In this document: positions 1 to 64,000 of the stretch, piece by piece | Position numbering within the stretch: the first letter of the stretch is position 1 | Layout of the letters: each line of letters begins with the position of its first letter | Notes under the pieces: model-generated | Seen by the model: the letters and a program-made list of their open reading frames with translations, nothing else | What the model was told of the DNA's origin: nothing | The model's database searches: none | Program-made: the position numbers and the translations under genes | Source of the DNA: an uncultured Cryomorphaceae bacterium | Lineage (GTDB): Bacteria > Bacteroidota > Bacteroidia > Flavobacteriales > Schleiferiaceae | Assembly: GCA_937120475.1 (NCBI GenBank) | Contig: CAKZJV010000007.1 | Span: 186,001 to 250,000 of the forward strand | Direction of reading: 5' to 3' | Length of the DNA stretch: 64,000 bases

Positions 1-1
1 T

Positions 2-2104
2 GCGCTACACCTGCTGGCTCAAACGGACAGTACTTTTCTGGCGGATAGCCTTTTGCTGCCCCGGCAGGAGGTGGTTACCACCACGGTAACCGAACCTATT
101 GCTTCCAAAAAGCCGAAAGAAGAGAAAAAGAGTTGGTTGGGGAGGATATTCAGTGGTAAAGACGATAAGAATGCCAAAGACTCGATACGCAACCGGGTTA
201 CCCAGGAAACCGTGGTGAGTTACGATAGTACGTACTTTGAAAAAGTGGACACCCTGCTTAGTTCGGTCAAGACTGCACTGGCCAGGGCGGAGAGGATGCG
301 CCAGCGACAGGAAAAGGAGCTTAGCCAGCAAGAAATGGAGTTGCTGAAGAATGACTTCCGGGTGATCGATAAGTTACGCACGGTCATTCTGAAAATCAAT
401 CAGTTGGAACGATCTAATGCCAACGAAAAGAAAGGCCGCACCCTGGATATCGCCCGTTCATCCTTTAGCAGTGTTATAATCTTTGCCCTGTGCGGTGGCT
501 TGCTGGCCATGGTGCTGGTTTACCTGGTTATCAACGATATATTAAGGGAGCGGAACCTGAAAAGTAAACTGGCCGTGGCCAAGGGAGAGGCGGAACGCCT
601 GGCCCACGTAAAGGAAGAGTTTTTAGCCAATATGAGCCACGAAATCCGCACTCCGCTCAATTCCATCATCGGTTTTTCAGAACAACTGCATGAAACCGGA
701 TTATCCGAGCTACAGAAGGAAAAACTGGAGAACGTTAGGCGTAGCAGTGACCACTTGCTCATATTGGTGAACGACATTCTCGATTTTTCCAAGATTGAGT
801 CCGGAAAATTACGACTGGAGAGTATCGGCTTCAGGGTGCAGGATGTGATTAAAGACAGTTTGCATACCCTGAGCCACCAAGCGCAGAATAAAGGCCTGGA
901 GTTGCGGCAGCACATTGATCCCAGCTTGAAAAAGAGTCTTCTTAAAGGTGACCCGGCCCGGCTCAAACAAATACTCATCAACCTGGCCGGTAACGGGGTA
1001 AAGTTCACGGAAACCGGTTATGTAAAGATCAGTGCCTACCATGAGCCCATGAGGGATGAAAATTACCGGGTGCGATTTGAAGTGGAAGACACTGGCAAAG
1101 GCATCGAAAAGGATAAGCAACTAACTATTTTCGAGGATTTTAGTCAGGAAGATAATACCATCAGCCGTAAATTCGGGGGTACCGGTTTAGGGCTAAGCAT
1201 CAGCCGTAAGCTGATCGAGCTGCAGGGCGGGCGCATTTTTGTGCAAAGCGAGCCCGGAGAGGGGGCGGTTTTCAGCTTTGTGCTGGAATACCCACCAGCC
1301 GATACGGATGAATACAATCATAAATTTAATCCTGAAAATGTGGATATAGACCTGGGTGGAAAATCGTTGTTGCTGATTGATGACGATACCATGAACCATA
1401 TTTTGCTGAAGCCCTCCTTTGAACGGTGGAACTTAAAACTTACCTCCGCCTACGATGGTGAAGAAGGGCTGCGGATGGCGGCTGCCCAAAAATTTGATTT
1501 TATACTGCTCGACCTGCAAATGCCGGGTATGAGTGGTTGGCAGGTCGTTGAAAACATCCGGGCTAATGAAGGGCCTAACCAGCATTCTAAAATTGTGCTA
1601 TGCACCGCCAATGCAATGGTCAAAAAAACCTCGGGCGCACAAACGGAGCAACTGGATGCCACCCTGCTTAAGCCATTTAAGGAGTTCGAGGTGGCTACCC
1701 TGCTGGCGGGCTTTGCCGGAATGGAAAATGAAGATAAGCAGGCGGAATCCAATACCTACACCCTCAACAATTTCAAAACCTTTGCTAATAATGACAATGC
1801 CTTGCTTACCCAATTCCTAGAGTCCTTTATTGAAAGTAATGAAGAGAGCCTGAAACTCCTGGAAAGCTATTTTAAGGAAGGAAATTACCCTAAGGTTGGA
1901 GATACTGCCCACAAAATGAAGAACACCTTCGGGCAGTTAGAAGCCAGGGCGGTTATGAAACATCTCATGGAACTGGAAAAGCTGGTGGATGCCAACCAGC
2001 CGCGTAAACTGGTGGAAGAGCACATTCGTGAAACCAGGGTGCTTTCGGAAGCCATATTTGAATCACTATGGCAGGAAATCAGCTCACTGCGGCACCAGGA
2101 TTAA
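2..2104 (+). CDS. hybrid sensor histidine kinase, 5' end beyond window
   Basis: Membrane-bound hybrid kinase for a phosphorelay. The frame is open from base 2, so the N-terminus lies outside the window; the first in-window start-like codon is TTG at 53 and residue numbers here count from it. Domains in order: charged/coiled-coil segment (about 60-130), one membrane span (about 137-160), HisKA with MSHEIRTPLN and phospho-acceptor His196, HATPase_c with DTGKGI and GGTGLGLSIS boxes, a receiver domain with IDDD, phospho-Asp487 and Lys540, and a C-terminal HPt domain with His620 in AHKMKN. All phosphotransfer residues are present, so it can run His-Asp-His itself. It converges on the sigma54-type response regulator with a 4-base stop overlap. 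Whether the two are partners is not shown. The missing N-terminus probably holds the sensor. Confidence 0.93.
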   Translation, partial: ALHLLAQTDSTFLADSLLLPRQEVVTTTVTEPIASKKPKEEKKSWLGRIFSGKDDKNAKDSIRNRVTQETVVSYDSTYFEKVDTLLSSVKTALARAERMRQRQEKELSQQEMELLKNDFRVIDKLRTVILKINQLERSNANEKKGRTLDIARSSFSSVIIFALCGGLLAMVLVYLVINDILRERNLKSKLAVAKGEAERLAHVKEEFLANMSHEIRTPLNSIIGFSEQLHETGLSELQKEKLENVRRSSDHLLILVNDILDFSKIESGKLRLESIGFRVQDVIKDSLHTLSHQAQNKGLELRQHIDPSLKKSLLKGDPARLKQILINLAGNGVKFTETGYVKISAYHEPMRDENYRVRFEVEDTGKGIEKDKQLTIFEDFSQEDNTISRKFGGTGLGLSISRKLIELQGGRIFVQSEPGEGAVFSFVLEYPPADTDEYNHKFNPENVDIDLGGKSLLLIDDDTMNHILLKPSFERWNLKLTSAYDGEEGLRMAAAQKFDFILLDLQMPGMSGWQVVENIRANEGPNQHSKIVLCTANAMVKKTSGAQTEQLDATLLKPFKEFEVATLLAGFAGMENEDKQAESNTYTLNNFKTFANNDNALLTQFLESFIESNEESLKLLESYFKEGNYPKVGDTAHKMKNTFGQLEARAVMKHLMELEKLVDANQPRKLVEEHIRETRVLSEAIFESLWQEISSLRHQD

Positions 2105-3516
2105 ACTTTAAGATCGTAGGCTTTTATTTTATTATACAGGGTTTTGCGGTCAATATTAAGCAGCTTAGCGGCTTTGGTCTTATTATAACGAACCTGTTCA
2201 AGGGCTTCCATAATTTTTTGCCGCTCCAGGGCTCCTTCCAGTTGTTTAAGGTCTTTGGAGTCCTTTAAACTCCTCAGGTTCTTTTCACCTTCCTGATAAT
2301 GCAGCACCTCACCGGGTAAGGCATCGTGCGCTACTTTCGGGCCTCTGGTCAACAGAACGGAACGTTTTACCACGTTTTTGAGTTCCCGCAGGTTACCCGG
2401 CCAATTGTAGGTTTTGAGCAGCTCCATGGTACGGTCCTCAAAGCCCTCTACTTCTTTTTCCAGTTCGTGGTTGGCCTGTGCCAGAAAATGATTGGCAAAC
2501 TGTGGAATTTCCTCGGTACGTACGCGTAGCGGTGAGATCTCAATTTTGAACTCATTGAGACGGTGATACAGGTCCTCCCGGAAATCCCTTTCTTCGATAG
2601 CATCCGAAAGGTTCTCATTGGTGGCCGCCACCAGGCGAACATCCACCGCAATATCCTCACGGCCACCCACCCTGCGCACTACTTTTTCCTGAAGGGCACG
2701 CAGCAATTGCACCTGTATTTCATAGCCCAGGTTACCGATTTCATCCAGGAAAAGGGTTCCCCCGTGAGCTAGTTCAAACTGACCGGGCTTATCATTGCTG
2801 GCCCCGGTAAAACTGCCCTTTACGTGGCCAAATAATTCGCTGGCGGCCAATTCACGTGACAAGGCACCACAGTCAATGGCTACAAAAGGTTTTCCCCTGC
2901 GCTTGCTGTGCTCATGAATTTGCCGGGCCACATATTCTTTACCGGTACCACTTTCACCCTGTATCAGTACACTCATGGAAGTAGGGCCTACCAACTCCAC
3001 GTATTCGTTGACCTTACGGGTTGAAGCGCTCTTGCCTTCCACAAAATCCGGTTTACCCGCTCTTTTAGATGAACCCTGGTGGTTGACGGCAGCAATGGGA
3101 GTGGAGGCGGTGACGGAAGTATTTTTTTTGGCGGAAGGAGGATTTTTTAAAACCGACTTTACCAGTTCCAATAATTCTTCAGGATTTACGGGTTTGGTGA
3201 GATAATCCACGGCACCCAGCTTCATAGCTTTTACCGCCAGTTTAATATCACCATAGCTGGTCAGCAGGATCAAAGGTATGTGTAAACCCTCCTCGTTCAT
3301 GGTTTTCAGCATCTCCATGCCGTCCATGCCGGGCATACGATAATCGGACAGTATAAGATCATAATCCTTGGCCTTCAGGCACTCAAGCCCCTTTTCAGCC
3401 GTAGCAGCAGTATCTGCTGAAAACCCCTTTTTTTCTAAAAAGGATTTCAACATTAAAAGAAAGGTGGTATCATCATCAACCACCAATATGCTTCCGGTTT
3501 GATCAGTATCGGTCAT
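2101..3516 (-). CDS. sigma54-dependent response regulator (NtrC family)
   Basis: DNA-binding response regulator that activates sigma54 promoters. Residues 1-120 are a receiver domain: acidic cluster Asp14-16, phospho-Asp58 in SDYRMPG, Lys108 in LTKP. A Ser/Lys-rich linker leads to an AAA+ domain with Walker A GESGTGKE, sensor/Walker B LFLDEIG and the sigma54-contacting loop GSFTGA at 234-239 (usual form GAFTGA). The C-terminus is a Fis-type helix-turn-helix (TKAAKLLNIDRKTLYNKI). Length 471 fits the NtrC/ZraR/AtoC group. It sits tail to tail with the hybrid kinase, sharing the bases TTAA as stop codon on both strands. No second kinase adjoins it, so the kinase on the opposite strand is the nearest candidate partner. 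Confidence 0.95.
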   Translation of the reverse strand: MTDTDQTGSILVVDDDTTFLLMLKSFLEKKGFSADTAATAEKGLECLKAKDYDLILSDYRMPGMDGMEMLKTMNEEGLHIPLILLTSYGDIKLAVKAMKLGAVDYLTKPVNPEELLELVKSVLKNPPSAKKNTSVTASTPIAAVNHQGSSKRAGKPDFVEGKSASTRKVNEYVELVGPTSMSVLIQGESGTGKEYVARQIHEHSKRRGKPFVAIDCGALSRELAASELFGHVKGSFTGASNDKPGQFELAHGGTLFLDEIGNLGYEIQVQLLRALQEKVVRRVGGREDIAVDVRLVAATNENLSDAIEERDFREDLYHRLNEFKIEISPLRVRTEEIPQFANHFLAQANHELEKEVEGFEDRTMELLKTYNWPGNLRELKNVVKRSVLLTRGPKVAHDALPGEVLHYQEGEKNLRSLKDSKDLKQLEGALERQKIMEALEQVRYNKTKAAKLLNIDRKTLYNKIKAYDLKV

Positions 3517-3650
3517 AACTATTTTACCCGTTCAAATTTAACACTTTATATCACTGCACTGGTTTGGAATGAATGAAGCCATCGTGCTACTAACACAATG
3601 GCTTCCACTCAACTCGAACAACTAAAAACTAAACTTGCTATGTAAATCTA

Positions 3651-4019
3651 TTATTGTTTTTCCTTTTCCAGGGTTATAGGAATTCCTTCTGCGTCATATT
3701 TCAAACGGAGGTCTTTTCCCTGGCGATCCACCTGCACTTCATATTTTTCAATACGTCCTTCATCATTCACCCATTTCCAGGTGGAAATAATTTCAAACTC
3801 CTGGTAATTGTTGTATAAATCCTCGGAGATAGCTTCGGGAAGAGCCTCAGCGGGAATTTCCACCCTCCGGTCCTTTTCCTGATCTACACTTTGCTCCGTA
3901 CGCTCGCGAGTGACATCCATCGTTTCTTTTTCACTTTGCCCCTTAAGAGTTAAAGCGTTGCACAGGAGGAAGGCCATAAAAAGGAGGGCTGTAATGGTAT
4001 GTTTTCTCAAAAAATTCAT
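3651..4019 (-). CDS. small secreted protein, PepSY-like
   Basis: Function unknown. 122 residues with a clear signal peptide (hydrophobic stretch at about 8-24, ending LKGQ) and a short charged linker. The mature part carries LPEAISEDLYNNY followed by a strand-rich segment with YEVQVDR and LKYDAEG. This helix-then-strands arrangement resembles the PepSY-like small periplasmic proteins common in Bacteroidota. The same pattern recurs in the neighbour at 4159-4503, so the two look like tandem paralogues. The protein is probably periplasmic or surface exposed. Family membership is inferred from pattern only; there are no catalytic residues to identify. Confidence 0.75.
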   Translation of the reverse strand: MNFLRKHTITALLFMAFLLCNALTLKGQSEKETMDVTRERTEQSVDQEKDRRVEIPAEALPEAISEDLYNNYQEFEIISTWKWVNDEGRIEKYEVQVDRQGKDLRLKYDAEGIPITLEKEKQ

Positions 4020-4158
4020 CTTTATCTTTATTAAGATTTTAAGTTAAAAATATGCCGGAACCTCATTTTGTTTATAAATAATTGATTATCAGATCAATAA
4101 TTCAAACGGTTGTAGGCACTCGAATGGGGATTTATTCCACGCTTTGTTGGGAATAGAA

Positions 4159-4503
4159 TCAGTTAGGGTTAATCTTATTCTCAGGATTTCCTTTGGCATC
4201 GTAGGTTACCGTCCATTCCTTAGGCCCTTTTTTAATTTCTACCATGTAACCCGTGTGTTTGCTACCGTTCATGGTTTTATAAGCCTTGGTAATTTCGGCT
4301 GCGTGGTAATTGTCAAGGATATCCATTTTTACTTCTTTGGGGAGTTCCTTGGCACTGATCTCTTTTTTCTCGTCTTCGTTTTGCTCAGTGAAAACCATCT
4401 GATCGTTTTCACTCAATACAAATCCGAAAGCCGTAACAGTAGCAGCACATAATGCTGTCATAAAGAGCAAACTGAATGTGAAAGGTAAAATGTTAAATTT
4501 CAT
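4159..4503 (-). CDS. small secreted protein, PepSY-like paralogue
   Basis: Function unknown. The start is taken as ATG at 4503 because it gives a normal signal peptide (MKFNILPFTFSLLFMTALC); the longer frame adds 14 residues that do not look like protein. The mature part contains LPKEVKMDILDNYHAAEI, YMVEIKKGPKEW and VTYDAKGNP. It aligns by eye with LPEAISEDLYNNYQEFEI and LKYDAEGIP of the gene at 3651-4019, giving about 115 residues of shared layout at low identity. The two genes are in tandem with a 155-base gap. PepSY-like periplasmic proteins are the closest known pattern. Confidence 0.75.
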   Translation of the reverse strand: MKFNILPFTFSLLFMTALCAATVTAFGFVLSENDQMVFTEQNEDEKKEISAKELPKEVKMDILDNYHAAEITKAYKTMNGSKHTGYMVEIKKGPKEWTVTYDAKGNPENKINPN

Positions 4504-4631
4504 GATTAGTAAATTTTTATGGTGCGACATTACCCTTATAACCAAAAAGTGCTCAAATAGTTGAGCTTTAACACCTTTTTAAGAAACACAAAGCCTCTTT
4601 TTTCGTTATACTCTTCAAATTTTCAATAATT

Positions 4632-5303
4632 ATGGATTCCAATACCGCAACGCCCGAAATAAAGTCTTCCGACAACGTTAAGAACCGTATTGTACAAGCC
4701 TATAAAGAGTATGTGCTGCTCAATGGTACTGAACCGCCCAGCATCTTTGCCTTTTGCAAGGACCTGGGCATTACCGAGGATGTTTTCTACGAGCACTTCA
4801 ATCACTTCGGTCAGGTGGCCGCCTCTTTTTGGAGCGATCTGTTTTCCAATGTAACGAAAGAAATAAAATCCGATGAAGCGTATCCCGATTACTCCGTACG
4901 CGAAAAGTTGCTGAGCTTTTACTACGCTTATTTCGAGATGCTAAAGCCCCATCGCAGTTTTGCCCTGCTAAGCTTTAAAGATTCGGTTTCCTTATTGAAA
5001 AGGGAAACCCAACACCTTAAGGAAATGAAAAAGGATTTTAAGTTGTGGGCCACTGAATTGGTGAACGAAGGAATGCGCAACGGTGAAATTGCCCAGCGTC
5101 CTAAGGTTACCAATGGTTATGACAATATTTTATGGTTGCAATTCCTTTTCCTGCTCAATTTTTGGCGTAAGGATGAAAGCCGGGGTTTTGAACGTACCGA
5201 TGCCGCTGTTGAAAAATCGGTACGATTTGGCTTTGACCTGATGGAGAAAAATGCCCTGGACAGTGCTTTTGATTTTGGTAAGTTCTTGTTTCAGGATAAA
5301 TGA
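4632..5303 (+). CDS. TetR-family transcriptional regulator
   Basis: Probable one-component repressor. The first 70 residues form a TetR-like three-helix DNA-binding domain (NRIVQAYKEYVLLNG, then FCKDLGITEDVFYEHF as the helix-turn-helix). The remainder is an all-helical ligand/dimerisation domain rich in aromatic residues (FWSDLF, LSFYYAYFEML), typical of the Bacteroidota TetR C-terminal type. Length 223 is usual. Its stop overlaps the start of the ABC1 kinase gene by ATGA at 5300-5303, so the two are translationally coupled and probably act together. The natural target may be its own operon. The ligand is unknown. Confidence 0.85.
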   Translation: MDSNTATPEIKSSDNVKNRIVQAYKEYVLLNGTEPPSIFAFCKDLGITEDVFYEHFNHFGQVAASFWSDLFSNVTKEIKSDEAYPDYSVREKLLSFYYAYFEMLKPHRSFALLSFKDSVSLLKRETQHLKEMKKDFKLWATELVNEGMRNGEIAQRPKVTNGYDNILWLQFLFLLNFWRKDESRGFERTDAAVEKSVRFGFDLMEKNALDSAFDFGKFLFQDK

Positions 5304-6613
5304 AAGAACAGGACCGTATTCCCACATCGAGGTTAGAGCGTACCGGTAACTTTTTGAAAACCGGAGCCAAGGTAGGTGGAAATTATTTGAAACATTACAG
5401 CAAAAAATTGCTGGGTACCGATAATACCGAGGAGTTGCAGCGTGAAAATGCCGAAGATATTTATGATGCCCTCAGTAAGCTTAAAGGGAGTGCTTTAAAG
5501 GTGGCTCAGATGATGAGCATGGACGAAGGAGTTCTTCCGCGTGCTTATACCGAAAAATTTGCACAGGCTCAATATTCGGCACCCCCCTTGTCTTACCCAT
5601 TAGTGGTAAAAACTTTTAAAAGTCAACTGGGCAGCTCTCCTTCAGAACTCTTTGACTCCTTTTCTAAAAATGCGGTAGCTGCCGCATCTATAGGTCAGGT
5701 ACACCGGGCCGGTAAGGATGGTAAAAAGCTGGCGGTAAAGGTGCAATACCCGGGCGTGGCCAGCAGTATTTCATCGGATCTGAAGATTGTGAGGCCCATA
5801 GTGGGTACTATGTTAAACATCAGTACTTCTGAAATGAACCACTACCTGCAGGAAGTGGAAGAACGCCTGATGGAGGAAACCGATTATAAGCTGGAGCTGG
5901 AGCGCTCGGTAATTATTTCAAAGGCTTGTGAAACCATTGAAGGTTTGGAGTTTCCTACTTACTACCCGGAGTATTCAGCTGAACGTATTTTAACCATGGA
6001 TTGGTTGCAAGGCCAACACCTGTCGGAATTTTTAAAAAGTGAACCTTCACAGGAGATACGCGATAAGATCGGGCAGGTACTCTGGGAATTTTACGATTTT
6101 CAAATACATGAGTTACGGCAGGTTCATGCTGACCCGCACCCGGGAAATTTCCTGTTCAGGGAGGATGGTACGATTGGCGTAATTGACTTTGGCTGCATAA
6201 AAGAGTTCAGGAAAGATTTTTACGATCATTACTTCCAATTAATGATACCGGAAGTGACCAATAATGATCAGGCCTTTGAGAGTTTACTCTTCGAACTGGA
6301 TTTTCTTTTAAAAGCCGATAGCCCGGAAGAAGTGGCGCATTTTAAGAAGGTATATTTTGAGGTACACCACCTTTTGGCACAGCCGTTTTTTGTGGATGAA
6401 TTTGATTTTTCCGATACCCATTATTTCGCCCGGATCTATGCTTTGAGTGAAGTTTATCAAAACGATAAAATGCTGCGAAAGGCCAAAGCCGCCCGCGGAC
6501 CAAGGGACGCTATTTACCTGAATCGTACCTACTTCGGGCTTTATTCATTACTGCACAAGCTCGGGGCACGCATCCAAACCAAATCCAGGGTGCGCAGGGT
6601 GCTTGAACATTAG
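5300..6613 (+). CDS. ABC1/UbiB-type atypical kinase
   Basis: Member of the ABC1 (AarF/UbiB/ADCK) atypical kinase family. These act in quinone or isoprenoid lipid metabolism and bind ATP with an unusual alanine-rich loop. Seen: KVAQ at 67-70 in the place of the family KxGQ motif, AAASIGQVHRA as the Ala-rich loop (about 127-137), AVKVQYPG with the ATP-binding Lys, ETDYKLELE, the catalytic loop HADPHPGNFLF and the metal-binding DFGCIK. Length 437 is typical. It is coupled to the TetR-like gene. The Gly-to-Ala change in KxGQ is worth noting but may be normal for this subgroup. No hydrophobic C-terminal anchor like that of UbiB is evident. Confidence 0.92.
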   Translation: MKEQDRIPTSRLERTGNFLKTGAKVGGNYLKHYSKKLLGTDNTEELQRENAEDIYDALSKLKGSALKVAQMMSMDEGVLPRAYTEKFAQAQYSAPPLSYPLVVKTFKSQLGSSPSELFDSFSKNAVAAASIGQVHRAGKDGKKLAVKVQYPGVASSISSDLKIVRPIVGTMLNISTSEMNHYLQEVEERLMEETDYKLELERSVIISKACETIEGLEFPTYYPEYSAERILTMDWLQGQHLSEFLKSEPSQEIRDKIGQVLWEFYDFQIHELRQVHADPHPGNFLFREDGTIGVIDFGCIKEFRKDFYDHYFQLMIPEVTNNDQAFESLLFELDFLLKADSPEEVAHFKKVYFEVHHLLAQPFFVDEFDFSDTHYFARIYALSEVYQNDKMLRKAKAARGPRDAIYLNRTYFGLYSLLHKLGARIQTKSRVRRVLEH

Positions 6614-6657
6614 AAATAGGTGGCGGTTTAATCAGATTAAACAAATAACACTATACC

Positions 6658-7182
6658 ATGAAAAAGTCAGTAATTGTTGCACTTTTCGCCTTAGTGCTTG
6701 TCGCACCGTCTGCTATGGGGCAGTACATTTCTAAAAATGCCATCGGAGTCCGTCTTGAAGGAGATGATGGCATTGGTCCGGAAATATCTTACCAGAGAGC
6801 CCTGGGCGATAACAATCGTTTGGAATTAGATCTGGGCTTTCGGGATACACGTTTTGTTGATGCCTTCAAACTAACCGGACTCTACCAATGGGTATTCAAC
6901 ATTGAGGGAGGTTTCAACTGGTATGTAGGTTTAGGAGCCGGTGTAGGCTTTGTAGATTATGATGATGACTGGCCCGGTCGTGATCCTTTTGATGATGATG
7001 ACGACTATGAGACCGTATTCCTTACGCTGGACGGGGACATCGGTATCGAATACTCCTTTATGGAGTTGGGAGTACCTATTCAGTTAGCCTTGGATCTAAA
7101 CCCTGAAATTGAACTGATTAATGAATACTATGATGACGATCTTGACCTCGATGTAGGTTTCGCTATCCGTTACCAATTCTAA
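6658..7182 (+). CDS. small outer-membrane beta-barrel protein
   Basis: Probable outer-membrane protein of unknown role. Residues 1-22 are a signal peptide ending AMGQ. The mature protein alternates polar and hydrophobic residues in strand-like blocks (NRLELDLGFRDT, GLYQWVFNIEGGFNWYVG) and ends in a C-terminal aromatic residue (IRYQF), as outer-membrane barrels do. Two acidic loops, DYDDDW with FDDDDDYE and YYDDDLDLD, could bind divalent metal; that is an inference. It lies 44 bases after the ABC1 kinase and is followed by a strong terminator at 7202-7236. Confidence 0.8.
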   Translation: MKKSVIVALFALVLVAPSAMGQYISKNAIGVRLEGDDGIGPEISYQRALGDNNRLELDLGFRDTRFVDAFKLTGLYQWVFNIEGGFNWYVGLGAGVGFVDYDDDWPGRDPFDDDDDYETVFLTLDGDIGIEYSFMELGVPIQLALDLNPEIELINEYYDDDLDLDVGFAIRYQF

Positions 7183-7201
7183 TATGGCTCAATCAAAATT
7201 T

Positions 7202-7236
7202 AAAAGGTTTACTTCCGGTGGAGGTAAACCTTTTTT
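7202..7236 (+). terminator. Rho-independent terminator
   Basis: Perfect 11-bp stem (AAAAGGTTTAC at 7202-7212 pairing with 7224-7234), 11-base loop, then a run of T. It ends transcription after the outer-membrane gene. The T run merges into the TAGTTTTG promoter element of the next gene. Confidence 0.9.
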
Positions 7237-7243
7237 AGTTTTG
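7236..7243 (+). promoter_or_regulatory. -7 element for the NUDIX/esterase operon
   Basis: TAGTTTTG matches the Bacteroidota TAnnTTTG consensus, 25 bases before the GTG start at 7269. Its first base is the last T of the preceding terminator. No clear -33 TTG was found; the terminator stem occupies that position. Confidence 0.55.
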
Positions 7244-7268
7244 TGCCACTCCTAAATTTTGACCGCTA

Positions 7269-7814
7269 GTGAATTATTGCAGTGAGTGTGGACATAATGT
7301 GCTGGATTACAGAATTCCCCAGGGAGATCATACGCCTCGTTACGTGTGTATGAATTGTGAGACTATACATTATCAAAACCCTAATATGGTAGTGGGTTGC
7401 CTCATTACCTATAAGCAAAAAATATTACTGGCCCGCAGGGGTATAGAACCCCGGAAGGGTTACTGGAACCTACCCTGTGGTTACCTTGAGAACGAAGAAA
7501 CGGTGGAGCAGGGAGCCAAGCGTGAGGTACATGAAGAAACCGGAGCTCTGGTAGAACTGGGTCCTTTACATACCGTTTACAATTTGCCGCACGCCAACCA
7601 GGTTTATCTGATCTTTTTAGCGGAAATGAACGATCCGTACTATCACACCACGCCTGAAAGTACGGAGATCGGGTTTTTTGCTCCGGAAGATATTCCCTGG
7701 GACGAGCTGGCCTTTTCCAGCAATGCCTTTGCCCTTAAAAAGTATATTGAAAATGGGCAGTCAGATCCGCATCCGGTTCACCTGGGCAGTTACTTTAAAG
7801 ATAAAATCCGCTAA
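7269..7814 (+). CDS. NUDIX hydrolase with N-terminal zinc ribbon
   Basis: Hydrolase for a nucleoside-diphosphate-linked substrate. The GTG start gives an immediate zinc ribbon, CSECGH then CMNC (four Cys in the first 30 residues), as in NudC-like proteins. A complete Nudix box (GX5EX7REVXEEXG) begins at GYLENEE and runs through REVHEETGA. Length 181. Zinc-ribbon NUDIX proteins include NADH pyrophosphatases and RNA decappers, but the NudC specificity motif was not identified, so the substrate is left open. The stop codon abuts the start of the esterase gene (7814/7815), so they are co-transcribed. Confidence 0.92.
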   Translation: MNYCSECGHNVLDYRIPQGDHTPRYVCMNCETIHYQNPNMVVGCLITYKQKILLARRGIEPRKGYWNLPCGYLENEETVEQGAKREVHEETGALVELGPLHTVYNLPHANQVYLIFLAEMNDPYYHTTPESTEIGFFAPEDIPWDELAFSSNAFALKKYIENGQSDPHPVHLGSYFKDKIR

Positions 7815-8483
7815 ATGCAAAAACAGCCCTTGAGCCTGGTACACGAAGTACTGGCCCCGGAACAGACCTCTGAAAAACCACCTTTACTCATTATGCTGCA
7901 CGGCTATGGCAGTCATGAGCAGGATCTTTTTTCCATGGCTCCTATGCTCAATCAACGGTTTATGATTGTGAGTGCCCGGGCTCCTATCCATTTGCCCTGG
8001 GGTGGTTTTGCCTGGTACGAAATCAATTTTGAGAATTTGGGGAAGGGTAAAATGAGCAATATTGAGCAGGCTAAAGACAGTGTACATCGTATTGAAGTTT
8101 TTATAAGGGAGGTACAACAGGCCTACGGTGCCGATGCTGAAAATACCTGGTTGATGGGTTTTAGCCAGGGCTGTATTTTGAGTTATGCCGTGGCTTTGCG
8201 TTCACCGGAAAACTTTAAGGGTATCCTGGCCCTGAGCGGCTATATATTGAAAGACATCACCCCTGATCAGTTTAAACCCGAAGCACTGAAGGGCTTGGAT
8301 TTTTTCATCAGTCATGGCGTACAGGATGAAGTGCTACCGGTAGAGTGGGCGCGGCAATCCGTAGAGGTTTTAGAGCAACTGAATATTTCGCATCAGTACC
8401 GTGAGTATCCCATGGGGCACGGAGTGAATCCGCAGTGTTTTGATGATCTTAAGAGTTGGCTGAAAACTAAACAAATGCTTTAG
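7815..8483 (+). CDS. alpha/beta hydrolase, phospholipase/carboxylesterase family
   Basis: Cytosolic serine esterase of the PF02230 type. It has the oxyanion HGYG segment (about 29-32), ARAP with the PWGG turn, nucleophile Ser117 in GFSQG, an acid in SHGVQDEVLP and the catalytic His in YPMGHGV near the C-terminus. Length 222 is normal for the family and there is no signal peptide. It starts on the base after the NUDIX stop codon. Its TAG stop overlaps the stop of the convergent gene at 8480-9196. The natural ester substrate is unknown. Confidence 0.93.
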   Translation: MQKQPLSLVHEVLAPEQTSEKPPLLIMLHGYGSHEQDLFSMAPMLNQRFMIVSARAPIHLPWGGFAWYEINFENLGKGKMSNIEQAKDSVHRIEVFIREVQQAYGADAENTWLMGFSQGCILSYAVALRSPENFKGILALSGYILKDITPDQFKPEALKGLDFFISHGVQDEVLPVEWARQSVEVLEQLNISHQYREYPMGHGVNPQCFDDLKSWLKTKQML

Positions 8484-9196
8484 TCGTCCTTCTTTTCTTT
8501 TTCAGCCGGATCAGGCGTGGAGGTACTATCCGAATGATGATCAAGATCAATTAAGCCGGTAGTGGTATAGCTAATATTCACTTCCTCCAACTCGTTTTCA
8601 GCGGCTGCCATACTTACCAAAATCACTTTATTACGACAATTGGGGTCAAAGTTCAAGGTATCCAAAATAGTTTTTTGAAAACCTGTAAAAGATACTTCGG
8701 CAATAAGGTTGAGCCTATTGAGGTCATCCGCACCAATTAAAATCTCAAAGTGTCCATCGAAATTGGTTACAGCACCAGTGATGAGGGGGCCATTAGCTTC
8801 GCGGATAATTACGTTGGCAAAGGGTAGGGCTTTATCGCTTTGTTGATCTTTAATAATTCCGGATAGTTTATAACTTCCCTTAAATATTTCACGGGTAGGT
8901 TGGTGTGTATCACTTTTATTTTGAGCCTGTAAGGCTTGAGTTGACAGCCCTAGTACGGTAGCTATGGAAAAAACAGCCACCGCATTTTTGTTCCAGTTGA
9001 ATTGTCGTGAAATACGAGCTACTTGATGGGCAGAAAACCTCCCGCATTCTACTCCGGTGGTATCCACTTGATCTTCTGCACTAAAGTCCCGGATGTGCTT
9101 TTTACAGGCTTGGCAAAAGCGATGTTTTTCTCCGGAGCTCAACATTTGATCCCAGGGAATGGGGCAGGCATATTTCAAATGGACCTTTTCCTTCAT
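8480..9196 (-). CDS. Cys-motif membrane protein with CarboxypepD_reg domain
   Basis: Function unknown. The start is taken as ATG at 9196 (MKEKVHLKYACPIPW), five codons inside the open frame. An N-terminal Cys segment has C-x26-C-x2-C spacing (ACPIPWDQM, then RFCQACKKHIRDFS), a pattern seen in many Bacteroidota proteins and possibly a metal site. One hydrophobic segment follows (AVAVFSIATVLGLSTQALQA). The C-terminal half is a CarboxypepD_reg-like beta-sandwich (LSGIIKDQQSDKALPFANV, TNFDGHFEI). The implied topology is Cys motif inside and beta domain outside the inner membrane. It ends in a Ser/Asp/Lys-rich tail. The stop overlaps the convergent esterase stop. Confidence 0.8.
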   Translation of the reverse strand: MKEKVHLKYACPIPWDQMLSSGEKHRFCQACKKHIRDFSAEDQVDTTGVECGRFSAHQVARISRQFNWNKNAVAVFSIATVLGLSTQALQAQNKSDTHQPTREIFKGSYKLSGIIKDQQSDKALPFANVIIREANGPLITGAVTNFDGHFEILIGADDLNRLNLIAEVSFTGFQKTILDTLNFDPNCRNKVILVSMAAAENELEEVNISYTTTGLIDLDHHSDSTSTPDPAEKEKKDD

Positions 9197-9265
9197 ATGG
9201 TATAGATGCAAAGTAAATCAAAGGGTTGCTCAGAGTTGGGTATAAGGCCTGCTTGCCGCAGTCAA

Positions 9266-9348
9266 GTTGAAAGTTCAAAGTTCAAGGTTGAAAGTTTAAA
9301 GTGGCCGGTTAAACCCTAAGCCTTGTACCTTCAACCTGAAACTTTCAA
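9266..9348. repeat. imperfect intergenic inverted repeat
   Basis: The left arm (9266-9296) contains TTGAAAGTTCAAAGTTCAAG. The right arm (9321-9348), read on the other strand, begins TTGAAAGTTTCAGGTTGAAG. The arms also contain short tandem AAGTT/CAAG units. Next to it, at 9248-9261, lies CCTGCTTGCCGCAG, whose complement occurs again at 50062-50075. Such elements are common between genes in Bacteroidota. Confidence 0.6.
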
Positions 9349-9354
9349 TGGTCG

Positions 9355-10158
9355 CTAAGGGCGGTAGCTCTCAACCGCTTTCCGCACGTTGCCGTACCTT
9401 TCCAAAAGGTTTTGGGCTTCTTCGGCCTCTATGCCCAGTTCATGCATAATCATTCGGGTACCGCGCTCCACCAGCTTATGGTTGGAGAGTTGCATATCCA
9501 CCATTTTGTTTCCTTTAACCCGGCCCAATTGTATCATAACCGAGGTGGAGATCATATTGAGCACCAGCTTTTGAGCGGTACCAGCTTTCATACGGGTACT
9601 GCCGGTTACAAATTCAGGACCCACCACTACCACTACCGGGTAATCGGCCACGGCAATCACCTCCGCCTGATCGTTACAGGTGATACAGGCCGTGGTTACA
9701 CCTTGTTTCCGGCATTCAGCCAAACCGCCCACTACATAAGGTGTGCTGCCCGAGGCGGCTATACCAATCACTACATCCTTGCTGGTAATATTATGTTGTT
9801 GCAGGTCTTTCCAGGCCTGGTTGCGGTCGTCTTCAGCAAATTCAACTGCCTTGCGTATGGCGGAATCACCTCCGGCAATAAGGCCCACCACCCAATCGGG
9901 GTCGGCACCAAAGGTAGGAGGCAACTCGGAGGCATCCACAATACCCAGCCGTCCGCTGGTTCCCGCACCAATGTAAAACAGGCGGCCACCTTCTTTCATT
10001 CTTTGCACAATAGCCTCCACCAAAGCTTCAATAGCGGGAATTTGCTTTTTTACCGCCTGGGGTACCTTGTGATCTTCTTCATTAATGCTGCGCAACAGTT
10101 CGCCCACCGGCATTTTTTCCAAATCGTTATGGAGGCTGTCGCTTTCGGTCGTTTTCAT
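9355..10158 (-). CDS. murQ: N-acetylmuramic acid 6-phosphate etherase
   Basis: Cytosolic cell-wall recycling enzyme that cleaves the D-lactyl ether of MurNAc-6-P to GlcNAc-6-P. The SIS sugar-phosphate fold is evident from GAGTSGRLGIVDASELPPTFG, AGGDSAIRKAVEFAEDD and the repeat of Gly/Ser loops IAASGSTPYVVGGL. The terminal segment NHKLVERGTRMI is typical. Length 267 is short of E. coli MurQ (298) but normal for the Bacteroidota form. It starts two bases after the rRNA methyltransferase stop, forming an operon with it. No MurNAc kinase or transporter gene is adjacent. Confidence 0.95.
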   Translation of the reverse strand: MKTTESDSLHNDLEKMPVGELLRSINEEDHKVPQAVKKQIPAIEALVEAIVQRMKEGGRLFYIGAGTSGRLGIVDASELPPTFGADPDWVVGLIAGGDSAIRKAVEFAEDDRNQAWKDLQQHNITSKDVVIGIAASGSTPYVVGGLAECRKQGVTTACITCNDQAEVIAVADYPVVVVVGPEFVTGSTRMKAGTAQKLVLNMISTSVMIQLGRVKGNKMVDMQLSNHKLVERGTRMIMHELGIEAEEAQNLLERYGNVRKAVESYRP

Positions 10159-10160
10159 GC

Positions 10161-11348
10161 TTAGGCTTTTTTCTCCAGTAAGGCCATAAAAAAACCATCG
10201 GTTTCAGGCGAAGGGTCAATGCGTTGCTGCTCCAGCAGTTTAAAGTCGGAATTGTTTTCCAGGAAGTGAGCCACCTGGTTTTCGTTTTCCGAACGCAGAA
10301 TGGAGCAAGTGGCATACACCATCAGTCCACCCGCTTTCACCATTTTAGAATAGTCTTGCAGTATGTTGCGCTGCAAATGGCGCACACGTTCCAGGTGTTC
10401 CGGCTGTAGTTTCCATTTGGTATCGGGGTTACGTTTAATGACCCCCGTACCGGAACAGGGTACATCCAGCAACAGCCGGTCGGCTGCGCCATGCAGGCGT
10501 TTCACAACCTTAGTGGAGTCAATCAGGCGGGTTTCAACGTTATGCACGCCATTTCGTTTAGCCCTCTTTTTGAGCTCATTCAGCTTCCAGCCCTCCACAT
10601 CCATAGAAATAATGGAACCTTTATTTTCCATTAAAGCGGCCAGGTGCAATGATTTTCCACCGGCTCCGGCACAGGCATCTATCACGCGCATACCCGGTTT
10701 TACCTGCAGGAAAGGGGCGATGAGTTGCGAACCACCGTCTTGTACCTCAAAAAGTCCCTGCTGAAAACTGGGGTTACGAAAAGTATTCTGTCGTTCCTCA
10801 ATCACCAGCCCTACTTCATTTTTACCAAAGGCGTGGGTTTTAATACCTTCCTCCTTCAGTACATCTTTCAATACCTGCCGGTTGGTTTTAAGGGTGTTGG
10901 TGCGGATAATCATTTCTGCCGGGCGGTTCAGTTCAGCTGCGATCCTGGGCCATTGTTTACCCAGTTCTTCCTGGGCTACCCGGTCAAACCAAATAGGAAA
11001 GGATTGCTGCACGCCTACGTCTTTGGGAAGTTGCTTTTTGGCGCGGTCTACATCAAAATCCTCAATGGATTCCATGCTCTTCCAGTCTTCGGGCAGTGCA
11101 TGGCCCTGGTTCATCCACCAAATACCGAAAAGGCGGTACAGTTCTCTTCGTTTTAAGCTAGGCTCTTTGCCGTAAAGCTCCCAGAGGTAACGCCACCAAC
11201 GCACCATTTCATAAGTGGTTTCGGCAATAAAGGCCCGGTCACGGGCTCCCCATTTGCGGTTGGATTTGAGCAGGCGTTCCAGTACCTTATCCACGTAAAG
11301 ATCTTTGCCGAAAGCGGTTTCCAGGGCCTCCATTACAGCGGCTACCAA
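10161..11348 (-). CDS. RsmB/NOP2-family RNA cytosine-C5 methyltransferase
   Basis: S-adenosylmethionine-dependent m5C methyltransferase for rRNA (RsmB/Sun type). The N-terminal helical part resembles the NusB-like RNA-binding region. The SAM site reads DACAGAGGKSLHLAAL. Both family cysteines are present: Cys298 in DVPCSGTG and the catalytic Cys348 in YATCSI. An ENENQVAHFL helix and a FFMALLEKK strand close the fold. Length 395. The target is presumably 16S C967, but paralogues of the family use other sites, so the symbol is withheld. murQ follows after two bases. Confidence 0.93.
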   Translation of the reverse strand: MVAAVMEALETAFGKDLYVDKVLERLLKSNRKWGARDRAFIAETTYEMVRWWRYLWELYGKEPSLKRRELYRLFGIWWMNQGHALPEDWKSMESIEDFDVDRAKKQLPKDVGVQQSFPIWFDRVAQEELGKQWPRIAAELNRPAEMIIRTNTLKTNRQVLKDVLKEEGIKTHAFGKNEVGLVIEERQNTFRNPSFQQGLFEVQDGGSQLIAPFLQVKPGMRVIDACAGAGGKSLHLAALMENKGSIISMDVEGWKLNELKKRAKRNGVHNVETRLIDSTKVVKRLHGAADRLLLDVPCSGTGVIKRNPDTKWKLQPEHLERVRHLQRNILQDYSKMVKAGGLMVYATCSILRSENENQVAHFLENNSDFKLLEQQRIDPSPETDGFFMALLEKKA

Positions 11349-11401
11349 ATTTTTATGCAGCCGCGGGCTGTTTTTTTCTGAGGTTCTGATAGGGGTGTGT
11401 T

Positions 11402-13816
11402 TTAATAGATCGCTGGATAGGCTTGCGGATCGGCTTCATTCATAATACGGTACACGGCCTCGAAAATATCATCCACCGATGGTTTACTAAAATAATCACC
11501 ATCGGTACCGTAGGCGGGGCGGTGCGCTTTAGCCGTGAGCGTAGCCGGTTTGCTATCTAAAAAGCGATAGGCATTCTGCTCTTCCAGTATATGTTGAAGT
11601 ATAAAAGCACTGGCTCCACCGGGTACATCTTCATCCAGTACCAAAAGGCGGTTGGTTTTTTCCACGCTCTCCACAATACTATGGTTTACATCAAAAGGCA
11701 ATAGCGATTGTACATCAATCACCTCAATGGAAATGCCGAATTCCAATAGCTTTTCAGCGGCCTCCATAGCCAGTCGGCAGTTGCTGCCGTAGGTAACCAG
11801 GGTAAGGTCGGCTCCTTCGCGAATAACTTCGGGTACACCTAGTGGGGTTCGTAATTCAGCGAGATTGTCCGGCATTTTTTCCTTGAGGCGATAACCATTC
11901 AGGCACTCCACAATGAGAGCCGGGTCATCGGAATCCAACATGGTATTGTAAAATCCGGCAGCCCGGGTCATGTTGCGAGGAACCAGCACGTGTACCCCTC
12001 TAACGGAATTGATGATGGCCCCCATGGGTGAACCGCTGTGCCAGATGCCTTCCAGCCGGTGGCCACGGGTGCGTACAATAAGCGGTGCTTTTTGCCCTCC
12101 TTTGGTACGGTACTGTACGGTGGCCAGATCATCGCTCATTATCTGCAGGGCGTAGTACAGGTAATCCAGGTATTGGATTTCTGCAATGGGGCGCAGGCCA
12201 CGCATGGCCATACCGATACCCTGGCCCATAATGGTAGCCTCACGGATGCCGGTATCGAACAAGCGGTGTTCACCGTGTTTGTCCTGTAGTCCTTCCAGTC
12301 CCTGATTTACATCCCCGATCTTACCACTGTCTTCGCCAAAAATCAGTACTTCAGGATGCTCGGCCAGGATACGGTCAAAATTGTCCCTTAAAATAATGCG
12401 GGCATCTACCTCGGTAGTTTCTTCACCGTATTCTGCTTCCACACCTTCAATACGAAGAGGGGTTTGTGCCGATTCGCTGGTTAGAAAATCGTTGTAGCGA
12501 TCTTTGTTAATGGCCTGCGAATTTTCCAGCCAGCTTTGTAATTCTTCCTTTTTGGGATGTTCCACCCCGATGAGGTAGCGCATGGCTTCACGGGCTGCGG
12601 AAACTGCGTCTCTTCGCAACGGGTCCATTTTACTGCGCAGCTCGCTGGCCATTTCCTTAAGCCTTTCTGCTTTGGAAGACGAAGCACTTAGCTCATCCAA
12701 CATATCCGCCACCTCGCTGAGGTCGTTCTTGATGGGTGCCAGGAAGTCTTTCCAGGCCTGAGCTTTGGCGGTACGGGCTATTTGTTTGGCTTCCTTTTCA
12801 ATTTCATCCAATTCCTCCTCCGTAAAAAGCTCGTGCTGGATAATCCATTCGCGCATTTTTCGGATGCAGTCAAAGTCTTTTTCCCAGTTCAGGCGGGCTT
12901 CGTTCTTATAACGCTCGTGTGAGCCGGAAGTGGAGTGTCCCTGGGGTTGGGTCATTTCCCTTACGTGAATCATCACGGGAATATGTTCTTCACGTGCCAG
13001 GCGTTCTGCCTTTTCGTAGGCTTCAATGAGGCCGCGGTAATCCCAGCCTTTTACGCGGATAATCTCAAAGCCTTCCTGGTCATCGGTACGTTGAAAACCC
13101 TTGAGGATTTCCGAAATGTTTTCTTTGGTAGTCTGGTATTTGCTGTGGACTGAAATACCGTAATCGTCATCCCAAATGGAGATAACCATGGGTACCTGCA
13201 GCACTCCGGCTGCGTTAAAGGTTTCAAAAAATAAGCCTTCACTGGTGGAGGCATTGCCAATGGTTCCCCAGGCTATTTCATTTCCTTTATCGGAAAAAAG
13301 GGAATCCTTTTGCAGGTCTTTATTGTGGCGATATACTTTGGAGGCCTGTGCCAGGCCCAGCAGACGTGGCATCTGACCGGCCGTGGGCGAAATGTCAGCC
13401 GAAGAATTTTTTTGTGCGGTAAGGTCTTTCCAGTTGCCCTTTTCGTCCAGGCTGCGCGTGGCAAAGTGGCCGTTCATCTGGCGGCCACCGGAGGCCGGTT
13501 CGTTCTCCAGATCGGTATCGGCATAGAGGCTGGCAAAAAACTGCTGTGTAGTTAGCGCCCCGATGGCCATCATAAAGGTTTGATCGCGGTAGTAGCCGGA
13601 GCGGAAATCACCGTTTTTGAAAACCTTGGCCCAGGCAATCTGAGCTACTTCTTTTCCATCACCGAATATTCCGAATTTAGCTTTTCCGGTAAGTACTTCC
13701 CTGCGCCCGATAAGGCTGGCTTCGCGACTTTCGATCGCCAGGGCATAATCATTTTTAACATCCGCTTTGAATTCTTCCAGGGTCAGTTTTTCTTCCTGCG
13801 TACTAGTCTCACTCAT
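11402..13816 (-). CDS. 2-oxoacid dehydrogenase E1, fused alpha and beta subunits
   Basis: Thiamine-diphosphate E1 of a 2-oxoacid dehydrogenase complex, most like the branched-chain E1. The first 400 residues are an E1-alpha domain with the ThDP/Mg segment around WGTIGNASTSEGLFFETFN and a phosphorylation-loop-like HSTSGSHERY. Residues from about 470 are the beta domain (FGEDSGKIGDVNQGLEG, DTGIREATIMGQGIGMAMRG). Length 804 fits the single-chain form usual in Flavobacteriia. No E2 or E3 gene is nearby, so those partners are encoded elsewhere. The ATG start lies 31 bases downstream of a TACCTTTG promoter element. Confidence 0.93.
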   Translation of the reverse strand: MSETSTQEEKLTLEEFKADVKNDYALAIESREASLIGRREVLTGKAKFGIFGDGKEVAQIAWAKVFKNGDFRSGYYRDQTFMMAIGALTTQQFFASLYADTDLENEPASGGRQMNGHFATRSLDEKGNWKDLTAQKNSSADISPTAGQMPRLLGLAQASKVYRHNKDLQKDSLFSDKGNEIAWGTIGNASTSEGLFFETFNAAGVLQVPMVISIWDDDYGISVHSKYQTTKENISEILKGFQRTDDQEGFEIIRVKGWDYRGLIEAYEKAERLAREEHIPVMIHVREMTQPQGHSTSGSHERYKNEARLNWEKDFDCIRKMREWIIQHELFTEEELDEIEKEAKQIARTAKAQAWKDFLAPIKNDLSEVADMLDELSASSSKAERLKEMASELRSKMDPLRRDAVSAAREAMRYLIGVEHPKKEELQSWLENSQAINKDRYNDFLTSESAQTPLRIEGVEAEYGEETTEVDARIILRDNFDRILAEHPEVLIFGEDSGKIGDVNQGLEGLQDKHGEHRLFDTGIREATIMGQGIGMAMRGLRPIAEIQYLDYLYYALQIMSDDLATVQYRTKGGQKAPLIVRTRGHRLEGIWHSGSPMGAIINSVRGVHVLVPRNMTRAAGFYNTMLDSDDPALIVECLNGYRLKEKMPDNLAELRTPLGVPEVIREGADLTLVTYGSNCRLAMEAAEKLLEFGISIEVIDVQSLLPFDVNHSIVESVEKTNRLLVLDEDVPGGASAFILQHILEEQNAYRFLDSKPATLTAKAHRPAYGTDGDYFSKPSVDDIFEAVYRIMNEADPQAYPAIY

Positions 13817-13847
13817 AGTCTCTAGAATAATTGTAAAAGAAGGTTTG

Positions 13848-13855
13848 CAAAGGTA
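13848..13855 (-). promoter_or_regulatory. -7 element for the E1 dehydrogenase gene
   Basis: On the minus strand the bases read TACCTTTG, a match to TAnnTTTG, 31 bases before the ATG at 13816. No convincing -33 element was seen. Confidence 0.55.
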
Positions 13856-14034
13856 GCCAAAAAATGGCGGAGGCCACCCGTTACAGGGCTTGTGGCGAAC
13901 AGGCGCAAAATAAAATTAAAACAACTGGTAAAGAGCTTATTACCCCCTCGGGGAAAAATTAATGCACTTTGACCAATCTGAAGGTGTAATAAGATTCGTA
14001 CTTGAGATATAACATTTTAAAACACCTGAAGAAA

Positions 14035-14589
14035 ATGAAAACCATTAAAAGAAACGTATTAGGAAGCTTAGCCCTGGCCTTTTTGATGACCAGTGGATTA
14101 GTGGCTCAGAAAAATCCCATGGTGGGAGGAGCGGAGATGAGCCCGAAAAAAAACATTGTAGAAAACGCCTCTAACTCCAAGGACCACACCACCTTGGTTG
14201 CTGCTGTAAAAGCAGCCGACCTGGTAGAGACTTTACAAGGTGAAGGACCTTTTACCGTGTTCGCCCCAACCAATGCCGCTTTTGAGGAATTACCGGAGGG
14301 TACGGTAAAAAGTTTGCTTAAGCCTGAAAACAAAGAAAAGCTTCAAGCGGTACTTACGTATCATGTGGTGGCCGGAAAATGGACTGCCCAGGAGGTAATG
14401 GGTGCCATTAAAAAAGGAAATGGCAAGGCGGTTGTTAAAACCGTTCAGGGTGGTGAACTTACCCTGATGACCGAGGGTGAAAAGGTAAAGATTAAAGACG
14501 GACAGGGAAATGTAGCCACGGTAACCATTGCCAACGTAATGCAGAGCAATGGTGTAATTCATGTTATTGATACCGTTTTACTGCCTTGA
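14035..14589 (+). CDS. fasciclin (FAS1) domain protein, secreted
   Basis: Secreted or periplasmic adhesion-type protein. ATG at 14035 gives a signal peptide (MKTIKRNVLGSLALAFLMTS, cut near VAQ); the open frame extends 11 codons further upstream from a TTG and is less likely. One FAS1 domain fills the rest: HTTLVAAVKAADLVETLQ, GPFTVFAPTNAAFEELPEGT (H1 box), LTYHVVAGKWTAQ and GVIHVIDTVLLP (H2 box). Length 184, single-domain type. It is monocistronic, followed 24 bases later by a terminator. The role in this organism is unknown. Confidence 0.93.
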   Translation: MKTIKRNVLGSLALAFLMTSGLVAQKNPMVGGAEMSPKKNIVENASNSKDHTTLVAAVKAADLVETLQGEGPFTVFAPTNAAFEELPEGTVKSLLKPENKEKLQAVLTYHVVAGKWTAQEVMGAIKKGNGKAVVKTVQGGELTLMTEGEKVKIKDGQGNVATVTIANVMQSNGVIHVIDTVLLP

Positions 14590-14613
14590 GTGCAGTTCGA
14601 AAACTAAAACAGG

Positions 14614-14643
14614 AAAGCGCGGCTCTGGTCGCGCTTTTTTTTT
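14614..14643 (+). terminator. Rho-independent terminator
   Basis: 8-bp stem AAAGCGCG (14614-14621) with CGCGCTTT (14630-14637), 8-base loop, then a T run. It ends the fasciclin transcript and lies just before the stop of the convergent M1-like gene. Confidence 0.88.
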
Positions 14644-14644
14644 A

Positions 14645-17503
14645 TTAATAATAACCCCTGCGAATACGTTCTTTAACCTTACCGAGGTCGGCATTGAGTA
14701 CAAACCGTATGTATTTAGGATAGGCGGCCTGGGTTAAAAAGTTTACATCCTGGTTGGCAAAAGGGAAATAAAATTCGAGAAAATCGGTAAAGATGGCAAG
14801 GCGCAGACCGTAATCCCAGTAAAGACCCTGGCCATCGGCAATACCTACATCGCCAAATACCCCGAAAACGCTCCAAATCGGGATGGAAAGGCCGGAGCTG
14901 AGCAGGTATTCATCGGCAAAAACATCGGTTTCACTTCTAAAACCACCATCGGTTACAAAAAACTGTTGGCTCCAAATGCCGCTTTCATCTGAACGGCCTA
15001 TAAAGGTGTAGTCAAAAAGATAATCCTGGGTTCCGCTGAGGCCCAGGCTGTAATAATTGCCGTTGATGCCCCTGCGGGAAAACTCATTATTCAAAAATAC
15101 TCCCCCAAACTGCCGCCAGATCAGCCACTTTTTATTCGGTAACATCCACCGCAAGTCGGCTTCGGCTGTAATGCGGCTAAACTGGTTGCCATATTGAAAG
15201 TCAACATTCAGGGTAATGGGTTTGAGCACGTTAATGTCCTCATAGGTATAGCTGGCATTTAATACGGTATAGCTGGCGTTACTGATCTCGTTGGGGGTAC
15301 CCTCAAACGATGCGGGCAGTTCCCGTTCTACCGTTACCCCCCTTAGCCTGAGTTTCTGCAGCACGGTACTTTCGGCATATTTTCTTCTAAAATAGAAGTT
15401 TACGGCCGGTGAAATACGCAGGTAAGCCAGGTCCTCATCATAGTGGTAATAACGACCAAAAAGACCAGCGGCTATACGGTGAAAGGGACCACCCTCGGGC
15501 ACAAAATTAAATAGGGTACTTGCGTAACCCGTAATCTGCCCGGTACCGGTGGAGTATTCAGGACCGATCACGTATTCAAAAGGCTTATCCACAAAAGTGT
15601 TTTCATTGTAGAGAGAAATACCCAGGAGCAGTTTGTCGTAGGCATTGTAATTGGCGGTAGGCATCCAATACAACTGGGTTTTTTCCGGATTTTCAAAACT
15701 GGTGAAGAACTGCAGACGCAGGGGTTCCGCCTTTTTGAAGAGCCCGTGGGTACGAATACGGTTGTTCTTTTGGTTAAACTCGGGTGTGGTTTGGTGTTGA
15801 TTGATAATGACCCGGTCATAATCCGCATGATACATCTGCACGCTTTGGGTACCCTCGTGCCCGTTGAACCATTCGGTAATTACCGCCTGGTCATCCTTTA
15901 TGCCGGTTAGGGAATAGGGCATAGTGGAGCTACCCCGGTTGGCAACCGTGGCGGTAGTAATAGTAGGGCAGTGGTCCACTTCGGTTAGGGCGTAATCAAT
16001 TTTATAAGGGTGATCCACTAAATCGGTAAAAAACCAATCCAGTTCGCGGAAAAAATAAAAGGACATGGCTTTTTGCAAATGCCGGGGTTTAACCCTTTGC
16101 CCGCGGTTCTCTAAATAGAACTTGCGTAAGGAGCGGTTAAAATCACGTTCGCCCATGTATTGTTTGAGGTGGCTCAGGGCTAAATAGCTTTTGCCCTGGG
16201 CACAGGCATCGTAGTTTAACCGACTCAGGGAGTCAGCCGGTGTGCCCATGGGTTGATCCAGGCCCTGACGCGCCAGAAAGAGAAAGAGTAACTGGTTTTG
16301 AAAATCGTAATCGAACTCATCCAACTCAAAAAAGCGGCCTACAAAGGAGTTGCTAAAAGGAAGCCATTTCTGGTCCGGATAAACCGTTTTAATGAATTCG
16401 TATTTATAAAAATAGGGTAAGCCCCGGGCCAGCCAAACATCCTTAAAACCATCCGGAGCCATTTGGTAACGAAACAATTGTTCAGCGCGGGCGTGCGCTA
16501 ACTCAGCGGCCAGCTTAAAGGTTTTGGCCGGCCGTTCAATGCTTAGCACGTGGTCACTTTGAAACTCACCTACCTTATCATCCAGAATAATTAGGCTATA
16601 GGATCGGGAGAATTCCGGGCCTATTTGGGAGACCAAAAAGTCGTTCACCTGCTGATCGAGCCCTTTAATAATAGATGGTACGTACGGGTCATTGTCGGTA
16701 ACGTAAACATCAACACTATCCCTTACCGGGAAAACCCGGAAATGCCGGGAAATATAAAATTGCAGGGAAGTGGTAGCGGGATGGTAAAAGTTCAGCGTTT
16801 TTAAAGCTTCATGGCCAGCAGCTATTTTCTGAAAGGGCCGAGCCCGCATTTGCTCCAAACGCTCAGTTTCGCTGGTAGTTTGCAATTGCCCATTGCTTAC
16901 CACCAGCAGTTCATCTGCCAGGGTTAGCGATACCCGGTATTCATCCAGGCTTTGGTAAAGGTCGTTTTGATAGGTTACCGGGTTTAATCGCCAGCCGGAG
17001 GAATCGACCATCGCCATCCTGGGAAGCCAGTTTATGATACGGTACACCTTACCATCATAACCGGTGCCGTTAAACCTGGCTTCCGGCAACTGTATGCTGA
17101 ATTCCATTTGGATGCGCACTTCCTGGTTGGTGGGCAGTGGCTCTGCCAAAGGGAGGCGTACAAATTCACAGTCGGTGCAGGACGAAATATTATTTCCAGC
17201 TACCTGAAGTGCAGACAAGCGGATGCTGCCTTTCTCTTTTTCATCGGCATAATACAGCTTTACATCCTGGAAGTTGATAAACTGTTCCTGCAGCAGTGAT
17301 CCACGCCATTCCAACGACCGGGGCGGAAGGTGCAGATATAGTTCAGTGAGCGTGTTGCCCGAATGGTTGTGAAAGGTGATTTCCTGCTGGCCCTTCAAAA
17401 TCCGGGTGCTGTCATTGAGGTTGAGGTTTACCCGGTAGGAGTGAGGTTGTGCGTTAATCCAGAAGGAGCAAGACCATAGAAACAAGAAAAAGAAATAACG
17501 CAA
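14645..17503 (-). CDS. M1-peptidase-like protein fused to outer-membrane barrel, active site lost
   Basis: Large exported protein. The start is taken as TTG at 17503 (signal peptide MRYFFFLFLWSCSFWINAQ); a GTG at 17539 is possible, but a -7 element lies between them. The N-terminal ~500 residues follow the M1/gluzincin layout: beta-saddle (YRVNLNLNDS, ELYLHLPPRSLEWRG), a degenerate exopeptidase segment VGEFQSDHVLSIE, then AELAH at 333-337 where M1 enzymes have HExxH, and WLARG at 358-361 region where they have W-x-x-E-G. The first zinc His is Ala and the third ligand Glu is Arg. No other HExxH exists. From about residue 600 the sequence is strand-rich with aromatic girdles (GLFGRYYHYDEDLAY, FLEFYFPFANQD), like an outer-membrane barrel. 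Probably a binding or scaffolding pseudoenzyme. Confidence 0.85.
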   Translation of the reverse strand: MRYFFFLFLWSCSFWINAQPHSYRVNLNLNDSTRILKGQQEITFHNHSGNTLTELYLHLPPRSLEWRGSLLQEQFINFQDVKLYYADEKEKGSIRLSALQVAGNNISSCTDCEFVRLPLAEPLPTNQEVRIQMEFSIQLPEARFNGTGYDGKVYRIINWLPRMAMVDSSGWRLNPVTYQNDLYQSLDEYRVSLTLADELLVVSNGQLQTTSETERLEQMRARPFQKIAAGHEALKTLNFYHPATTSLQFYISRHFRVFPVRDSVDVYVTDNDPYVPSIIKGLDQQVNDFLVSQIGPEFSRSYSLIILDDKVGEFQSDHVLSIERPAKTFKLAAELAHARAEQLFRYQMAPDGFKDVWLARGLPYFYKYEFIKTVYPDQKWLPFSNSFVGRFFELDEFDYDFQNQLLFLFLARQGLDQPMGTPADSLSRLNYDACAQGKSYLALSHLKQYMGERDFNRSLRKFYLENRGQRVKPRHLQKAMSFYFFRELDWFFTDLVDHPYKIDYALTEVDHCPTITTATVANRGSSTMPYSLTGIKDDQAVITEWFNGHEGTQSVQMYHADYDRVIINQHQTTPEFNQKNNRIRTHGLFKKAEPLRLQFFTSFENPEKTQLYWMPTANYNAYDKLLLGISLYNENTFVDKPFEYVIGPEYSTGTGQITGYASTLFNFVPEGGPFHRIAAGLFGRYYHYDEDLAYLRISPAVNFYFRRKYAESTVLQKLRLRGVTVERELPASFEGTPNEISNASYTVLNASYTYEDINVLKPITLNVDFQYGNQFSRITAEADLRWMLPNKKWLIWRQFGGVFLNNEFSRRGINGNYYSLGLSGTQDYLFDYTFIGRSDESGIWSQQFFVTDGGFRSETDVFADEYLLSSGLSIPIWSVFGVFGDVGIADGQGLYWDYGLRLAIFTDFLEFYFPFANQDVNFLTQAAYPKYIRFVLNADLGKVKERIRRGYY

Positions 17504-17519
17504 AGTCCCAGTTTTGGCG

Positions 17520-17527
17520 CAAATATA
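17520..17527 (-). promoter_or_regulatory. -7 element for the M1-like gene
   Basis: TATATTTG on the minus strand matches TAnnTTTG. It overlaps the T run of the upstream terminator and lies 16 bases before the TTG start chosen at 17503, but inside the longer GTG reading. This is the main reason for preferring the shorter start. Confidence 0.5.
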
Positions 17528-17557
17528 AAAACAGCCCACCGCGTAGCGGCAGGCTGT
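17526..17557 (-). terminator. Rho-independent terminator of the PspC operon
   Basis: On the minus strand: ACAGCC, 2x2 internal loop, CCGC, 3-base loop, GCGG, internal loop, GGCTGT, then five T. It lies 26 bases after the stop codon of the PspC gene. Confidence 0.8.
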
Positions 17558-17583
17558 AGCAAAAAAACAAGCAATGAAAGAGT

Positions 17584-19311
17584 TTAGATGGTGATGAACA
17601 AGCTGGGATTGGTCAGGCTCAACGAGCTGGGATTGCTTACCGGGGTAGCCGACAGTTGAAGACTCATTTCTTCCACCGTATCGGTTTGTTCCGCTTCTAC
17701 TTCCTCCTCTTCTTCAAAGCTTCTTGCTTCCAGGCAATCGGCACACTCCAGGCCGCGTTCGGTCATAATCCATTCGTGGTCTATCATGTCGAAATCCCAG
17801 TAGTTCTCTACGTTTTGGATGTCGTAAATAATATCCGCCATATCCTGGCCGAGGTACACCGATTTACCAATAGGCAGGTAAAGGATTACATCCACCTCCT
17901 GGTCGCGAAAGGGAACACCCTTGGGCAGCAGGTAGTAGGGTGAGAAAAGCATTAATCCATCGGCAACTTCTGCGGACTTATAACGCACGCTCTCTGCATT
18001 GTTACGGGCAATTCTCCGGTTGCTTCCCCAGGCTTCCACCGTGGTTTTTAAACGCATTATGGTGTCGGGTGAGGCCTGTATGTCAAACTTAACCGAAGTA
18101 AAGGCATTGCCTTCTTCCACCTGCACCCAACTGGTAGAAAAGTCATAGTCCTCAAATACCTGGTAGATATCGTCTTTATTGAGGTGTAATTCTACCCGGT
18201 CGGTAGTTACACTCAGCTCGCGCTCGGTGGTGTAAAAAGAGCGGTCGTCAAATTCGGTAGCGATTCGAACTCCGGAAACCAGCAGCATTACAAAACCTAC
18301 AACAGCAGCCAGGATGAGCCCATTACGAGCGGGTGACCCCAGTCGTTCCAGCTTAAAGATAATCCGCACCCCCAGGTACACAATCAAGGTAAGGGGAGCC
18401 AATACCAACAGTCCCAGCCCTATGAGTAAAAGGTGGTAATGTGAGTTATTGACGGTTACCAGCGAGAAGAACTCGAAAAGGTCGTAAATACCCTGGTCGC
18501 TTCCCATTAAATGAAAACTACCGGTAAACAAGGCCGCCACCAGGGCGAACAATACAATAAAGCCCACAAATATGAAGAAGAACCCGATCAGCTTTAATAT
18601 AAACCGGAAGATCAGCTTCAGGGCATCGATGATAAAATCACCTATCTCGCGCAGCGAATTTCCGGCATTGCGGGTGGTTTTACGATAGTCGTATTGCGAG
18701 GCTTTCTTACCGAAGTTCTTAACATTTTCGCCTACGCTGCCCATCTCTTCACGGATGGAGCGTTCTATATTGGAAATGTTCACGGATTCCCCACGCATCT
18801 GCAGCTTTTCAGCGGTGGTAGATGCCTTGGGCACCACCAACCAAAGGATGAAGTAGAACAGGATTCCGAACCCGGCAAAAATGAGAGCCACGAAAAGGAT
18901 ACGCATCCACAAGGGATCGATGTTGAAATAGGCCGCTAATCCTGAAGCTACACCGCCCAGTATGCGGTCATCAGGATCACGGAAAATGCGTTTGCGGGTG
19001 GTGTAAACGGGCTCTTCATAAGCACGGTGTGCACCGGTTTCGTCCTCGGCATCCAAATAGTCTTCGGGTTTTCCGAGTATCCCGATCACTTCCTCTACAT
19101 CAGCCGAAGAGATTACCTCTTTAGCCTTGGTTGTTTTTTCACGGAAGAGTTCGGCAATACGCACTTCTACATCCCTTACAATCTCATCACCACCTTCGGT
19201 ATTGGCAAACTGCCGTTTTAATACCGAAAGGTAATGCTCCAGGGTGCGGTAGGCATCCTCATCAATGTGAAAGATGAGTCCTCCCAAATTGATATTCAGC
19301 GTTTTATTCAT
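17584..19311 (-). CDS. PspC-domain multi-spanning membrane protein
   Basis: Inner-membrane protein of the envelope-stress PspC type. The start is taken as ATG at 19311 (MNKTLNINLGGLIFHIDEDA), since the longer frame overlaps padR. Residues 1-100 are a soluble helical domain (EIVRDVEVRIAELFREK, VEEVIGILGKPEDY). Residues about 107-165 are the PspC domain (DRILGGVASGLAAYFNIDP, then a long hydrophobic span). Three more hydrophobic segments follow, then a C-terminal beta-rich extracytoplasmic domain (about 360-500) and a Glu-rich patch (EEEEEVEAEQ). Length 575. The start codon overlaps the padR stop by 8 bases, so expression is coupled to the repressor. PadR-PspC pairs are widespread in Bacteroidota. 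Confidence 0.92.
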   Translation of the reverse strand: MNKTLNINLGGLIFHIDEDAYRTLEHYLSVLKRQFANTEGGDEIVRDVEVRIAELFREKTTKAKEVISSADVEEVIGILGKPEDYLDAEDETGAHRAYEEPVYTTRKRIFRDPDDRILGGVASGLAAYFNIDPLWMRILFVALIFAGFGILFYFILWLVVPKASTTAEKLQMRGESVNISNIERSIREEMGSVGENVKNFGKKASQYDYRKTTRNAGNSLREIGDFIIDALKLIFRFILKLIGFFFIFVGFIVLFALVAALFTGSFHLMGSDQGIYDLFEFFSLVTVNNSHYHLLLIGLGLLVLAPLTLIVYLGVRIIFKLERLGSPARNGLILAAVVGFVMLLVSGVRIATEFDDRSFYTTERELSVTTDRVELHLNKDDIYQVFEDYDFSTSWVQVEEGNAFTSVKFDIQASPDTIMRLKTTVEAWGSNRRIARNNAESVRYKSAEVADGLMLFSPYYLLPKGVPFRDQEVDVILYLPIGKSVYLGQDMADIIYDIQNVENYWDFDMIDHEWIMTERGLECADCLEARSFEEEEEVEAEQTDTVEEMSLQLSATPVSNPSSLSLTNPSLFITI

Positions 19312-19645
19312 GGCTATTTGGTTTTTGAGTGGTTTTTTCAACGGCCTGCACCAGGTCGTTCCAGGTGGTGTGTAATTCGTTTAAAACAGTTTCGCCTTTA
19401 TCCGTAAGCGAATAGTATTTGCGGGGTGGCCCCGATTTGGATTCTTCCCAGCGGTAGGCCAGTAAATCGGCATTTTTAAGACGTGTGAGCAGGGGGTAGA
19501 GCGTACCCTCTACGATGATCATCCTGGCTTTTTTCAGATGCTCGATAATATCGGAGGCATAGGCGTCCTGCCTTTGCAAAAGGGCGAGGATGCAGAGCTC
19601 CAGTACCCCTTTTCGCATCTGAGCTTTGGTGTTTTCTATATTCAT
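19304..19645 (-). CDS. PadR-family transcriptional regulator
   Basis: Winged-helix repressor of 113 residues. Typical segments: KAQMRKGVLELCILALLQRQ, DAYASDIIEHLKKA, the wing GTLYPLLTRLKNADLLAYRW and the tail GPPRKYYSLTDKGETVLNEL. It is the short PadR form with a brief dimerisation helix. It lies between the DUF4252 gene (26-base gap) and the PspC gene (8-base overlap). The 23-bp palindrome at 20198-20220 upstream of the operon is a candidate for its operator, giving autoregulation. Some PadR proteins respond to phenolics, but the inducer here is unknown. Confidence 0.95.
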   Translation of the reverse strand: MNIENTKAQMRKGVLELCILALLQRQDAYASDIIEHLKKARMIIVEGTLYPLLTRLKNADLLAYRWEESKSGPPRKYYSLTDKGETVLNELHTTWNDLVQAVEKTTQKPNSHE

Positions 19646-19671
19646 TTTGTTTTCGTTTAAATGCTGAGCTC

Positions 19672-20157
19672 TCAGGCTTCCTTAGCTACTTTCAATTTCC
19701 CATCCACGGATATTAAAAAGGCCCGCCCTTCATCGTCCTGTAGCAAAAGATGAACTTGCTTGTAGTAGGCTCCTTCCTTTACACCATAAAGCTTGAATTG
19801 CTTTATATCGTCTGTATCCAGGTCCGGTTTGAAAGGAATTACCGGGTAGCCCAAATCCCTGATCTTTTGATCGAGGCTTTTCACAATCTTGGAGGATTCA
19901 TCATTCTTGTCAAAAGCCAGAAAACGCAGGCGGTGAATATCACCGCTTACATGGCGCATCTTTTCTTCCCACTCCAAATCGATATCTACCGCGTCCAACA
20001 TAGTTTTATTGAGATTGAACGACACGGTGTTCTCCCTTTGAGAGTAGGTATCAAAAACATTACTGAAACCAGAGCGGTCCTGGGCGTTTCCCGTACCGAG
20101 GAATAAACAAAGCAGGGCGACTATCAGGAAATTTGTTTTAAGCATGGCAGTATTCAT
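19672..20157 (-). CDS. DUF4252-family secreted protein
   Basis: Small exported protein of unknown function. There is a signal peptide (LKTNFLIVALLCLFLGTGNAQ) with two close ATG choices, 20157 and 20145. The mature part begins FSNVFDTYSQRENTVSFNLN and continues through alternating helices and strands (LRFLAFDKNDESSKIVKSL, VHLLLQDDEGRAFLISVDG), as in DUF4252. Length 161. It is the first gene of an operon with padR and the PspC gene. A signal read at the envelope and passed to that pair is possible but not shown. Confidence 0.85.
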   Translation of the reverse strand: MNTAMLKTNFLIVALLCLFLGTGNAQDRSGFSNVFDTYSQRENTVSFNLNKTMLDAVDIDLEWEEKMRHVSGDIHRLRFLAFDKNDESSKIVKSLDQKIRDLGYPVIPFKPDLDTDDIKQFKLYGVKEGAYYKQVHLLLQDDEGRAFLISVDGKLKVAKEA

Positions 20158-20177
20158 GATTTCTTAATTTGGTTATA

Positions 20178-20209
20178 CAAAGATATGCACAAAAGAAGGT
20201 ACTTTGCAA
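20178..20209 (-). promoter_or_regulatory. promoter of the DUF4252-padR-pspC operon
   Basis: On the minus strand TTG (20209-20207), 21-base spacer, then TATCTTTG (20185-20178), 20 bases before the ATG at 20157. This fits the Bacteroidota TTG...TAnnTTTG promoter. The TTG sits in the middle of the palindrome at 20198-20220. Confidence 0.65.
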
Positions 20210-20220
20210 TACATAGTACC
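20198..20220. promoter_or_regulatory. 23-bp palindrome, candidate PadR operator
   Basis: Arms GGTACT (20198-20203) and AGTACC (20215-20220) are perfect, and inner bases also pair (TG/CA), so 9 of 11 base pairs of the dyad are symmetric. It covers the -33 element of the operon promoter, the position expected for a repressor. Assignment to PadR is by proximity only. Confidence 0.6.
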
Positions 20221-20260
20221 ATATTATTTTATATTGTGTTGATTAACAGTGAGATAAAAT

Positions 20261-21307
20261 TTAATCTAAATCGCTCATGGTGTGATTATACTGCTTGAGC
20301 AGCTTCCGGGCCTCGGTAATGGAGATGGCTTTTTCCCCTTTTTTCAGACGTTTTTGGGCTAGTTGATGTTGAATACCAAAATGCCGTAGCAGGATTTTCC
20401 AGGCGTAGAACAGGTTATGCTTCGGGTCATAAATATGGGCCGGCTCTGAATTAGCTCCGTTCACCTCTATGAGAATAAAGCTTTCAAGGCGTGTGAGGCT
20501 ATCCCAATCTTTAAAGCGAATGTCCATACGGCCGTATTCAAAACCGCTTAAGTTTTCGGCAATGGAAGTCATGGCCTTTAAGAGCCCGGGAGTATGGTGC
20601 TGTGTGGCGTCTTTAAAATAAGTGCCCAGCCGGTGGTTGCCGATGGATTCCAATTTGAATTCCCGACCGTTAGGAATGACTTGCTGCAGGTTGAAGCGAT
20701 TGCTTTGCTGCCACCTTTGCAATTGCAAAAAGGCGCGGTCTTTTTTTCGGATCAGTTCTTCAAGGGTGGACCGGCCGTTGCCGGTAACACTCAAAAACTG
20801 GCGTTCCATCAACGAAGATATTCGCCACGTTCCTTTCCGTGGATCGCGGATCATAAAAACCCCGATTTCCCGGGGATAGTCAATAAAAGGTTGGATAATA
20901 AAATCAAAGTCGGGATGAGGTTGCCATTGGAGCAGTTCTTTTTCGGAGCCTATTATCTGGATTCCTTTGCCGCGCATACCTCGATCGGGCTTTACAATAA
21001 GGGGGTAAGAAAGTGACGACTCCCGGATATGGAGAGCGAGTTCTTTAAGGTTATCACCAGCCGGGTGCAGCAGGGTGGGTGGCATATAGGCCGCAGGGGT
21101 TTTTCGGTACATTTCCCATTTAGACTCTTCGAGGATTCCCCCGTATTGCATATAGGGCCGATTGATTACGGTAGGGAAACCGAATCCCGATCGTAAACCG
21201 TTCCAGAAGTATTGCAGGAATAAAGGGATATATACTATGCGCCACGGCCAATATTCCCAATGGAGCAACCGTATTTTAAAGCTACGGAATCGATCAGGGA
21301 ATTTCAT
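20261..21307 (-). CDS. ATP-grasp domain protein
   Basis: Probable ATP-dependent ligase of unknown substrate. The central part carries ATP-grasp marks: YPLIVKPDRGMRGKGIQII (Lys and glycine-rich loop), FDFIIQPFIDYPREIGVFMI, and the metal-binding C-terminal segment SFILIEVNGANSEPAHIYD with the Glu/Asn pair. Residues 1-60 are rich in Trp and aromatic residues (WEYWPWRIVYIPLFLQYFW) and may touch the membrane. The C-terminal helix is basic. Length 348. ATG overlaps the stop of the NRDE gene by four bases, making it the last gene of a DinB-NRDE-ATP-grasp operon. Confidence 0.85.
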   Translation of the reverse strand: MKFPDRFRSFKIRLLHWEYWPWRIVYIPLFLQYFWNGLRSGFGFPTVINRPYMQYGGILEESKWEMYRKTPAAYMPPTLLHPAGDNLKELALHIRESSLSYPLIVKPDRGMRGKGIQIIGSEKELLQWQPHPDFDFIIQPFIDYPREIGVFMIRDPRKGTWRISSLMERQFLSVTGNGRSTLEELIRKKDRAFLQLQRWQQSNRFNLQQVIPNGREFKLESIGNHRLGTYFKDATQHHTPGLLKAMTSIAENLSGFEYGRMDIRFKDWDSLTRLESFILIEVNGANSEPAHIYDPKHNLFYAWKILLRHFGIQHQLAQKRLKKGEKAISITEARKLLKQYNHTMSDLD

Positions 21308-22014
21308 TTTAAGGGAAGGTGAACCCGGTCCTCTGAATTATGCACAAAGTCCTTATAGGTCATTTGTACACCTCCTTCAGAGCTGGCCACCTGGGTAAGG
21401 CTTACCGTTTTCAGGATGCCCCACCGGCTCATGATCAGGTCATTTTCCTGGTCACCATCACCGGCACTCATGTGAAATCGGGTAATGTTTTCCGGGCTTA
21501 GCTCCGGATCTTTTTTTAACCAGCTATCAAACCATTTTTTTCGTTTTTCGCGCACCTCACGGGTGTAGAGGGTGGTGCTGGACCATATATGGGTTTTCCG
21601 ATCATCCAGGGTTTCCAGTGAGGTACTATTCTCATTATGAATGAGTTTAAACAAACCTTCCGGGTGGTGAAGGATCAGGGTAAAAGGTTCGATATCCTGA
21701 AAATTATACTGGTCCTTGAAATGGAGTGGGTTCTGGTAACCGAAGCTTTCCAGCACTACCAATCCGCGGCTCTTACGGTAAGCAGCTTTGCGCTGGTGTG
21801 GAATACTGCCTCCATTGAGAATACACGCTGATATGCCCCGGTCGGAATGAGCAATCCAGGTACCACTGGCTTCCAGGTCGCGCGGAAAGTACAGCGTTTG
21901 ATCTCCGTTCTTTTCCCGGATGATTTCCCGGGTTGAAGGGCGGTCTTGCCGCTCGTCACGATTATGTGTGAAAATATAGCCCCCGGAAACCGGGATATAG
22001 GTGAGGGTACACAT
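21304..22014 (-). CDS. NRDE (TANGO2-like) family protein
   Basis: Member of the NRDE/TANGO2 family, which has an Ntn-hydrolase-like layout. The start is taken as ATG at 22014, so that Cys2 (MCTLTYIP) becomes the free N-terminus after Met removal, as in the family. The NRDE motif appears as HNRDERQDRPS; further blocks are GTWIAHSDRGISACILNGG and TFTLILHHPEG. Length 236. Eukaryotic TANGO2 is linked to haem trafficking and lipid metabolism; the bacterial role is not settled. It begins one base after the DinB stop and overlaps the ATP-grasp gene. Confidence 0.9.
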   Translation of the reverse strand: MCTLTYIPVSGGYIFTHNRDERQDRPSTREIIREKNGDQTLYFPRDLEASGTWIAHSDRGISACILNGGSIPHQRKAAYRKSRGLVVLESFGYQNPLHFKDQYNFQDIEPFTLILHHPEGLFKLIHNENSTSLETLDDRKTHIWSSTTLYTREVREKRKKWFDSWLKKDPELSPENITRFHMSAGDGDQENDLIMSRWGILKTVSLTQVASSEGGVQMTYKDFVHNSEDRVHLPLK

Positions 22015-22015
22015 A

Positions 22016-22537
22016 TCAGGATACTTGAACCTGGGGTTGCTTTTGCAGATGGCGCCAGGTACTGCGGGCCACGCCAAAGTTTTCGGAAACCACTAAAGAC
22101 GGGTCCAGAAATTCAATGCCAATGCGCATGATGGCCATGTGATGCACAATATGCTCCAGGTTATAGGCCAACTCACGGCTTAAGGAAGAGGAACTGCGGC
22201 TGCAAACGCTTCCGCATTCGCTGTAGTCTCCTTCAACGGTGATTCGGTAATCGGAGTCGATTTGTTGTACTTGGCCGGCAATCTCCGCCAGTTTTTCCAG
22301 GGCGGTTTCCTTGTTATTTTCTAAAATAAGATTTCGCTCGCGCAGGTCGTAATTGATCAGGCCGGAGGTATTTTCCAGAAGTGTTTGGTAAAACTCGATA
22401 ATATGGCGGATGTGTTTACCGATGGTATTGCCCTGCAGGATAGATATGCTCCGGTAGTAGTAGGTATCGGGTATGAGCCTTAAAAAATCTTGTAACTGCT
22501 TCAGGGTGTGAACGGTCTCTTCCTGCAAATTTTTCAT
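22016..22537 (-). CDS. DinB-like four-helix protein
   Basis: Predicted DinB/YfiT-type four-helix bundle, often metal dependent. Seen: a helix with TIGKHIRHIIEFYQTLL (His pair on one face), a long second helix ENNKETALEKLAEIAGQVQ and LAYNLEHIVHHMAIMRIGI, whose histidines would complete a metal site. A Cys/Ser-rich stretch (SECGSVCSRSSSSLS) lies between. Length 173. First gene of the three-gene operon with NRDE and ATP-grasp. DinB-fold enzymes include thiol transferases, but no substrate can be read from this sequence. Confidence 0.85.
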   Translation of the reverse strand: MKNLQEETVHTLKQLQDFLRLIPDTYYYRSISILQGNTIGKHIRHIIEFYQTLLENTSGLINYDLRERNLILENNKETALEKLAEIAGQVQQIDSDYRITVEGDYSECGSVCSRSSSSLSRELAYNLEHIVHHMAIMRIGIEFLDPSLVVSENFGVARSTWRHLQKQPQVQVS

Positions 22538-22640
22538 GTAGTTCCTAATTTCCTATAACCAAAGAAGGGGAAAAATTAACGCAAAAAGCCCTGACCTCCA
22601 AATCAGTCTATTCGGACTATCAGTAATTATTACTTTCAGT

Positions 22641-23981
22641 TTATTCCATATTCCGGGCAGTAATAGCTTCCTGGTTATCGCGGGTGAGGCGGTTGGATTG
22701 TTTTTGAGTGGTTCTTTTAACCGGACGTATAATGAGCCGGATTTTTTTATCGTAACTGAAATAATTAATTACCCAATTCATTAGTACCACCAGACGGTTT
22801 CTATACCCAACCAATCCCCTGAGGTGAACGATCATCCACAGTAGCCAGCCCATAAATCCACCAAAATGCAGTTTGTTGAGATCGGCTACAGCCTTGTTAC
22901 GACCAATGGTGGCCATAGTGCCCAGGTCTTTGTATTGGAAGGGTTTAAGCTTCCTATTGCGGCTTTTATTAATGAAGTTTTGAGCCAGGTTAGTACCCTG
23001 TTGAATGGCCACCTGAGCAAGCATGGGGTGCCCTTTAGGGTTTTCATCGCTTAGCATGGCGGCTACATCACCAATGGCATATACATTTTCGGTACCCTTA
23101 ACCTGGTTGTATTCATCAACCAGGTACCGGCCTTTTTCGGTGGAACCGTCCGGTAAACCGGGTACTATGGTTCCTTTTACCCCGGCCGCCCAAATTAGGG
23201 TAGAGGCGGGGAGGTTCTTTTTATTGGTGGTTACCATTTCCCCGTCATAAGCCTTTACCATGGTATCCAGCCATATTTGCACCCCCATTTCCCTGAGGTA
23301 ATCCTCTGCCTTGTTCGAGGCATGAACGCTCATCGGGGGCAGTAAACGGTTTTCAGCCTCCACCAGGTGGATACTCATTCTGCGCAAATCCAGGTCCGGA
23401 TAATCATGCGGCAGTACGTGCGTTTTCAACTCGGCCAGGGAACCCGCCAGTTCCACACCGGTTGGGCCGCCTCCTACAATTACGTAGTTCATCAGGCGTT
23501 CCCGCTCCTCGAGGTTATTGGTAAGTGAAGCCGCTTCAAAATTCTGCAGCATAATGCTGCGCAAGTTAAGGGCTTCGGGCACGTTTTTCATGGGTACACT
23601 ACCTTCTTCCAGGTCTTTCATACCAAAAAAGTTGGTACTGCTACCGGTGGCAATCACCAAGTGGTCGTAATGCATATCTCCGATGTTGGTTTTGAGGATA
23701 TTTTCCTCGGAACGGATATCTTCCGCCAGGGCCATACGGTAATAAAAATCAGGGTATTTCCGGAAAATATGGCGGATGGGGTAGGCAATGGAATCGGGTT
23801 CCAGCCCGGCCGTTGCTACTTGGTAAAGTAAAGGTTGAAAAGTGTGGTAGTTGTGCTTGTCGATCATCACTACCTGGAAACTCTTTTTACGGAGTTTTTT
23901 GGCCAGGTGCAAGCCCGCAAATCCACAACCGATAATTACCACACGGGGCAGGTTGGAGGCTGGTACATTTAAGCTGTTCAT
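22641..23981 (-). CDS. type II NADH:quinone oxidoreductase-like flavoprotein
   Basis: Non-proton-pumping NADH dehydrogenase (NDH-2) passing electrons from NADH to quinone at the inner membrane. The FAD site is VIIGCGFAGLHLAKKL at the N-terminus followed by HNYHTFQPLLYQVATAGLEP, which is diagnostic for NDH-2. The NADH site is YVIVGGGPTGVELAG. The second FAD loop is VYAIGDVAA, and AQVAIQQG is the quinone-side motif. The C-terminus has a hydrophobic helix (GWLLWMIVHLRGLVGYRN) and a basic tail that would anchor it to the membrane. Length 446. It follows the GT2 gene by 21 bases. Confidence 0.94.
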   Translation of the reverse strand: MNSLNVPASNLPRVVIIGCGFAGLHLAKKLRKKSFQVVMIDKHNYHTFQPLLYQVATAGLEPDSIAYPIRHIFRKYPDFYYRMALAEDIRSEENILKTNIGDMHYDHLVIATGSSTNFFGMKDLEEGSVPMKNVPEALNLRSIMLQNFEAASLTNNLEERERLMNYVIVGGGPTGVELAGSLAELKTHVLPHDYPDLDLRRMSIHLVEAENRLLPPMSVHASNKAEDYLREMGVQIWLDTMVKAYDGEMVTTNKKNLPASTLIWAAGVKGTIVPGLPDGSTEKGRYLVDEYNQVKGTENVYAIGDVAAMLSDENPKGHPMLAQVAIQQGTNLAQNFINKSRNRKLKPFQYKDLGTMATIGRNKAVADLNKLHFGGFMGWLLWMIVHLRGLVGYRNRLVVLMNWVINYFSYDKKIRLIIRPVKRTTQKQSNRLTRDNQEAITARNME

Positions 23982-24002
23982 GCCGGTAGGTTTTAATATT
24001 AA

Positions 24003-24959
24003 CTATCTAATACGCCTGAAGTTCTTGAACTCCCCAATGCGTTTACCTTTCAGTAAGTGGTTTTCCACCCAACTCAACCAGCGGTATTTTCGCTTTTCGT
24101 ACTTGGCGGGTTTTTCTTTTTTCCTGCGTTTGCCGGAATACTGCAATTCATCCTGCCAGTTCAACTTTTGCAGCCATTGCTGCATACTCGAGGGGTGGGT
24201 GCCTTTAAACCGCGCCACTTTGTTTAGTGGGCCGTAGTCGAAAGTACTTTCCTGTTTGGCAAAAAGACTTTCGGTAGCCTCTTTACCCCGATAAGTGGAG
24301 CTTGAAATTTTACGTTTGCGGCCCATTAGTTCGGGTGGGCGTACCCAGCCATAATGATAAATTTCAGCATCTACCTGCGCTACGTTCAGCTTTCGGGTAC
24401 CTTCCTTTTTCTGATAATCATCAAAGGTATAGTGGAACGGCTTTTCGTGGTACCGAAAGGATTGTGCATCCTTCCAACTGTGTATTTGCGGTAGATTGCG
24501 GATTACCCTTATTTCGCGGGAGTAAAAGGCGTGGGAGGGATTGTAATGATCGAAGTCGCCCCAAAAGTGTTTATAGTGAAAAAGCAGGCCCTCCACTGCA
24601 TGGTCATCCCGGTAATCGGCAAAAGCTTTTTTAAGCACGGGAATATAATCCTCGTGCAAAGCTTCGTCACCTTGCAGGTAAAATAACCAGTCGCCTTTAC
24701 AGGCCTCTTTGGCAATATCGGTCTGTTGGGCGAATATGGTGTTACGCGGAAATTTTTCACTTTCCCAGGTGGTACGGATAATCCGGATTTTGTCGGAATT
24801 CAGGGCTTGTATCTCCGCTTCGGTATGATCATCGGGGTCGCCTTCACCCAGGGCAATCACGAATTCATCCACTAACGGTAAAATGGAGGCAATGGATTCC
24901 TTTACCGGAATAAAAAGCTTGGTAGCGTTGCGAACAAATGTAAATCCGCTGATGGTCAT
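24003..24959 (-). CDS. glycosyltransferase family 2 protein
   Basis: GT-A fold glycosyltransferase. The N-terminus is MTISGFTFVRNATKLFIPV, then LVDEFVIALGEGDPDDHT and a nucleotide-sugar segment GDWLFYLQGDEALHEDY in which GDE takes the role of the usual DxD. A basic C-terminal region (KRRKKEKPAKYEKRKYRW) may bind anionic membrane lipids. Length 318. Probably adds sugar to an envelope glycan; donor and acceptor are unknown. It is the last gene of a run (zinc ribbon, DinB, NTF2 lipoprotein, GT2) joined by 0-4 base overlaps or gaps. Confidence 0.85.
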   Translation of the reverse strand: MTISGFTFVRNATKLFIPVKESIASILPLVDEFVIALGEGDPDDHTEAEIQALNSDKIRIIRTTWESEKFPRNTIFAQQTDIAKEACKGDWLFYLQGDEALHEDYIPVLKKAFADYRDDHAVEGLLFHYKHFWGDFDHYNPSHAFYSREIRVIRNLPQIHSWKDAQSFRYHEKPFHYTFDDYQKKEGTRKLNVAQVDAEIYHYGWVRPPELMGRKRKISSSTYRGKEATESLFAKQESTFDYGPLNKVARFKGTHPSSMQQWLQKLNWQDELQYSGKRRKKEKPAKYEKRKYRWLSWVENHLLKGKRIGEFKNFRRIR

Positions 24960-24962
24960 GCG

Positions 24963-25412
24963 TTAACTGGAATGGTCAGCAATTATCTTCCACTCTCCGT
25001 CCAACTTTTTCCACACCAAAAGGTAGCTGCCTGCCAGGGTGTCGGCCGAACGGAAAAGGTTCCATTTACCGGCAACCATAGCGGAGTGGTCCTGAAGGAT
25101 TTCGATCTTTTCATTGTCAAAGTGCAATGTTCCCATTTTTTCAGGGTTATTGTAGGATTGCCGGTAATTATCAAGGGTAGTTTGCCAGCCGTAGGTTATA
25201 CCCCGGCTACCGATAAAAATGAGTTCTTCGGATTTCCAGTAGGCTTTCATAAAGCCTTGCAGATCATTTTGGTTCCAGGCTTGCTGCTGTTCCTGCATCA
25301 GGTTTTGTAGGAGCCGTATTTCCTGCTCTTCTGAAAAAGAAGACTCTCCTGGTGAGGAGTTGGAGCACGCGCCCAGGGCGATGATCACGAAGAGTGTTAA
25401 GAGCCTGCTCAT
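24963..25412 (-). CDS. NTF2-like (DUF4440/SnoaL) lipoprotein
   Basis: Small lipoprotein with a cone-shaped NTF2-like fold. The signal peptide MSRLLTLFVIIALGAC ends in a lipobox (LGAC), so the mature chain starts at lipidated Cys. The domain shows LMQEQQQAWNQNDLQGFMKAY, WKSEELIFIGSRGITYGW and WKKLDGEWKIIADHSS, the standard DUF4440 pattern. Length 149. Such domains occur both as enzymes and as binding proteins, so no activity is claimed. The start overlaps the DinB stop (ATGA). Confidence 0.88.
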   Translation of the reverse strand: MSRLLTLFVIIALGACSNSSPGESSFSEEQEIRLLQNLMQEQQQAWNQNDLQGFMKAYWKSEELIFIGSRGITYGWQTTLDNYRQSYNNPEKMGTLHFDNEKIEILQDHSAMVAGKWNLFRSADTLAGSYLLVWKKLDGEWKIIADHSS

Positions 25413-25918
25413 AAATACCGCTCTTTAAGAATGTGAATATGATGGAAAGTATGCCCGGCTGTAATAAAACCCATGGCGAGCACACTGAAGGAACCTCCGT
25501 TAGCCTTTCCCCTTTGATCAAGGGTGGCTTCATCAAAACTGCGGTAAGTATTTATGGTAAGGTTTCGCAACAGGCGGAAATCTTCCGTCAAGGTTTTCAG
25601 GCTTTGATGATCCACCCGCGCTTTTCGGGCCCATGCATTTTCGTCAAAACCGGGTAATTCGGCTTCACCTGCCCGGGCAAAGTGGAGGGCACGGTACAGA
25701 AATACCGTATCGGTATCCAGTATATGCCTTAGCATTTGTTTAACGGTCCACTTGCCCTCGGCATAGGCAAAATCAGCTTTTTCCGGGGGCATCGTTTCCA
25801 GTGTCCTCAATAAGGAGTCACCACTATCCTGCAGGTTTTGCAATAAATCCGAGCCCCGGGTAAGGTTTACATACCCTTCGTAAAAAAGCTCGTATTCATC
25901 ACTGACCGGTCTGCGCAT
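25409..25918 (-). CDS. DinB family protein
   Basis: DinB/YfiT-like four-helix metalloprotein. Typical marks: LRTLETMPPEKADFAYAEGKWTV with the KWT turn, VKQMLRHILDTDTVFLYRAL (first His) and AMGFITAGHTFHHIHILKERYL (further His) at the C-terminus. These three would form the metal site. Length 169. It is the second DinB gene within 4 kb, from a different subgroup than 22016-22537. It overlaps the zinc-ribbon gene by one base and the NTF2 lipoprotein by four. Confidence 0.92.
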   Translation of the reverse strand: MRRPVSDEYELFYEGYVNLTRGSDLLQNLQDSGDSLLRTLETMPPEKADFAYAEGKWTVKQMLRHILDTDTVFLYRALHFARAGEAELPGFDENAWARKARVDHQSLKTLTEDFRLLRNLTINTYRSFDEATLDQRGKANGGSFSVLAMGFITAGHTFHHIHILKERYL

Positions 25919-26226
25919 TATAGTTTTTCCAGTCGCTGGTTGTATTCTTCATCGGTCATATCACGCTCCACTGCTTCGCGGTTCAGGCGCGCTAAAGGTT
26001 CCTGACTTTTAAAATCCTCGCGCACTAATTCTTCCCTGAAATTGCATATCGGGCAACTGCTGAAATATTCAATACGGGTAGGTATCAGCGGTATAAAGAA
26101 TAAACTGATGAAGTAGGTGCGTTTGTGAAGCAGCCAATGTTTGGAATTATGGCAATTGGCACATTCACGTTCTTCAACCGGCCCGATTTGTCGGGTAATG
26201 GGGTGGTAACCGAATACAAAAATCAT
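25918..26226 (-). CDS. zinc-ribbon protein
   Basis: Small protein of unknown function. The start is taken as ATG at 26226 (MIFVFGYHPITRQIGP). Two CxxC pairs, CANC and CPIC, form a zinc ribbon and are separated by a hydrophobic stretch (TYFISLFFIPLIPTRIEYF) that may lie against the membrane. The charged C-terminus ends in DEEYNQRLEKL. Length 102. This layout occurs in short zinc-ribbon proteins of Bacteroidota. It heads the four-gene run ending in GT2 and diverges from the DUF6095 gene with 64 bases between starts. Confidence 0.8.
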   Translation of the reverse strand: MIFVFGYHPITRQIGPVEERECANCHNSKHWLLHKRTYFISLFFIPLIPTRIEYFSSCPICNFREELVREDFKSQEPLARLNREAVERDMTDEEYNQRLEKL

Positions 26227-26277
26227 GGGGCAAAGGTACATATTGAACCCACGCCACCATGCCATGCTTCATTTTTA

Positions 26278-26285
26278 TAAATTTG
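26278..26285 (+). promoter_or_regulatory. -7 element very close to DUF6095 start
   Basis: TAAATTTG matches TAnnTTTG. Only five bases separate it from the ATG at 26291, so transcription would begin at or next to the start codon, implying a leaderless message. Confidence 0.5.
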
Positions 26286-26290
26286 TAGTT

Positions 26291-26512
26291 ATGGCTACCA
26301 ATCGCGACAAATTAATGAACGGTTTCCGTTTTCTGGCGGTAGGCTTTCCCTTTATATTTATGGGACCGGCTCTACTTACCTGGCAGGGAATCCCCAAGTA
26401 TCAGCAAGGTAATTACATCTGGATTACCGTGAGCATATTGTTTATGGTAATAGCGGCTTACTTCTCCGTGCGGGGATTGCGCACCATCCTTTCGGCTTTC
26501 TTTGATAAGTAA
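26291..26512 (+). CDS. DUF6095 family small membrane protein
   Basis: Small two-span inner-membrane protein of unknown function, 73 residues. The start is taken as ATG at 26291 (MATNRDKLMNGFRFLAVGF), which matches the family N-terminus; the open frame further upstream has no protein-like content. Two hydrophobic helices are separated by a short polar loop (PKYQQGNY), and the end is VRGLRTILSAFFDK. The layout agrees with DUF6095, a family known mainly from Flavobacteriales. Confidence 0.85.
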   Translation: MATNRDKLMNGFRFLAVGFPFIFMGPALLTWQGIPKYQQGNYIWITVSILFMVIAAYFSVRGLRTILSAFFDK

Positions 26513-26532
26513 GTGAAAATTATCTTTTTTGG

Positions 26533-26973
26533 TTATTTTGAAATTATAACCATTATATGCCTGTCACGGTATTCCTGATCGTGGTATCGGTATAGCTGAG
26601 TAATTCCCTGATCACCGGCAACGGAAGAAATCAATTCGGGTTCTCCATTCTGGTAATCGGTTTTCTTAAAGGAGGTTAGAAATTTCTGCACCTGTTCTTT
26701 TACCCCGGACTCAATTGGTTTTCGATGGCCCGTTTCGGAGGGGTTTTGATAGATGTCCAAGGCATTAACATTCTGTACAATCATTTTAATTTCAGAACCT
26801 TCGCATGAACAGTAAGCGGAGTCAGGTTCAAAAACAAAACAGGGCTGTGGCGCATTTTCCTTTGTGCAAAATAAATAATTGATGAATACTTCCTGAGTAG
26901 TATTCGAGTTTTGTGAATATACCAGCCAGGGAAGAAAAGTGCAAAAAGCAAGGGAATACATCAGGTGCTTCAT
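26533..26973 (-). CDS. hypothetical secreted protein
   Basis: Not recognised. 146 residues with a signal peptide (MKHLMYSLAFCTFLPWLVYS). The mature chain has four cysteines (LFCTKE, QPCFVFE, SAYCSCEGSE) that could form disulfides in the periplasm, followed by a helical part (VKEQVQKFLTSFKK) and a strand end (DRHIMVIISK). It lies between DUF6095 and uvrA and converges with the former. No catalytic motif is seen. Confidence 0.65.
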   Translation of the reverse strand: MKHLMYSLAFCTFLPWLVYSQNSNTTQEVFINYLFCTKENAPQPCFVFEPDSAYCSCEGSEIKMIVQNVNALDIYQNPSETGHRKPIESGVKEQVQKFLTSFKKTDYQNGEPELISSVAGDQGITQLYRYHDQEYRDRHIMVIISK

Positions 26974-27016
26974 AACTTATATTGAGCTATGAAGTTAGTT
27001 ATAAAAATCAAATTTT

Positions 27017-29827
27017 TTATGAAAGAACGGGTAACTTGTCTTTTAAATACTTTGCGGTATAACTTTTTTCCACTTTTACCAGATCTTCCGGCTTCCCTTC
27101 AAAAACCAGGTAACCACCTTCTTCACCACCTTCAGGACCCAGGTCAATAATCCAGTCTGCACACTTCATTACATCAGGATGGTGCTCAATGATGAGTATG
27201 GAGTGCCCCTTTTTGATTAAGGCATAAAAGGACTGCAGCAGTTTTTTAATGTCGTGAAAATGTAAGCCGGTGGTAGGTTCATCAAAAATGAAAAGATGAT
27301 GATCGCTGGAACCGCCCTTACCTAAAAAGGTAGCCAGCTTGATCCTTTGTGCTTCACCACCTGATAGGGTGCTGCTGGACTGTCCGAGAGTTACGTATCC
27401 CAAGCCAACGTCCCTGAGGGGTTGTAACTTGGACGATACTTTGGTTTCTTCATGGTCATTGAAAAACTCAATGGCATCGTCCACCGTCATTTCCAGTATT
27501 TCATGAATATTTTTACCGCCAAAGCGTACGTCCAGTACCTCCTGCTTAAACCGTTGACCGTTGCATTCATCGCATTTCAGATGAACATCGGCCATAAACT
27601 GCATTTCAATGGTAATTTCTCCTTCGCCCTGGCATTTATCGCAACGCCCCCCATCAATATTAAAGGAAAAGTGGCCCGCTTTCAGATTGCGGTTTTTGGC
27701 CAGCGGCTGTGAGGCAAAAAGGCTACGAATATCATCGTAGGCCTTGATGTAGGTAACCGGGTTGCTGCGACTGCTTTTGCCGATGGGGTTCTGATCCACA
27801 AATTCCACGTCTGTAATCCGGCTCCAATCCCCTTCAAGGGCGGTGTGTTTACCGGTTTTTTCACCGTAACCACCCAAACGTTTTTTCAGGGCGGGAAAAA
27901 GTACTTTACGAATTAAGGAGCTTTTACCCGAACCGCTAACCCCGGTTACTACCGTAAAGCAATGCAGCGGAATACGGATATCAATATTCTTCAGGTTGTT
28001 TTCACGTGCTCCTTTAATTTCAATGAACTTGCGGGCCTCTTTGCGGCTTTCCGGCACTTCTATTTCATCTTTACCAGAAAGGTAGCGCGCGGTATGGGAA
28101 GCTTCGCTTTCTTGAATTTCTTCCGGGCTGCCAGAAAAAATCACCTCTCCACCGTGAGAACCGGCATCGGGCCCGATATCGATAATATGGTCGCTGGCCA
28201 GCATCATTTCTTCGTCATGTTCCACTACTACCACGGTGTTTCCTAGGTCCCGCAGGTTTTTTACCACTTGTATCAGGCGGCTGGTATCCCGGGGGTGTAA
28301 TCCTATACTGGGCTCATCCAGAATATAAGTGGAGCCTACCAGTGCACTACCCAATGAGGTAGCCAGGTTAATACGTTGCGACTCGCCACCGGACAGGGTG
28401 TTGCTCACCCGGTTCAGGGTAAGGTAACCGAGGCCCACTTCCTGTAAGTATTGAATACGATTATTGATTTCCAGCAAAAGACGCTTTGCAATTTTAGCTT
28501 CGTATTCGGGAAATTGCAGATTCTTAAAAAAAGTAGCCAAACGATCGATGGGCAATACAACCAATTCGGTTATGGCCTTTCCGCCTACCTTTACATAGGT
28601 AGCCTCCCTGCGTAAGCGTGCTCCTTTGCAAACGTGGCAGCGGGTTTTGCCACGGTAACGTGAAAGCATAACCCGGTACTGTATTTTATAACTTTTGGAT
28701 TCGATGTATTTGAAAAACTCGTCCAACCCATGGAAATGTTTGCTTCCTTCCCAAAGCAGGTCTTTTTCTTCCTGGCTGAGTTCAAAGTAAGGACGATGTA
28801 TGGGGAAATCGGTTTTGGCAGCCCCTTTTATGAACTGTTGCTTCCATTCCTGCATCTTTTCACCTTTCCAGGGTGCTACCGCATCTTCATAAACGGATAA
28901 GCTCATGTCGGGTATCACGAGGTCTTCATCAATACCTATAATGCTGCCGAAGCCTTCACATTTAGGGCAGGCACCGAAGGGGTTGTTGAAACTAAACAGG
29001 TGAACCGATGGCTCCTCGAACTCGATACCGTCTTCTTCAAAACGGTTGGAAAAAGAAGTTTCTTCGTTGGTATCCGCATTTTCCACCACGCAAATTCCCC
29101 GTCCTTCAAAAAAGGCGGTTTGAATGGAATCAGCCAGTCGGTTTTGGTTTTCTTCACTTTGGGTATCGGCCGTGAGCCGGTCGATCACGATGTAAACAGT
29201 ATCTTTTTTAAGGTTGATACGCGCAGGCTCCGCTTCATCCAGCCGAATGACCTCACCGTTTATGGAAATCCGTGAGTATCCCTGTTGTTCCAGTATATTG
29301 AGCTGGTCCTTAAGGGCACGATCATGCAGCAGTAAAGGACACTTGATCATTATGCGGGTAGTGGGGTCCATTGCTTCGATATGAGCCATCACATCCCTTA
29401 GCTCATGCCTTTTCACTTCTTTGCCGGTAACCGGGCTGTAAGTATGGCCGATACGGGCGTACAGCACTTTGAGGTAATCGTATATTTCAGTAGTGGTTCC
29501 CACGGTGGATCGCGGGTTTCGTGAAATAACCTTTTGCTCAATGGCAACGGCCGGTGACACACCCTTGATGTAATCTACCTCCGGCTTATCCAAACGCCCT
29601 AAAAACTGACGTGCGTAGGAAGAAAGACTCTCTACATACCTCCGCTGACCTTCGGCATAAAGCGTGTCAAAAGCCAGTGATGATTTACCCGAGCCGCTCA
29701 AACCGGTAATAACCGTAAGCCTTTTGTGGGGAATGGCCGCATCAATATTTTTGAGGTTGTGCACCTTGGCCCCTTTAATAATGATGTACTTTCGGGGGTC
29801 CAGTTTTTCGAGCGGTTTTCCGTTCAT
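27017..29827 (-). CDS. uvrA: excinuclease ABC subunit UvrA
   Basis: DNA-damage sensor of nucleotide excision repair; a dimer with UvrB scans DNA. It has two ABC ATPase modules: Walker A GLSGSGKSS with signature LSGGESQRINLA, and Walker A GVSGSGKSS with signature LSGGEAQRIKLA. Zinc sites are CPKC...C-x2-C-type (CHVCKGARL) and CDKCQGEG/CDECNGQRF. Conserved blocks such as YVESLSSYARQFLG and VEFVDQNPIGKSSRSNP are intact. Length 936 is normal. It diverges from the sigma factor gene across a 200-base region carrying promoter elements on both strands. Confidence 0.98.
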   Translation of the reverse strand: MNGKPLEKLDPRKYIIIKGAKVHNLKNIDAAIPHKRLTVITGLSGSGKSSLAFDTLYAEGQRRYVESLSSYARQFLGRLDKPEVDYIKGVSPAVAIEQKVISRNPRSTVGTTTEIYDYLKVLYARIGHTYSPVTGKEVKRHELRDVMAHIEAMDPTTRIMIKCPLLLHDRALKDQLNILEQQGYSRISINGEVIRLDEAEPARINLKKDTVYIVIDRLTADTQSEENQNRLADSIQTAFFEGRGICVVENADTNEETSFSNRFEEDGIEFEEPSVHLFSFNNPFGACPKCEGFGSIIGIDEDLVIPDMSLSVYEDAVAPWKGEKMQEWKQQFIKGAAKTDFPIHRPYFELSQEEKDLLWEGSKHFHGLDEFFKYIESKSYKIQYRVMLSRYRGKTRCHVCKGARLRREATYVKVGGKAITELVVLPIDRLATFFKNLQFPEYEAKIAKRLLLEINNRIQYLQEVGLGYLTLNRVSNTLSGGESQRINLATSLGSALVGSTYILDEPSIGLHPRDTSRLIQVVKNLRDLGNTVVVVEHDEEMMLASDHIIDIGPDAGSHGGEVIFSGSPEEIQESEASHTARYLSGKDEIEVPESRKEARKFIEIKGARENNLKNIDIRIPLHCFTVVTGVSGSGKSSLIRKVLFPALKKRLGGYGEKTGKHTALEGDWSRITDVEFVDQNPIGKSSRSNPVTYIKAYDDIRSLFASQPLAKNRNLKAGHFSFNIDGGRCDKCQGEGEITIEMQFMADVHLKCDECNGQRFKQEVLDVRFGGKNIHEILEMTVDDAIEFFNDHEETKVSSKLQPLRDVGLGYVTLGQSSSTLSGGEAQRIKLATFLGKGGSSDHHLFIFDEPTTGLHFHDIKKLLQSFYALIKKGHSILIIEHHPDVMKCADWIIDLGPEGGEEGGYLVFEGKPEDLVKVEKSYTAKYLKDKLPVLS

Positions 29828-29850
29828 AGGGAGCTAAAATCAAAGAGTGG

Positions 29851-29858
29851 CAAAATTA
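29851..29858 (-). promoter_or_regulatory. -7 element for uvrA
   Basis: TAATTTTG on the minus strand, 23 bases before the uvrA ATG at 29827. It matches TAnnTTTG; the -33 element is not obvious. Confidence 0.5.
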
Positions 29859-29873
29859 CCAAACTCATAGGGG

Positions 29874-29906
29874 TTTGGTTTATTGAATTAAAAAATTTTA
29901 TATTTG
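29874..29906 (+). promoter_or_regulatory. promoter for the sigma factor gene
   Basis: TTTG (29874-29877), 21-base AT-rich spacer, then TATATTTG (29899-29906). It is followed by a leader of about 115 bases before ATG at 30028. Confidence 0.6.
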
Positions 29907-30027
29907 AATTAAGGAAAAGCAATATTGTTCATACTTTTCCGGCCCGAACACTAAAAACAACTGCTTATACATACATCTACTTGACTAAATCAAAATTTTT
30001 GGTTCTAACCCCCAAATCAGGTAGATT

Positions 30028-30612
30028 ATGGATTTCTCTAAAGCAAAAGATAGTGAGCTTATCACTAATTATCTCTCGGGTAACGAAACGGCCCTCGAGT
30101 TTTTAATCAAGAAGCATCAGCAACGTATTTACTCTTACATCATCATCCGGATTCAGGATGAAGATCTGGCGAATGATATTTTCCAGGACACCTTTGTAAA
30201 GGTTATCAATACGCTCAAGCGAGGAAAGTACAATGAAGAAGGTAAGTTTCTGCAATGGACCATGCGCATTGCCCATAACCTGATCATCGATCATTTCCGG
30301 AAAGCCAAACGCATGCCCACTATGTCGCCTACGGATGAGTTTGACATTTTCAACATTATCAAAGATTCCAGGCTCAATGTGGAGGCTTCCATGATTAAGG
30401 AACAAATAGAGGGCGACCTGCATAAGTTGATCGAACAATTACCGGAAGAACAGAAGGAGGTTTTGAAGCTACGCCACTTTTCAGAGCTCAGCTTTAAGGA
30501 AATTGCCGATCAAACTGATGTGAGCATTAATACCGCTTTGGGCCGCATGCGCTATGCGCTGATCAACCTCCGTAAGCTGATGGAAAAGAATAGGGTGAAC
30601 CTGCTACAGTAA
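30028..30612 (+). CDS. RNA polymerase sigma-70 family factor (ECF-like)
   Basis: Alternative sigma factor of 194 residues. Region 2 is LIKKHQQRIYSYIIIRIQDED followed by LANDIFQDTFVKVINTL and WTMRIAHNLIIDHFRKAKR. Region 4 is LPEEQKEVLKLRHFSELSFKEIAD with the recognition helix ISINTALGRMRYAL (DVSINTALGRM). Regions 1 and 3 are absent, as in ECF factors. No anti-sigma gene is adjacent; instead a 48-residue protein gene follows 71 bases downstream. The long leader suggests control after transcription starts, but no structure was identified. Confidence 0.95.
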   Translation: MDFSKAKDSELITNYLSGNETALEFLIKKHQQRIYSYIIIRIQDEDLANDIFQDTFVKVINTLKRGKYNEEGKFLQWTMRIAHNLIIDHFRKAKRMPTMSPTDEFDIFNIIKDSRLNVEASMIKEQIEGDLHKLIEQLPEEQKEVLKLRHFSELSFKEIADQTDVSINTALGRMRYALINLRKLMEKNRVNLLQ

Positions 30613-30683
30613 ATTTTTGAACCCGGAGGCAATAAGCTTTGAAAAGCCCACGTTATGGAAGGGTAACATTTCAAATTTAGCCT

Positions 30684-30830
30684 ATGGGAAGTATTACTAC
30701 TTTAGAAAATGAACCAGGGGCACATTGCAAACCCCGTAAGGAAACGGTTCAATTTTTACTGAATTATTCCAAGGCTCTGGAGATACAGAAATTATCCTCC
30801 GGAGAACAGGTGGAATTCATCAGGAACTGA
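30684..30830 (+). CDS. 48-residue protein downstream of sigma factor
   Basis: A short reading frame that automated calling would miss. It starts MGSITTLENEPGAHCKPRKE and continues TVQFLLNYSKALEIQKL to end EFIRN. It is likely real because the codon choice fits its neighbours, it lies between the sigma gene and a strong terminator that starts right after its stop, and a Pro-x-Lys-x-Thr then LLNFSKAL pattern is familiar behind sigma genes in other Flavobacteriales. Predicted to be one helix. An anti-sigma or partner role is an inference only. Confidence 0.7.
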   Translation: MGSITTLENEPGAHCKPRKETVQFLLNYSKALEIQKLSSGEQVEFIRN

Positions 30831-30832
30831 AA

Positions 30833-30864
30833 AAATCCCCCCGAGCAGTCGGGGGGATTTTTTA
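30833..30864 (+). terminator. Rho-independent terminator
   Basis: 10-bp stem AAATCCCCCC (30833-30842) with GGGGGGATTT (30851-30860), loop GAGCAGTC, then T run. It closes the sigma factor transcript three bases after the stop of the 48-residue gene. Confidence 0.93.
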
Positions 30865-30882
30865 TTTTAACCATCGCCACTT

Positions 30883-30890
30883 TACCTTTG
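30883..30890 (+). promoter_or_regulatory. -7 element for DUF427 gene
   Basis: TACCTTTG, 20 bases before the ATG at 30911, immediately after the sigma-operon terminator. Confidence 0.6.
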
Positions 30891-30910
30891 AAGGAAATAC
30901 ATATGAACTT

Positions 30911-31192
30911 ATGAAAGCTATTTGGAACGATAAGGTACTGGCCGAAAGCGAGGAAACGGTAATGGTGGAAGGCAATCATTATTTCCCACCCAACTCGGTA
31001 AATAAGGAATATTTTAAGGGCAGTGATACCCAAACTACCTGTCCCTGGAAGGGAGAAGCTTCTTATTACTCCCTGGAGGTGAACGGTGAAGTAAATGAAG
31101 ATGCTGCCTGGTATTATCCTGAGCCTAAGGATGCAGCCAGTAAAATAAAAGACCACATCGCTTTTTGGCGGGGCGTGGAAGTGGTAAAATAG
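30911..31192 (+). CDS. DUF427 domain protein
   Basis: Small cytosolic protein of the DUF427 family, 93 residues. The whole domain is present: MKAIWNDKVLAESEETVMVEGNHYFPP, TTCPWKGEASYYSLEVNGE with the conserved CPWKG, and AAWYYPEPKDAASKIKDHIAFW. The family is a small beta-barrel of unknown biochemical role. It has its own promoter element and ends 87 bases before the cold-shock gene. Confidence 0.95.
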   Translation: MKAIWNDKVLAESEETVMVEGNHYFPPNSVNKEYFKGSDTQTTCPWKGEASYYSLEVNGEVNEDAAWYYPEPKDAASKIKDHIAFWRGVEVVK

Positions 31193-31243
31193 CCTCCTGA
31201 ATATTAATTTTCACCACGATGTTAGGGGCGGAATTAATTCTAC

Positions 31244-31251
31244 TACCTTTG
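31244..31251 (+). promoter_or_regulatory. -7 element for the cold-shock gene
   Basis: TACCTTTG, 28 bases before the ATG at 31280. The leader is very T-rich and shorter than the structured leader of E. coli cspA. Confidence 0.6.
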
Positions 31252-31279
31252 TGGCCAGTTTTATTTAATTTTTTTTGTT

Positions 31280-31471
31280 ATGCCAAGAGGTACAGTAAAG
31301 TTTTTCAATGAGTCCAAAGGTTATGGATTTATTAAAAGCGATGAAACCAATCAAGACATTTTCGTACACGTTTCCGGACTTAACCACAAGGTTAATGAAG
31401 GCGACACAGTAACTTTTGAAGTGAAAGAAGGTAAGAGAGGCCTGAACGCAGTAAACGTTCAAGCCGATTAA
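31280..31471 (+). CDS. cold-shock domain protein (CspA family)
   Basis: Single-stranded RNA/DNA-binding chaperone of 63 residues. One cold-shock domain with RNP1 KGYGFIKSD and RNP2 DIFVHVSGL, preceded by GTVKFFNE. The basic C-terminus EVKEGKRGLNAVNVQAD completes the five-stranded barrel. Monocistronic, between its own promoter element and a terminator 29 bases after the stop. Which of several Csp paralogues it represents cannot be told here. Confidence 0.96.
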   Translation: MPRGTVKFFNESKGYGFIKSDETNQDIFVHVSGLNHKVNEGDTVTFEVKEGKRGLNAVNVQAD

Positions 31472-31500
31472 TCTATATTCTTTTTGAAATTGAATTGAGA

Positions 31501-31531
31501 AAGCCCTCCGAGCAATCGGGGGGCTTTTTAT
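31501..31531 (+). terminator. Rho-independent terminator
   Basis: 10-bp stem AAGCCCTCCG (31501-31510) with CGGGGGGCTT (31517-31526), one G-T pair, loop AGCAAT, then T run. Nearly the same hairpin as the one at 30833. It serves the cold-shock gene. Confidence 0.9.
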
Positions 31532-31548
31532 TTGGAGTTGTTTCTATT

Positions 31549-33024
31549 CTAGTTTTTCAGGAATTTTTGCACCCCGCTTCTTCCGCCTGGTTCATTAACC
31601 CGAATGAGGTACAGGCCGCTTGGTAAATGCCCAACGTTGAGAGACAGGTAGTTTAAAACTTCGTAAATTACCGGTACCTGAAATACTTTTCCCTGCAGAT
31701 CGGTAATTTCAATTTTACTGCCCCCAAAAATATTACGGATGTTCAACTCTTGTGCGGCCGGGTTGGGGAACAGGGTAAAACCGGAGTAGGAGCTTTCATC
31801 AATACCAATATTGCACACCACGGTTTTAAGATAAATAGTGTCTTTAGTGATGGGCGCGCCACATATATTGCTTAATGAGTTACCATCATTGCCGGTTTTA
31901 ACATAAACGGTATAGATCCCGGAATCCTGAATAGGCATGAAGAAATTCAGAAGTATGGAATCGGAATAGGCCGAATTGGGATTTATGCCTACCTGGGTTA
32001 CCGGCACCGGAGTTAAATTAGGCCCTATTATCCTGAAATCGGTACCGTTCATTTCTACGGTGCTGTTGTCCACTGACTTTTCGAAAGTCAGTAAAATATT
32101 TTGATCTCCGCAGGCAATGGGAAGGGTATCCTGTTTAAGTCCCCAGTTTAAGGCTTCACTGCTGCAGGAGTCCTCCACCTGGGTTACGAAGTCTAAAACG
32201 GAGGTGCCCACCCGGTAGGTGCTATCCGTTAATGGGTCGTACCGGAACTCTTCTATCAAAATTCCGGTGGAAATATGCTCAGCTACGTTCGCATTGAACC
32301 GTATAACACCCTTATTAGGATGGAGGCTATAGGTTTGATTGTTGAATAAAGGCTGCTGGGCACTGTAACCCGGGTTGAAAGTATTATCGATGGTAGTGCC
32401 GCAACTTCCATCTCTTACCGGGATGAGACTGAAGTGCAGGGAGTCTCCATCCGCTTCATTAATAAAAGGATCGTAAAGCACCGGTGTTCCTGCGCAAACC
32501 GGCCGTAAGAGTTCAAAAATGTTGTAGGAAGTCATGGAATTAGGCCCGATAGACCGGTCCAGAGTAGCGGTTAGCGTAATATTGGTTCCAAGGTCTGCTA
32601 TATTTTCAATATCGTTGGGGCGGCAACAGGCGGATGACCACCAGATGCTGATACTATCACAATTACCAGTTAATGCGATGGTATCGGTAAAATACAGTGC
32701 ATAATATTGGGCTATGGCCGTGGTATCGTCCACACAACGATCCGCACCCGGAATGTAAATTCCACCGGAAGGAGCCGGGTTACCGTTGAGGGCTTTCTCA
32801 AATATGCTGTAAGTGGTTTGCGTGTTACTGCATTCATCAATCACGCAAATCGATTCGGACACCCCCGATGCCGGGATGCCGTTATTATCATAAATGACGT
32901 ACAGTTGTACGATGTATTGATTAGCCGTGTGGTGCTTATAGGTTAAATAACCCCCCGCCACGTGCGAGGCGTGAGCACCGATAAATCCGAGTAAAGCGAG
33001 CGTTGTTACAAAAAGTTTCCGCAT
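31549..33024 (-). CDS. T9SS-exported surface protein
   Basis: Cell-surface or secreted protein sent out by the type IX secretion system. Signal peptide MRKLFVTTLALLGFIGAHA, then a SHVAGGYLTYKHHTANQYIV segment typical of a large Bacteroidota surface family (SHxxGGxxTY), a CCRP site, beta-sandwich repeats, and a C-terminal type A sorting domain (FTLFPNPAAQELNIRN, ITDLQGKVF, LSLNVGHLPSGLYLIRV). Length 491. It has about ten cysteines before the tail, likely paired. Binding partner unknown. It diverges from the S46 peptidase gene. Confidence 0.9.
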   Translation of the reverse strand: MRKLFVTTLALLGFIGAHASHVAGGYLTYKHHTANQYIVQLYVIYDNNGIPASGVSESICVIDECSNTQTTYSIFEKALNGNPAPSGGIYIPGADRCVDDTTAIAQYYALYFTDTIALTGNCDSISIWWSSACCRPNDIENIADLGTNITLTATLDRSIGPNSMTSYNIFELLRPVCAGTPVLYDPFINEADGDSLHFSLIPVRDGSCGTTIDNTFNPGYSAQQPLFNNQTYSLHPNKGVIRFNANVAEHISTGILIEEFRYDPLTDSTYRVGTSVLDFVTQVEDSCSSEALNWGLKQDTLPIACGDQNILLTFEKSVDNSTVEMNGTDFRIIGPNLTPVPVTQVGINPNSAYSDSILLNFFMPIQDSGIYTVYVKTGNDGNSLSNICGAPITKDTIYLKTVVCNIGIDESSYSGFTLFPNPAAQELNIRNIFGGSKIEITDLQGKVFQVPVIYEVLNYLSLNVGHLPSGLYLIRVNEPGGRSGVQKFLKN

Positions 33025-33118
33025 TTTAGGTTAAAGCTTTAGTTTTATCCAATAAAGATAAAAATGCTTTAGAGCAAATCGTATAAAACCTCGTTTGGAT
33101 TATTTAAAGACCACTTTC

Positions 33119-35329
33119 ATGAAAATAAAGCTGATTTCATTTTTTCTTCTACTCCTTCTTAGCCTTCAATCTTCCGGTAAGGAAGGTATGTGGATACCGT
33201 ACCTGCTAGGTCAATTGAACCAGTCAGAGATGGAGGCCATGGGCCTGGAAATTACTGCCGAAGATATTTACAGCGTTAACCAGTCCTCGCTGAAGGATGC
33301 TATCGTGCACTTTAATGAAGGGTGCACCGCAGAAATTATCAGCAGCCAGGGTTTGCTATTGACCAATCACCATTGTGGTTATTCCCAGATACAAAGGCAT
33401 AGTACCGTAGAGCAGGATTATCTGAAAGATGGTTTTTGGGCCAAGTCCAATGCTGAGGAGTTGACCAATCCCGGGCTCACGGCTGCTATTGTGAAGTATA
33501 TGGAAGATGTAACCAATTTGGTATTGGCGGAGGCAACCGATAAAATGAGCCCTTCGGAGCGGGAAAGATTGGTGCGTGATAATATCCGCAAACTCCTGGA
33601 TGAAAGGGGGGAATCATCGGAGTATGATTTGAGTATAGTGCCTTTTTATTATGGCGACCAGTACATACTCATTGCGAAGGAAACCTTTAAAGACGTACGT
33701 TTAGTGGGTGCTCCACCGTCATCCATTGGTAAATTCGGAGCGGATACCGACAACTGGATGTGGCCCCGCCATACCGGTGACTTTTCCGTTTTCCGCATCT
33801 ATGCCGGAGCAGATAACAAACCGGCTGAGGTGGCCGAAGCCAATGTTCCCTATAAACCCAATTATCATTTAAAGGTGAACATTAGCGGGGTAGCGGATAA
33901 TGATTTCAGCATGATATTTGGCTTTCCCGGCAGAACGCAGGAGTACCTCCCCTCCAATGAAATGGAAAATATTATCGAGGTTTACGATCCTGCCCGTATC
34001 GCCATTCGTGCGAAACTGCTGAAAATTCTGGACCGCAAAATGCGGCAGAGCGATGCCACCCGCATTCAATATGCCTCTAAATACGCAGGTATCAGCAATG
34101 CCTGGAAAAAGTGGATTGGTGAGATTAAAGGGATTAAGGAAACCAACGGTGTGGAAAGAAGAAGGCAATTGGAAGAGCAGTTTCTGGCCGCATTGAATTC
34201 GAAACCCGAATTAAGGCAGCAATACTCCGATGTTTTAGATGAACTGAAGAAGCTTTACGAAGACCGTAAACCGGTTATGCTGGAGCGGTATCACTACATT
34301 GAAATAGGCTACTACGGCATTGAGATTATGCGCCACATGCTGGGCTATAGAGGGTTGGTAGAGGCTTACCGCAATGAGGAAGAAGAGGAAATGAAGAACT
34401 TGGCTACCCGCCTGGCCAATGGTTTGGATAACTTTTACAAGGATTATGACATTGACTTGGACCGCCAGGCCATGCAAGAGCTTCTTCCGGTTTACCTGGA
34501 GGCCATGTCAGAAGAGGGCTTACCGGAGCAGTTGAAGGAATTGAAAAAGATGGAGGATGAGGATCGCAGGGAATATATCGATGAGTTGTACGAGGATTTG
34601 ATTGTACTGGAAGACCCGGTGGAGTTTCGGGAAATGCTGATGGAAAAACCAGGTAAAGCCGCGAAAAAATTAGGAAAGAGTGAGGCTTTTCAATTAAGTA
34701 GCGCCATGTATGGTCACTTTTTGGAAGTACTGAATCCCCGGGCCAGTGCTATGGAGGATAAGATCGATCATTACCAAAGGGAGTACATTTCCGCCATGCG
34801 GAAGGTGTTTCCGCTAAAACGCTTTTATCCCGATGCTAACAGTACTTTGCGCGTAGCATATGGTAAGGTAGAGCCCTACGAACCCCGCGATGCGGTTTTT
34901 TACGATACCCAGACTTACCTGGATGGAGTAATCGCTAAATACATTCCCGGTGATTATGAGTTTGACCTGCCCGAAAAACTGATCGATCTGTATGAAAATC
35001 AAGACTATGGTCCTTATGCGGAAGACGGCAAAATGCCGGTTTGCTATATCGCCTCCAACCACACCACGGGGGGTAATTCCGGCAGTCCGGCCTTGAACAG
35101 CAGGGGGGAACTGGTGGGCCTCAACTTTGACCGTGTTTGGGAAGGCACCATGAGTGATATTAATTACGACATCAGCCGTTGCCGAAACATCATGGTGGAT
35201 ATACGCTACGTACTTTTCATCATTGACAAGTTTGCCGATTCCAAATACCTGGTGGATGAGATGGATATTGTGTACAACCCGGTGGTGGAAAAAGACCGAG
35301 GAATGAAGGAGGCCAATACAAAGTTTTAA
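33119..35329 (+). CDS. S46 dipeptidyl-peptidase, DPP11-type specificity
   Basis: Periplasmic serine exopeptidase that removes dipeptides from peptide N-termini for amino-acid uptake. The start is ATG at 33119, giving signal peptide MKIKLISFFLLLLLSLQSSG. The chymotrypsin-fold triad is His85 in TNHHCGY, Asp221 in HTGDFSVFR and Ser654 in GGNSGSP, close to the positions known for P. gingivalis DPP11 (85, 227, 655). Arg672 in NFDRVWEG occupies the position of DPP11 Arg673, which selects Asp/Glu at P1, whereas DPP7 has Gly there. A helical cap domain fills the middle. Length 736. Not part of a clear operon. Confidence 0.94.
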   Translation: MKIKLISFFLLLLLSLQSSGKEGMWIPYLLGQLNQSEMEAMGLEITAEDIYSVNQSSLKDAIVHFNEGCTAEIISSQGLLLTNHHCGYSQIQRHSTVEQDYLKDGFWAKSNAEELTNPGLTAAIVKYMEDVTNLVLAEATDKMSPSERERLVRDNIRKLLDERGESSEYDLSIVPFYYGDQYILIAKETFKDVRLVGAPPSSIGKFGADTDNWMWPRHTGDFSVFRIYAGADNKPAEVAEANVPYKPNYHLKVNISGVADNDFSMIFGFPGRTQEYLPSNEMENIIEVYDPARIAIRAKLLKILDRKMRQSDATRIQYASKYAGISNAWKKWIGEIKGIKETNGVERRRQLEEQFLAALNSKPELRQQYSDVLDELKKLYEDRKPVMLERYHYIEIGYYGIEIMRHMLGYRGLVEAYRNEEEEEMKNLATRLANGLDNFYKDYDIDLDRQAMQELLPVYLEAMSEEGLPEQLKELKKMEDEDRREYIDELYEDLIVLEDPVEFREMLMEKPGKAAKKLGKSEAFQLSSAMYGHFLEVLNPRASAMEDKIDHYQREYISAMRKVFPLKRFYPDANSTLRVAYGKVEPYEPRDAVFYDTQTYLDGVIAKYIPGDYEFDLPEKLIDLYENQDYGPYAEDGKMPVCYIASNHTTGGNSGSPALNSRGELVGLNFDRVWEGTMSDINYDISRCRNIMVDIRYVLFIIDKFADSKYLVDEMDIVYNPVVEKDRGMKEANTKF

Positions 35330-35337
35330 GCCGGTAT

Positions 35338-36066
35338 TCAGGAAACGCTGCTCAGGATAAAAATAGTCGGTTTTTTCTCCAGGTCCGGTTTATTTTTCTT
35401 CCAGGCAGCTACCGTTTGGGTTTTGATCATTTCACTTTCCAGGCTTATATCGCGGGCTATGCATAGCAGCGTATCCGGCAGGCAATTACTCAAAATGTCT
35501 TCGAACATTTTCATGTTCCGGTAGGGGGTTTCCATAAAAATCTGGCTTTGCCCGCTTTTCTGACTTAGGCGTTCCAATGATTTTAACTTTCGGTTACGGG
35601 CGTTTTTGTCAATCGGCAGGTAACCGTTAAAAGCAAAATTTTGACCATTCATTCCACTGGCCATCATCGCCATCAGTATGGAGGAAGGGCCCACCAGTGG
35701 AACCACGCGGATTCGTTTTTGATGAGCAATCAGTACCACATCGCCTCCAGGGTCCGCAATACCGGGAGCCCCTGCCTCTGAAATTACACCTACGTGTTTA
35801 CCCTCTTCACAGGGATTTAAAAAGGCCGGTATTTCTTCCGGTTGGGTATATTTATTTAAAACGTGGATGTGCAGTTTGTCCTGCGATTTGGAAGGCAACA
35901 CTTTTTTGATGAAAGCCCGGGCTGATTTTTCATTTTCCACAATGTAGTGGTAGGTCATATCAATAACCTTTTTTGCGGCCAGGGGCAAAACCTCCAGGGG
36001 CTCTACCTCGCCCATTAGCGAAGGTATCAGGTAGAGTTTGCCGGACGGGCTTGGGCTATCCTCCAT
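35338..36066 (-). CDS. SAM-dependent methyltransferase, tetrapyrrole methylase fold (RsmI-like)
   Basis: Methyltransferase of the RsmI/tetrapyrrole methylase fold. Seen: GKLYLIPSLMGEVEPLEVLP at the N-terminus, where true RsmI reads like VATPIGN; then HVGVISEAGAPGIADPGGDVV and VVPLVGPSSILMAMMASGMNG, which form the SAM pocket; and QIFMETPYRN. Length 242, shorter than RsmI (about 280) and lacking its C-terminal extension. Many Bacteroidota carry this second form beside real RsmI, so a rRNA target is likely but not shown. It overlaps the phosphatase gene by 11 bases. Confidence 0.88.
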   Translation of the reverse strand: MEDSPSPSGKLYLIPSLMGEVEPLEVLPLAAKKVIDMTYHYIVENEKSARAFIKKVLPSKSQDKLHIHVLNKYTQPEEIPAFLNPCEEGKHVGVISEAGAPGIADPGGDVVLIAHQKRIRVVPLVGPSSILMAMMASGMNGQNFAFNGYLPIDKNARNRKLKSLERLSQKSGQSQIFMETPYRNMKMFEDILSNCLPDTLLCIARDISLESEMIKTQTVAAWKKNKPDLEKKPTIFILSSVS

Positions 36067-36514
36067 TTTTGATTTTTTTTACAATTTGATCGGTGGCCTG
36101 GTCCAGCATGCGGTAAACGTCTTCAAAACCTTGATCACCACCGTAGTAGGGGTCGGGCACTTCACGGTCAGAACCAGGTTCTATCTCGTTTAAAATCAGT
36201 TCTACCTTGGCCTTATCCTCATCATTACGAGCCCGGTTTAGCACATTACGGTAATTGCTGGCATCCATAGTGTAAATCTTGTCGAAATGGTCAAAATCCG
36301 CTTCGGTAAATTGCCTTCCCCGCAAATCGGAGATGTTGATGCCATATTTTCTACCGATTTTAATAGAACGGGGGTCCGGAGCTTCGCCCACGTGGTAGGA
36401 GGCCGTACCGGCACTGTCCACTTCGGCATCCAGGTCTTTTATTTTTTCACGCAGTATTCCTTCCGCCAATGGAGAGCGACAAATATTGCCCAGGCAAACC
36501 ATGAGAATTTTCAT
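36056..36514 (-). CDS. low molecular weight protein-tyrosine phosphatase
   Basis: Cytosolic phosphatase with a Cys nucleophile. The start is taken as ATG at 36514 because it places the P-loop CLGNICRS at residues 7-14 (Cys7, Arg13), as in the family; the longer frame adds 29 unlikely residues. The general-acid Asp is in VPDPYYGG near the C-terminus. Length 152 is typical. In other bacteria these enzymes act on tyrosine kinases of polysaccharide export or on arginine phosphate; no kinase is nearby. It precedes and overlaps the methyltransferase gene. Confidence 0.95.
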   Translation of the reverse strand: MKILMVCLGNICRSPLAEGILREKIKDLDAEVDSAGTASYHVGEAPDPRSIKIGRKYGINISDLRGRQFTEADFDHFDKIYTMDASNYRNVLNRARNDEDKAKVELILNEIEPGSDREVPDPYYGGDQGFEDVYRMLDQATDQIVKKIKNGG

Positions 36515-36604
36515 AGGGTATTGTAGGTTTAGCCGTAAAAATATAAAAAGAATACTGCCTTTTACTGCTTGGTTAAATGGAGCGGGCCGCAAAGTAGCCA
36601 CGAA

Positions 36605-36632
36605 AAAGGCCCCTCCTTGCGGAGAGGCCTTT
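36605..36632 (-). terminator. Rho-independent terminator of dnaA
   Basis: On the minus strand AAAGGCC, TCTCC/GGAGGGG-type paired segment, then GGCCTTT followed by TT. It lies 27 bases after the dnaA stop. Confidence 0.75.
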
Positions 36633-36658
36633 CGTATCTTTTTCTTTGAGGTTGTTCG

Positions 36659-38089
36659 TTATTGCAATGTGAGCTTCTTACGGATGTCGTCCACGTAGGT
36701 TCGGAATCGTTTATCGGTATCGGCAAGATTATTCACGGTTCTGCAGGCATGTAATACGGTAGCGTGGTCTTTATTACCACACTGCGCCCCTATACTGGCC
36801 AGGGAATTTTTGGTCAATTGCTTTGAAAAGTACATGGCGAGTTGACGGGCCTGTACAATTTCGCGTTTACGGGTCGGTGATTTCAAAAGGTCAATGGGCA
36901 TGTCAAAATAATCGCAAACCACCTTCTGAATGTAGTCTATGGAGATCTCGCGGGTAGTGTTTTTTACAAACTTGTCGATCATTTGCTTGGCCAAATCCAC
37001 GGTAATCTTCTTTTTGTTCAGTGAAGATTGGGCCAGCAATGAAATCAGGGCTCCCTCCAGTTCCCTTACATTACTGTTAATACTGTAAGCCAGGTATTCA
37101 ATAACATCACCGGGCATTTCAACTCCATCATTGTAAAGCTTTTGGTTAAGAATAGCGATACGCGTTTCCAGGTCAGGTACCTGAAGGTCGGCACTGAGCC
37201 CCCATTTAAAGCGGGAAAGCAGTCGCTGTTCAACCCCTTGTAAGTCCACCGGTGCACGGTCGGAGGTAAGTATTACCTGTTTACCGTGTTGGTGCAGGTG
37301 GTTAAAGATTTCGAAGAATACATCCTGCGTTTTTTCTTTACCTGCGAAGGAATGTACATCATCCATTATCAACACGTCTATCATTTGATAGAAGTGCACA
37401 AAGTCGTTTTTGGTGTTGTTGCGGATAGAGTCAATAAACTGCTGGGTAAACTTTTCAGCAGAAACATAAAGCACCGTTTTTTCAGGATACTTATCCTTGA
37501 TTTCAATACCAATAGCATGAGCCAAATGCGTTTTTCCTAGCCCATTTCCCCCATAAATCAATAAAGGGTTAAAAGAGGTGCCCCCGGGTTTGTTAGCCAC
37601 CGCAAAACCAGCGGATCGCGCCAACCGGTTACAATCTCCTTCTACAAAATTCTCAAAAGTGTAATTCGGGTTGAGTTGCGACTCAACGTGTACCTTGCGT
37701 AAACCCGGGATGATGAAAGGATTCTTTACACCCTTTTCACCAATTTCAATGGGCATGTTTACCTTTGGGTTTTTAATGGGTCCCCGGTTACTACTGGGGA
37801 TTTTTACCGTGTAGGGATTAGAGTTGCCATAGGTATTCTCCATAACAATACTATAGACCAACTTGGCATCTTCTCCCAGTTCGCGGGTAATTGCACTTTT
37901 GAGAAGCTTGATGTAATTTTCTTCAAGCCACTCGTAAAAAAATTTGCTGGGTACCTGTATGCTCAGTACGTTATCTTTGAGCTTCAGGGGCTTAATGGGC
38001 AGGAACCACGTCTTAAAACTTTGAGAAGGAATATTGTCTTTTATATAGTCAAGACAATTCTCCCAAACTGTTTTTGCAGTTAGTTCCAT
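36659..38089 (-). CDS. dnaA: chromosomal replication initiator protein DnaA
   Basis: Initiator ATPase that melts oriC. Domain I (residues 1-80, WENCLDYIKDNIPSQSFKTWF) mediates contacts, followed by a linker (about 85-140). Domain III has FVEGDCNRLARSAG, Walker A GGNGLGKTH (about 178-186), Walker B VLIMDDVHSFAGK and the arginine finger region RLLSRFKWGL. Domain IV ends with the DNA-binding signature KDHATVLHACRTV. Length 476. Monocistronic with a terminator after it. The 226-base region upstream has no recognisable run of TTATCCACA boxes, so oriC is not placed here. Confidence 0.98.
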   Translation of the reverse strand: MELTAKTVWENCLDYIKDNIPSQSFKTWFLPIKPLKLKDNVLSIQVPSKFFYEWLEENYIKLLKSAITRELGEDAKLVYSIVMENTYGNSNPYTVKIPSSNRGPIKNPKVNMPIEIGEKGVKNPFIIPGLRKVHVESQLNPNYTFENFVEGDCNRLARSAGFAVANKPGGTSFNPLLIYGGNGLGKTHLAHAIGIEIKDKYPEKTVLYVSAEKFTQQFIDSIRNNTKNDFVHFYQMIDVLIMDDVHSFAGKEKTQDVFFEIFNHLHQHGKQVILTSDRAPVDLQGVEQRLLSRFKWGLSADLQVPDLETRIAILNQKLYNDGVEMPGDVIEYLAYSINSNVRELEGALISLLAQSSLNKKKITVDLAKQMIDKFVKNTTREISIDYIQKVVCDYFDMPIDLLKSPTRKREIVQARQLAMYFSKQLTKNSLASIGAQCGNKDHATVLHACRTVNNLADTDKRFRTYVDDIRKKLTLQ

Positions 38090-38315
38090 TGATTGTTAAT
38101 CGTTTAATAAAAATTGTTGAAACACCCTTTTCAGGACTGAAAGAAAGTGCTCATGGTTTCTGATTACAGAAGGCAAATGTGTAGATAAAAAAATGATAAA
38201 AAAAATGGATTCAGGGTTGAATTTCACGTTTTTTTTGGCAATATTAAGCAAGTGTTAACGCTCCAGAACCCGCATTCTACGGCTGAAGTACGTTAATTAT
38301 CAGGCAGAAAAGGAA

Positions 38316-38720
38316 ATGTTTGTAAAGAGAACATCACTAAGGGTTAGGTACGCTGAAACGGATCAGATGGGCGTGGTTTATTACGGCAATTACGCCCAGT
38401 ATTTTGAGGTGGGAAGGGTGGAAGCCCTGAGGGCACTGGGAATGAGTTACCGTGAAATGGAAGAGGGGGGCGTCATGCTTCCTGTACATAAGTTGGAACT
38501 TCAATATTTGAAGCCCGCTTTATATGACGATTTATTAACCATTGAAACCCGGATCACCGAAATGCCCTCTACGCGCATCCGTTTTCATCACGAGGTGTTT
38601 AACGAGTCCAATGATTTGTTAACCAAAGGTTTAGTGGAACTCGTGTTCGTAAACCGCTCCAACAGAAGACCTTGTCGGGTCCCCGCCTCTTTTTTAGAGA
38701 AGATCGGGAGCTATTTTTAA
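38316..38720 (+). CDS. acyl-CoA thioesterase (YbgC/4HBT hot-dog fold)
   Basis: Hot-dog-fold thioesterase of 134 residues. The active-site segment is VRYAETDQMGVVYYGNYAQYFE, with the catalytic Asp in ETDQMG, and ALRALGMSYREMEEGG follows. The rest (KLELQYLKPALYDDLLTIET, RIRFHHEVFN) fits the YbgC/FadM group. The substrate is probably an acyl-CoA or acyl-ACP; chain length is unknown. It stands alone between dnaA and the convergent metallopeptidase, whose stop is five bases away. Confidence 0.93.
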   Translation: MFVKRTSLRVRYAETDQMGVVYYGNYAQYFEVGRVEALRALGMSYREMEEGGVMLPVHKLELQYLKPALYDDLLTIETRITEMPSTRIRFHHEVFNESNDLLTKGLVELVFVNRSNRRPCRVPASFLEKIGSYF

Positions 38721-38725
38721 TACGC

Positions 38726-40531
38726 CTAGTAACGAACTACTTTATAACTGGCAGATTGCCCGTTGGTTAGATCTATCTTCAGCACATACATCCCAACCGT
38801 TAGATAGTCTCCGGAAAGGGAAAGCCGGTCGGTTGCCTGGTTTAGATTTTTGGTTTCTAAGGGTTTACCGCTAAGGGTATATAAAGTGTAGGCGGTAATT
38901 ATGGGTTCTGCGGATTCTACCTGCAAATTTCCACCTTCGGCAAATTGGTCGGTAGCTAAAATGCGGAGGTTATCTGAAGCAGCCAAACCTTCACCAAAAC
39001 CCATGGATTGATCCAATATGGACCTTCTGATAAATGCATCTACGATAACCTGGTAGTTTACACCACCGTTCAAATCGGCATCGGCTTGCACAATGTGCAT
39101 AGCCATTTGTGACATGGTGGTGCTTTGACCCAAACTGAATATGGCCTCCATCACTATTTCATCCGTAGTATTACGGCCCAGTATTCCATAAATCTCCATC
39201 AGAGCCGATGCAAAAATGTCGGTATGAGCGTAAATATTGCCGTTAAAGCTTAAGGTTTTGTAATTCTTGATGCTTTCCACCATGCGGCCTGCCCAAAAGG
39301 GATTATGGCCGTCCCAGCTAAAAACCCTTTCCTTGTTGAAGTTACTGATGCTGCGGGAATAGGAGGCCGCAAAATAATCGCCCAGTGACTCTTCAATGGT
39401 ATTGCGTTCGGTGCTGCCATTATTATTGCCGCTGGCCGCCAGAATATAGGCATGGGTGTACTCGTGAACAATTACATCGGCATCTTCGGCATCATCAACA
39501 CCTCCTTCACCCATTAATATCCTTGGGTTGGAAGCAGAGCTGAAAAGGGAATTATCAGTTCCGTTCAAAGCATGGGGATCGATAAGAATGGTATAACCGG
39601 GAATATTATTAAAGCCCAGGGCATCCATGTGCTGTTTATGATTGGAGATATGGTAAATACAGTTTACGTCCTCAAAACCGCTTTGTCCACGGGTGAAGGA
39701 AAACTGGCCGGAGGTACTGGTGGCCACCACAGTATTAGGGGCATCAACATCGGTAACCTGCACAAAATCATTCCTGAGTGTAAAAATGCCGGTAGCCGGG
39801 GTATAGGTGGCGGTAAACGATTTCCATTTCCGCTCTGCGTTGAGTACACCTACCTCGCTGTCATTATTATCTACGTAGGGAGTACCATAGTTTACCTGCG
39901 CGGTAGTTAAAGGGTCTGGTTCAAAAATGTAACCTTGTACCGTGGTATCATTGGGGCCGGAAGCGTGGTGCCGCTTAATCTTGTCGATAGTATAAAGAAT
40001 GCCTTCCTGGTTGTAGATCAAATCTTCATGCAGGCGGTTTTCCGACACCAATTCCACCTTACGAGCAGGTACCAGGCGGTTATTATTCACTATCCATACC
40101 ATTTCATCTTCTATTATGGATTCGGCCCCTTCCTGGGCGCGAAGCTGTTCGGCTTGCGCCAATGGAAAATCTTCCACGATAGGAGCTAGGGGTAGGGCCC
40201 CGGTAATGACGCGTCTCAAAGTCCCGTTATACGAAACCACCGCGTGTATATCCATTCCATATACCTTAATATTATTGAAGGTAAGGTGGTAATGATAGTG
40301 GTTAGCGGTTTTACTACTAATGGTTTTGGAGAGTTCGAGATCAAACCCCTTGGCCAGCTCCAGTTCGGCTTTAAGCAACTGTAGTGGCTCCTCCTCGTAT
40401 AAAGGCTTTTCGATTTCGAGGGTCTGTTCCGGCACCGCTGGGAAATCATTTTGATGGGTAGGAACGGACGTTTTTTGAGCAATCGCGTGGATTGTGAATA
40501 AGATCAAGGGTAAGATTACAAGTTTTTTCAT
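38726..40531 (-). CDS. secreted T9SS metallopeptidase (thermolysin/fungalysin-like)
   Basis: Exported zinc endopeptidase. Signal peptide MKKLVILPLILFTIHAIAQ; an FTP-like propeptide (about 40-190, YHYHLTFNNIKVYGMDIHAV); a peptidase domain with HEYTH at 356-360 and downstream Glu381 in IEESLGDYFA, the M4/M36 ligand pattern; and a C-terminal T9SS type A tail (TAYTLYTLSGKPLETKNL, VGMYVLKI). Length 601. The Cys-free catalytic domain and DPHALNGTDNSLF segment fit secreted Bacteroidota metallopeptidases. Exact family (M4 or M36) is uncertain. It follows yigZ by nine bases. Confidence 0.88.
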   Translation of the reverse strand: MKKLVILPLILFTIHAIAQKTSVPTHQNDFPAVPEQTLEIEKPLYEEEPLQLLKAELELAKGFDLELSKTISSKTANHYHYHLTFNNIKVYGMDIHAVVSYNGTLRRVITGALPLAPIVEDFPLAQAEQLRAQEGAESIIEDEMVWIVNNNRLVPARKVELVSENRLHEDLIYNQEGILYTIDKIKRHHASGPNDTTVQGYIFEPDPLTTAQVNYGTPYVDNNDSEVGVLNAERKWKSFTATYTPATGIFTLRNDFVQVTDVDAPNTVVATSTSGQFSFTRGQSGFEDVNCIYHISNHKQHMDALGFNNIPGYTILIDPHALNGTDNSLFSSASNPRILMGEGGVDDAEDADVIVHEYTHAYILAASGNNNGSTERNTIEESLGDYFAASYSRSISNFNKERVFSWDGHNPFWAGRMVESIKNYKTLSFNGNIYAHTDIFASALMEIYGILGRNTTDEIVMEAIFSLGQSTTMSQMAMHIVQADADLNGGVNYQVIVDAFIRRSILDQSMGFGEGLAASDNLRILATDQFAEGGNLQVESAEPIITAYTLYTLSGKPLETKNLNQATDRLSLSGDYLTVGMYVLKIDLTNGQSASYKVVRY

Positions 40532-40540
40532 GTTCTAAAT

Positions 40541-41149
40541 TTATAAAATAACCACCTCATGCAGTATATCCAATCGATGAAGCACCGTTTTCATGCGGCT
40601 CTTGCGCACCGACAGGGTGTACCCTGCATCAGCTTTCATATCCTCATTTTCTATGCCTAACTCTTCATCCTTTATTAAACGCATTATTTCGTTAGTGAGT
40701 TTATAGGGAAACCGGATACGGATAAGCCGGGTTATATATTCTTTACGTTTTTCCGCATCATCCAGTGCCAATGATGCCGCGGTTTTATAAGCCTGGATGA
40801 GGCCTGAAACACCGAGCTTGGTACCACCGAAATAACGGATTACCACCACTATACCATTCCATACACCGGCCGATTGTAATTGGTTTAAAATAGGCATGCC
40901 AGCCGAGTTGTTAGGCTCTCCATCGTCATTGGCTCTTAACTGTGGGTTTTCAGGCTCAACACGATAAGCAAAACAATGGTGACGGGCATCGTGAAAATCT
41001 TTTTTGAGTTCGCCCAGTTTTTCCATGGCCTCATCCACTGAAGCGGCATGAAGGGCATAGGCAATGAACTTACTGCCTTTATCCTTAAACTCTCCCCGGC
41101 CGGTGGCCGATATGGTGGTGAAGAAATCCGATTTGATAGGTTCCTGCAT
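40541..41149 (-). CDS. YigZ/IMPACT family protein
   Basis: UPF0029/IMPACT-like protein of 202 residues with the standard two-domain layout. The N-terminal part shows GEFKDKGSKFIAYALHA, ARHHCFAYRV and NDDGEPNNSAGMPILNQL; then VIRYFGGTKLGVSGLIQAY. The C-terminal part is a ferredoxin-like fold (DUF1949). Eukaryotic IMPACT binds Gcn1; the bacterial protein may act on stalled ribosomes but its role is not fixed. It lies three bases after the EamA transporter gene in a run with ribD. Confidence 0.93.
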   Translation of the reverse strand: MQEPIKSDFFTTISATGRGEFKDKGSKFIAYALHAASVDEAMEKLGELKKDFHDARHHCFAYRVEPENPQLRANDDGEPNNSAGMPILNQLQSAGVWNGIVVVIRYFGGTKLGVSGLIQAYKTAASLALDDAEKRKEYITRLIRIRFPYKLTNEIMRLIKDEELGIENEDMKADAGYTLSVRKSRMKTVLHRLDILHEVVIL

Positions 41150-41152
41150 AGC

Positions 41153-42025
41153 TTAAAACAAATTTTCAGAGGCTACGAGCAGTATGGCCACAAGGGCCAG
41201 TAAAATACCCATTACGTTTCGAAAACTCAAGTGTTCCCGGAAACCAAAAAAGCCGATTAGTACGGACAGAGCCACAATACCCACGTTATTAACAGGAAAA
41301 ACCACGGAACTTTCCAGGCCCCGGTACTCCAATGCCTTCAGGAGGAAGTAAATGGAACCGTAATTGGGAATACCCAGGGCAACACCACCCAGCAAGCTGC
41401 GCCAATGCCAATGCACTTTGGCCTGCAGGTGTCTTACACCTATAAATACAAAGCCAATGAGGGCTGCCATGCCGAATATGGAAGAGGCAAATAAGCTGTG
41501 TTCTTCCGCGGGAACTATTTCGTGCTGGTTGAACTTGAGAAAGGCATCCAGAAAACCACTTCCCACAAAAAGCAGTAAAGGCAACCATGCATAAGCCAGG
41601 CCCTTTTTTACCTTCTCCCTTTTCCAGGTGGCCAGGTAAACCGCGGGTAAGGCCAGGATAATGCCCATTACTTTAGTGGGAGTAACCGTTTCACCGTAGT
41701 AGTAAAACCCGAATAATACCGGAATGATAAGCGACATTTTAACGGCCACTGATACCACCGATACACCGATTTTTTGCGACACAAAGGCCATGATCTGGAA
41801 AAGGGTGATAAAGAGAAAGCCCAGCACTACTACGTTACTGAACCACCGGTATTCAGGCACTTGCCAGGGGGCTACTTCAAAGCCATGATCTATTCCACCT
41901 ACGGTGTAGGCAGTTATGTAGTTCATCACTATAGCCAGAAGGTTGTCCACCTTAAAGCGGGTAAAAAGCTTAAAGATCACAAAAATAAAGGTGGAGCAGA
42001 GAATGCTGAGCAGGAGCCAGATCAT
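41153..42025 (-). CDS. EamA-family drug/metabolite transporter
   Basis: Inner-membrane carrier of the DMT superfamily. About ten hydrophobic helices spread over 290 residues as two EamA repeats. Examples are MIWLLLSILCSTFIFVIFKL, IPVLFGFYYYGETVTPTKVMG at the end of repeat one, and GLESSVVFPVNNVGIVALSV in repeat two. The substrate is unknown. ATG overlaps the ribD stop by four bases (42022-42025), so it is coupled to riboflavin synthesis. Transport of a riboflavin-related compound is possible but unproven. Confidence 0.9.
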   Translation of the reverse strand: MIWLLLSILCSTFIFVIFKLFTRFKVDNLLAIVMNYITAYTVGGIDHGFEVAPWQVPEYRWFSNVVVLGFLFITLFQIMAFVSQKIGVSVVSVAVKMSLIIPVLFGFYYYGETVTPTKVMGIILALPAVYLATWKREKVKKGLAYAWLPLLLFVGSGFLDAFLKFNQHEIVPAEEHSLFASSIFGMAALIGFVFIGVRHLQAKVHWHWRSLLGGVALGIPNYGSIYFLLKALEYRGLESSVVFPVNNVGIVALSVLIGFFGFREHLSFRNVMGILLALVAILLVASENLF

Positions 42026-43059
42026 AGGTTATAGATCACTTGTAAAGTATCCGCACCCCATTGACTTTGAGCCTGGTAATGCCCTTGAAGGAGGGGAGCT
42101 TTTAAGCCCTTGCCGAAATTGGGGGTCCCGGTAAATACCCGGGCTTCGTCCCAGTACCCGGCTTCTATAAAACGCTGCAAGGTTCGGGCACCGCCCTCAA
42201 CCATCATCGATTGAATATTCCTCCGGTAACATTCCTGAAGAATCTGTTGGAGTGCTGCCGTGGATTCGTCAAGCTTTACCCATTCGGTAGAGCGCTCTTT
42301 AGTGGCGGTTTTATAATTGAAAACAAGGTTTTCGGAGGTTTCGTCTAAAACAGTGAGATTAGGGTTCACACGGAGCTGAGGGTCTATTACCAGGCGGATG
42401 GGGTTTTTACCGCTTACTTCACGCACCGTAAGTGCTGGCTGGTCATTGAGAGCCGTTTGGGCACCAATCAGTATGGCATCTTCCTCAGCCCGCCAGCTAT
42501 GCACCAGTATTTTACTTTCCTTACCGGTTATCCAATTAGGGCCTTTTTGGTCCGCTGATCTTTCACGGTCCATAAACCCATCGGCTGATTGGGCCCATTT
42601 GAGAATGACATAGGGTCGTTTTTTCTGATGAAAAGTGAAAAACCTGCGGTTTAGATGCAAGCACTCCTGTTGCAACACGCCTTCAATAACATCGGTACCG
42701 GCTTTTTTCAGCTTAGCTATTCCTTTGCCGTTCACTTCTGAAAAGGGGTCACGGCTGCCAATAACCACCCGTGGTATTTGTTTTTCAATTATCAGGTCGC
42801 TACAGGGCGGAGTACGGCCGTGGTGTGCGCAGGGCTCCAGGTTTACATAAAGGGTTGAGGTGGACAACAGACTTTGATCGGCTACCGCACCGATGGCCAA
42901 AACTTCGGCATGGGGTTCTCCGGCCTTGCGGTGCCAGCCTTCAGCGATAATCGTATTATTATGCACTACAACACTGCCCACCCGGGGATTGGGAGAAACA
43001 GTTTCCTTACCATTTTTCGCAAGCTGTAAGCAGCGGTGCATATAATATTCATGGCCCAT
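42022..43059 (-). CDS. ribD: bifunctional riboflavin biosynthesis protein RibD
   Basis: Two early steps of riboflavin synthesis: deamination of the pyrimidine and reduction of the ribosyl chain. The N-terminal deaminase has the zinc site HAEVLAI with PCAHHGRTPPC. The C-terminal reductase starts near residue 145 (RPYVILKWAQSADGFMD) and has DAILIGAQTALNDQPALTVR and MMVEGGARTLQRFI. Length 345, with a slightly short reductase. The first ATG at 43059 is used; one at 43041 is possible. A TATTTTTG promoter element lies just six bases upstream. Confidence 0.96.
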   Translation of the reverse strand: MGHEYYMHRCLQLAKNGKETVSPNPRVGSVVVHNNTIIAEGWHRKAGEPHAEVLAIGAVADQSLLSTSTLYVNLEPCAHHGRTPPCSDLIIEKQIPRVVIGSRDPFSEVNGKGIAKLKKAGTDVIEGVLQQECLHLNRRFFTFHQKKRPYVILKWAQSADGFMDRERSADQKGPNWITGKESKILVHSWRAEEDAILIGAQTALNDQPALTVREVSGKNPIRLVIDPQLRVNPNLTVLDETSENLVFNYKTATKERSTEWVKLDESTAALQQILQECYRRNIQSMMVEGGARTLQRFIEAGYWDEARVFTGTPNFGKGLKAPLLQGHYQAQSQWGADTLQVIYNL

Positions 43060-43064
43060 GGGCG

Positions 43065-43072
43065 CAAAAATA
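43065..43072 (-). promoter_or_regulatory. -7 element directly before ribD
   Basis: TATTTTTG on the minus strand fits TAnnTTTG. With only five bases to the ATG, initiation there would give a nearly leaderless ribD message. No FMN riboswitch sequence is visible. Confidence 0.45.
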
Positions 43073-43076
43073 GGCT

Positions 43077-44618
43077 TTAATCCAGATGCACCGTTTTGGG
43101 TCGCCCGCTAATCATCCTCCACGAAATAAAGGCCCCCGCTGCACAAAGCAAGCTGGTTATAATACACAGGAGGTTAAAGGTGTTGATGAAGCTTTGTTGT
43201 ACTCTTTGGCGCACTTGCGTTTGGGTTTCGGCACCCCACGAATCCGGGGCAGCCGTTTCCGCTAACTGATCGGAATTTTGAAGGAGGTACTCGGTTTGTT
43301 GTGCAGAGAGGTCGAGATTAGGAATGGATTCCGCCAAATCATCCTGAAAATAGAGCAGCGCAAAAGCCCCGAATATGGCCAGGGTTAAAACATTGGCCAA
43401 ACGGGAAATAGTATTATTAACTCCACTGGCAATTCCTGCATTTTCATCCGTAACACAATTCATTACTGCGGTAGTTAACGGAACTACGGTTAAACCCATA
43501 CCAACCCCACCGAGTAGTAATGCCGGAAAAAAAGTGGTCCAGAAGTCCGTAAAGCCATCGGTTATACCAATCCAACTCATGGATAAAAAAGATAAGCCGG
43601 TAATAAGCGGGCCAATGATAAGGGGTGTTTTAGCGCCTATCCGGTCGGTCCATTTACCGGAGGTGCGGGCTAGTATGGCAATTAATCCGCCAAACGGCAG
43701 TATGGCCAGTCCGGCCAGTTTTTCAGGATAACCTTGAATTTGTATCAGGTTGAGGGGAATAAAGAAGAGTACCAGGCTAAGGGCTCCATACACAAACAGG
43801 GTCATCAGGTTGGCGCCTGAAAAAGTAGAGGAATCAAACAGGGCCAATGGTAACATAGGGCGATTTATCCTTTTTTCAATTTTCAGGAAAATCATAAAAA
43901 AGATCAGCCCGGAAGCAATACTGAGCCATATCCACCAAACACCAAAGCCTTTTTCCGAAGCTTGTATAAAGCCAAAAGCGATACCACTTAAGGCTAATGT
44001 GGAAAAAAGGCCTCCCCACCAGTCGGGATGGATGTTCTTGATGGGTGAAGGTTCCCTCACCTTAAACCAAAGCAATAAAAGGCTAAGGATACCGAGCGGT
44101 ACGTTTAAGAAAAAGATCATTCGCCATAAACCTTCACCGGCCAGGTAACCACCCAGTACAGGACCTAAAATGGTAGTAAAGGCACTGAACATACTCCAGG
44201 TGCCAATGGCTTTTCCTCTTTCCTCCTGTGGAAAAGAAGCGGTGATCAGCGCCAGGCTTCCCGGTACCATAAAAGCACCACCAATACCCTGCAGGCAGCG
44301 GGCTACGATCAGGAAGTTACCACTGGGTGAAAAGCCACAAACGATACTGCATATGGTAAAACAGGTGATACCGAACATGAAAATCCTCTTTTTACCAAAA
44401 ACATCGCCTAAGGAGCCGGCAATAAGCATCAAAGCGGCTAAAAAAAGAGTATAGCCATTTACAATCCATAAAAGTTGAGATCCTTTTAGGTCAAGGCTTC
44501 TTTGCAGGGCCGGGAGGGCTACATTGAGGGCGGTGCCGTCAATAAAAGCCATACTGGAGGCCACAATGGCCGATACCAGTACCAGCGTTTTTTCAGTTTG
44601 ATTGAGGGTGGGGGTCAC
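43077..44618 (-). CDS. MFS drug exporter, DHA2 (14-span) family
   Basis: Proton-driven multidrug exporter of the EmrB/QacA type. The GTG start gives MTPTLNQTEKTLVLVSAI, followed by 14 predicted membrane helices in 513 residues. Motifs: DGTALNVALPALQR in helix 1, GSLGDVFGKKRIFMFG (motif A), the antiporter motif C region FTTILGPVLGGYLAG, and GKWTDRIGAKTPLI in the second half. ribD follows after 17 bases. Substrate unknown. The immediate upstream base run TATATTTA is a weak promoter candidate. Confidence 0.93.
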   Translation of the reverse strand: MTPTLNQTEKTLVLVSAIVASSMAFIDGTALNVALPALQRSLDLKGSQLLWIVNGYTLFLAALMLIAGSLGDVFGKKRIFMFGITCFTICSIVCGFSPSGNFLIVARCLQGIGGAFMVPGSLALITASFPQEERGKAIGTWSMFSAFTTILGPVLGGYLAGEGLWRMIFFLNVPLGILSLLLLWFKVREPSPIKNIHPDWWGGLFSTLALSGIAFGFIQASEKGFGVWWIWLSIASGLIFFMIFLKIEKRINRPMLPLALFDSSTFSGANLMTLFVYGALSLVLFFIPLNLIQIQGYPEKLAGLAILPFGGLIAILARTSGKWTDRIGAKTPLIIGPLITGLSFLSMSWIGITDGFTDFWTTFFPALLLGGVGMGLTVVPLTTAVMNCVTDENAGIASGVNNTISRLANVLTLAIFGAFALLYFQDDLAESIPNLDLSAQQTEYLLQNSDQLAETAAPDSWGAETQTQVRQRVQQSFINTFNLLCIITSLLCAAGAFISWRMISGRPKTVHLD

Positions 44619-44661
44619 CCTCTAAATATAGGTAATGTTCAAATGGAAATTCTATAAAGCG

Positions 44662-44688
44662 GAAGACCCCGGTGGGGCCGGGGTCTTC
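44662..44688. repeat. GC-rich hairpin without T run
   Basis: Perfect 11-bp arms GAAGACCCCGG (44662-44672) and CCGGGGTCTTC (44678-44688) around a 5-base TGGGG loop. It lies between the CarboxypepD_reg gene and the MFS gene, both on the minus strand. Neither side is followed by a clear T run, so it is either an atypical terminator or a structured mRNA element. Confidence 0.6.
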
Positions 44689-44819
44689 ACTTAACACATC
44701 AAGGGAGGAAAACGTGTGCTTTGAATTTAATTTAACTAAATCCTTCACACAATTTTAAGCAGGATGCCCACCACCCGCAAGTAATCTTCCCCAACTTTTT
44801 AGTGAAACGCCCTTTTTTT

Positions 44820-45572
44820 TTAGTCAAACTGTTCCAGGAAGTTTTCAAGCTCCGATTCCCGTACGTATTCGGCATAGCAACGTTGCACCGAGCGTAAAAA
44901 CTCATAATCATTCATGGAGCGCATACGAATGGACGAATATTTACAGTAAAACATAAAGGCTTCCAGTTCTTCCAGGCTAAGGCCGGTCAGTGCTACCACG
45001 ATTTCACGGTTGTTATTTTCTTCCAGCTTTTTGCGGTAGGCATCTTCGGCCTTTAGCTGAGCCAGCATGCGTAACTGACGCGGCTTGGAACCGAACAGGT
45101 TGTACAAAAATTCCACCGGGTTTTGCGGACCGGCTTTGATAATGCGCCCGTCCTGGTCTTCAAGGTCCGAGGCTTGCGGGTTGAGCGGTTTATTCAATTC
45201 AATAGCCCGGTCTTTATTACTGGTAAGCTGGTAACTAAAAATACTCACCTCGTTTAAGAGGTAGTTCTGTTCTTCCATTTTAATGAGTACATCGCTCAGC
45301 GCAGTGGCGGAGTCCGCGTATATAAAATAGAAGTATTGATAAGCAATATTGGAAAAAACGATGGTGTCTCCCCAGTTCAGTTTGATGCTGAAGTGGCCCT
45401 CGTCATTAGTAAGGGTGCCTTTGAGCGTACGCTTATTGATTACGTGTACATTGGAGAGGCGTACCTTCTCAGCCTCATCCACCACCCAGCCGGAAAGCTC
45501 CTGGGCACTCAGAGAAAACCCGCTTAAAAACAGTAGGCAAAAAAGTAAAGTGCGCGTATAGGGTTTCCCCAT
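44820..45572 (-). CDS. CarboxypepD_reg-like exported protein
   Basis: Exported protein of unknown role. Signal peptide TLLFCLLFLSGFSLSAQ, then a CarboxypepD_reg beta-sandwich (LSGWVVDEAEKVRLSNVHVI, GTLTNDEGHFSIKL). The C-terminal half is helical and charged (RQLRMLAQLKAEDAYRKK, LTGLSLEELEAFMFYCKY), a pattern common in Bacteroidota proteins annotated only by the N-terminal domain. Length 250. It diverges from ettA with 70 bases between starts. Confidence 0.85.
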   Translation of the reverse strand: MGKPYTRTLLFCLLFLSGFSLSAQELSGWVVDEAEKVRLSNVHVINKRTLKGTLTNDEGHFSIKLNWGDTIVFSNIAYQYFYFIYADSATALSDVLIKMEEQNYLLNEVSIFSYQLTSNKDRAIELNKPLNPQASDLEDQDGRIIKAGPQNPVEFLYNLFGSKPRQLRMLAQLKAEDAYRKKLEENNNREIVVALTGLSLEELEAFMFYCKYSSIRMRSMNDYEFLRSVQRCYAEYVRESELENFLEQFD

Positions 45573-45578
45573 CTCATT

Positions 45579-45586
45579 TATCTTTG
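45579..45586 (+). promoter_or_regulatory. -7 element for ettA
   Basis: TATCTTTG, a TAnnTTTG match, with a leader of about 55 bases to the ATG at 45643. Confidence 0.55.
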
Positions 45587-45642
45587 AATGCGCAAAGTAA
45601 ACGACTTTGGCGCACTATTATTGAATTAAGAATTAAAGACGT

Positions 45643-47337
45643 ATGTCAGACGATAAGAAAGTTATCTTTTCCATGAGCGGAGTAAGTAAGACTTACCCGG
45701 CTTCCAATAAAACTATTTTAAAGAACATTTACCTGAGCTTTTTCTACGGGGCCAAAATCGGGATACTGGGTTTGAACGGTTCCGGTAAATCCACCTTGTT
45801 GAAGATTATTGCCGGGGTAGAAAAAAATTACCAGGGCGATGTGGTATTCTCGCCCGGTTACTCCGTAGGCTACCTGGAACAGGAACCCCAGTTGGACGAA
45901 TCCAAGAGCGTAATAGAAGTAGTAAAAGAGGGAGCCCAGGAAGTGGTGGATATTCTGGAAGAATACAACAAGATCAATGATGATTTTGGTTTACCGGAGG
46001 TTTATGAAAACCCGGATAGGATGGACAAACTAATGGCTCGCCAGGCAGAACTTCAGGATCGTATCGATGCCACTAACGCCTGGGAGTTGGAAACCACCTT
46101 AAATCGCGCCATGGACGCGTTGCGTTGCCCTGAGCCGGATACACCCATAAAGGTATTGAGTGGTGGTGAAAGAAGGAGGGTAGCGCTTTGTCGCCTTTTG
46201 CTCCGCCAGCCGGATATATTGTTGCTGGACGAGCCTACCAACCACCTGGATGCCGAATCGGTATTGTGGCTGGAGCAACACTTACAACAGTATAAGGGTA
46301 CGGTGATAGCGGTAACGCACGACCGTTATTTCCTGGATAATGTAGCGGGCTGGATACTGGAACTGGACCGTGGAGAAGGTATCCCCTGGAAAGGGAACTA
46401 CTCCAGTTGGCTGGATCAAAAAACCAAGCGCATGGAGCAGGAAGAAAAGCAGGCCAGCAAGCGCAGGAAAACCCTGGAACGGGAACTGGAATGGGTGCGC
46501 ATGGGGGCCAAGGGCCGCCAGGCCAAAGGCAAAGCCCGTTTGAACAACTACCAGGCTATGCTTAACCAGGAGCAGAAGGATAAAGAAGAAAAACTGGAAA
46601 TATTTATCCCCAACGGTCCCCGCCTGGGTACCAATGTAATTGAGGCGAAAGGGGTGAAAAAGGCTTTTGGCGATAAATTGTTGTACGAAGACCTGAATTT
46701 TAGCCTCCCACCGGCCGGTATTGTAGGCATAATAGGCCCTAACGGAGCTGGTAAAACCACCATCTTCCGGATGGTGATGGGGCAGCAGGAGCCCGATGCC
46801 GGTAATTTTGAAGTGGGGGAAACGGTGAAAATTTCCTACGTAGATCAATCCCACGAAAAGCTGAAAGACGAAAAGAGCATTTACGAGATCATCAGTGATG
46901 GCAACGAAGAGATAGACCTGGGCGGGCGTAGCATCAATGCCCGTGCTTACCTGAGCCGTTTCAACTTTGCCGGGGGCGACCAGCAAAAGAAGGTAGGGGT
47001 GCTTTCCGGTGGGGAACGCAACCGCCTGCACCTGGCTATGGCCCTGAAAGAAGGGGGTAACGTATTGCTTTTGGATGAGCCTACCAATGATCTGGATATT
47101 AATACCTTACGTGCCCTGGAAGAGGCCCTTGAAAACTTTGCCGGTTGTGCAGTAATCATCTCGCACGACCGTTGGTTCCTCGACCGGGTGTGTACCCACA
47201 TCCTGGCCTTTGAAGGTGACTCACAGGTGTATTATTTTGAAGGAGGCTTCTCGGATTACGAAGAGAATAAACGCAAACGTTTGGGAGATGTGGAACCTAC
47301 GCGGGTACGGTATAAAAAGTTGATTAAGGATAGTTAG
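45643..47337 (+). CDS. ettA: energy-dependent translational throttle protein EttA
   Basis: ABC-F ATPase that binds the ribosomal E site and gates the first peptide bond according to ATP/ADP. Two ABC domains: GLNGSGKST with LSGGERRRVALCRLLL and LLLDEPTNHLD; GPNGAGKTT with LSGGERNRLHLAMAL and LLLDEPTNDLD. The long helical linker (WLDQKTKRMEQEEKQASKRR) and the EttA-specific arm insertion between Walker A and signature of the first domain are present. Length 564 fits EttA (about 555) rather than other ABC-F groups. Monocistronic. Confidence 0.95.
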   Translation: MSDDKKVIFSMSGVSKTYPASNKTILKNIYLSFFYGAKIGILGLNGSGKSTLLKIIAGVEKNYQGDVVFSPGYSVGYLEQEPQLDESKSVIEVVKEGAQEVVDILEEYNKINDDFGLPEVYENPDRMDKLMARQAELQDRIDATNAWELETTLNRAMDALRCPEPDTPIKVLSGGERRRVALCRLLLRQPDILLLDEPTNHLDAESVLWLEQHLQQYKGTVIAVTHDRYFLDNVAGWILELDRGEGIPWKGNYSSWLDQKTKRMEQEEKQASKRRKTLERELEWVRMGAKGRQAKGKARLNNYQAMLNQEQKDKEEKLEIFIPNGPRLGTNVIEAKGVKKAFGDKLLYEDLNFSLPPAGIVGIIGPNGAGKTTIFRMVMGQQEPDAGNFEVGETVKISYVDQSHEKLKDEKSIYEIISDGNEEIDLGGRSINARAYLSRFNFAGGDQQKKVGVLSGGERNRLHLAMALKEGGNVLLLDEPTNDLDINTLRALEEALENFAGCAVIISHDRWFLDRVCTHILAFEGDSQVYYFEGGFSDYEENKRKRLGDVEPTRVRYKKLIKDS

Positions 47338-47857
47338 TACCGTTGCTTTAGGTGGGTATAGCTGAGAGCTTTTAAGGAGGCGCAATTACCAGGGCAAGCT
47401 TGAACTATACTCATTTCATACCTCTGGCAGAGGGATGGTTTCCATGCCATTTTACATATCCGCCCATGATGCGGTGTTCTGCCCACGAACGTATTGAGGT
47501 ATATTAAAGTACCCTGAAGGCTTGATCACTCACCTTGTAAAGGCTAATAAACTCTAAGAATAGAGCCTCTCTACGGCTTTTAAAAACAGTAATTTCCGCC
47601 ATAGCGCGATGTTTTTTTTTGCAAAAAAATCACATTAACCTGAATGAGAAGATGCGGATTATTAAAAATCCGTACCAACTTCATAGCATCTAGGAAAAAG
47701 TCATTCGCCATTATGGTTTGTTGCTACTGCGAAGCTTGGGTTGTTGAAATTCGGTTTTCACGGCAAGTTGAACGGTATTTCCTTTGAATTCACAATAATG
47801 CTGCGTAATGCTCTGCTTTCAAGCACCTTTTACCGGCAGTTTTTAAAGAGAAAAACC
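47338..47857. other. 520-base region with no convincing gene
   Basis: No reading frame here looks like protein except a 32-codon one on the minus strand (47504-47602, MAEITVFKSRREALFLEFIS...), which cannot be verified. There is a small hairpin at about 47655-47672 (CGGATT/AATCCG) and a run of T/A near 47612-47628. No tRNA, promoter or mobile-element end was identified. It looks like decayed or imported DNA. Confidence 0.5.
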
Positions 47858-48259
47858 ATGATACGTTTCCTGATTTCCAGTATGCTTACCCTGCTTACAA
47901 TAACGTCCTACGCTCAATACACACCGGCAGAACCGGATTCCCTGAAATGTACACTCAAGGAAATGCGGCAAATGCTTAGCGGAAGTGATGTTGATACCGA
48001 ATATTACCAATTGGCGAAAGCCGCCCGCAAGGATCAGCTTGCCAGCGCAGGTTTTTTTACCCTGGGAATGCTCTGCTTTATGACCACCGCCCTGTGCGGA
48101 GGTATTGTTCTTTATGGAGAGCGGTTTGATACTCCCTGGGGCACTGGCCTTCTCCTGGGCTCCGGGGCTACTATTCTCACTTTTTCCCTGGGAACCCGCC
48201 ATTATGAACGCTTTGAACAAAAACTGGATAAAGCCTGCCGATTATACCATCAACGCTAA
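47858..48259 (+). CDS. small exported membrane protein
   Basis: Not recognised. The start is taken as ATG at 47858, giving signal peptide MIRFLISSMLTLLTITSYAQ; the frame upstream has no protein-like content. The mature chain has a charged helix (DSLKCTLKEMRQMLSG, LAKAARKDQLASA) and two hydrophobic segments (FFTLGMLCFMTTALCGGIVL and WGTGLLLGSGATILTFSLG), so it is probably an integral membrane protein of 133 residues. It is in the accessory-looking segment and lies 123 bases before the lipoprotein gene. Confidence 0.65.
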   Translation: MIRFLISSMLTLLTITSYAQYTPAEPDSLKCTLKEMRQMLSGSDVDTEYYQLAKAARKDQLASAGFFTLGMLCFMTTALCGGIVLYGERFDTPWGTGLLLGSGATILTFSLGTRHYERFEQKLDKACRLYHQR

Positions 48260-48285
48260 AAAATGAGAGCACCAAACATCAAAAT

Positions 48286-48336
48286 TGTCTCAAATCGTCA
48301 CAAAGTTTTTTCAGGAGTGTCCCAAATCGTCACAAA
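48286..48336. repeat. two 19-bp direct repeats, candidate activator sites
   Basis: TGTCTCAAATCGTCACAAA (48286-48304) and TGTCCCAAATCGTCACAAA (48318-48336) differ at one base and are 32 bp apart, three helical turns. They sit just upstream of the TACATTTG element of the lipoprotein gene. No other copy was seen in the window. Confidence 0.75.
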
Positions 48337-48354
48337 TAGCCTGAAAGCTTCAAA

Positions 48355-48362
48355 TACATTTG
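48355..48362 (+). promoter_or_regulatory. -7 element for the lipoprotein gene
   Basis: TACATTTG fits TAnnTTTG, 20 bases before ATG at 48383. There is no -33 TTG; the nearer direct repeat ends 18 bases upstream, as expected for an activator-dependent promoter. Confidence 0.55.
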
Positions 48363-48382
48363 GAACGTTCAATTTTCGAACC

Positions 48383-49057
48383 ATGAAAAAGCTCATCACC
48401 CTGGCCCTGATCGCCAGTTTAGGGCCGGCCTGTAAAAAAGAAGCCCGGAGTAAATACCCGCCCCTGGACCATACCGAAGTACGCGGGGTACTGCGCGATG
48501 CCTCCACCCTGGAGCCCATCGCCAACGGTATTGTAAAAGTGTACAAGGGAAAATGCCCCGGGGCCTTTGGCATTTTTGGCGACTTTTTGGAAGATACCAC
48601 CGATGCCGAAGGCCGTTTTGAGTTTGTTTTTACCCACCACCCCGATACCTGTTACGAAATAGTGGCCGATGCCGACCTCTACTACGGCAACGAGAACAAA
48701 GGGGCCGGTTTAACATTCCCAAATGGCATTCGCGCTAGCGGGCAAGATCGTATTAAAAAGGGTTTTGTGAACGATGAGGATATTTACCTGGCTCCCTACG
48801 GTTGGTTGGAACTACGGATTGTTAATATGGATAAAAAATATGGGACACTAAGTATAAATGGATTAGATCCTTATTTTGTCACTTCAACCTTATTTTCAGG
48901 TTTTGAGGTAGATACCATAGTTTTAACCCAGCAATACGGGAATTATGATAATTGGTTTCCCTTATTTGTTTACAATGCCGATACCAATTTTCGATTGCGG
49001 GTAGACACCTTCTGGACACCCAAACACGATACCACCTATTACGAGATTAAATATTAA
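48383..49057 (+). CDS. lipoprotein with CarboxypepD_reg-like domain
   Basis: Putative cell-surface lipoprotein, 224 residues. ATG at 48383 gives MKKLITLALIASLGPAC with Cys as lipidation site. Residues about 30-110 form a beta-sandwich similar to CarboxypepD_reg (TEVRGVLRDASTLEPIANGI, TTDAEGRFEFVF). The C-terminal half is strand-rich with many Tyr/Asn/Asp. Base composition changes sharply within the gene: the first half is GC-rich, and about 48815-49000 is strongly AT-rich, suggesting a mosaic origin. It overlaps the open frame of the next, headless gene by seven bases. Function unknown. Confidence 0.75.
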   Translation: MKKLITLALIASLGPACKKEARSKYPPLDHTEVRGVLRDASTLEPIANGIVKVYKGKCPGAFGIFGDFLEDTTDAEGRFEFVFTHHPDTCYEIVADADLYYGNENKGAGLTFPNGIRASGQDRIKKGFVNDEDIYLAPYGWLELRIVNMDKKYGTLSINGLDPYFVTSTLFSGFEVDTIVLTQQYGNYDNWFPLFVYNADTNFRLRVDTFWTPKHDTTYYEIKY

Positions 49058-49989
49058 CCCCGCCCGATCACCCCTACATCAGCCAGCTGCAGTACATCAA
49101 CTCCAACGGAGGATTGGTAAACGGAGACCCCCAGAAACCCCTGAAAAACGAAGTTAAATTAGCTTTGGAAGAGGTCTCCTTTGGCGAATACCAAAATAAC
49201 GACCTGCTGGCACTCGATGAACTCCACGTCATTCTCCAGGCTAACCTCACTAACCCCGATGCCTATACCCCTCAAATACGCGATATCGCTTTGAAAGGCC
49301 TTATGCAGTCCCTTACCAATGCGTATGAATCCAGCGACCTTGCCCACAACGAAGGCGACCCCGAAGGCTCCGTAGTCAGCCAGATGAACGAAGTTATCCA
49401 AAGCCTGGATGATTTCATTACCGGCCTCGGCAGCATAGATTCCACCAATCAGAACCAGTATTTCCGCTACCATTTAGATAAAGTACACGCTTACCGCGCG
49501 GGTGGCTACTACCTGCAGGCACTAAACATTTTAGCGAATCGCAGCAACTGGACCTTTGATTATACCCAACAAATGCGCTCCGATTTCTGGAACTGCATCT
49601 GTACGGCTGAAAACGATTATTACATCGGAGAGCTCAGTGCCGAAGCGCTTTCAGGAGCTATCACCACCTGTAATGAAACCTACGCTGGCTACAACTATAA
49701 AAAACCGGAAAAACCTGCGATAGCTAAAGAAGTTCAGGAAGTGGCCTCATTCCAGTTTTACCCCCAACCCGTGGAAGACCGTTTGTACTTTAATATAATT
49801 CCTCTACCTGAAGGAGAGGTGGAATATCAGGTGTATAACCTGAACGGCAGCCTGTTGCAAAACGGTACCATACACCACTGGCAGGCCGAAGATCAAAGCA
49901 TAGCAGTGAGCTCCCTGAGCCCCGGTATGTATTTTATGACGCTGAGGCTGAATGCGAAAACCCAAAGGTTCCGCTTCATTAAACAGTAG
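49051..49989 (+). pseudogene. C-terminal remnant of a T9SS-secreted protein
   Basis: The frame is open from 49051 just after a stop codon and reads as protein from its first codons (PPDHPYISQLQYINSNGG), yet there is no signal peptide and no ATG; the first start-like codon is TTG at 49114. The rest is a helical region with Asn/Asp-rich turns, then a T9SS type A sorting domain (FQFYPQPVEDRLYFNII, YNLNGSLLQNG, VSSLSPGMYFMTLRL). A sorting tail without a signal peptide cannot be exported, so this is most likely the 3' end of a larger gene joined to the lipoprotein gene. Translation from TTG remains possible. Confidence 0.6.
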
Positions 49990-50010
49990 TTTTTCAGTGA
50001 TTCAATAACT

Positions 50011-50046
50011 AAAAAGCCCTCCGATATATCGGAGGGCTTTTTTTTA
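50011..50046. terminator. bidirectional Rho-independent terminator
   Basis: Perfect 15-bp arms (AAAAAGCCCTCCGAT at 50011-50025, pairing with 50028-50042) with T runs on both strands. It separates the T9SS remnant from the rho gene. Confidence 0.92.
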
Positions 50047-50123
50047 AGTTTCTAAGCTTGTCTGCGGCAAGCAGGTTGAAGGCCTGCTAATTGCGATTTA
50101 ACGGATCAATTAAAAAAACTAAA

Positions 50124-51764
50124 CTATCCGTTCATACTCACCAGGAACTCGGCATTGTCCTGCGTACGGCTCATACGGTCGTGCAGGAATTCCATCGCTT
50201 CAACGGAGTTCATATCGGCCAGGTGACGTCTTAATATCCACATACGTTGCAGAACGTCCTTATCCAGCAGCATATCTTCCTTACGTGTACCGGAGGCCAT
50301 AAGGTCAATAGCCGGCCAGATTCTGCGGTTGGCAATCTTGCGGTCCAGTTGCATTTCCATGTTACCGGTACCCTTGAATTCTTCAAAAATCACCTCGTCC
50401 ATTTTAGAGCCGGTATCAATAAGAGCGGTGGCCAAAATAGTTAGTGAACCCCCGTTTTCAATGTTACGGGCCGCTCCGAAAAAGCGCTTGGGCTTGTGCA
50501 GGGCGTTGGCATCCACACCACCGGAAAGTACTTTACCGGAAGCCGGGGAAACCGTGTTGTAGGCCCGGGCCAGGCGGGTAATACTATCCAAAAGTATGAT
50601 TACATCGTGGCCACATTCGGTAAGGCGTTTGGCCTTTTCCAGTACAATGTTGGCCACTTTTACGTGACGGTCGGCCGGCTCATCAAAGGTGGAAGCTACC
50701 ACTTCCGCATTTACGCTGCGTTGCATATCGGTTACCTCCTCCGGGCGTTCATCAATCAAAAGGATGATCATATACGCCTCCGGGTGGTTGGCCGCAATGG
50801 CATTGGCTACTTCCTTCAATAAGGTGGTTTTACCGGTTTTGGGCTGAGCCACAATAAGGCCCCGCTGACCCTTGCCGATGGGCGAGAAGAGGTCGATAAT
50901 CCGGGTGCTGAGTGTGGAGCGTTTATCGGTAATGTTGAATTTTTCCTGCGGAAAGAGTGGGGTCAGGTGCTCGAAAGCTACCCGGTCACGAATCCAATCC
51001 GGTTCACGGCCATTGATCTTTTCCACTTTTACCAGGGGGAAATACTTTTCGCCCTCTTTGGGTGGGCGGATTTGCCCGCGTACGTTATCTCCCGTTTTTA
51101 AGCCGAAGAGTTTAATCTGGGACTGGCTCAGGTAAATATCATCGGGTGAATTCAGGTAGTTGTAATCGCTGGAACGCAGGAAGCCGTAGCCATCGGGCAT
51201 AATTTCCAAAACGCCTTCACTGGTAATAATTCCATCAAATTCATACTCCCGGTTCTTTTGGCTTTGACGATTGCCGTGATTGGGATTTTGACTTTTTTGA
51301 GAATCGCCTGAATTCGTATTCTGATTACCCTGATTGTTACCCTGGTTACCTGAATTCCGGCTGTGTTGACGGTTTTGCTGCCCTCCCGGTTTTTTGCGGT
51401 TTTGCTCGTGGCGGTCACCGGATGAATCTTTGTCTTTTGAAGGGTTGTTGGATGATTCGTTCCTGGAATTTGTTTCGCCCTCCGGTTTGGAATCCCTGGG
51501 TTTTTGCGGCCTGCGTTGGCGGGGATTATCGTTTTGCGATTTATTTCGCGTATCGTTATTTTCCTGGCTTTTAGGAGCTTCTGTTTCTTTTCCGGTGTTT
51601 TCTGAAACGGTCTTTACCGAGTCAGGGTTAGCCGCCTGGTGATCCAATATTTTATAAACCAACTCCTGTTTTTTAAGGGTCTTGAATTTTGGAACATTGG
51701 CCTTTTCAGCTACCTCCTTAAGTTCGGGAAGCTTCATGGCTTTCAATTGATTGATGTCGTACAT
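50124..51764 (-). CDS. rho: transcription termination factor Rho with long disordered insert
   Basis: Hexameric RNA helicase ending transcripts. Residues 1-45 are the Rho N-terminal helical domain ([20 protein letters not shown]). Residues about 48-172 are a low-complexity N/Q/S/K/R/G insert. Then the cold-shock-like RNA-binding domain ([34 protein letters not shown]) and the ATPase with Walker [27 protein letters not shown] (Walker B) and Q-loop/R-loop blocks ([21 protein letters not shown]). Length 546. Bacteroides Rho with a comparable insert forms condensates in vivo. Monocistronic. Confidence 0.97.
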
Positions 51765-51960
51765 CGATGTAATCGTATTAAAAAAGATTATTGAGAACTA
51801 GGGTTTATTCGAGAAGGGTAAAATGCAGTGCTTAAACAATTACTTCCTGAATGAGTAAGAAGTGTGTTACAGAAATAACATGACAATAATACGAATTATT
51901 CAAGAATCCGAATAGTATTCGATGAAAATTTATCAATTTTGACCCAAAGTAATCCAAGAA

Positions 51961-52365
51961 ATGATCCAGCGCATACAGTCCATATATTTGTTCATAGCTG
52001 CCCTGCTTTCAGCGGGAGTAATTTTTGCTGTACCTCTTTTTCAAGTGCCCGAACAGCCTATCTACGTTTTGCAGTTTCCGGTATTTTTTGCCATGTTCCT
52101 GTTATCAGCCCTGGTTTCGCTCTACAGTATTTTTCGCTATAAAAACCGTCAGCAACAGGTGGTTTCGGGGAGGATCAACGTAATTCTCAATTTCGTTTTA
52201 TTCGGGTTGATTTTATACCATTACTTCGGTAGTATGGATACGGAAACCAGCCACTTAGCCTTTGGGTCCTTCATTCCCATCCTGGCTGTGGTATTTATCA
52301 CCCTGGCCAACCGGGCCATCATGCGCGATGAAGCATTGGTAAGGGCGGCCGACCGTTTGCGTTAG
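51961..52365 (+). CDS. DUF4293 family membrane protein
   Basis: Inner-membrane protein of unknown function, 134 residues and four hydrophobic helices. The N-terminus MIQRIQSIYLFIAALLSAG and the end LANRAIMRDEALVRAADRLR are diagnostic for DUF4293, a Bacteroidota family. The loop between helices 2 and 3 is short and basic (RYKNRQQQ). It sits beside rho, a common arrangement in the phylum, and its TAG stop overlaps the stop of the convergent phosphodiesterase gene. Confidence 0.93.
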   Translation: MIQRIQSIYLFIAALLSAGVIFAVPLFQVPEQPIYVLQFPVFFAMFLLSALVSLYSIFRYKNRQQQVVSGRINVILNFVLFGLILYHYFGSMDTETSHLAFGSFIPILAVVFITLANRAIMRDEALVRAADRLR

Positions 52366-52853
52366 CGCGGCAGTTCCACTACTTCCAGGTCTTTTACCCG
52401 GCCACGGTCAATATTAAATCGCAGCATGGTGCGAACTTTATGAAAACCGTGTTTACCAATGGCTCCCGGATTCATGTGTAAAAAACCCAGTTTTTTGTCG
52501 TTCATTACTTTAAGGATGTGGCTATGCCCGCAAATGAAAAGACCGGGCGGATTTTCAAAAATTTCCGGCTTTACGTGAAAAGAATAACGGCTGGGATAAC
52601 CCCCGATATGGGTAATCCATACGTCCAGGCCCCCGGCTGTAAAGCGTTGATGTTTGGGCCACTGGGTGCGAATACCCTGATCATCGATATTGCCGTAAAC
52701 GGCCTTTACCGGGGCTACGGCTTTTAAGCTATCGGTAACCGCAAGGCTGCCGATGTCTCCGGCATGCCATATTTCATCGCTCCCCTCACAGAGTTTCAGT
52801 ATTCGGTCTTCCATGAAGGAATGCGTATCACTTAATAAGGAAATCCTAATCAA
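52362..52853 (-). CDS. YfcE/MJ0936-type metallophosphoesterase
   Basis: Calcineurin-fold phosphodiesterase of 163 residues. All metal-site motifs are present: LLSDTHSF, IWHAGDIGS, VYGNIDDQ (GN[HD] variant) and ICGHSHILKV, with LHMNPGA near the C-terminus. YfcE cleaves phosphodiesters such as bis-pNPP; physiological substrates are unclear. Its 5' region lies antisense to the open frame upstream of truA, and its promoter probably overlaps that of truA. The stop overlaps the DUF4293 stop (TTAG). Confidence 0.94.
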   Translation of the reverse strand: MIRISLLSDTHSFMEDRILKLCEGSDEIWHAGDIGSLAVTDSLKAVAPVKAVYGNIDDQGIRTQWPKHQRFTAGGLDVWITHIGGYPSRYSFHVKPEIFENPPGLFICGHSHILKVMNDKKLGFLHMNPGAIGKHGFHKVRTMLRFNIDRGRVKDLEVVELPR

Positions 52854-52871
52854 GGGTGAGGGGCTTTCAGT

Positions 52872-52879
52872 TACCTTTG
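52872..52879 (+). promoter_or_regulatory. -7 element for truA
   Basis: TACCTTTG, about 29 bases before the TTG start of truA at 52909. It supports the short start rather than the longer frame that overlaps the phosphodiesterase gene. Confidence 0.55.
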
Positions 52880-52908
52880 CGGCAAGTTTAGTAATAATCT
52901 CCTCGCTT

Positions 52909-53655
52909 TTGCGCTATTTCATGCAACTTTCTTATTTCGGTAAGCCTTTTCACGGATGGCAGGTTCAACCCAATGCCGTAAGTGTACAGGAAAAGCTAAA
53001 CCAAAGTGCTTCTACTATTTTGGCCCGGGAGATTTACTGTGTAGGAGCCGGGCGCACAGATACGGGAGTACACGCGCGTGAAATGTGGGCCCATTTCGAT
53101 TGCGATTCTGAATTGCCCGCTGATTTTCAACACCGCCTTAACAGCTTGTTGGGCCCTGATATTGCCGTGCATAAAATAAAGCCAGTGACTACTGACGCCC
53201 ACAGTCGTTTTGACGCCTTGAGCCGAACGTATGAATACCACTTCATTTTTAAGAAGGACCCTTTTTTAAAGGATTATGCATGGCTGGTATATCCACAGCC
53301 CGATCTGGAAAAAATGCGGAAAGCCGCTTCTTCGCTTTTTAGTTTTACCGACTTTAGTTCTTTTTCACGCAGTAAAACTCAAACCAAAACCAACAACTGC
53401 AAGATTCAAGCGGTAGATTGGCAGGAAAAAGATCAAAAGTTGATCTTTACCATTAAGGCCGACCGTTTTTTGCGCAATATGGTGCGGGCTATAGTAGGTA
53501 CCCTGGTGGAAGTAGGGCAGGGCAAAAAGGCGATTGATGATTTTGCCGCTATAATTGCGGCCAAAGACCGTAGGCGGGCGGGTGAATCGGCACCGGCTCA
53601 CGGCTTATATTTAACCCAAGTAGAATACCCAAAGGAGATTTTTAATGGCAGATAG
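52909..53655 (+). CDS. truA: tRNA pseudouridine synthase A
   Basis: Isomerises U38-40 in tRNA anticodon stems. The start is taken as TTG at 52909, which gives (M)RYFMQLSYFGKPFHGWQVQP, the standard TruA N-terminus; ATG at 52921 would remove part of the first strand. Catalytic Asp51 lies in GAGRTDTGVHA. Later blocks are DALSRTYEYHF, FSSFSRSKT and FLRNMVRAIVGTLVEVG. Length 248. Its last 11 bases overlap the ABC exporter gene, so the two are co-transcribed. Confidence 0.95.
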   Translation: MRYFMQLSYFGKPFHGWQVQPNAVSVQEKLNQSASTILAREIYCVGAGRTDTGVHAREMWAHFDCDSELPADFQHRLNSLLGPDIAVHKIKPVTTDAHSRFDALSRTYEYHFIFKKDPFLKDYAWLVYPQPDLEKMRKAASSLFSFTDFSSFSRSKTQTKTNNCKIQAVDWQEKDQKLIFTIKADRFLRNMVRAIVGTLVEVGQGKKAIDDFAAIIAAKDRRRAGESAPAHGLYLTQVEYPKEIFNGR

Positions 53656-55420
53656 TGTAAGTGGTAAAGCGTTTGACCTGGGCTTGTTACGCAAGATCAT
53701 GCGGTATGTAGCCCCTTACCGCTGGATATTTTATACGGCCCTTTTCTTAACCATGGTGCTGTCAGCACTCAGCACGGCCCGCCCACTTTTGATCCAGTAT
53801 GTGATTGATAATTTTGTGATTGAACCAAACCCGGAAGGCCTGCTCAATTACACCCTTTTACTATTGGGGCTCCTGCTTTTGGAGTCGTTGGTGCAATTTC
53901 TTTTTACGTACGGAGCCAATCATTTAGGGCAAAACATTATTCGCGACCTGAGGGTGCAACTGTACGAGCATATCCTTTCCTTTAAGTTGCGTTATTTCGA
54001 TAATACACCGATCGGCACCCTGGTTACGCGGGCCGTTTCGGATATAGAGACCATTGCCAATATTTTTGCAGAAGGCATACTGGTGATTTACGGAGACCTG
54101 TTCAAAATTGTAGTGATGGTAGGGGCTATGTTCTACTTTTTTGATTATCGCCTGGTACTGGTATCCCTTTCGGTAATACCGATCCTGTTTTACGCCACCC
54201 GTTTGTTCCAGATCAAAATTAAATCAGCATTCCAGGATGTGCGTACCCAGGTAGCCGCTTTGAATGCTTTTGTACAGGAACACCTCACGGGAATGAACAT
54301 CGTACAGATATTTAATCGTGAAGAAGCGGAAATGGAAAAATTCCGCGAGATCAATGAAAAGCACAAACAAGCCAACGTTCGTTCCATTTGGTATTTCTCC
54401 ATCTTTTTACCGGTTATTGAAATCATGAGTGCCATTTCCATTGGCCTCGCGGTTTGGTTCGGGGGCTTGCAGGCCGCCACAGGGGGCTTTGTAACCTTAG
54501 GTGACCTTACCGCCCTTATTATTTTCATCAATATGCTATTCCGGCCGCTGCGTCAGTTGGCCGACCGCTTCAATACCCTGCAAATGGGTATGGTGGCCAG
54601 TGAACGGGTATTCCGGATTTTGGATACCAAAGAGCATATTGACGATAAGGGAACCGATGAACTGCAAGATGTAAAGGGAGAGATTGAGTTCAGAAATGTA
54701 AAGTTCGGGTACAAGGAAGACGATCTTATTCTCAAAGGAATATCCTTTAAGGTAGAGCCCGGCCAAACCCTGGCCATTGTTGGAGCAACCGGAGCCGGAA
54801 AGTCCACCATAATAAATCTGTTAAGCCGCTTTTATGAAATATGGGATGGTGAAATATTGGTGGATGGCCAGAACATCAGGAAGCTCTCGCTTTCATCATT
54901 ACGTGAAAACCTGGCGGTAGTGCTACAGGATGTTTTCCTTTTTTCCGATTCGGTTTACAACAACATAACCCTCAATAAAGATATTCCGCTGGAAGCCGTA
55001 CAGGATGCAGCCGCCTTTATCGGGGTAGATGATTTTATTGAAAGCCTGCCCGAGCAATACGATTACAACGTGCGGGAGCGGGGCAATATGCTGTCGGTGG
55101 GGCAGCGTCAGTTATTAGCTTTCCTCCGGGCCTACGTATCCGATCCATCGGTTTTGATATTGGATGAGGCCACCAGTTCCATCGATACCCAAAGTGAAGC
55201 CCTTATTCAAAAGGCCATCGATAAAATTACCGAAGGGCGAACGTCCATAGTGATTGCCCACCGCCTGGCCACCATTCAAAAAGCCGATAAAATACTGGTG
55301 ATGGACAAAGGCCAGGTAGTGGAAGAGGGTACCCATACCGAGTTGTTGGCGATGGACGGTTATTACACTCGGTTGTACGAAATGCAGTTTAAGGCACAAG
55401 AGCAAGCCACCGATTACTGA
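53645..55420 (+). CDS. ABC exporter, fused permease and ATPase
   Basis: Inner-membrane half-transporter that works as a dimer. Residues 1-320 form the six-helix ABC membrane domain (WIFYTALFLTMVLSALSTAR, FTYGANHLGQNIIRDLRVQL, NTPIGTLVTRAVSDIETI). The ATPase domain has Walker A GATGAGKST, Q-loop VVLQDVFLFSDSV, signature LSVGQRQ (a common variant of LSGGQ) and Walker B VLILDEATSS with the H-loop AHRLAT. Length 591, MsbA/MdlB-like. Substrate unknown; could be lipid or drug. It overlaps truA. Confidence 0.94.
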   Translation: MADSVSGKAFDLGLLRKIMRYVAPYRWIFYTALFLTMVLSALSTARPLLIQYVIDNFVIEPNPEGLLNYTLLLLGLLLLESLVQFLFTYGANHLGQNIIRDLRVQLYEHILSFKLRYFDNTPIGTLVTRAVSDIETIANIFAEGILVIYGDLFKIVVMVGAMFYFFDYRLVLVSLSVIPILFYATRLFQIKIKSAFQDVRTQVAALNAFVQEHLTGMNIVQIFNREEAEMEKFREINEKHKQANVRSIWYFSIFLPVIEIMSAISIGLAVWFGGLQAATGGFVTLGDLTALIIFINMLFRPLRQLADRFNTLQMGMVASERVFRILDTKEHIDDKGTDELQDVKGEIEFRNVKFGYKEDDLILKGISFKVEPGQTLAIVGATGAGKSTIINLLSRFYEIWDGEILVDGQNIRKLSLSSLRENLAVVLQDVFLFSDSVYNNITLNKDIPLEAVQDAAAFIGVDDFIESLPEQYDYNVRERGNMLSVGQRQLLAFLRAYVSDPSVLILDEATSSIDTQSEALIQKAIDKITEGRTSIVIAHRLATIQKADKILVMDKGQVVEEGTHTELLAMDGYYTRLYEMQFKAQEQATDY

Positions 55421-55436
55421 TTTGTAAAAAACAAAC

Positions 55437-55467
55437 TTGTTTATAATATAAACTAAATGTATCTTTG
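55437..55467 (+). promoter_or_regulatory. promoter of the 55.5 kb membrane protein/regulator pair
   Basis: TTG (55437-55439), 20-base AT-rich spacer, TATCTTTG (55460-55467), then 17 bases to the ATG at 55485. The best complete promoter in the window. Confidence 0.7.
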
Positions 55468-55484
55468 ATTCAAATTCAAGGATA

Positions 55485-56084
55485 ATGGACAATTCAATCA
55501 ACGAAAAAGAAAGTCTGGAGATCATCCGTACGATGATCCATAAAGCTCAAACCAATATGAGTGAGGGTAGTATTTTTTACCTTATTTGGGGTTGGGCGGT
55601 GTTGCTGGCCATTATAGCGCAGTATGCACTGTTGGAATGGTCTGGTACGGAATACCACTGGGTTGCCTGGCCGGTGTTAATGTCGCTGGCCGGTATTGTA
55701 AGTGCTATTGTAGGTCGTAAAAGGGCCAGTCGCCAGAAATACGTCACTTTTGTGGATAATACCATGGCCTTTTTGTGGGGTGGTTTTGTAATATTCCTCT
55801 TTGCGATTCTTTTTTTGAGTCCCACCATCGGTTGGGCAAACAGTTACCTGCTTGTTATCGGTTTGTATGGGCTGGGTACCTTCGTTTCGGGTGGTGTACT
55901 GCGCTTCAGGCCATTGATAATAGGAGGTGTAATCAGCCTGGGACTTTGTTTTACCGGTATTTTACTGCGAAATTCAATTACCGAGTTTACCCAGGTTTTA
56001 ATCCTGTTGGCCATCAGTATTGTATGCAGCTACCTGGTACCCGGTTATATGTTACGGGCCCAAAAAAATAAGCATGCTTCCTGA
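55485..56084 (+). CDS. five- or six-span membrane protein
   Basis: Function unknown. A 199-residue inner-membrane protein with a short charged N-terminus (INEKESLEIIRTMIHKAQTN), then paired hydrophobic helices (YLIWGWAVLLAIIAQYALL; MAFLWGGFVIFLFAILFL; LIIGGVISLGLCFTGILL; VLILLAISIVCSYLVPGYML). This layout is typical of membrane proteins encoded with a small winged-helix regulator in Bacteroidota. Its end overlaps the regulator start by 11 bases, so the two are translated together. Confidence 0.8.
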   Translation: MDNSINEKESLEIIRTMIHKAQTNMSEGSIFYLIWGWAVLLAIIAQYALLEWSGTEYHWVAWPVLMSLAGIVSAIVGRKRASRQKYVTFVDNTMAFLWGGFVIFLFAILFLSPTIGWANSYLLVIGLYGLGTFVSGGVLRFRPLIIGGVISLGLCFTGILLRNSITEFTQVLILLAISIVCSYLVPGYMLRAQKNKHAS

Positions 56085-56367
56085 ATTAGATCCCCTTTTA
56101 CATTCGCAACTTCGCCTGCAGATCGTTTCACTGCTGGTAGGGGTGGAGTCTGCTGAGTTTAATTTTATACTGGAACAAACCGCTGCAACGCGCGGTAATA
56201 TTTCGGTGCAATTGAAAAAGCTTTCGGAAGCCGGTTACATCAAGGTTTCCAAGTCTTTCGGAAAAAGTTATCCCGTAACCACCTGCCGCATTACCGAGAA
56301 GGGTTTAAAGGCTTTTGATCAATACGTGGAAAGCATTTCCAGCTACCTCGACCGCAGGAAGGATTAG
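56074..56367 (+). CDS. small winged-helix transcriptional regulator
   Basis: DNA-binding protein of 97 residues of the MarR/ArsR-like winged-helix type used for transcription control. The start is taken as ATG at 56074 (MLPELDPLLHSQLRLQIVSLL). The helix-turn-helix is FNFILEQTAATRGNISVQLKKLSEAGYI and the wing KVSKSFGKSYPVTTCRITEKG. A C-terminal helix would dimerise. No sensor domain is present. It is coupled to the membrane protein before it, which it may sense or regulate. A terminator follows 70 bases downstream. Confidence 0.9.
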   Translation: MLPELDPLLHSQLRLQIVSLLVGVESAEFNFILEQTAATRGNISVQLKKLSEAGYIKVSKSFGKSYPVTTCRITEKGLKAFDQYVESISSYLDRRKD

Positions 56368-56437
56368 CTTTAATTTCTGGGATTGTAAACAAGAAGGTGT
56401 ATCTTGCGTTAACCATTTAGAACTTCGGAAGTGGATT

Positions 56438-56470
56438 CCCTGCCCATTTTTTGGGTGGGGTTTCTTTTTT
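56438..56470 (+). terminator. Rho-independent terminator
   Basis: 9-bp stem CCCTGCCCA (56438-56446) with TGGGTGGGG (56452-56460), two G-T pairs, 5-base loop, then TTTCTTTTTT. It ends the membrane protein/regulator transcript, ten bases before the stop of the convergent gene. Confidence 0.8.
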
Positions 56471-56479
56471 GTACCCTTT

Positions 56480-57136
56480 CTAATCCGGCTTCAGCTTTTC
56501 TTTCTCTTCGCTTTGCTGAATTAATTTCAACACCTCCTCGGAAGACATGTATAGCGAATCGATTTTTTGACGGTAAGCTTCCGGTAAAGAAGATTGCTTC
56601 AGTATGTATTCCTTGGTGGCAATAATACACTCTCCAAAACCATGTTCTATAGCGTAAAGGTCGGCTGTACGTTCGGCTTGCTTTACAAATTCCGGACTCA
56701 AGGCGTATCGTAAGCCAAAAAAAATCAGGTTCAGGCTACTGCGATGACTATAGTCCACAATATGCCCCAATTCATGACTCAGCCAGCCTTTGAGCACCTG
56801 TGGCGGCAAATTCTGCAGGGGTATTTTCTTATCGTCAAGAATCATAGCGGGCAACATCTGTATGGTATAGCTCCGAAACCTCCGGTCGTTGAGCAGCGAG
56901 AAAAAATCAGGCCGGGCCTGCATAAAAACGTTGTAAATCCTTTTATCGAAAACGAAGCGAATGCGGGTATCTTTTAACTCAGGATATTGGCTGAGTGTTT
57001 CCAGCACTATACCCTTTATAGACTCCGGAATTTCCTTGTTCTTGGCATAATCTGATGTATCCACACTCTGGGCCTTCATACCCGGGCATAAAGCCAGTAA
57101 AAGACTCAGAAGGGTGATATACCAGCGAAAATTCAT
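56480..57136 (-). CDS. secreted HELGH-motif protein
   Basis: Exported protein of 218 residues with signal peptide MNFRWYITLLSLLLALCPGMKAQ. The mature chain contains a zinc-peptidase-like HELGH (SHELGHIVDYSHRS) followed about 36 residues later by AERTADLYAIEHGFGE, which could supply the third zinc ligand, as in M48-like and other gluzincin families. There are no other domains. Activity is likely but the family is uncertain. It ends three bases from the alpha-oxoamine synthase start and is probably co-transcribed with it (gap 57137-57138). Confidence 0.8.
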   Translation of the reverse strand: MNFRWYITLLSLLLALCPGMKAQSVDTSDYAKNKEIPESIKGIVLETLSQYPELKDTRIRFVFDKRIYNVFMQARPDFFSLLNDRRFRSYTIQMLPAMILDDKKIPLQNLPPQVLKGWLSHELGHIVDYSHRSSLNLIFFGLRYALSPEFVKQAERTADLYAIEHGFGECIIATKEYILKQSSLPEAYRQKIDSLYMSSEEVLKLIQQSEEKEKLKPD

Positions 57137-57138
57137 AC

Positions 57139-58371
57139 TCAGGCCGGGGCAGCTTCCTTATACAGACCTTCCTTTAGCTTGGAGTGGATAGCCGTAAAGG
57201 CTTCAATGGTTTCGTCAATATCCTGGGCCGTATGCACTGCGGAGGGAATCATTCGCAGCATTATCACACCCTTGGGCACTACGGGATACACTACCAGCGA
57301 ACAGAAGATACCGTAGTTTTCACGCAAATCACGGTTCATTCGTAAGGCCTCATCTAATTCGCCACTCAGGTAAACCGGGGTTACAGGCGACTCGGTATTC
57401 CCCAGGTTAAAACCCCGTTCGCGTAGGCCCGTTTGGAGCCTTTTTACATTTTCCCAGAGGTTAGCGCGGTGGCTATGGTCATTTCTAAGCATATTGAGGC
57501 GAACCAAACCACCTTCAACCATAGGCATGGGTAAAGCCTTGGCAAATATTTGGGAGCGCATGGTGTAGCGCAGGTAATCAATAATGCTCTTATCACCACT
57601 TACAAAGGCACCGATACCGGCCATGGATTTGGCAAAAGTGCTCAGGTATAGGTCCACCTCATCCTGCAGGCCAAAGTGCTCACCGGTACCTGCACCGGTT
57701 TTACCCATTACACCAAAGCCGTGGGCGTCATCAATAAATAAACGGAAGTTGTATTTGGATTTGAGCTTAACAATTTCATCCAGTTTACCCAGGTCGCCCG
57801 ACATCCCGAAAACACCTTCCGTAATTACCAGTATTCCACCGTTCGATTGTTTGGCCACCTGCTCGGCACGGATCAATTGTTTCTCGAGGTTTTCAATATC
57901 GTTATGCGGATAAACAAAACGTTTACCCATGTGCAGGCGAACACCGTCAACTATGCACGCATGCGACTCGGAATCATACACGATCACATCATTGCGATCC
58001 ACCATACTGTCGATCAACGAAACCACGCCCTGATAGCCGTAATTTAAAAGGTAAGTATCTTCCTTATTTACAAATTCGGAAAGGCTTCTTTCCAGCTCTT
58101 CGTGTTTATCGGTATGGCCGGTCAGCAATCGCGAACCCATCGGGTACGCCAGTCCCCACTCACGGGCAGCATCGGCATCCGCCTTACGTACTTCCGGGTG
58201 ATTTGCCAGCCCCAGGTAATTATTCACACTCCAAACAATTACTTCCTTACCCATAAACTGCATGCGGGGTGCAATGTCGCCTTCCAGCTTGGGGAAGATG
58301 TAGTAATTTTCAAATTCCTGGTGTTTCCCCAGAGGGGTATTCTTTAGTTGACGTTTGTCAAATAGATCCAT
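57139..58371 (-). CDS. alpha-oxoamine synthase (SPT/KBL/AONS superfamily)
   Basis: PLP-dependent enzyme that condenses an amino acid with an acyl-CoA or acyl-ACP, releasing CO2. Active-site residues: His137 (DSESHACIVDG), Asp214 and His217 in FIDDAHGFG, and PLP-Lys248 in LSTFAKSMAG. N-terminal blocks MDLFDKRQLKNTPLG and VWSVNNYLGLANHPEVR match a Bacteroidota-specific group. Length 410. In this phylum such genes serve sphingolipid (serine) or sulfonolipid (cysteate, CapA/SulA) synthesis, or, less likely, biotin or threonine breakdown. The sequence alone cannot separate serine from cysteate specificity. Confidence 0.9.
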   Translation of the reverse strand: MDLFDKRQLKNTPLGKHQEFENYYIFPKLEGDIAPRMQFMGKEVIVWSVNNYLGLANHPEVRKADADAAREWGLAYPMGSRLLTGHTDKHEELERSLSEFVNKEDTYLLNYGYQGVVSLIDSMVDRNDVIVYDSESHACIVDGVRLHMGKRFVYPHNDIENLEKQLIRAEQVAKQSNGGILVITEGVFGMSGDLGKLDEIVKLKSKYNFRLFIDDAHGFGVMGKTGAGTGEHFGLQDEVDLYLSTFAKSMAGIGAFVSGDKSIIDYLRYTMRSQIFAKALPMPMVEGGLVRLNMLRNDHSHRANLWENVKRLQTGLRERGFNLGNTESPVTPVYLSGELDEALRMNRDLRENYGIFCSLVVYPVVPKGVIMLRMIPSAVHTAQDIDETIEAFTAIHSKLKEGLYKEAAPA

Positions 58372-58486
58372 AAAAAAGGCTTAGCTTATAATACGCTTTA
58401 AGAGTTTCCCTTGTTTTAGAGGCCGCAATATAAGGCATATGCGAACCCTCTAAAAGTTGAAAGGGCAATTGTTGTTTTAACTTCGG

Positions 58487-60121
58487 TCAGGCCTGCAATA
58501 CCCCGGGGTTGTAGGCCTTGGTGAGCGGTGCATGGTTAGCCATTTCAATACCCATACTGATCCATTTACGGGTATCCAGCGGATCGATAATAGCATCAGT
58601 CCATAAACGGGCGGCCGCATAGTAGGGTGAGGTTTGAGCATCGTAACGGGATTTGATCTTCTCAAACATTTCCTTTTCTTTTTCGGGCGTTATTTCTTCA
58701 CCACGCGCCTTCAGGCTGGCGGTTTCTATTTGCAATAATACCTTGGCCGCCTGGGCACCGCCCATAACCGCAAGTTGTGCAGTAGGCCAAGCCACAATAA
58801 GGCGAGGGTCATAAGCCTTGCCACACATGGCATAATTACCGGCCCCGTAGGAATTACCCATGATTACGGTAAACTTGGGTACTACGGAGTTGCTCATGGT
58901 ATTCACCATTTTGGCCCCGTCTTTAATAATTCCTCCGTGCTCTGAACGGCTGCCTACCATGAAACCGGTAACGTCCTGTAAAAACACCAGGGGTATTTTT
59001 TTCTGGTTGCAGTTGGCAATAAAACGGGAGGCTTTATCGGCTGAATCGGAATAGATAACTCCCCCGAACTGCATTTCACCTTTTTTACTTTTAATCACCT
59101 CGCGGTTATTGGCCACAATGCCCACTGCCCAGCCATCAATGCGGGCGTAACCGGTAATGATGGTGCGGCCATATCCTTTTTTATATTCCTCAATCTCACT
59201 ATTGTCCACCAGTCGTTCAATAATTTTCATGGTGTCATAGGTTTTCGCACGGTCGGCCGGGAATAGGCCGTAAATCTCTTTAGGATCCTTGGCGGGTTCA
59301 ACAGGCTCTGCGCGGTTAAAACCTGCTTTGTCAAAGTCACCGATCTTATCTACAATGTTCTGTATGGACGAAAGGCAATCGGGATCATCTTTACTTTTAT
59401 AATCGGTTACCCCGGAAATTTCGGAGTGCGTGGTGGCACCCCCTAAGGTTTCGTTATCGATGTTCTCACCGATGGCGGCCTTTACGAGGTAGGAACCGGC
59501 TAAAAAGATGCTCCCCGTTTTTTCAACTATCAGGGCTTCATCGCTCATAATGGGCAGGTAAGCTCCACCGGCCACACAGCTTCCCATAATGGCCGAGATT
59601 TGAGTAATACCTTCGGAAGAAAGAATCGCATTATTCCGGAAGATACGCCCGAAGTGCTCCTTATCAGGAAAAATCTCATCCTGCATGGGCAGGTACACAC
59701 CGGCACTGTCCACCAGGTAAATTATGGGTAAACGATTTTCAATGGCAATTTCCTGGGCGCGAAGATTCTTTTTACCGGTAATGGGAAACCATGCACCGGC
59801 CTTCACCGTGGCGTCATTAGCCACTACAATGCACATTTTACCTTTAATGTAACCGATCACCACTACCACACCACCGCTGGGGCAGCCACCGTGTTCCTTG
59901 TACATTTCAAAACCGGCAAAAGCACCAATTTCCAATACCGGGCGGCCCTTATCCAAAAGAAAGTCAATACGCTCACGGGCGGTCATTTTCCCTTTTTCGT
60001 GATGTTTGGCTATACGTTTTTCACCACCACCTTTATGAATGGTGTCCAGCTTACTTTTTACTTCACTAATCATCAGCTTGAGCTGATCTTCATTTTTGTT
60101 GAATTCCAGGTTTTCAGCCAT
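58487..60121 (-). CDS. acyl-CoA carboxylase beta subunit (methylcrotonyl-CoA type)
   Basis: Carboxyltransferase subunit of a biotin-dependent acyl-CoA carboxylase. The start is taken as ATG at 60121 (MAENLEFNKNEDQLKLM). The N-terminal crotonase-like half has GKMTARERIDFLLDKG and MGSCVAGGAYLPIMSDEALI; the C-terminal half has GIIKDGAKMVNTMSNS and VIMGNSYGAGNYAMCG. The segment LVDSAGVYLPMQDEIFPDKEHFGR resembles 3-methylcrotonyl-CoA carboxylase more than propionyl-CoA carboxylase, pointing to leucine breakdown. Length 544. No biotin carboxylase subunit lies next to it. Confidence 0.9.
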   Translation of the reverse strand: MAENLEFNKNEDQLKLMISEVKSKLDTIHKGGGEKRIAKHHEKGKMTARERIDFLLDKGRPVLEIGAFAGFEMYKEHGGCPSGGVVVVIGYIKGKMCIVVANDATVKAGAWFPITGKKNLRAQEIAIENRLPIIYLVDSAGVYLPMQDEIFPDKEHFGRIFRNNAILSSEGITQISAIMGSCVAGGAYLPIMSDEALIVEKTGSIFLAGSYLVKAAIGENIDNETLGGATTHSEISGVTDYKSKDDPDCLSSIQNIVDKIGDFDKAGFNRAEPVEPAKDPKEIYGLFPADRAKTYDTMKIIERLVDNSEIEEYKKGYGRTIITGYARIDGWAVGIVANNREVIKSKKGEMQFGGVIYSDSADKASRFIANCNQKKIPLVFLQDVTGFMVGSRSEHGGIIKDGAKMVNTMSNSVVPKFTVIMGNSYGAGNYAMCGKAYDPRLIVAWPTAQLAVMGGAQAAKVLLQIETASLKARGEEITPEKEKEMFEKIKSRYDAQTSPYYAAARLWTDAIIDPLDTRKWISMGIEMANHAPLTKAYNPGVLQA

Positions 60122-60125
60122 AGTT

Positions 60126-61196
60126 TCAATAACATTTATCGATGGTCCATTGTGCTTTTTGCACAACCAGGGCATTGTCAAGAGTGGGATCGCTTACAAA
60201 CAAGGTAAAGCGATTACGGTCTTCATAAACCGATACAAAAATAATTTCGGGCACCTCATCACCTGTAAGGTCGCCATACCAGTAAATTTCAGGCATACCA
60301 CACTGTCCGTTTTCCTTTAACTCCTGGGTAAGGTCTTGTGTTACCGGTAAAAAGTACTTGGTACCGCTTAGAGTGAGTTTGTAATTCTTCAGGTCAGGGC
60401 AGGGGCCGGCACTCTCCACGCTGCCGGTTGCGGATAGTTTCATGTTGGTGGGTTCTTTAGTAAGTTGCCACTGCTGGCCGGGAAAAATTTTTCGATCCCT
60501 GCGCCTCAGCTCATCGCTCACATCCTCCAGGTTATTTTCTTTTAAGGGTAGCGGCTGGTTGAGTCCCAACAGGAAAATACTGCGTTCTTCCTCATCGGTA
60601 AGTATGTCAAACTCCAACCGGTTACCTACCTTTTGTTTGCTCAGCATTACATTAACCTCCACTTCTTTTACACGATAATACATACCGTTGTTTTCTTCAT
60701 CTCTCGGAAAGATACCGTACCAAATCAACCCTGGATCGATACCCTTTACGTCACCGCAGTAATTATAGGTTTCAGTAAGCAAACTATAGGTAGTTTCCTT
60801 GCGGGCCGGAGGGCTTTCTTTTTCCTCTACGGTGGTTTCGGATGGCCTGGCATCGGTACTATCCGCATTAGTACTGGCAACCTGGGTTTCTTCCTTTACC
60901 AGGTTTTGTATTTCCATAAACCCATCGAACATATATCCTAGTTTACCCTGGTATTGCACCTTACGCCAGTAACCACGTATTTTTTCATACTCCATTGCGC
61001 CAAAGGTTTCCTGGCAGGCGGTAAGGGTACTGTCAAAAGGTACGTAGGTAACTACTTTGGCTTTTAGGGAAGGCTCAGCACGCATCCGCATTCCTGAAGG
61101 AGCTATAATCTTACAATTCAGGGCCTGCTTACAATTGATCTGGGCGTTCAACATTAGGGAAAACCCGGTAATCAGGATAGACAACAAATATTTCAT
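60126..61196 (-). CDS. SH3-domain exported protein
   Basis: Function unknown. Signal peptide MKYLLSILITGFSLMLNAQ, then a bacterial SH3 domain (IIAPSGMRMRAEPSLKAKVV, IRGYWRKVQYQGKLGYMFDG). A Ser/Thr/Glu-rich linker follows, then a large beta-rich domain of about 230 residues (EVNVMLSKQKVGNRLEFDIL, WYGDLTGDEVPEIIFVSVYE) with a WxGDLxGDExPE loop, perhaps calcium-binding like integrin/FG-GAP repeats. Length 356. SH3 domains of this type often bind cell wall. It is transcribed ahead of the carboxylase gene with a four-base gap. Confidence 0.82.
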   Translation of the reverse strand: MKYLLSILITGFSLMLNAQINCKQALNCKIIAPSGMRMRAEPSLKAKVVTYVPFDSTLTACQETFGAMEYEKIRGYWRKVQYQGKLGYMFDGFMEIQNLVKEETQVASTNADSTDARPSETTVEEKESPPARKETTYSLLTETYNYCGDVKGIDPGLIWYGIFPRDEENNGMYYRVKEVEVNVMLSKQKVGNRLEFDILTDEEERSIFLLGLNQPLPLKENNLEDVSDELRRRDRKIFPGQQWQLTKEPTNMKLSATGSVESAGPCPDLKNYKLTLSGTKYFLPVTQDLTQELKENGQCGMPEIYWYGDLTGDEVPEIIFVSVYEDRNRFTLFVSDPTLDNALVVQKAQWTIDKCY

Positions 61197-61225
61197 ACTC
61201 GAAAACTGCTCAGCGAAAATACAAA

Positions 61226-61816
61226 TTAAAGGTTCTTAAGATAACCCAGCGCGGCTGGTCCTTCGTTAAACAAAAGGTCCACTACGGACAGGTTAGGGAT
61301 AAAGTGGTTTTTGTGATCGAATACTTGGGGATAGGCATGGAAATGGTTACGTTCTTCCCGCTTAGGGTGGAATGTTTCCCGGTAATCATGCTGGACCTGG
61401 TCTTCCCAGTTTTCGGTGGTGTAAATATCTATTTTAAGTTGCATCCAGTTTAAAATCAAATGGAGCAGCTTAAAGTTCAAATCCCAGAGAAAAAGTGGTT
61501 TTTCCAGGTAAACTTTTTCCAGTTCGGGGCCTAGTATCTCAAAAAACGGAGCGGTACCATAGGTGGTGAGCATAGCCTGCCAATGTTTTTGGGGCCAGTT
61601 TTCCTTATAGCTGATCCTGATATCACGGATCAGTTTGCTGGTTGAAGCCTGAACCGGAATATTGAGCATAAGGCGGCCATTAGGTCCATCAATGTAGCAA
61701 CGGTTGCGATAGCTTTGCTTTTGCCAGCTTTCACAGGCTTCCAGGTAAACTTCTTCAGCCTGCACCAGCTTTTGGTAATAGGCAATAGGCCCAAGGTATG
61801 TAGTGCTGAAAAGCAC
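61226..61816 (-). CDS. wbqC: WbqC family protein
   Basis: WbqC-like protein of 196 residues. The N-terminus LFSTTYLGPIAYYQKLVQAE and the segment SWQKQSYRNRCYIDGPNG are diagnostic, followed by LMLNIPVQASTSKLIRDIRI. The original wbqC is found in O-antigen clusters, but in Bacteroidota it stands next to lepB and dapB and its biochemical role is unknown. It begins one base after the lepB stop. Confidence 0.93.
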   Translation of the reverse strand: MLFSTTYLGPIAYYQKLVQAEEVYLEACESWQKQSYRNRCYIDGPNGRLMLNIPVQASTSKLIRDIRISYKENWPQKHWQAMLTTYGTAPFFEILGPELEKVYLEKPLFLWDLNFKLLHLILNWMQLKIDIYTTENWEDQVQHDYRETFHPKREERNHFHAYPQVFDHKNHFIPNLSVVDLLFNEGPAALGYLKNL

Positions 61817-61817
61817 C

Positions 61818-63461
61818 CTATGATTTTTGGCCAGCCTTTCTGCGCTTTCGGAAATAGTTGAACCCGTAAATAATTGTCACCAGGAGAATAAAGGGCCAAA
61901 AGTAGCTTACCCGGGCACCTTTACCGCTCACGGTAGTAAATACCCGATCGGTACGAATTTTATTCTTAAAACCATCGGCAAACTTATCCCAGCTCATCCA
62001 GATGAACACGGGTTTGCCCACAATATGATCGGCCGGAACATAGCCCCAGTAGCGGGAATCAAGCGAATTATGGCGATTGTCACCCATCATCCAATAATAG
62101 CCCTGCTTAAAGGTGTAGGTTGAAGATTCGGCACCGTTGATGTAATACTTATCACCGCGTAGCTCTAAGGTGTTTCCTTCGTACACTTCAATAACCCTTC
62201 TGAATTTCAGGTAATTTTCACGGTTCAGCTCTACCTGATCCCCTTCTTTGGGCATGTAGATAGGACCGTAGTTGTCGCGGGTCCATTGAAATTCGACACT
62301 ATCGCCATGAGCCGGGTTGGGGAAAACACGCCCGGTAGCTAAAAGTTGATAGTTGTATAAATGGCGTACCAGGGCAGCCGGTGAATCGGCTGGAAAGTCT
62401 TTTACATCGCGGTGGCTATTCAAACGGATTACCTGAACGATATTGGGCAACTTCTTAAAGTTATCCACCTGGTGGGAGGGAATGGTGATGATGTAGGCAT
62501 AGGGGCGGAATTGCTCACGGGAATCGCCTGGCATAAAGCCATCTTTATTGATCAGGTAGTAGGCATCTGGATCAATATCGAAATCCTCCTTCAGCATACG
62601 TGGACTAAAACCATTGCCCTTAAATTCAACGTAATAGCTGAATTGGGGCAGGGAGCGGTCGGGCATTTCCAATGGCCCGCCATTTACAAAAACCTTCCCG
62701 TTTTTAATGGATAACGAATCACCGGGTATGGCCACACAACGCTTTACGTAATGCTCTCTTTTGTCCACCGGCTTTTCACTTTCCATGGGGTAGTTGAAAA
62801 CCACGGGGTCCAGCCGCTGTACATCACTTATTTTAGGTAAACGCACGTAGGGTAGTTGCACCCAGTCCAGGTAAGAGGGGGTTTGGGTGCCCGGAATGCG
62901 ATTGTGCACCAGGGGCAGGGAAAGGGGCGTTATGGGCAGGCGGCTGCCGTATTGTAACTTACTGACAAATAAAAAGTCACCCACCATCAACGACTTCTCC
63001 ATAGAAGGAGTGGGAATGGTAAAAGCCTCGAAGGTAAAAGTACGGATAATGGTAGCGGCCACTACGGCAAATATGAGGGAGGCAGCCAGTTCACTAACGT
63101 GTTTACGAATATTGATTTCATCGCGACCCACATACTCCAGCTTACCGGAATAATTGATGTAGCCCAGGTAAAAACCAGCGGTTAGTAAGGTGTAAATGGT
63201 GTGTTTTAGCTTACGATAGTTGAATACGTGAAGCAACTCGTACACGGCCACCACACCCATGATATTCCCTACAATGGGAATATAAAAGAGAATGACCCAC
63301 CAACCGGGCCTTTTAATCATTTTGGTAAGCAGGTAAGTATTGTAAATGGGAATAAATGCACCCCAGGCCGGGTGCCCGGCTTTTTGGTAAAATCTCCAGG
63401 AGATTAATCCCGCAAAAAATTCAACGGCCAGGCTAAAAATGATGGTTTCGAGTATGGTCAT
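61818..63461 (-). CDS. lepB: signal peptidase I
   Basis: Removes signal peptides from exported proteins at the inner membrane. Four hydrophobic segments precede the catalytic part (residues 1-145) instead of two in E. coli. Catalytic Ser153 is in TIPTPSMEKSL and Lys240 in HYVKRCVAIPGDSL. Box D/E is near MMGDNRHNSLDSRYWGYVP. Large inserts between boxes bring the length to 547, against 324 in E. coli; this is usual for Bacteroidota. A C-terminal membrane anchor (FWPFILLVTIIYGFNYF) precedes a basic tail. It starts two bases after dapB. Confidence 0.96.
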   Translation of the reverse strand: MTILETIIFSLAVEFFAGLISWRFYQKAGHPAWGAFIPIYNTYLLTKMIKRPGWWVILFYIPIVGNIMGVVAVYELLHVFNYRKLKHTIYTLLTAGFYLGYINYSGKLEYVGRDEINIRKHVSELAASLIFAVVAATIIRTFTFEAFTIPTPSMEKSLMVGDFLFVSKLQYGSRLPITPLSLPLVHNRIPGTQTPSYLDWVQLPYVRLPKISDVQRLDPVVFNYPMESEKPVDKREHYVKRCVAIPGDSLSIKNGKVFVNGGPLEMPDRSLPQFSYYVEFKGNGFSPRMLKEDFDIDPDAYYLINKDGFMPGDSREQFRPYAYIITIPSHQVDNFKKLPNIVQVIRLNSHRDVKDFPADSPAALVRHLYNYQLLATGRVFPNPAHGDSVEFQWTRDNYGPIYMPKEGDQVELNRENYLKFRRVIEVYEGNTLELRGDKYYINGAESSTYTFKQGYYWMMGDNRHNSLDSRYWGYVPADHIVGKPVFIWMSWDKFADGFKNKIRTDRVFTTVSGKGARVSYFWPFILLVTIIYGFNYFRKRRKAGQKS

Positions 63462-63463
63462 GT

Positions 63464-64000
63464 TCAGAGGTTGAGAACGTCTTTCATAGTAAACACCCCG
63501 TTTTTATCGTGAATAAACTCAGCGGCTAAAACGGCCCCGAGGGCAAAACCTTTGCGGCTGTGGGCGGTGTGCTGTATTTGAATAGTATCTATTTCGGAAA
63601 GATAACGAACTATATGAGTTCCTGGTACATCCGGTTCCCGCTTCGCAGCAATGGATATCTGCTCTTTAGAATGCTGCTCCTGCAGGGTCCAGCCTTCCTT
63701 GCGGTCCATTTCTTCTTCAATCTGCTCAGCCAGGCTAATGGCCGTACCGCTGGGAGCATCTTTCTTTTCGGTATGATGAATTTCTTCCAACTCTACTTCG
63801 TAGGCGGAGTAGGCATTCATAATTTGCGCCAACTGCCGGTTAAGCTCAAAAAAGAGATTTACACCCAAACTAAAGTTAGAAGCATAAAGAAAGCTCCCCT
63901 CGTTCTTTTCACAAATACGTACGGCCTCGTTATAACGCGCCAGCCAACCGGTGGTACCGGTTACCACCGGAACTCTATGGTTAAAGCATTGTACCAGGTT
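63464..64000 (-). CDS. dapB: 4-hydroxy-tetrahydrodipicolinate reductase, 5' end beyond window
   Basis: NAD(P)H-dependent reductase of the diaminopimelate/lysine pathway. The frame continues to the window edge (NLVQCFNHRVPVVTGTTGW), so only the C-terminal 179 residues are present and the Rossmann glycine loop lies outside. The catalytic segment is EIHHTEKKDAPSGTA, with the His pair and Lys. LYASNFSLGVNLFFEL links to the tetramer helix. The gene is followed by lepB and wbqC with gaps of one or two bases, the cluster usual in Bacteroidota, so transcription enters from outside the window. Confidence 0.95.
   Translation of the reverse strand, partial: NLVQCFNHRVPVVTGTTGWLARYNEAVRICEKNEGSFLYASNFSLGVNLFFELNRQLAQIMNAYSAYEVELEEIHHTEKKDAPSGTAISLAEQIEEEMDRKEGWTLQEQHSKEQISIAAKREPDVPGTHIVRYLSEIDTIQIQHTAHSRKGFALGAVLAAEFIHDKNGVFTMKDVLNL

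Follow-up and report, generated by a model that had tools for sequence, protein, structure and literature searches.

A predicted lineage-wide pseudo-peptidase of Bacteroidia in which a degenerate M1 domain precedes a barrel-like C-terminal half

The window analysed here, a stretch of 64,000 nucleotides from an uncultured Cryomorphaceae bacterium (GCA_937120475.1, contig CAKZJV010000007.1, positions 186,001 to 250,000), carries a gene which, judged from its aligned residues and those of its relatives, is a lineage-wide pseudo-peptidase and not a decaying gene. The N-terminal half of the protein has the M1 peptidase fold and, as far as its residues can tell, is catalytically dead, and in the clade of dead proteins the sequence conservation has shifted from the peptidase half to the barrel-like C-terminal half, which suggests that most of the function resides in the barrel rather than in the M1 half. 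The likeliest role would be that of a periplasmic gate for an outer-membrane barrel or of a receptor for its substrate. To this reading, a fixed pseudo-peptidase of the outer membrane whose barrel does the work and whose dead M1 domain serves as gate or receptor, we assign a probability of roughly 45 %.

The gene lies on the minus strand in the interval where the first-pass annotation had placed it (Table 1). A longer frame opening with GTG at 17539 would give 964 residues; TTG is considered the likelier start because a TATATTTG box is predicted 17 nt upstream of it, whereas the GTG would enclose this box. The consensus TAnnTTTG is named in passages of PMC6414381. Residue numbers are those of the 964-residue numbering used in the alignments, and 12 has to be subtracted for the 952-residue form. 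Terminator-like hairpins flank the gene; the consensus scan that identified them gave 9 in the region against 5.6 expected. The likely cleavage of the putative signal peptide between Ala and Gln agrees with the Bacteroidetes Q-rule, as set out in parts of PMC5837995, and the window protein is apparently exported.

Table 1. Features of the M1-barrel gene and its flanks, in coordinates of the window (residues in the 964 numbering)
Feature	Position	Strand	Basis
Whole gene, 952 aa + stop	14645..17503	minus	TTG start at 17503; homologues in own family and order
Bacteroidota-type TATATTTG box (TAnnTTTG)	17520..17527	minus	predicted from sequence
Terminator-like hairpin between PspC-type gene (17584-19341) and M1-barrel gene	17531..17557	minus	consensus scan
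Terminator-like hairpin directly past stop codon	14614..14637	minus	consensus scan
Putative signal peptide	17450..17503	minus	read by eye from sequence
Degenerate M1-aminopeptidase region, residues 30-500	16040..17452	minus	profile matches
HARAE at the HExxH position, residues 349-353	16481..16495	minus	alignments with active homologues
Arg372 replacing Glu, the third zinc ligand	16424..16426	minus	alignment
Gln448 in place of the catalytic Tyr	16196..16198	minus	alignment
Linker domain, residues 515-598	15746..15997	minus	mean conservation 0.52
Barrel-like C-terminal domain, residues 599-964, most conserved part in the dead lineage	14648..15745	minus	conservation, weak model, profile

Catalytic state was read at five aligned positions (two His, the Glu base, the zinc Glu and the Tyr) in 147 sequences, hereafter rows. 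All five residues are kept in 76 rows, which we call active, and not all of them in 69, which we call dead, the site being absent in 2 fragments; L231 is active by alignment, though it fails a spacing pattern.

That the N-terminal half follows an M1 layout, as had been proposed from the letters of the sequence, was confirmed by a weak Pfam match and by stronger matches of homologue profiles. With the window protein as query, Pfam returned only PF01433 (Peptidase_M1) at E=0.0043, below its cut-off, and neither NCBIfam nor a single-sequence search of the PDB gave a match; no relative was found in the viral contigs searched. A profile (A2) of 32 homologues of the window's family, window protein included, matched M1 aminopeptidases of known structure, the best being puromycin-sensitive aminopeptidase at E=3.5e-10, and 17 of its 32 members matched PF01433 at E<=0.1. 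The profile match to the M1 aminopeptidases (PF01433; ERAP1/2, PSA, aminopeptidase N) falls on the M1 region, and the window protein differs from these enzymes in having a single His left of the catalytic residues and in the barrel-like domain fused to it. Similarly, a profile of the M1 region of dead rows matched the genome's five other M1 proteins, all with an intact HExxH-18x-E, at probabilities of 91-99.7 %, the reversed sequences used as controls reaching at most 0.3 % and all controls, with two unrelated proteins included, at most 0.8 %.

The active M1-barrel proteins of Bacteroidia are homologous to the window protein over the full length, barrel included, with the same order of domains. 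Profiles of dead rows and of four active M1-barrel proteins aligned in hhalign at 100 % probability (E=1.5e-72, 893 columns), as did the dead and active barrel profiles (100 %, E=5.4e-89). For the active proteins PF01433 is the sole Pfam match above the cut-off and no family name was found; in NCBIfam two active homologues hit aminopeptidase N or models akin to it, with scores far under the cut-off, and three dead ones had no match. When five dead homologues from other families were submitted singly to Pfam, M1 was matched below threshold in three and was absent up to E<=1 in the other two; the M1 fold in dead homologues of other families rests therefore on their alignment with relatives. Dead and active M1 regions are about 20-25 % identical, a level at which individual positions in the most distant rows may be misaligned.

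On detailed examination of the alignments, the zinc motif was found in a register different from that proposed earlier. The first-pass annotation had read it as AELAH, with the first His changed to Ala, which is four residues off. The window segment KLAAELAHARAEQLFRY...DVWLARG aligns gaplessly with LDKVIAHEVGHNWFYG...PFMDEG of active homologues having the same barrel, and a second alignment gives the same columns: HARAE occupies the HExxH position, so that the first His is kept as His349, the Glu base is replaced by Ala350 and the second His by Glu353. The distance from His349 to Arg372 is 23 residues, matching the HExxH-18x-E spacing, against 27 from AELAH to the same Arg. The downstream zinc Glu had correctly been read as Arg, and no HExxH occurs anywhere in the window protein; the GGMEY motif (G-x-M-E type) is also gone, as seen in the alignment with active homologues. 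The verdict of a dead domain hence survives the change of register, for residues other than those first named.

In the corrected register the replacements are themselves conserved among near relatives: in the 18 rows nearest to the window the Glu base is Ala in 18 and the zinc Glu is Arg in 17, and the second His has become Glu or Gln in all 18. The window protein retains the first His, as do 9 of these 18 rows, which is what would favour a protein that is still an enzyme, acting through another metal site or by different chemistry. We regard this as very improbable, since the Tyr is kept in none of the 69 dead rows and no dead row keeps more than two of the five residues, the window protein lacks HExxH and the M1 part is its least conserved. 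Of the 69 dead rows, 11 retain the first His, 6 the zinc Glu, 3 the Glu base and 2 the second His; 50 rows keep none of the five, 16 keep one and 3 keep two. One dead row, L041, does contain an HExxH, but outside the aligned site, at residue 505 of its own frame. In 16 of the 69 rows the position of the second His is acidic and that of the zinc Glu basic, and in 17 the position of the first His is basic and that of the zinc Glu acidic; these counts include related rows many times and presume that the paired residues face each other. In some lineages such an opposite-charge pair in the emptied zinc site may steady the fold.

The dead rows comprise 37 from the window's family, 14 from f3, 10 from f6, 3 from f2 and one each from f4, f12, f13 and f15, and L223 (f43, genome G505) belongs to another order; 68 of the 69 thus fall in the window's order, and L223 is the only dead homologue found when such proteins were sought outside it. 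Active rows occur inside the order as well (14 in f11, 2 each in f14, f15 and f7, 1 in f5 and 4 in the window's family), and the other 51 come from other orders. In a search of the class, many genomes were found to have an open frame of about 1000 residues that is matched along its length, while in 20 weaker-scoring genomes the best match goes no further than position 596 of 980 and so stops short of the barrel, G388 being weakly matched also at 614-698. The family with an M1 fold and a C-terminal barrel-like domain is Bacteroidia-wide, and most sampled members outside the window's order are intact M1 sequences, in a sample of mostly best-scoring loci which leans to intact proteins there.

Within the window's family a copy at E<=1e-100 was counted by eye in 36 of 88 genomes, with two copies only in G061. 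The protein is dispensable in some lineages, 52 of the 88 genomes being without a copy at this threshold, and 50 of these come from three small-genome genera. Additionally, a search of 346 genomes of the order, counted by eye at E<=1e-100 among the matches listed, gave copies in 60 of 61 genomes of f3 and 56 of 60 of f6.

A decaying pseudogene, or an error of sequencing, could also leave a degenerate catalytic motif, and a few broken copies exist elsewhere: the match contains a TGA in G017 and a TAG in G242, and L046 has a shortened frame. We attach only a negligible chance to this explanation for the window gene, because its frame is open over 952 codons, 65 of the 69 dead frames have at least 880 aa, orthologues in the family are 32-75 % identical, dN/dS (given below) is far below 1 and the barrel is conserved. 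Four dead rows are short: L026, L033 and L027 reach within a few bases of a contig end, and L046 does not.

The two catalytic states are well separated in trees. In a tree of 88 rows they lie on the two sides of one branch (SH-aLRT 100), with 1 state change against 28.7 in shuffled data. A tree of 109 rows, from which the ten site columns were removed, required 2 changes against a shuffled mean of 36.7, the second being L223, and the branch to the rows containing all active proteins had a support of 89. Both trees are quick, unrooted LG+G4 estimates; the 109 rows remained from 147 after 8 were left out (short or site-less, and L034) and 30 near-duplicates were removed by hand, and the placement of L260 (f13), a long branch, in the larger tree is unsure. 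The change of state is read as a loss because other M1 enzymes are active. On the sampled tree, then, and as far as sequences can tell, one loss explains the dead clade in the window's order and one further loss the case in another order, and the loss of the cutting site happened long ago. An ancient duplication followed by differential loss would fit the tree too. Four genomes of the window's family have an active copy (L048-L051) alongside the dead one; three of these copies are in the 109-row tree, where they cluster with active proteins of other orders, as if they had been acquired from elsewhere, and the dead copy has been retained.

Comparison of 36 gene neighbourhoods (the window and 35 other loci, neighbours counted by eye) puts the dead gene at the same locus as an active relative from another family. 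At 16 of 36 loci the M1-barrel gene has a member of the E1-dehydrogenase cluster nearby (PF00676 in the case of the window); at 12 of them this gene follows downstream as the next frame listed, in the same orientation, and one of the 12 is the locus of the active f5 protein L182. The L182 locus and the window have six upstream gene clusters in common in the same order (c6, c15, c2, c10, c8, c2), the last of which, PspC-type in the window, adjoins the M1-barrel gene. As the locus is shared, the active L182 and the dead proteins are taken to be positional orthologues. The first-pass annotation had allowed for orthologues in which HExxH is present and this copy a mutated outlier. The former exist, since active homologues are common in the class and one is syntenic, but the window copy is no outlier, its loss being common to orthologues. 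The neighbours identified are housekeeping genes (UvrA, E1 dehydrogenase, RNA methyltransferase), and none at the 36 loci suggests a pathway.

The two groups differ in which half is conserved. When nearest rows are compared in disjoint pairs, identity is higher in the barrel than in the M1 catalytic region for 24 of 27 dead pairs and for 0 of 29 active pairs, and over all pairs, which are not independent, for 1462 of 1485 dead against 3 of 1711 active, a comparison that omits five dead rows (the four short ones and L034) and L223. Barrel columns conserved at 85 % or more number 44 of 366 in dead rows and 24 in active ones. Asp635, His699, Arg797, Ser850 and Arg961 of the barrel are near-invariant in dead rows and far less so in active ones. 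Mean conservation, computed with nearly the same borders as in Table 1, increases from 0.39 in the M1 part through the linker to 0.61 in the barrel. In the active proteins, which keep all five catalytic residues, it is the M1 half that is conserved.

Only 6 of 452 M1 columns reach 85 % conservation in dead rows, against 157 in active ones (1/231 and 5/221 in the two M1 parts, against 84 and 73), so low a figure that the dead domain may be near a relic, which counts against the explanation that we favour. In the chief rival, only the barrel, the conserved part in dead rows, would matter, and the M1 half would be a structural relic which is needed for folding or insertion and binds nothing. We consider this somewhat unlikely. 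All but two of the 69 dead rows retain an M1 region of at least 400 residues (67 rows; the median length is 460 in dead and 499 in active rows), where a relic this large would be expected to shrink somewhere, and the replacement residues of the site are conserved in the near clade. Additionally, dN/dS of the dead M1 catalytic region is far below 1 (0.02, 0.20 and 0.10) in the three dead pairs whose dS could be used, dS being saturated in two further dead pairs. The corresponding values are 0.02, 0.05 and 0.05 for the dead barrel, and four active pairs gave 0.01-0.07 for the M1 catalytic region and 0.06-0.12 for the barrel; several of these ratios are rough, and identity by region is the more robust measure.

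The barrel-like character of the C-terminal part, also proposed in the first-pass annotation, is upheld by a weak all-beta model and by fold comparison. Structure models were built from five sequences (the window protein and four other loci). The whole-protein model, with a mean pLDDT of 38.9, was set aside; the model of the barrel alone is all-beta with about 16 long strands, at a weak pLDDT of 51.7 and pTM of 0.44. With this weak model Foldseek gave nothing at E<=0.001 (best E 0.055, BamA), and in a second fold comparison all 50 top rows were membrane barrels by title, the best being BamA with Z 10.6 (6.4 A over 242 residues), tied with siderophore receptors, TamA, OmpG and others, with FhaC also among the rows. 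These comparisons support a membrane barrel in the model, not a class of barrel.

BamA and TamA give the best local fit to the weak model (2.6-3.6 A over about 130-150 residues), which would suit an accessory role in a complex for assembly or secretion at the outer membrane (BAM, Lpt, T9SS), with the dead M1 domain as docking platform; the retention of the protein across families and the near absence of second copies among the 36 copy-bearing genomes of the family point the same way. We nevertheless judge such a role quite unlikely, as the Z values are tied among many unrelated barrels and the barrel profile showed no sequence connection to the Omp85 and DUF5686 proteins encoded in this genome, in a comparison that is a weak test because its reversed controls score alike or higher. 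Its hhalign probability, with single targets, was at most 0.2 % for the three Omp85 proteins, where reversed controls gave 0.1-3.2 %, and at most 1.2 % for the two DUF5686 proteins, where a reversed control reached 3.2 %. In term searches of their main text, two papers on Bacteroidota BAM, on the F. johnsoniae complex and on a second such complex (PMC12611786, PMC12578637), name no peptidase. Likewise, PF01103 (Omp85) had no match at E<=1 for the window protein or at E<=0.1 for the 32 A2 members. Membership in DUF5686 was rejected, PF18939 being matched by only 1 of the 32 members, at E=0.078.

Returning to the gate or receptor reading, we propose that the protein is exported and that its barrel would sit in the outer membrane as the working part, either a conduit or a site of assembly or insertion. 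The M1-fold domain would hang in the periplasm and bind or gate cargo for the barrel without cutting it. Of the roles put forward in the first-pass annotation for a pseudo-peptidase held at the outer membrane (receptor, chaperone or scaffold), a receptor or a scaffold may thus apply, in the periplasm more probably than at the cell surface. A retained fold of this kind has a known counterpart: TAF2 is an M1-like non-catalytic subunit of TFIID in which the M1 fold was kept as a scaffold after catalysis was lost, in that case in a eukaryotic, soluble and barrel-less protein. In PlpD, according to passages of PMC11116518, the patatin-like domain stays periplasmic on an outer-membrane barrel. The likeness lies in a domain with an enzyme fold at the N-terminus that is anchored by a barrel at the C-terminus, and by this analogy a domain preceding such a barrel would more probably lie in the periplasm than at the surface. 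Membership in the PlpD or type Vd group was rejected, as Pfam found no patatin in the window protein or the 32 members and no Omp85 sequence relation was detected. FP0506, an elastase of F. psychrophilum, was also set aside; from its description in parts of PMC6414381, a 296-aa lipoprotein with HExxH, it was judged to be a different protein. It is doubtful, though worth consideration, that a peptidase-barrel has been turned into a non-cutting gate or receptor machine, with the barrel as its conserved core bearing newly fixed residues and the M1 domain admitting a substrate to the barrel or presenting it there.

Searches of the open-licence literature yielded no account of an M1-barrel protein or of its dead form, and this barrel-bearing envelope protein is near-universal among the listed genomes of f3 and f6, two large families that probably include laboratory species. 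Many families of one order have retained a dead peptidase, at a locus shared with an active relative, and the active relatives elsewhere in the class act as a control. The reversed conservation between the two halves is a clear sign of changed function, and the dead protein probably has a different job in the outer cell envelope.

Within the family of the window, four genomes (G008, G009, G020 and G011) were found to encode an active M1-barrel protein, with all five catalytic residues kept, alongside the dead one. In the unrooted LG+G4 tree of 109 rows, which includes three of these four active copies (L048-L051), they were placed with proteins from other orders, as if they had been acquired horizontally.

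A dead copy from family f15 of the same order (L106, genome G136) clusters with proteins of family f3, and active copies of f15 are found in two genomes other than G136; transfer of L106 is possible. Genome G061 carries two dead copies, L040 and L041, the latter with an HExxH motif at frame residue 505, distant from the aligned site. Other genes of the window are listed below.

Other genes in the window
Feature	Position in window	Strand
547-aa protein, DUF5684 region fused to a signal peptidase S26 domain	61818-63461	minus
601-aa protein, Peptidase_M36 match below threshold, HEYTH motif	38726-40531	minus
Peptidase_S46, strong match	33095-35329	plus

Outside the order of the window, the catalytic residues are also gone from an M1-barrel protein of family f43 (L223, genome G505), and on the 109-row tree this is a second loss, separate from that in the window's order.
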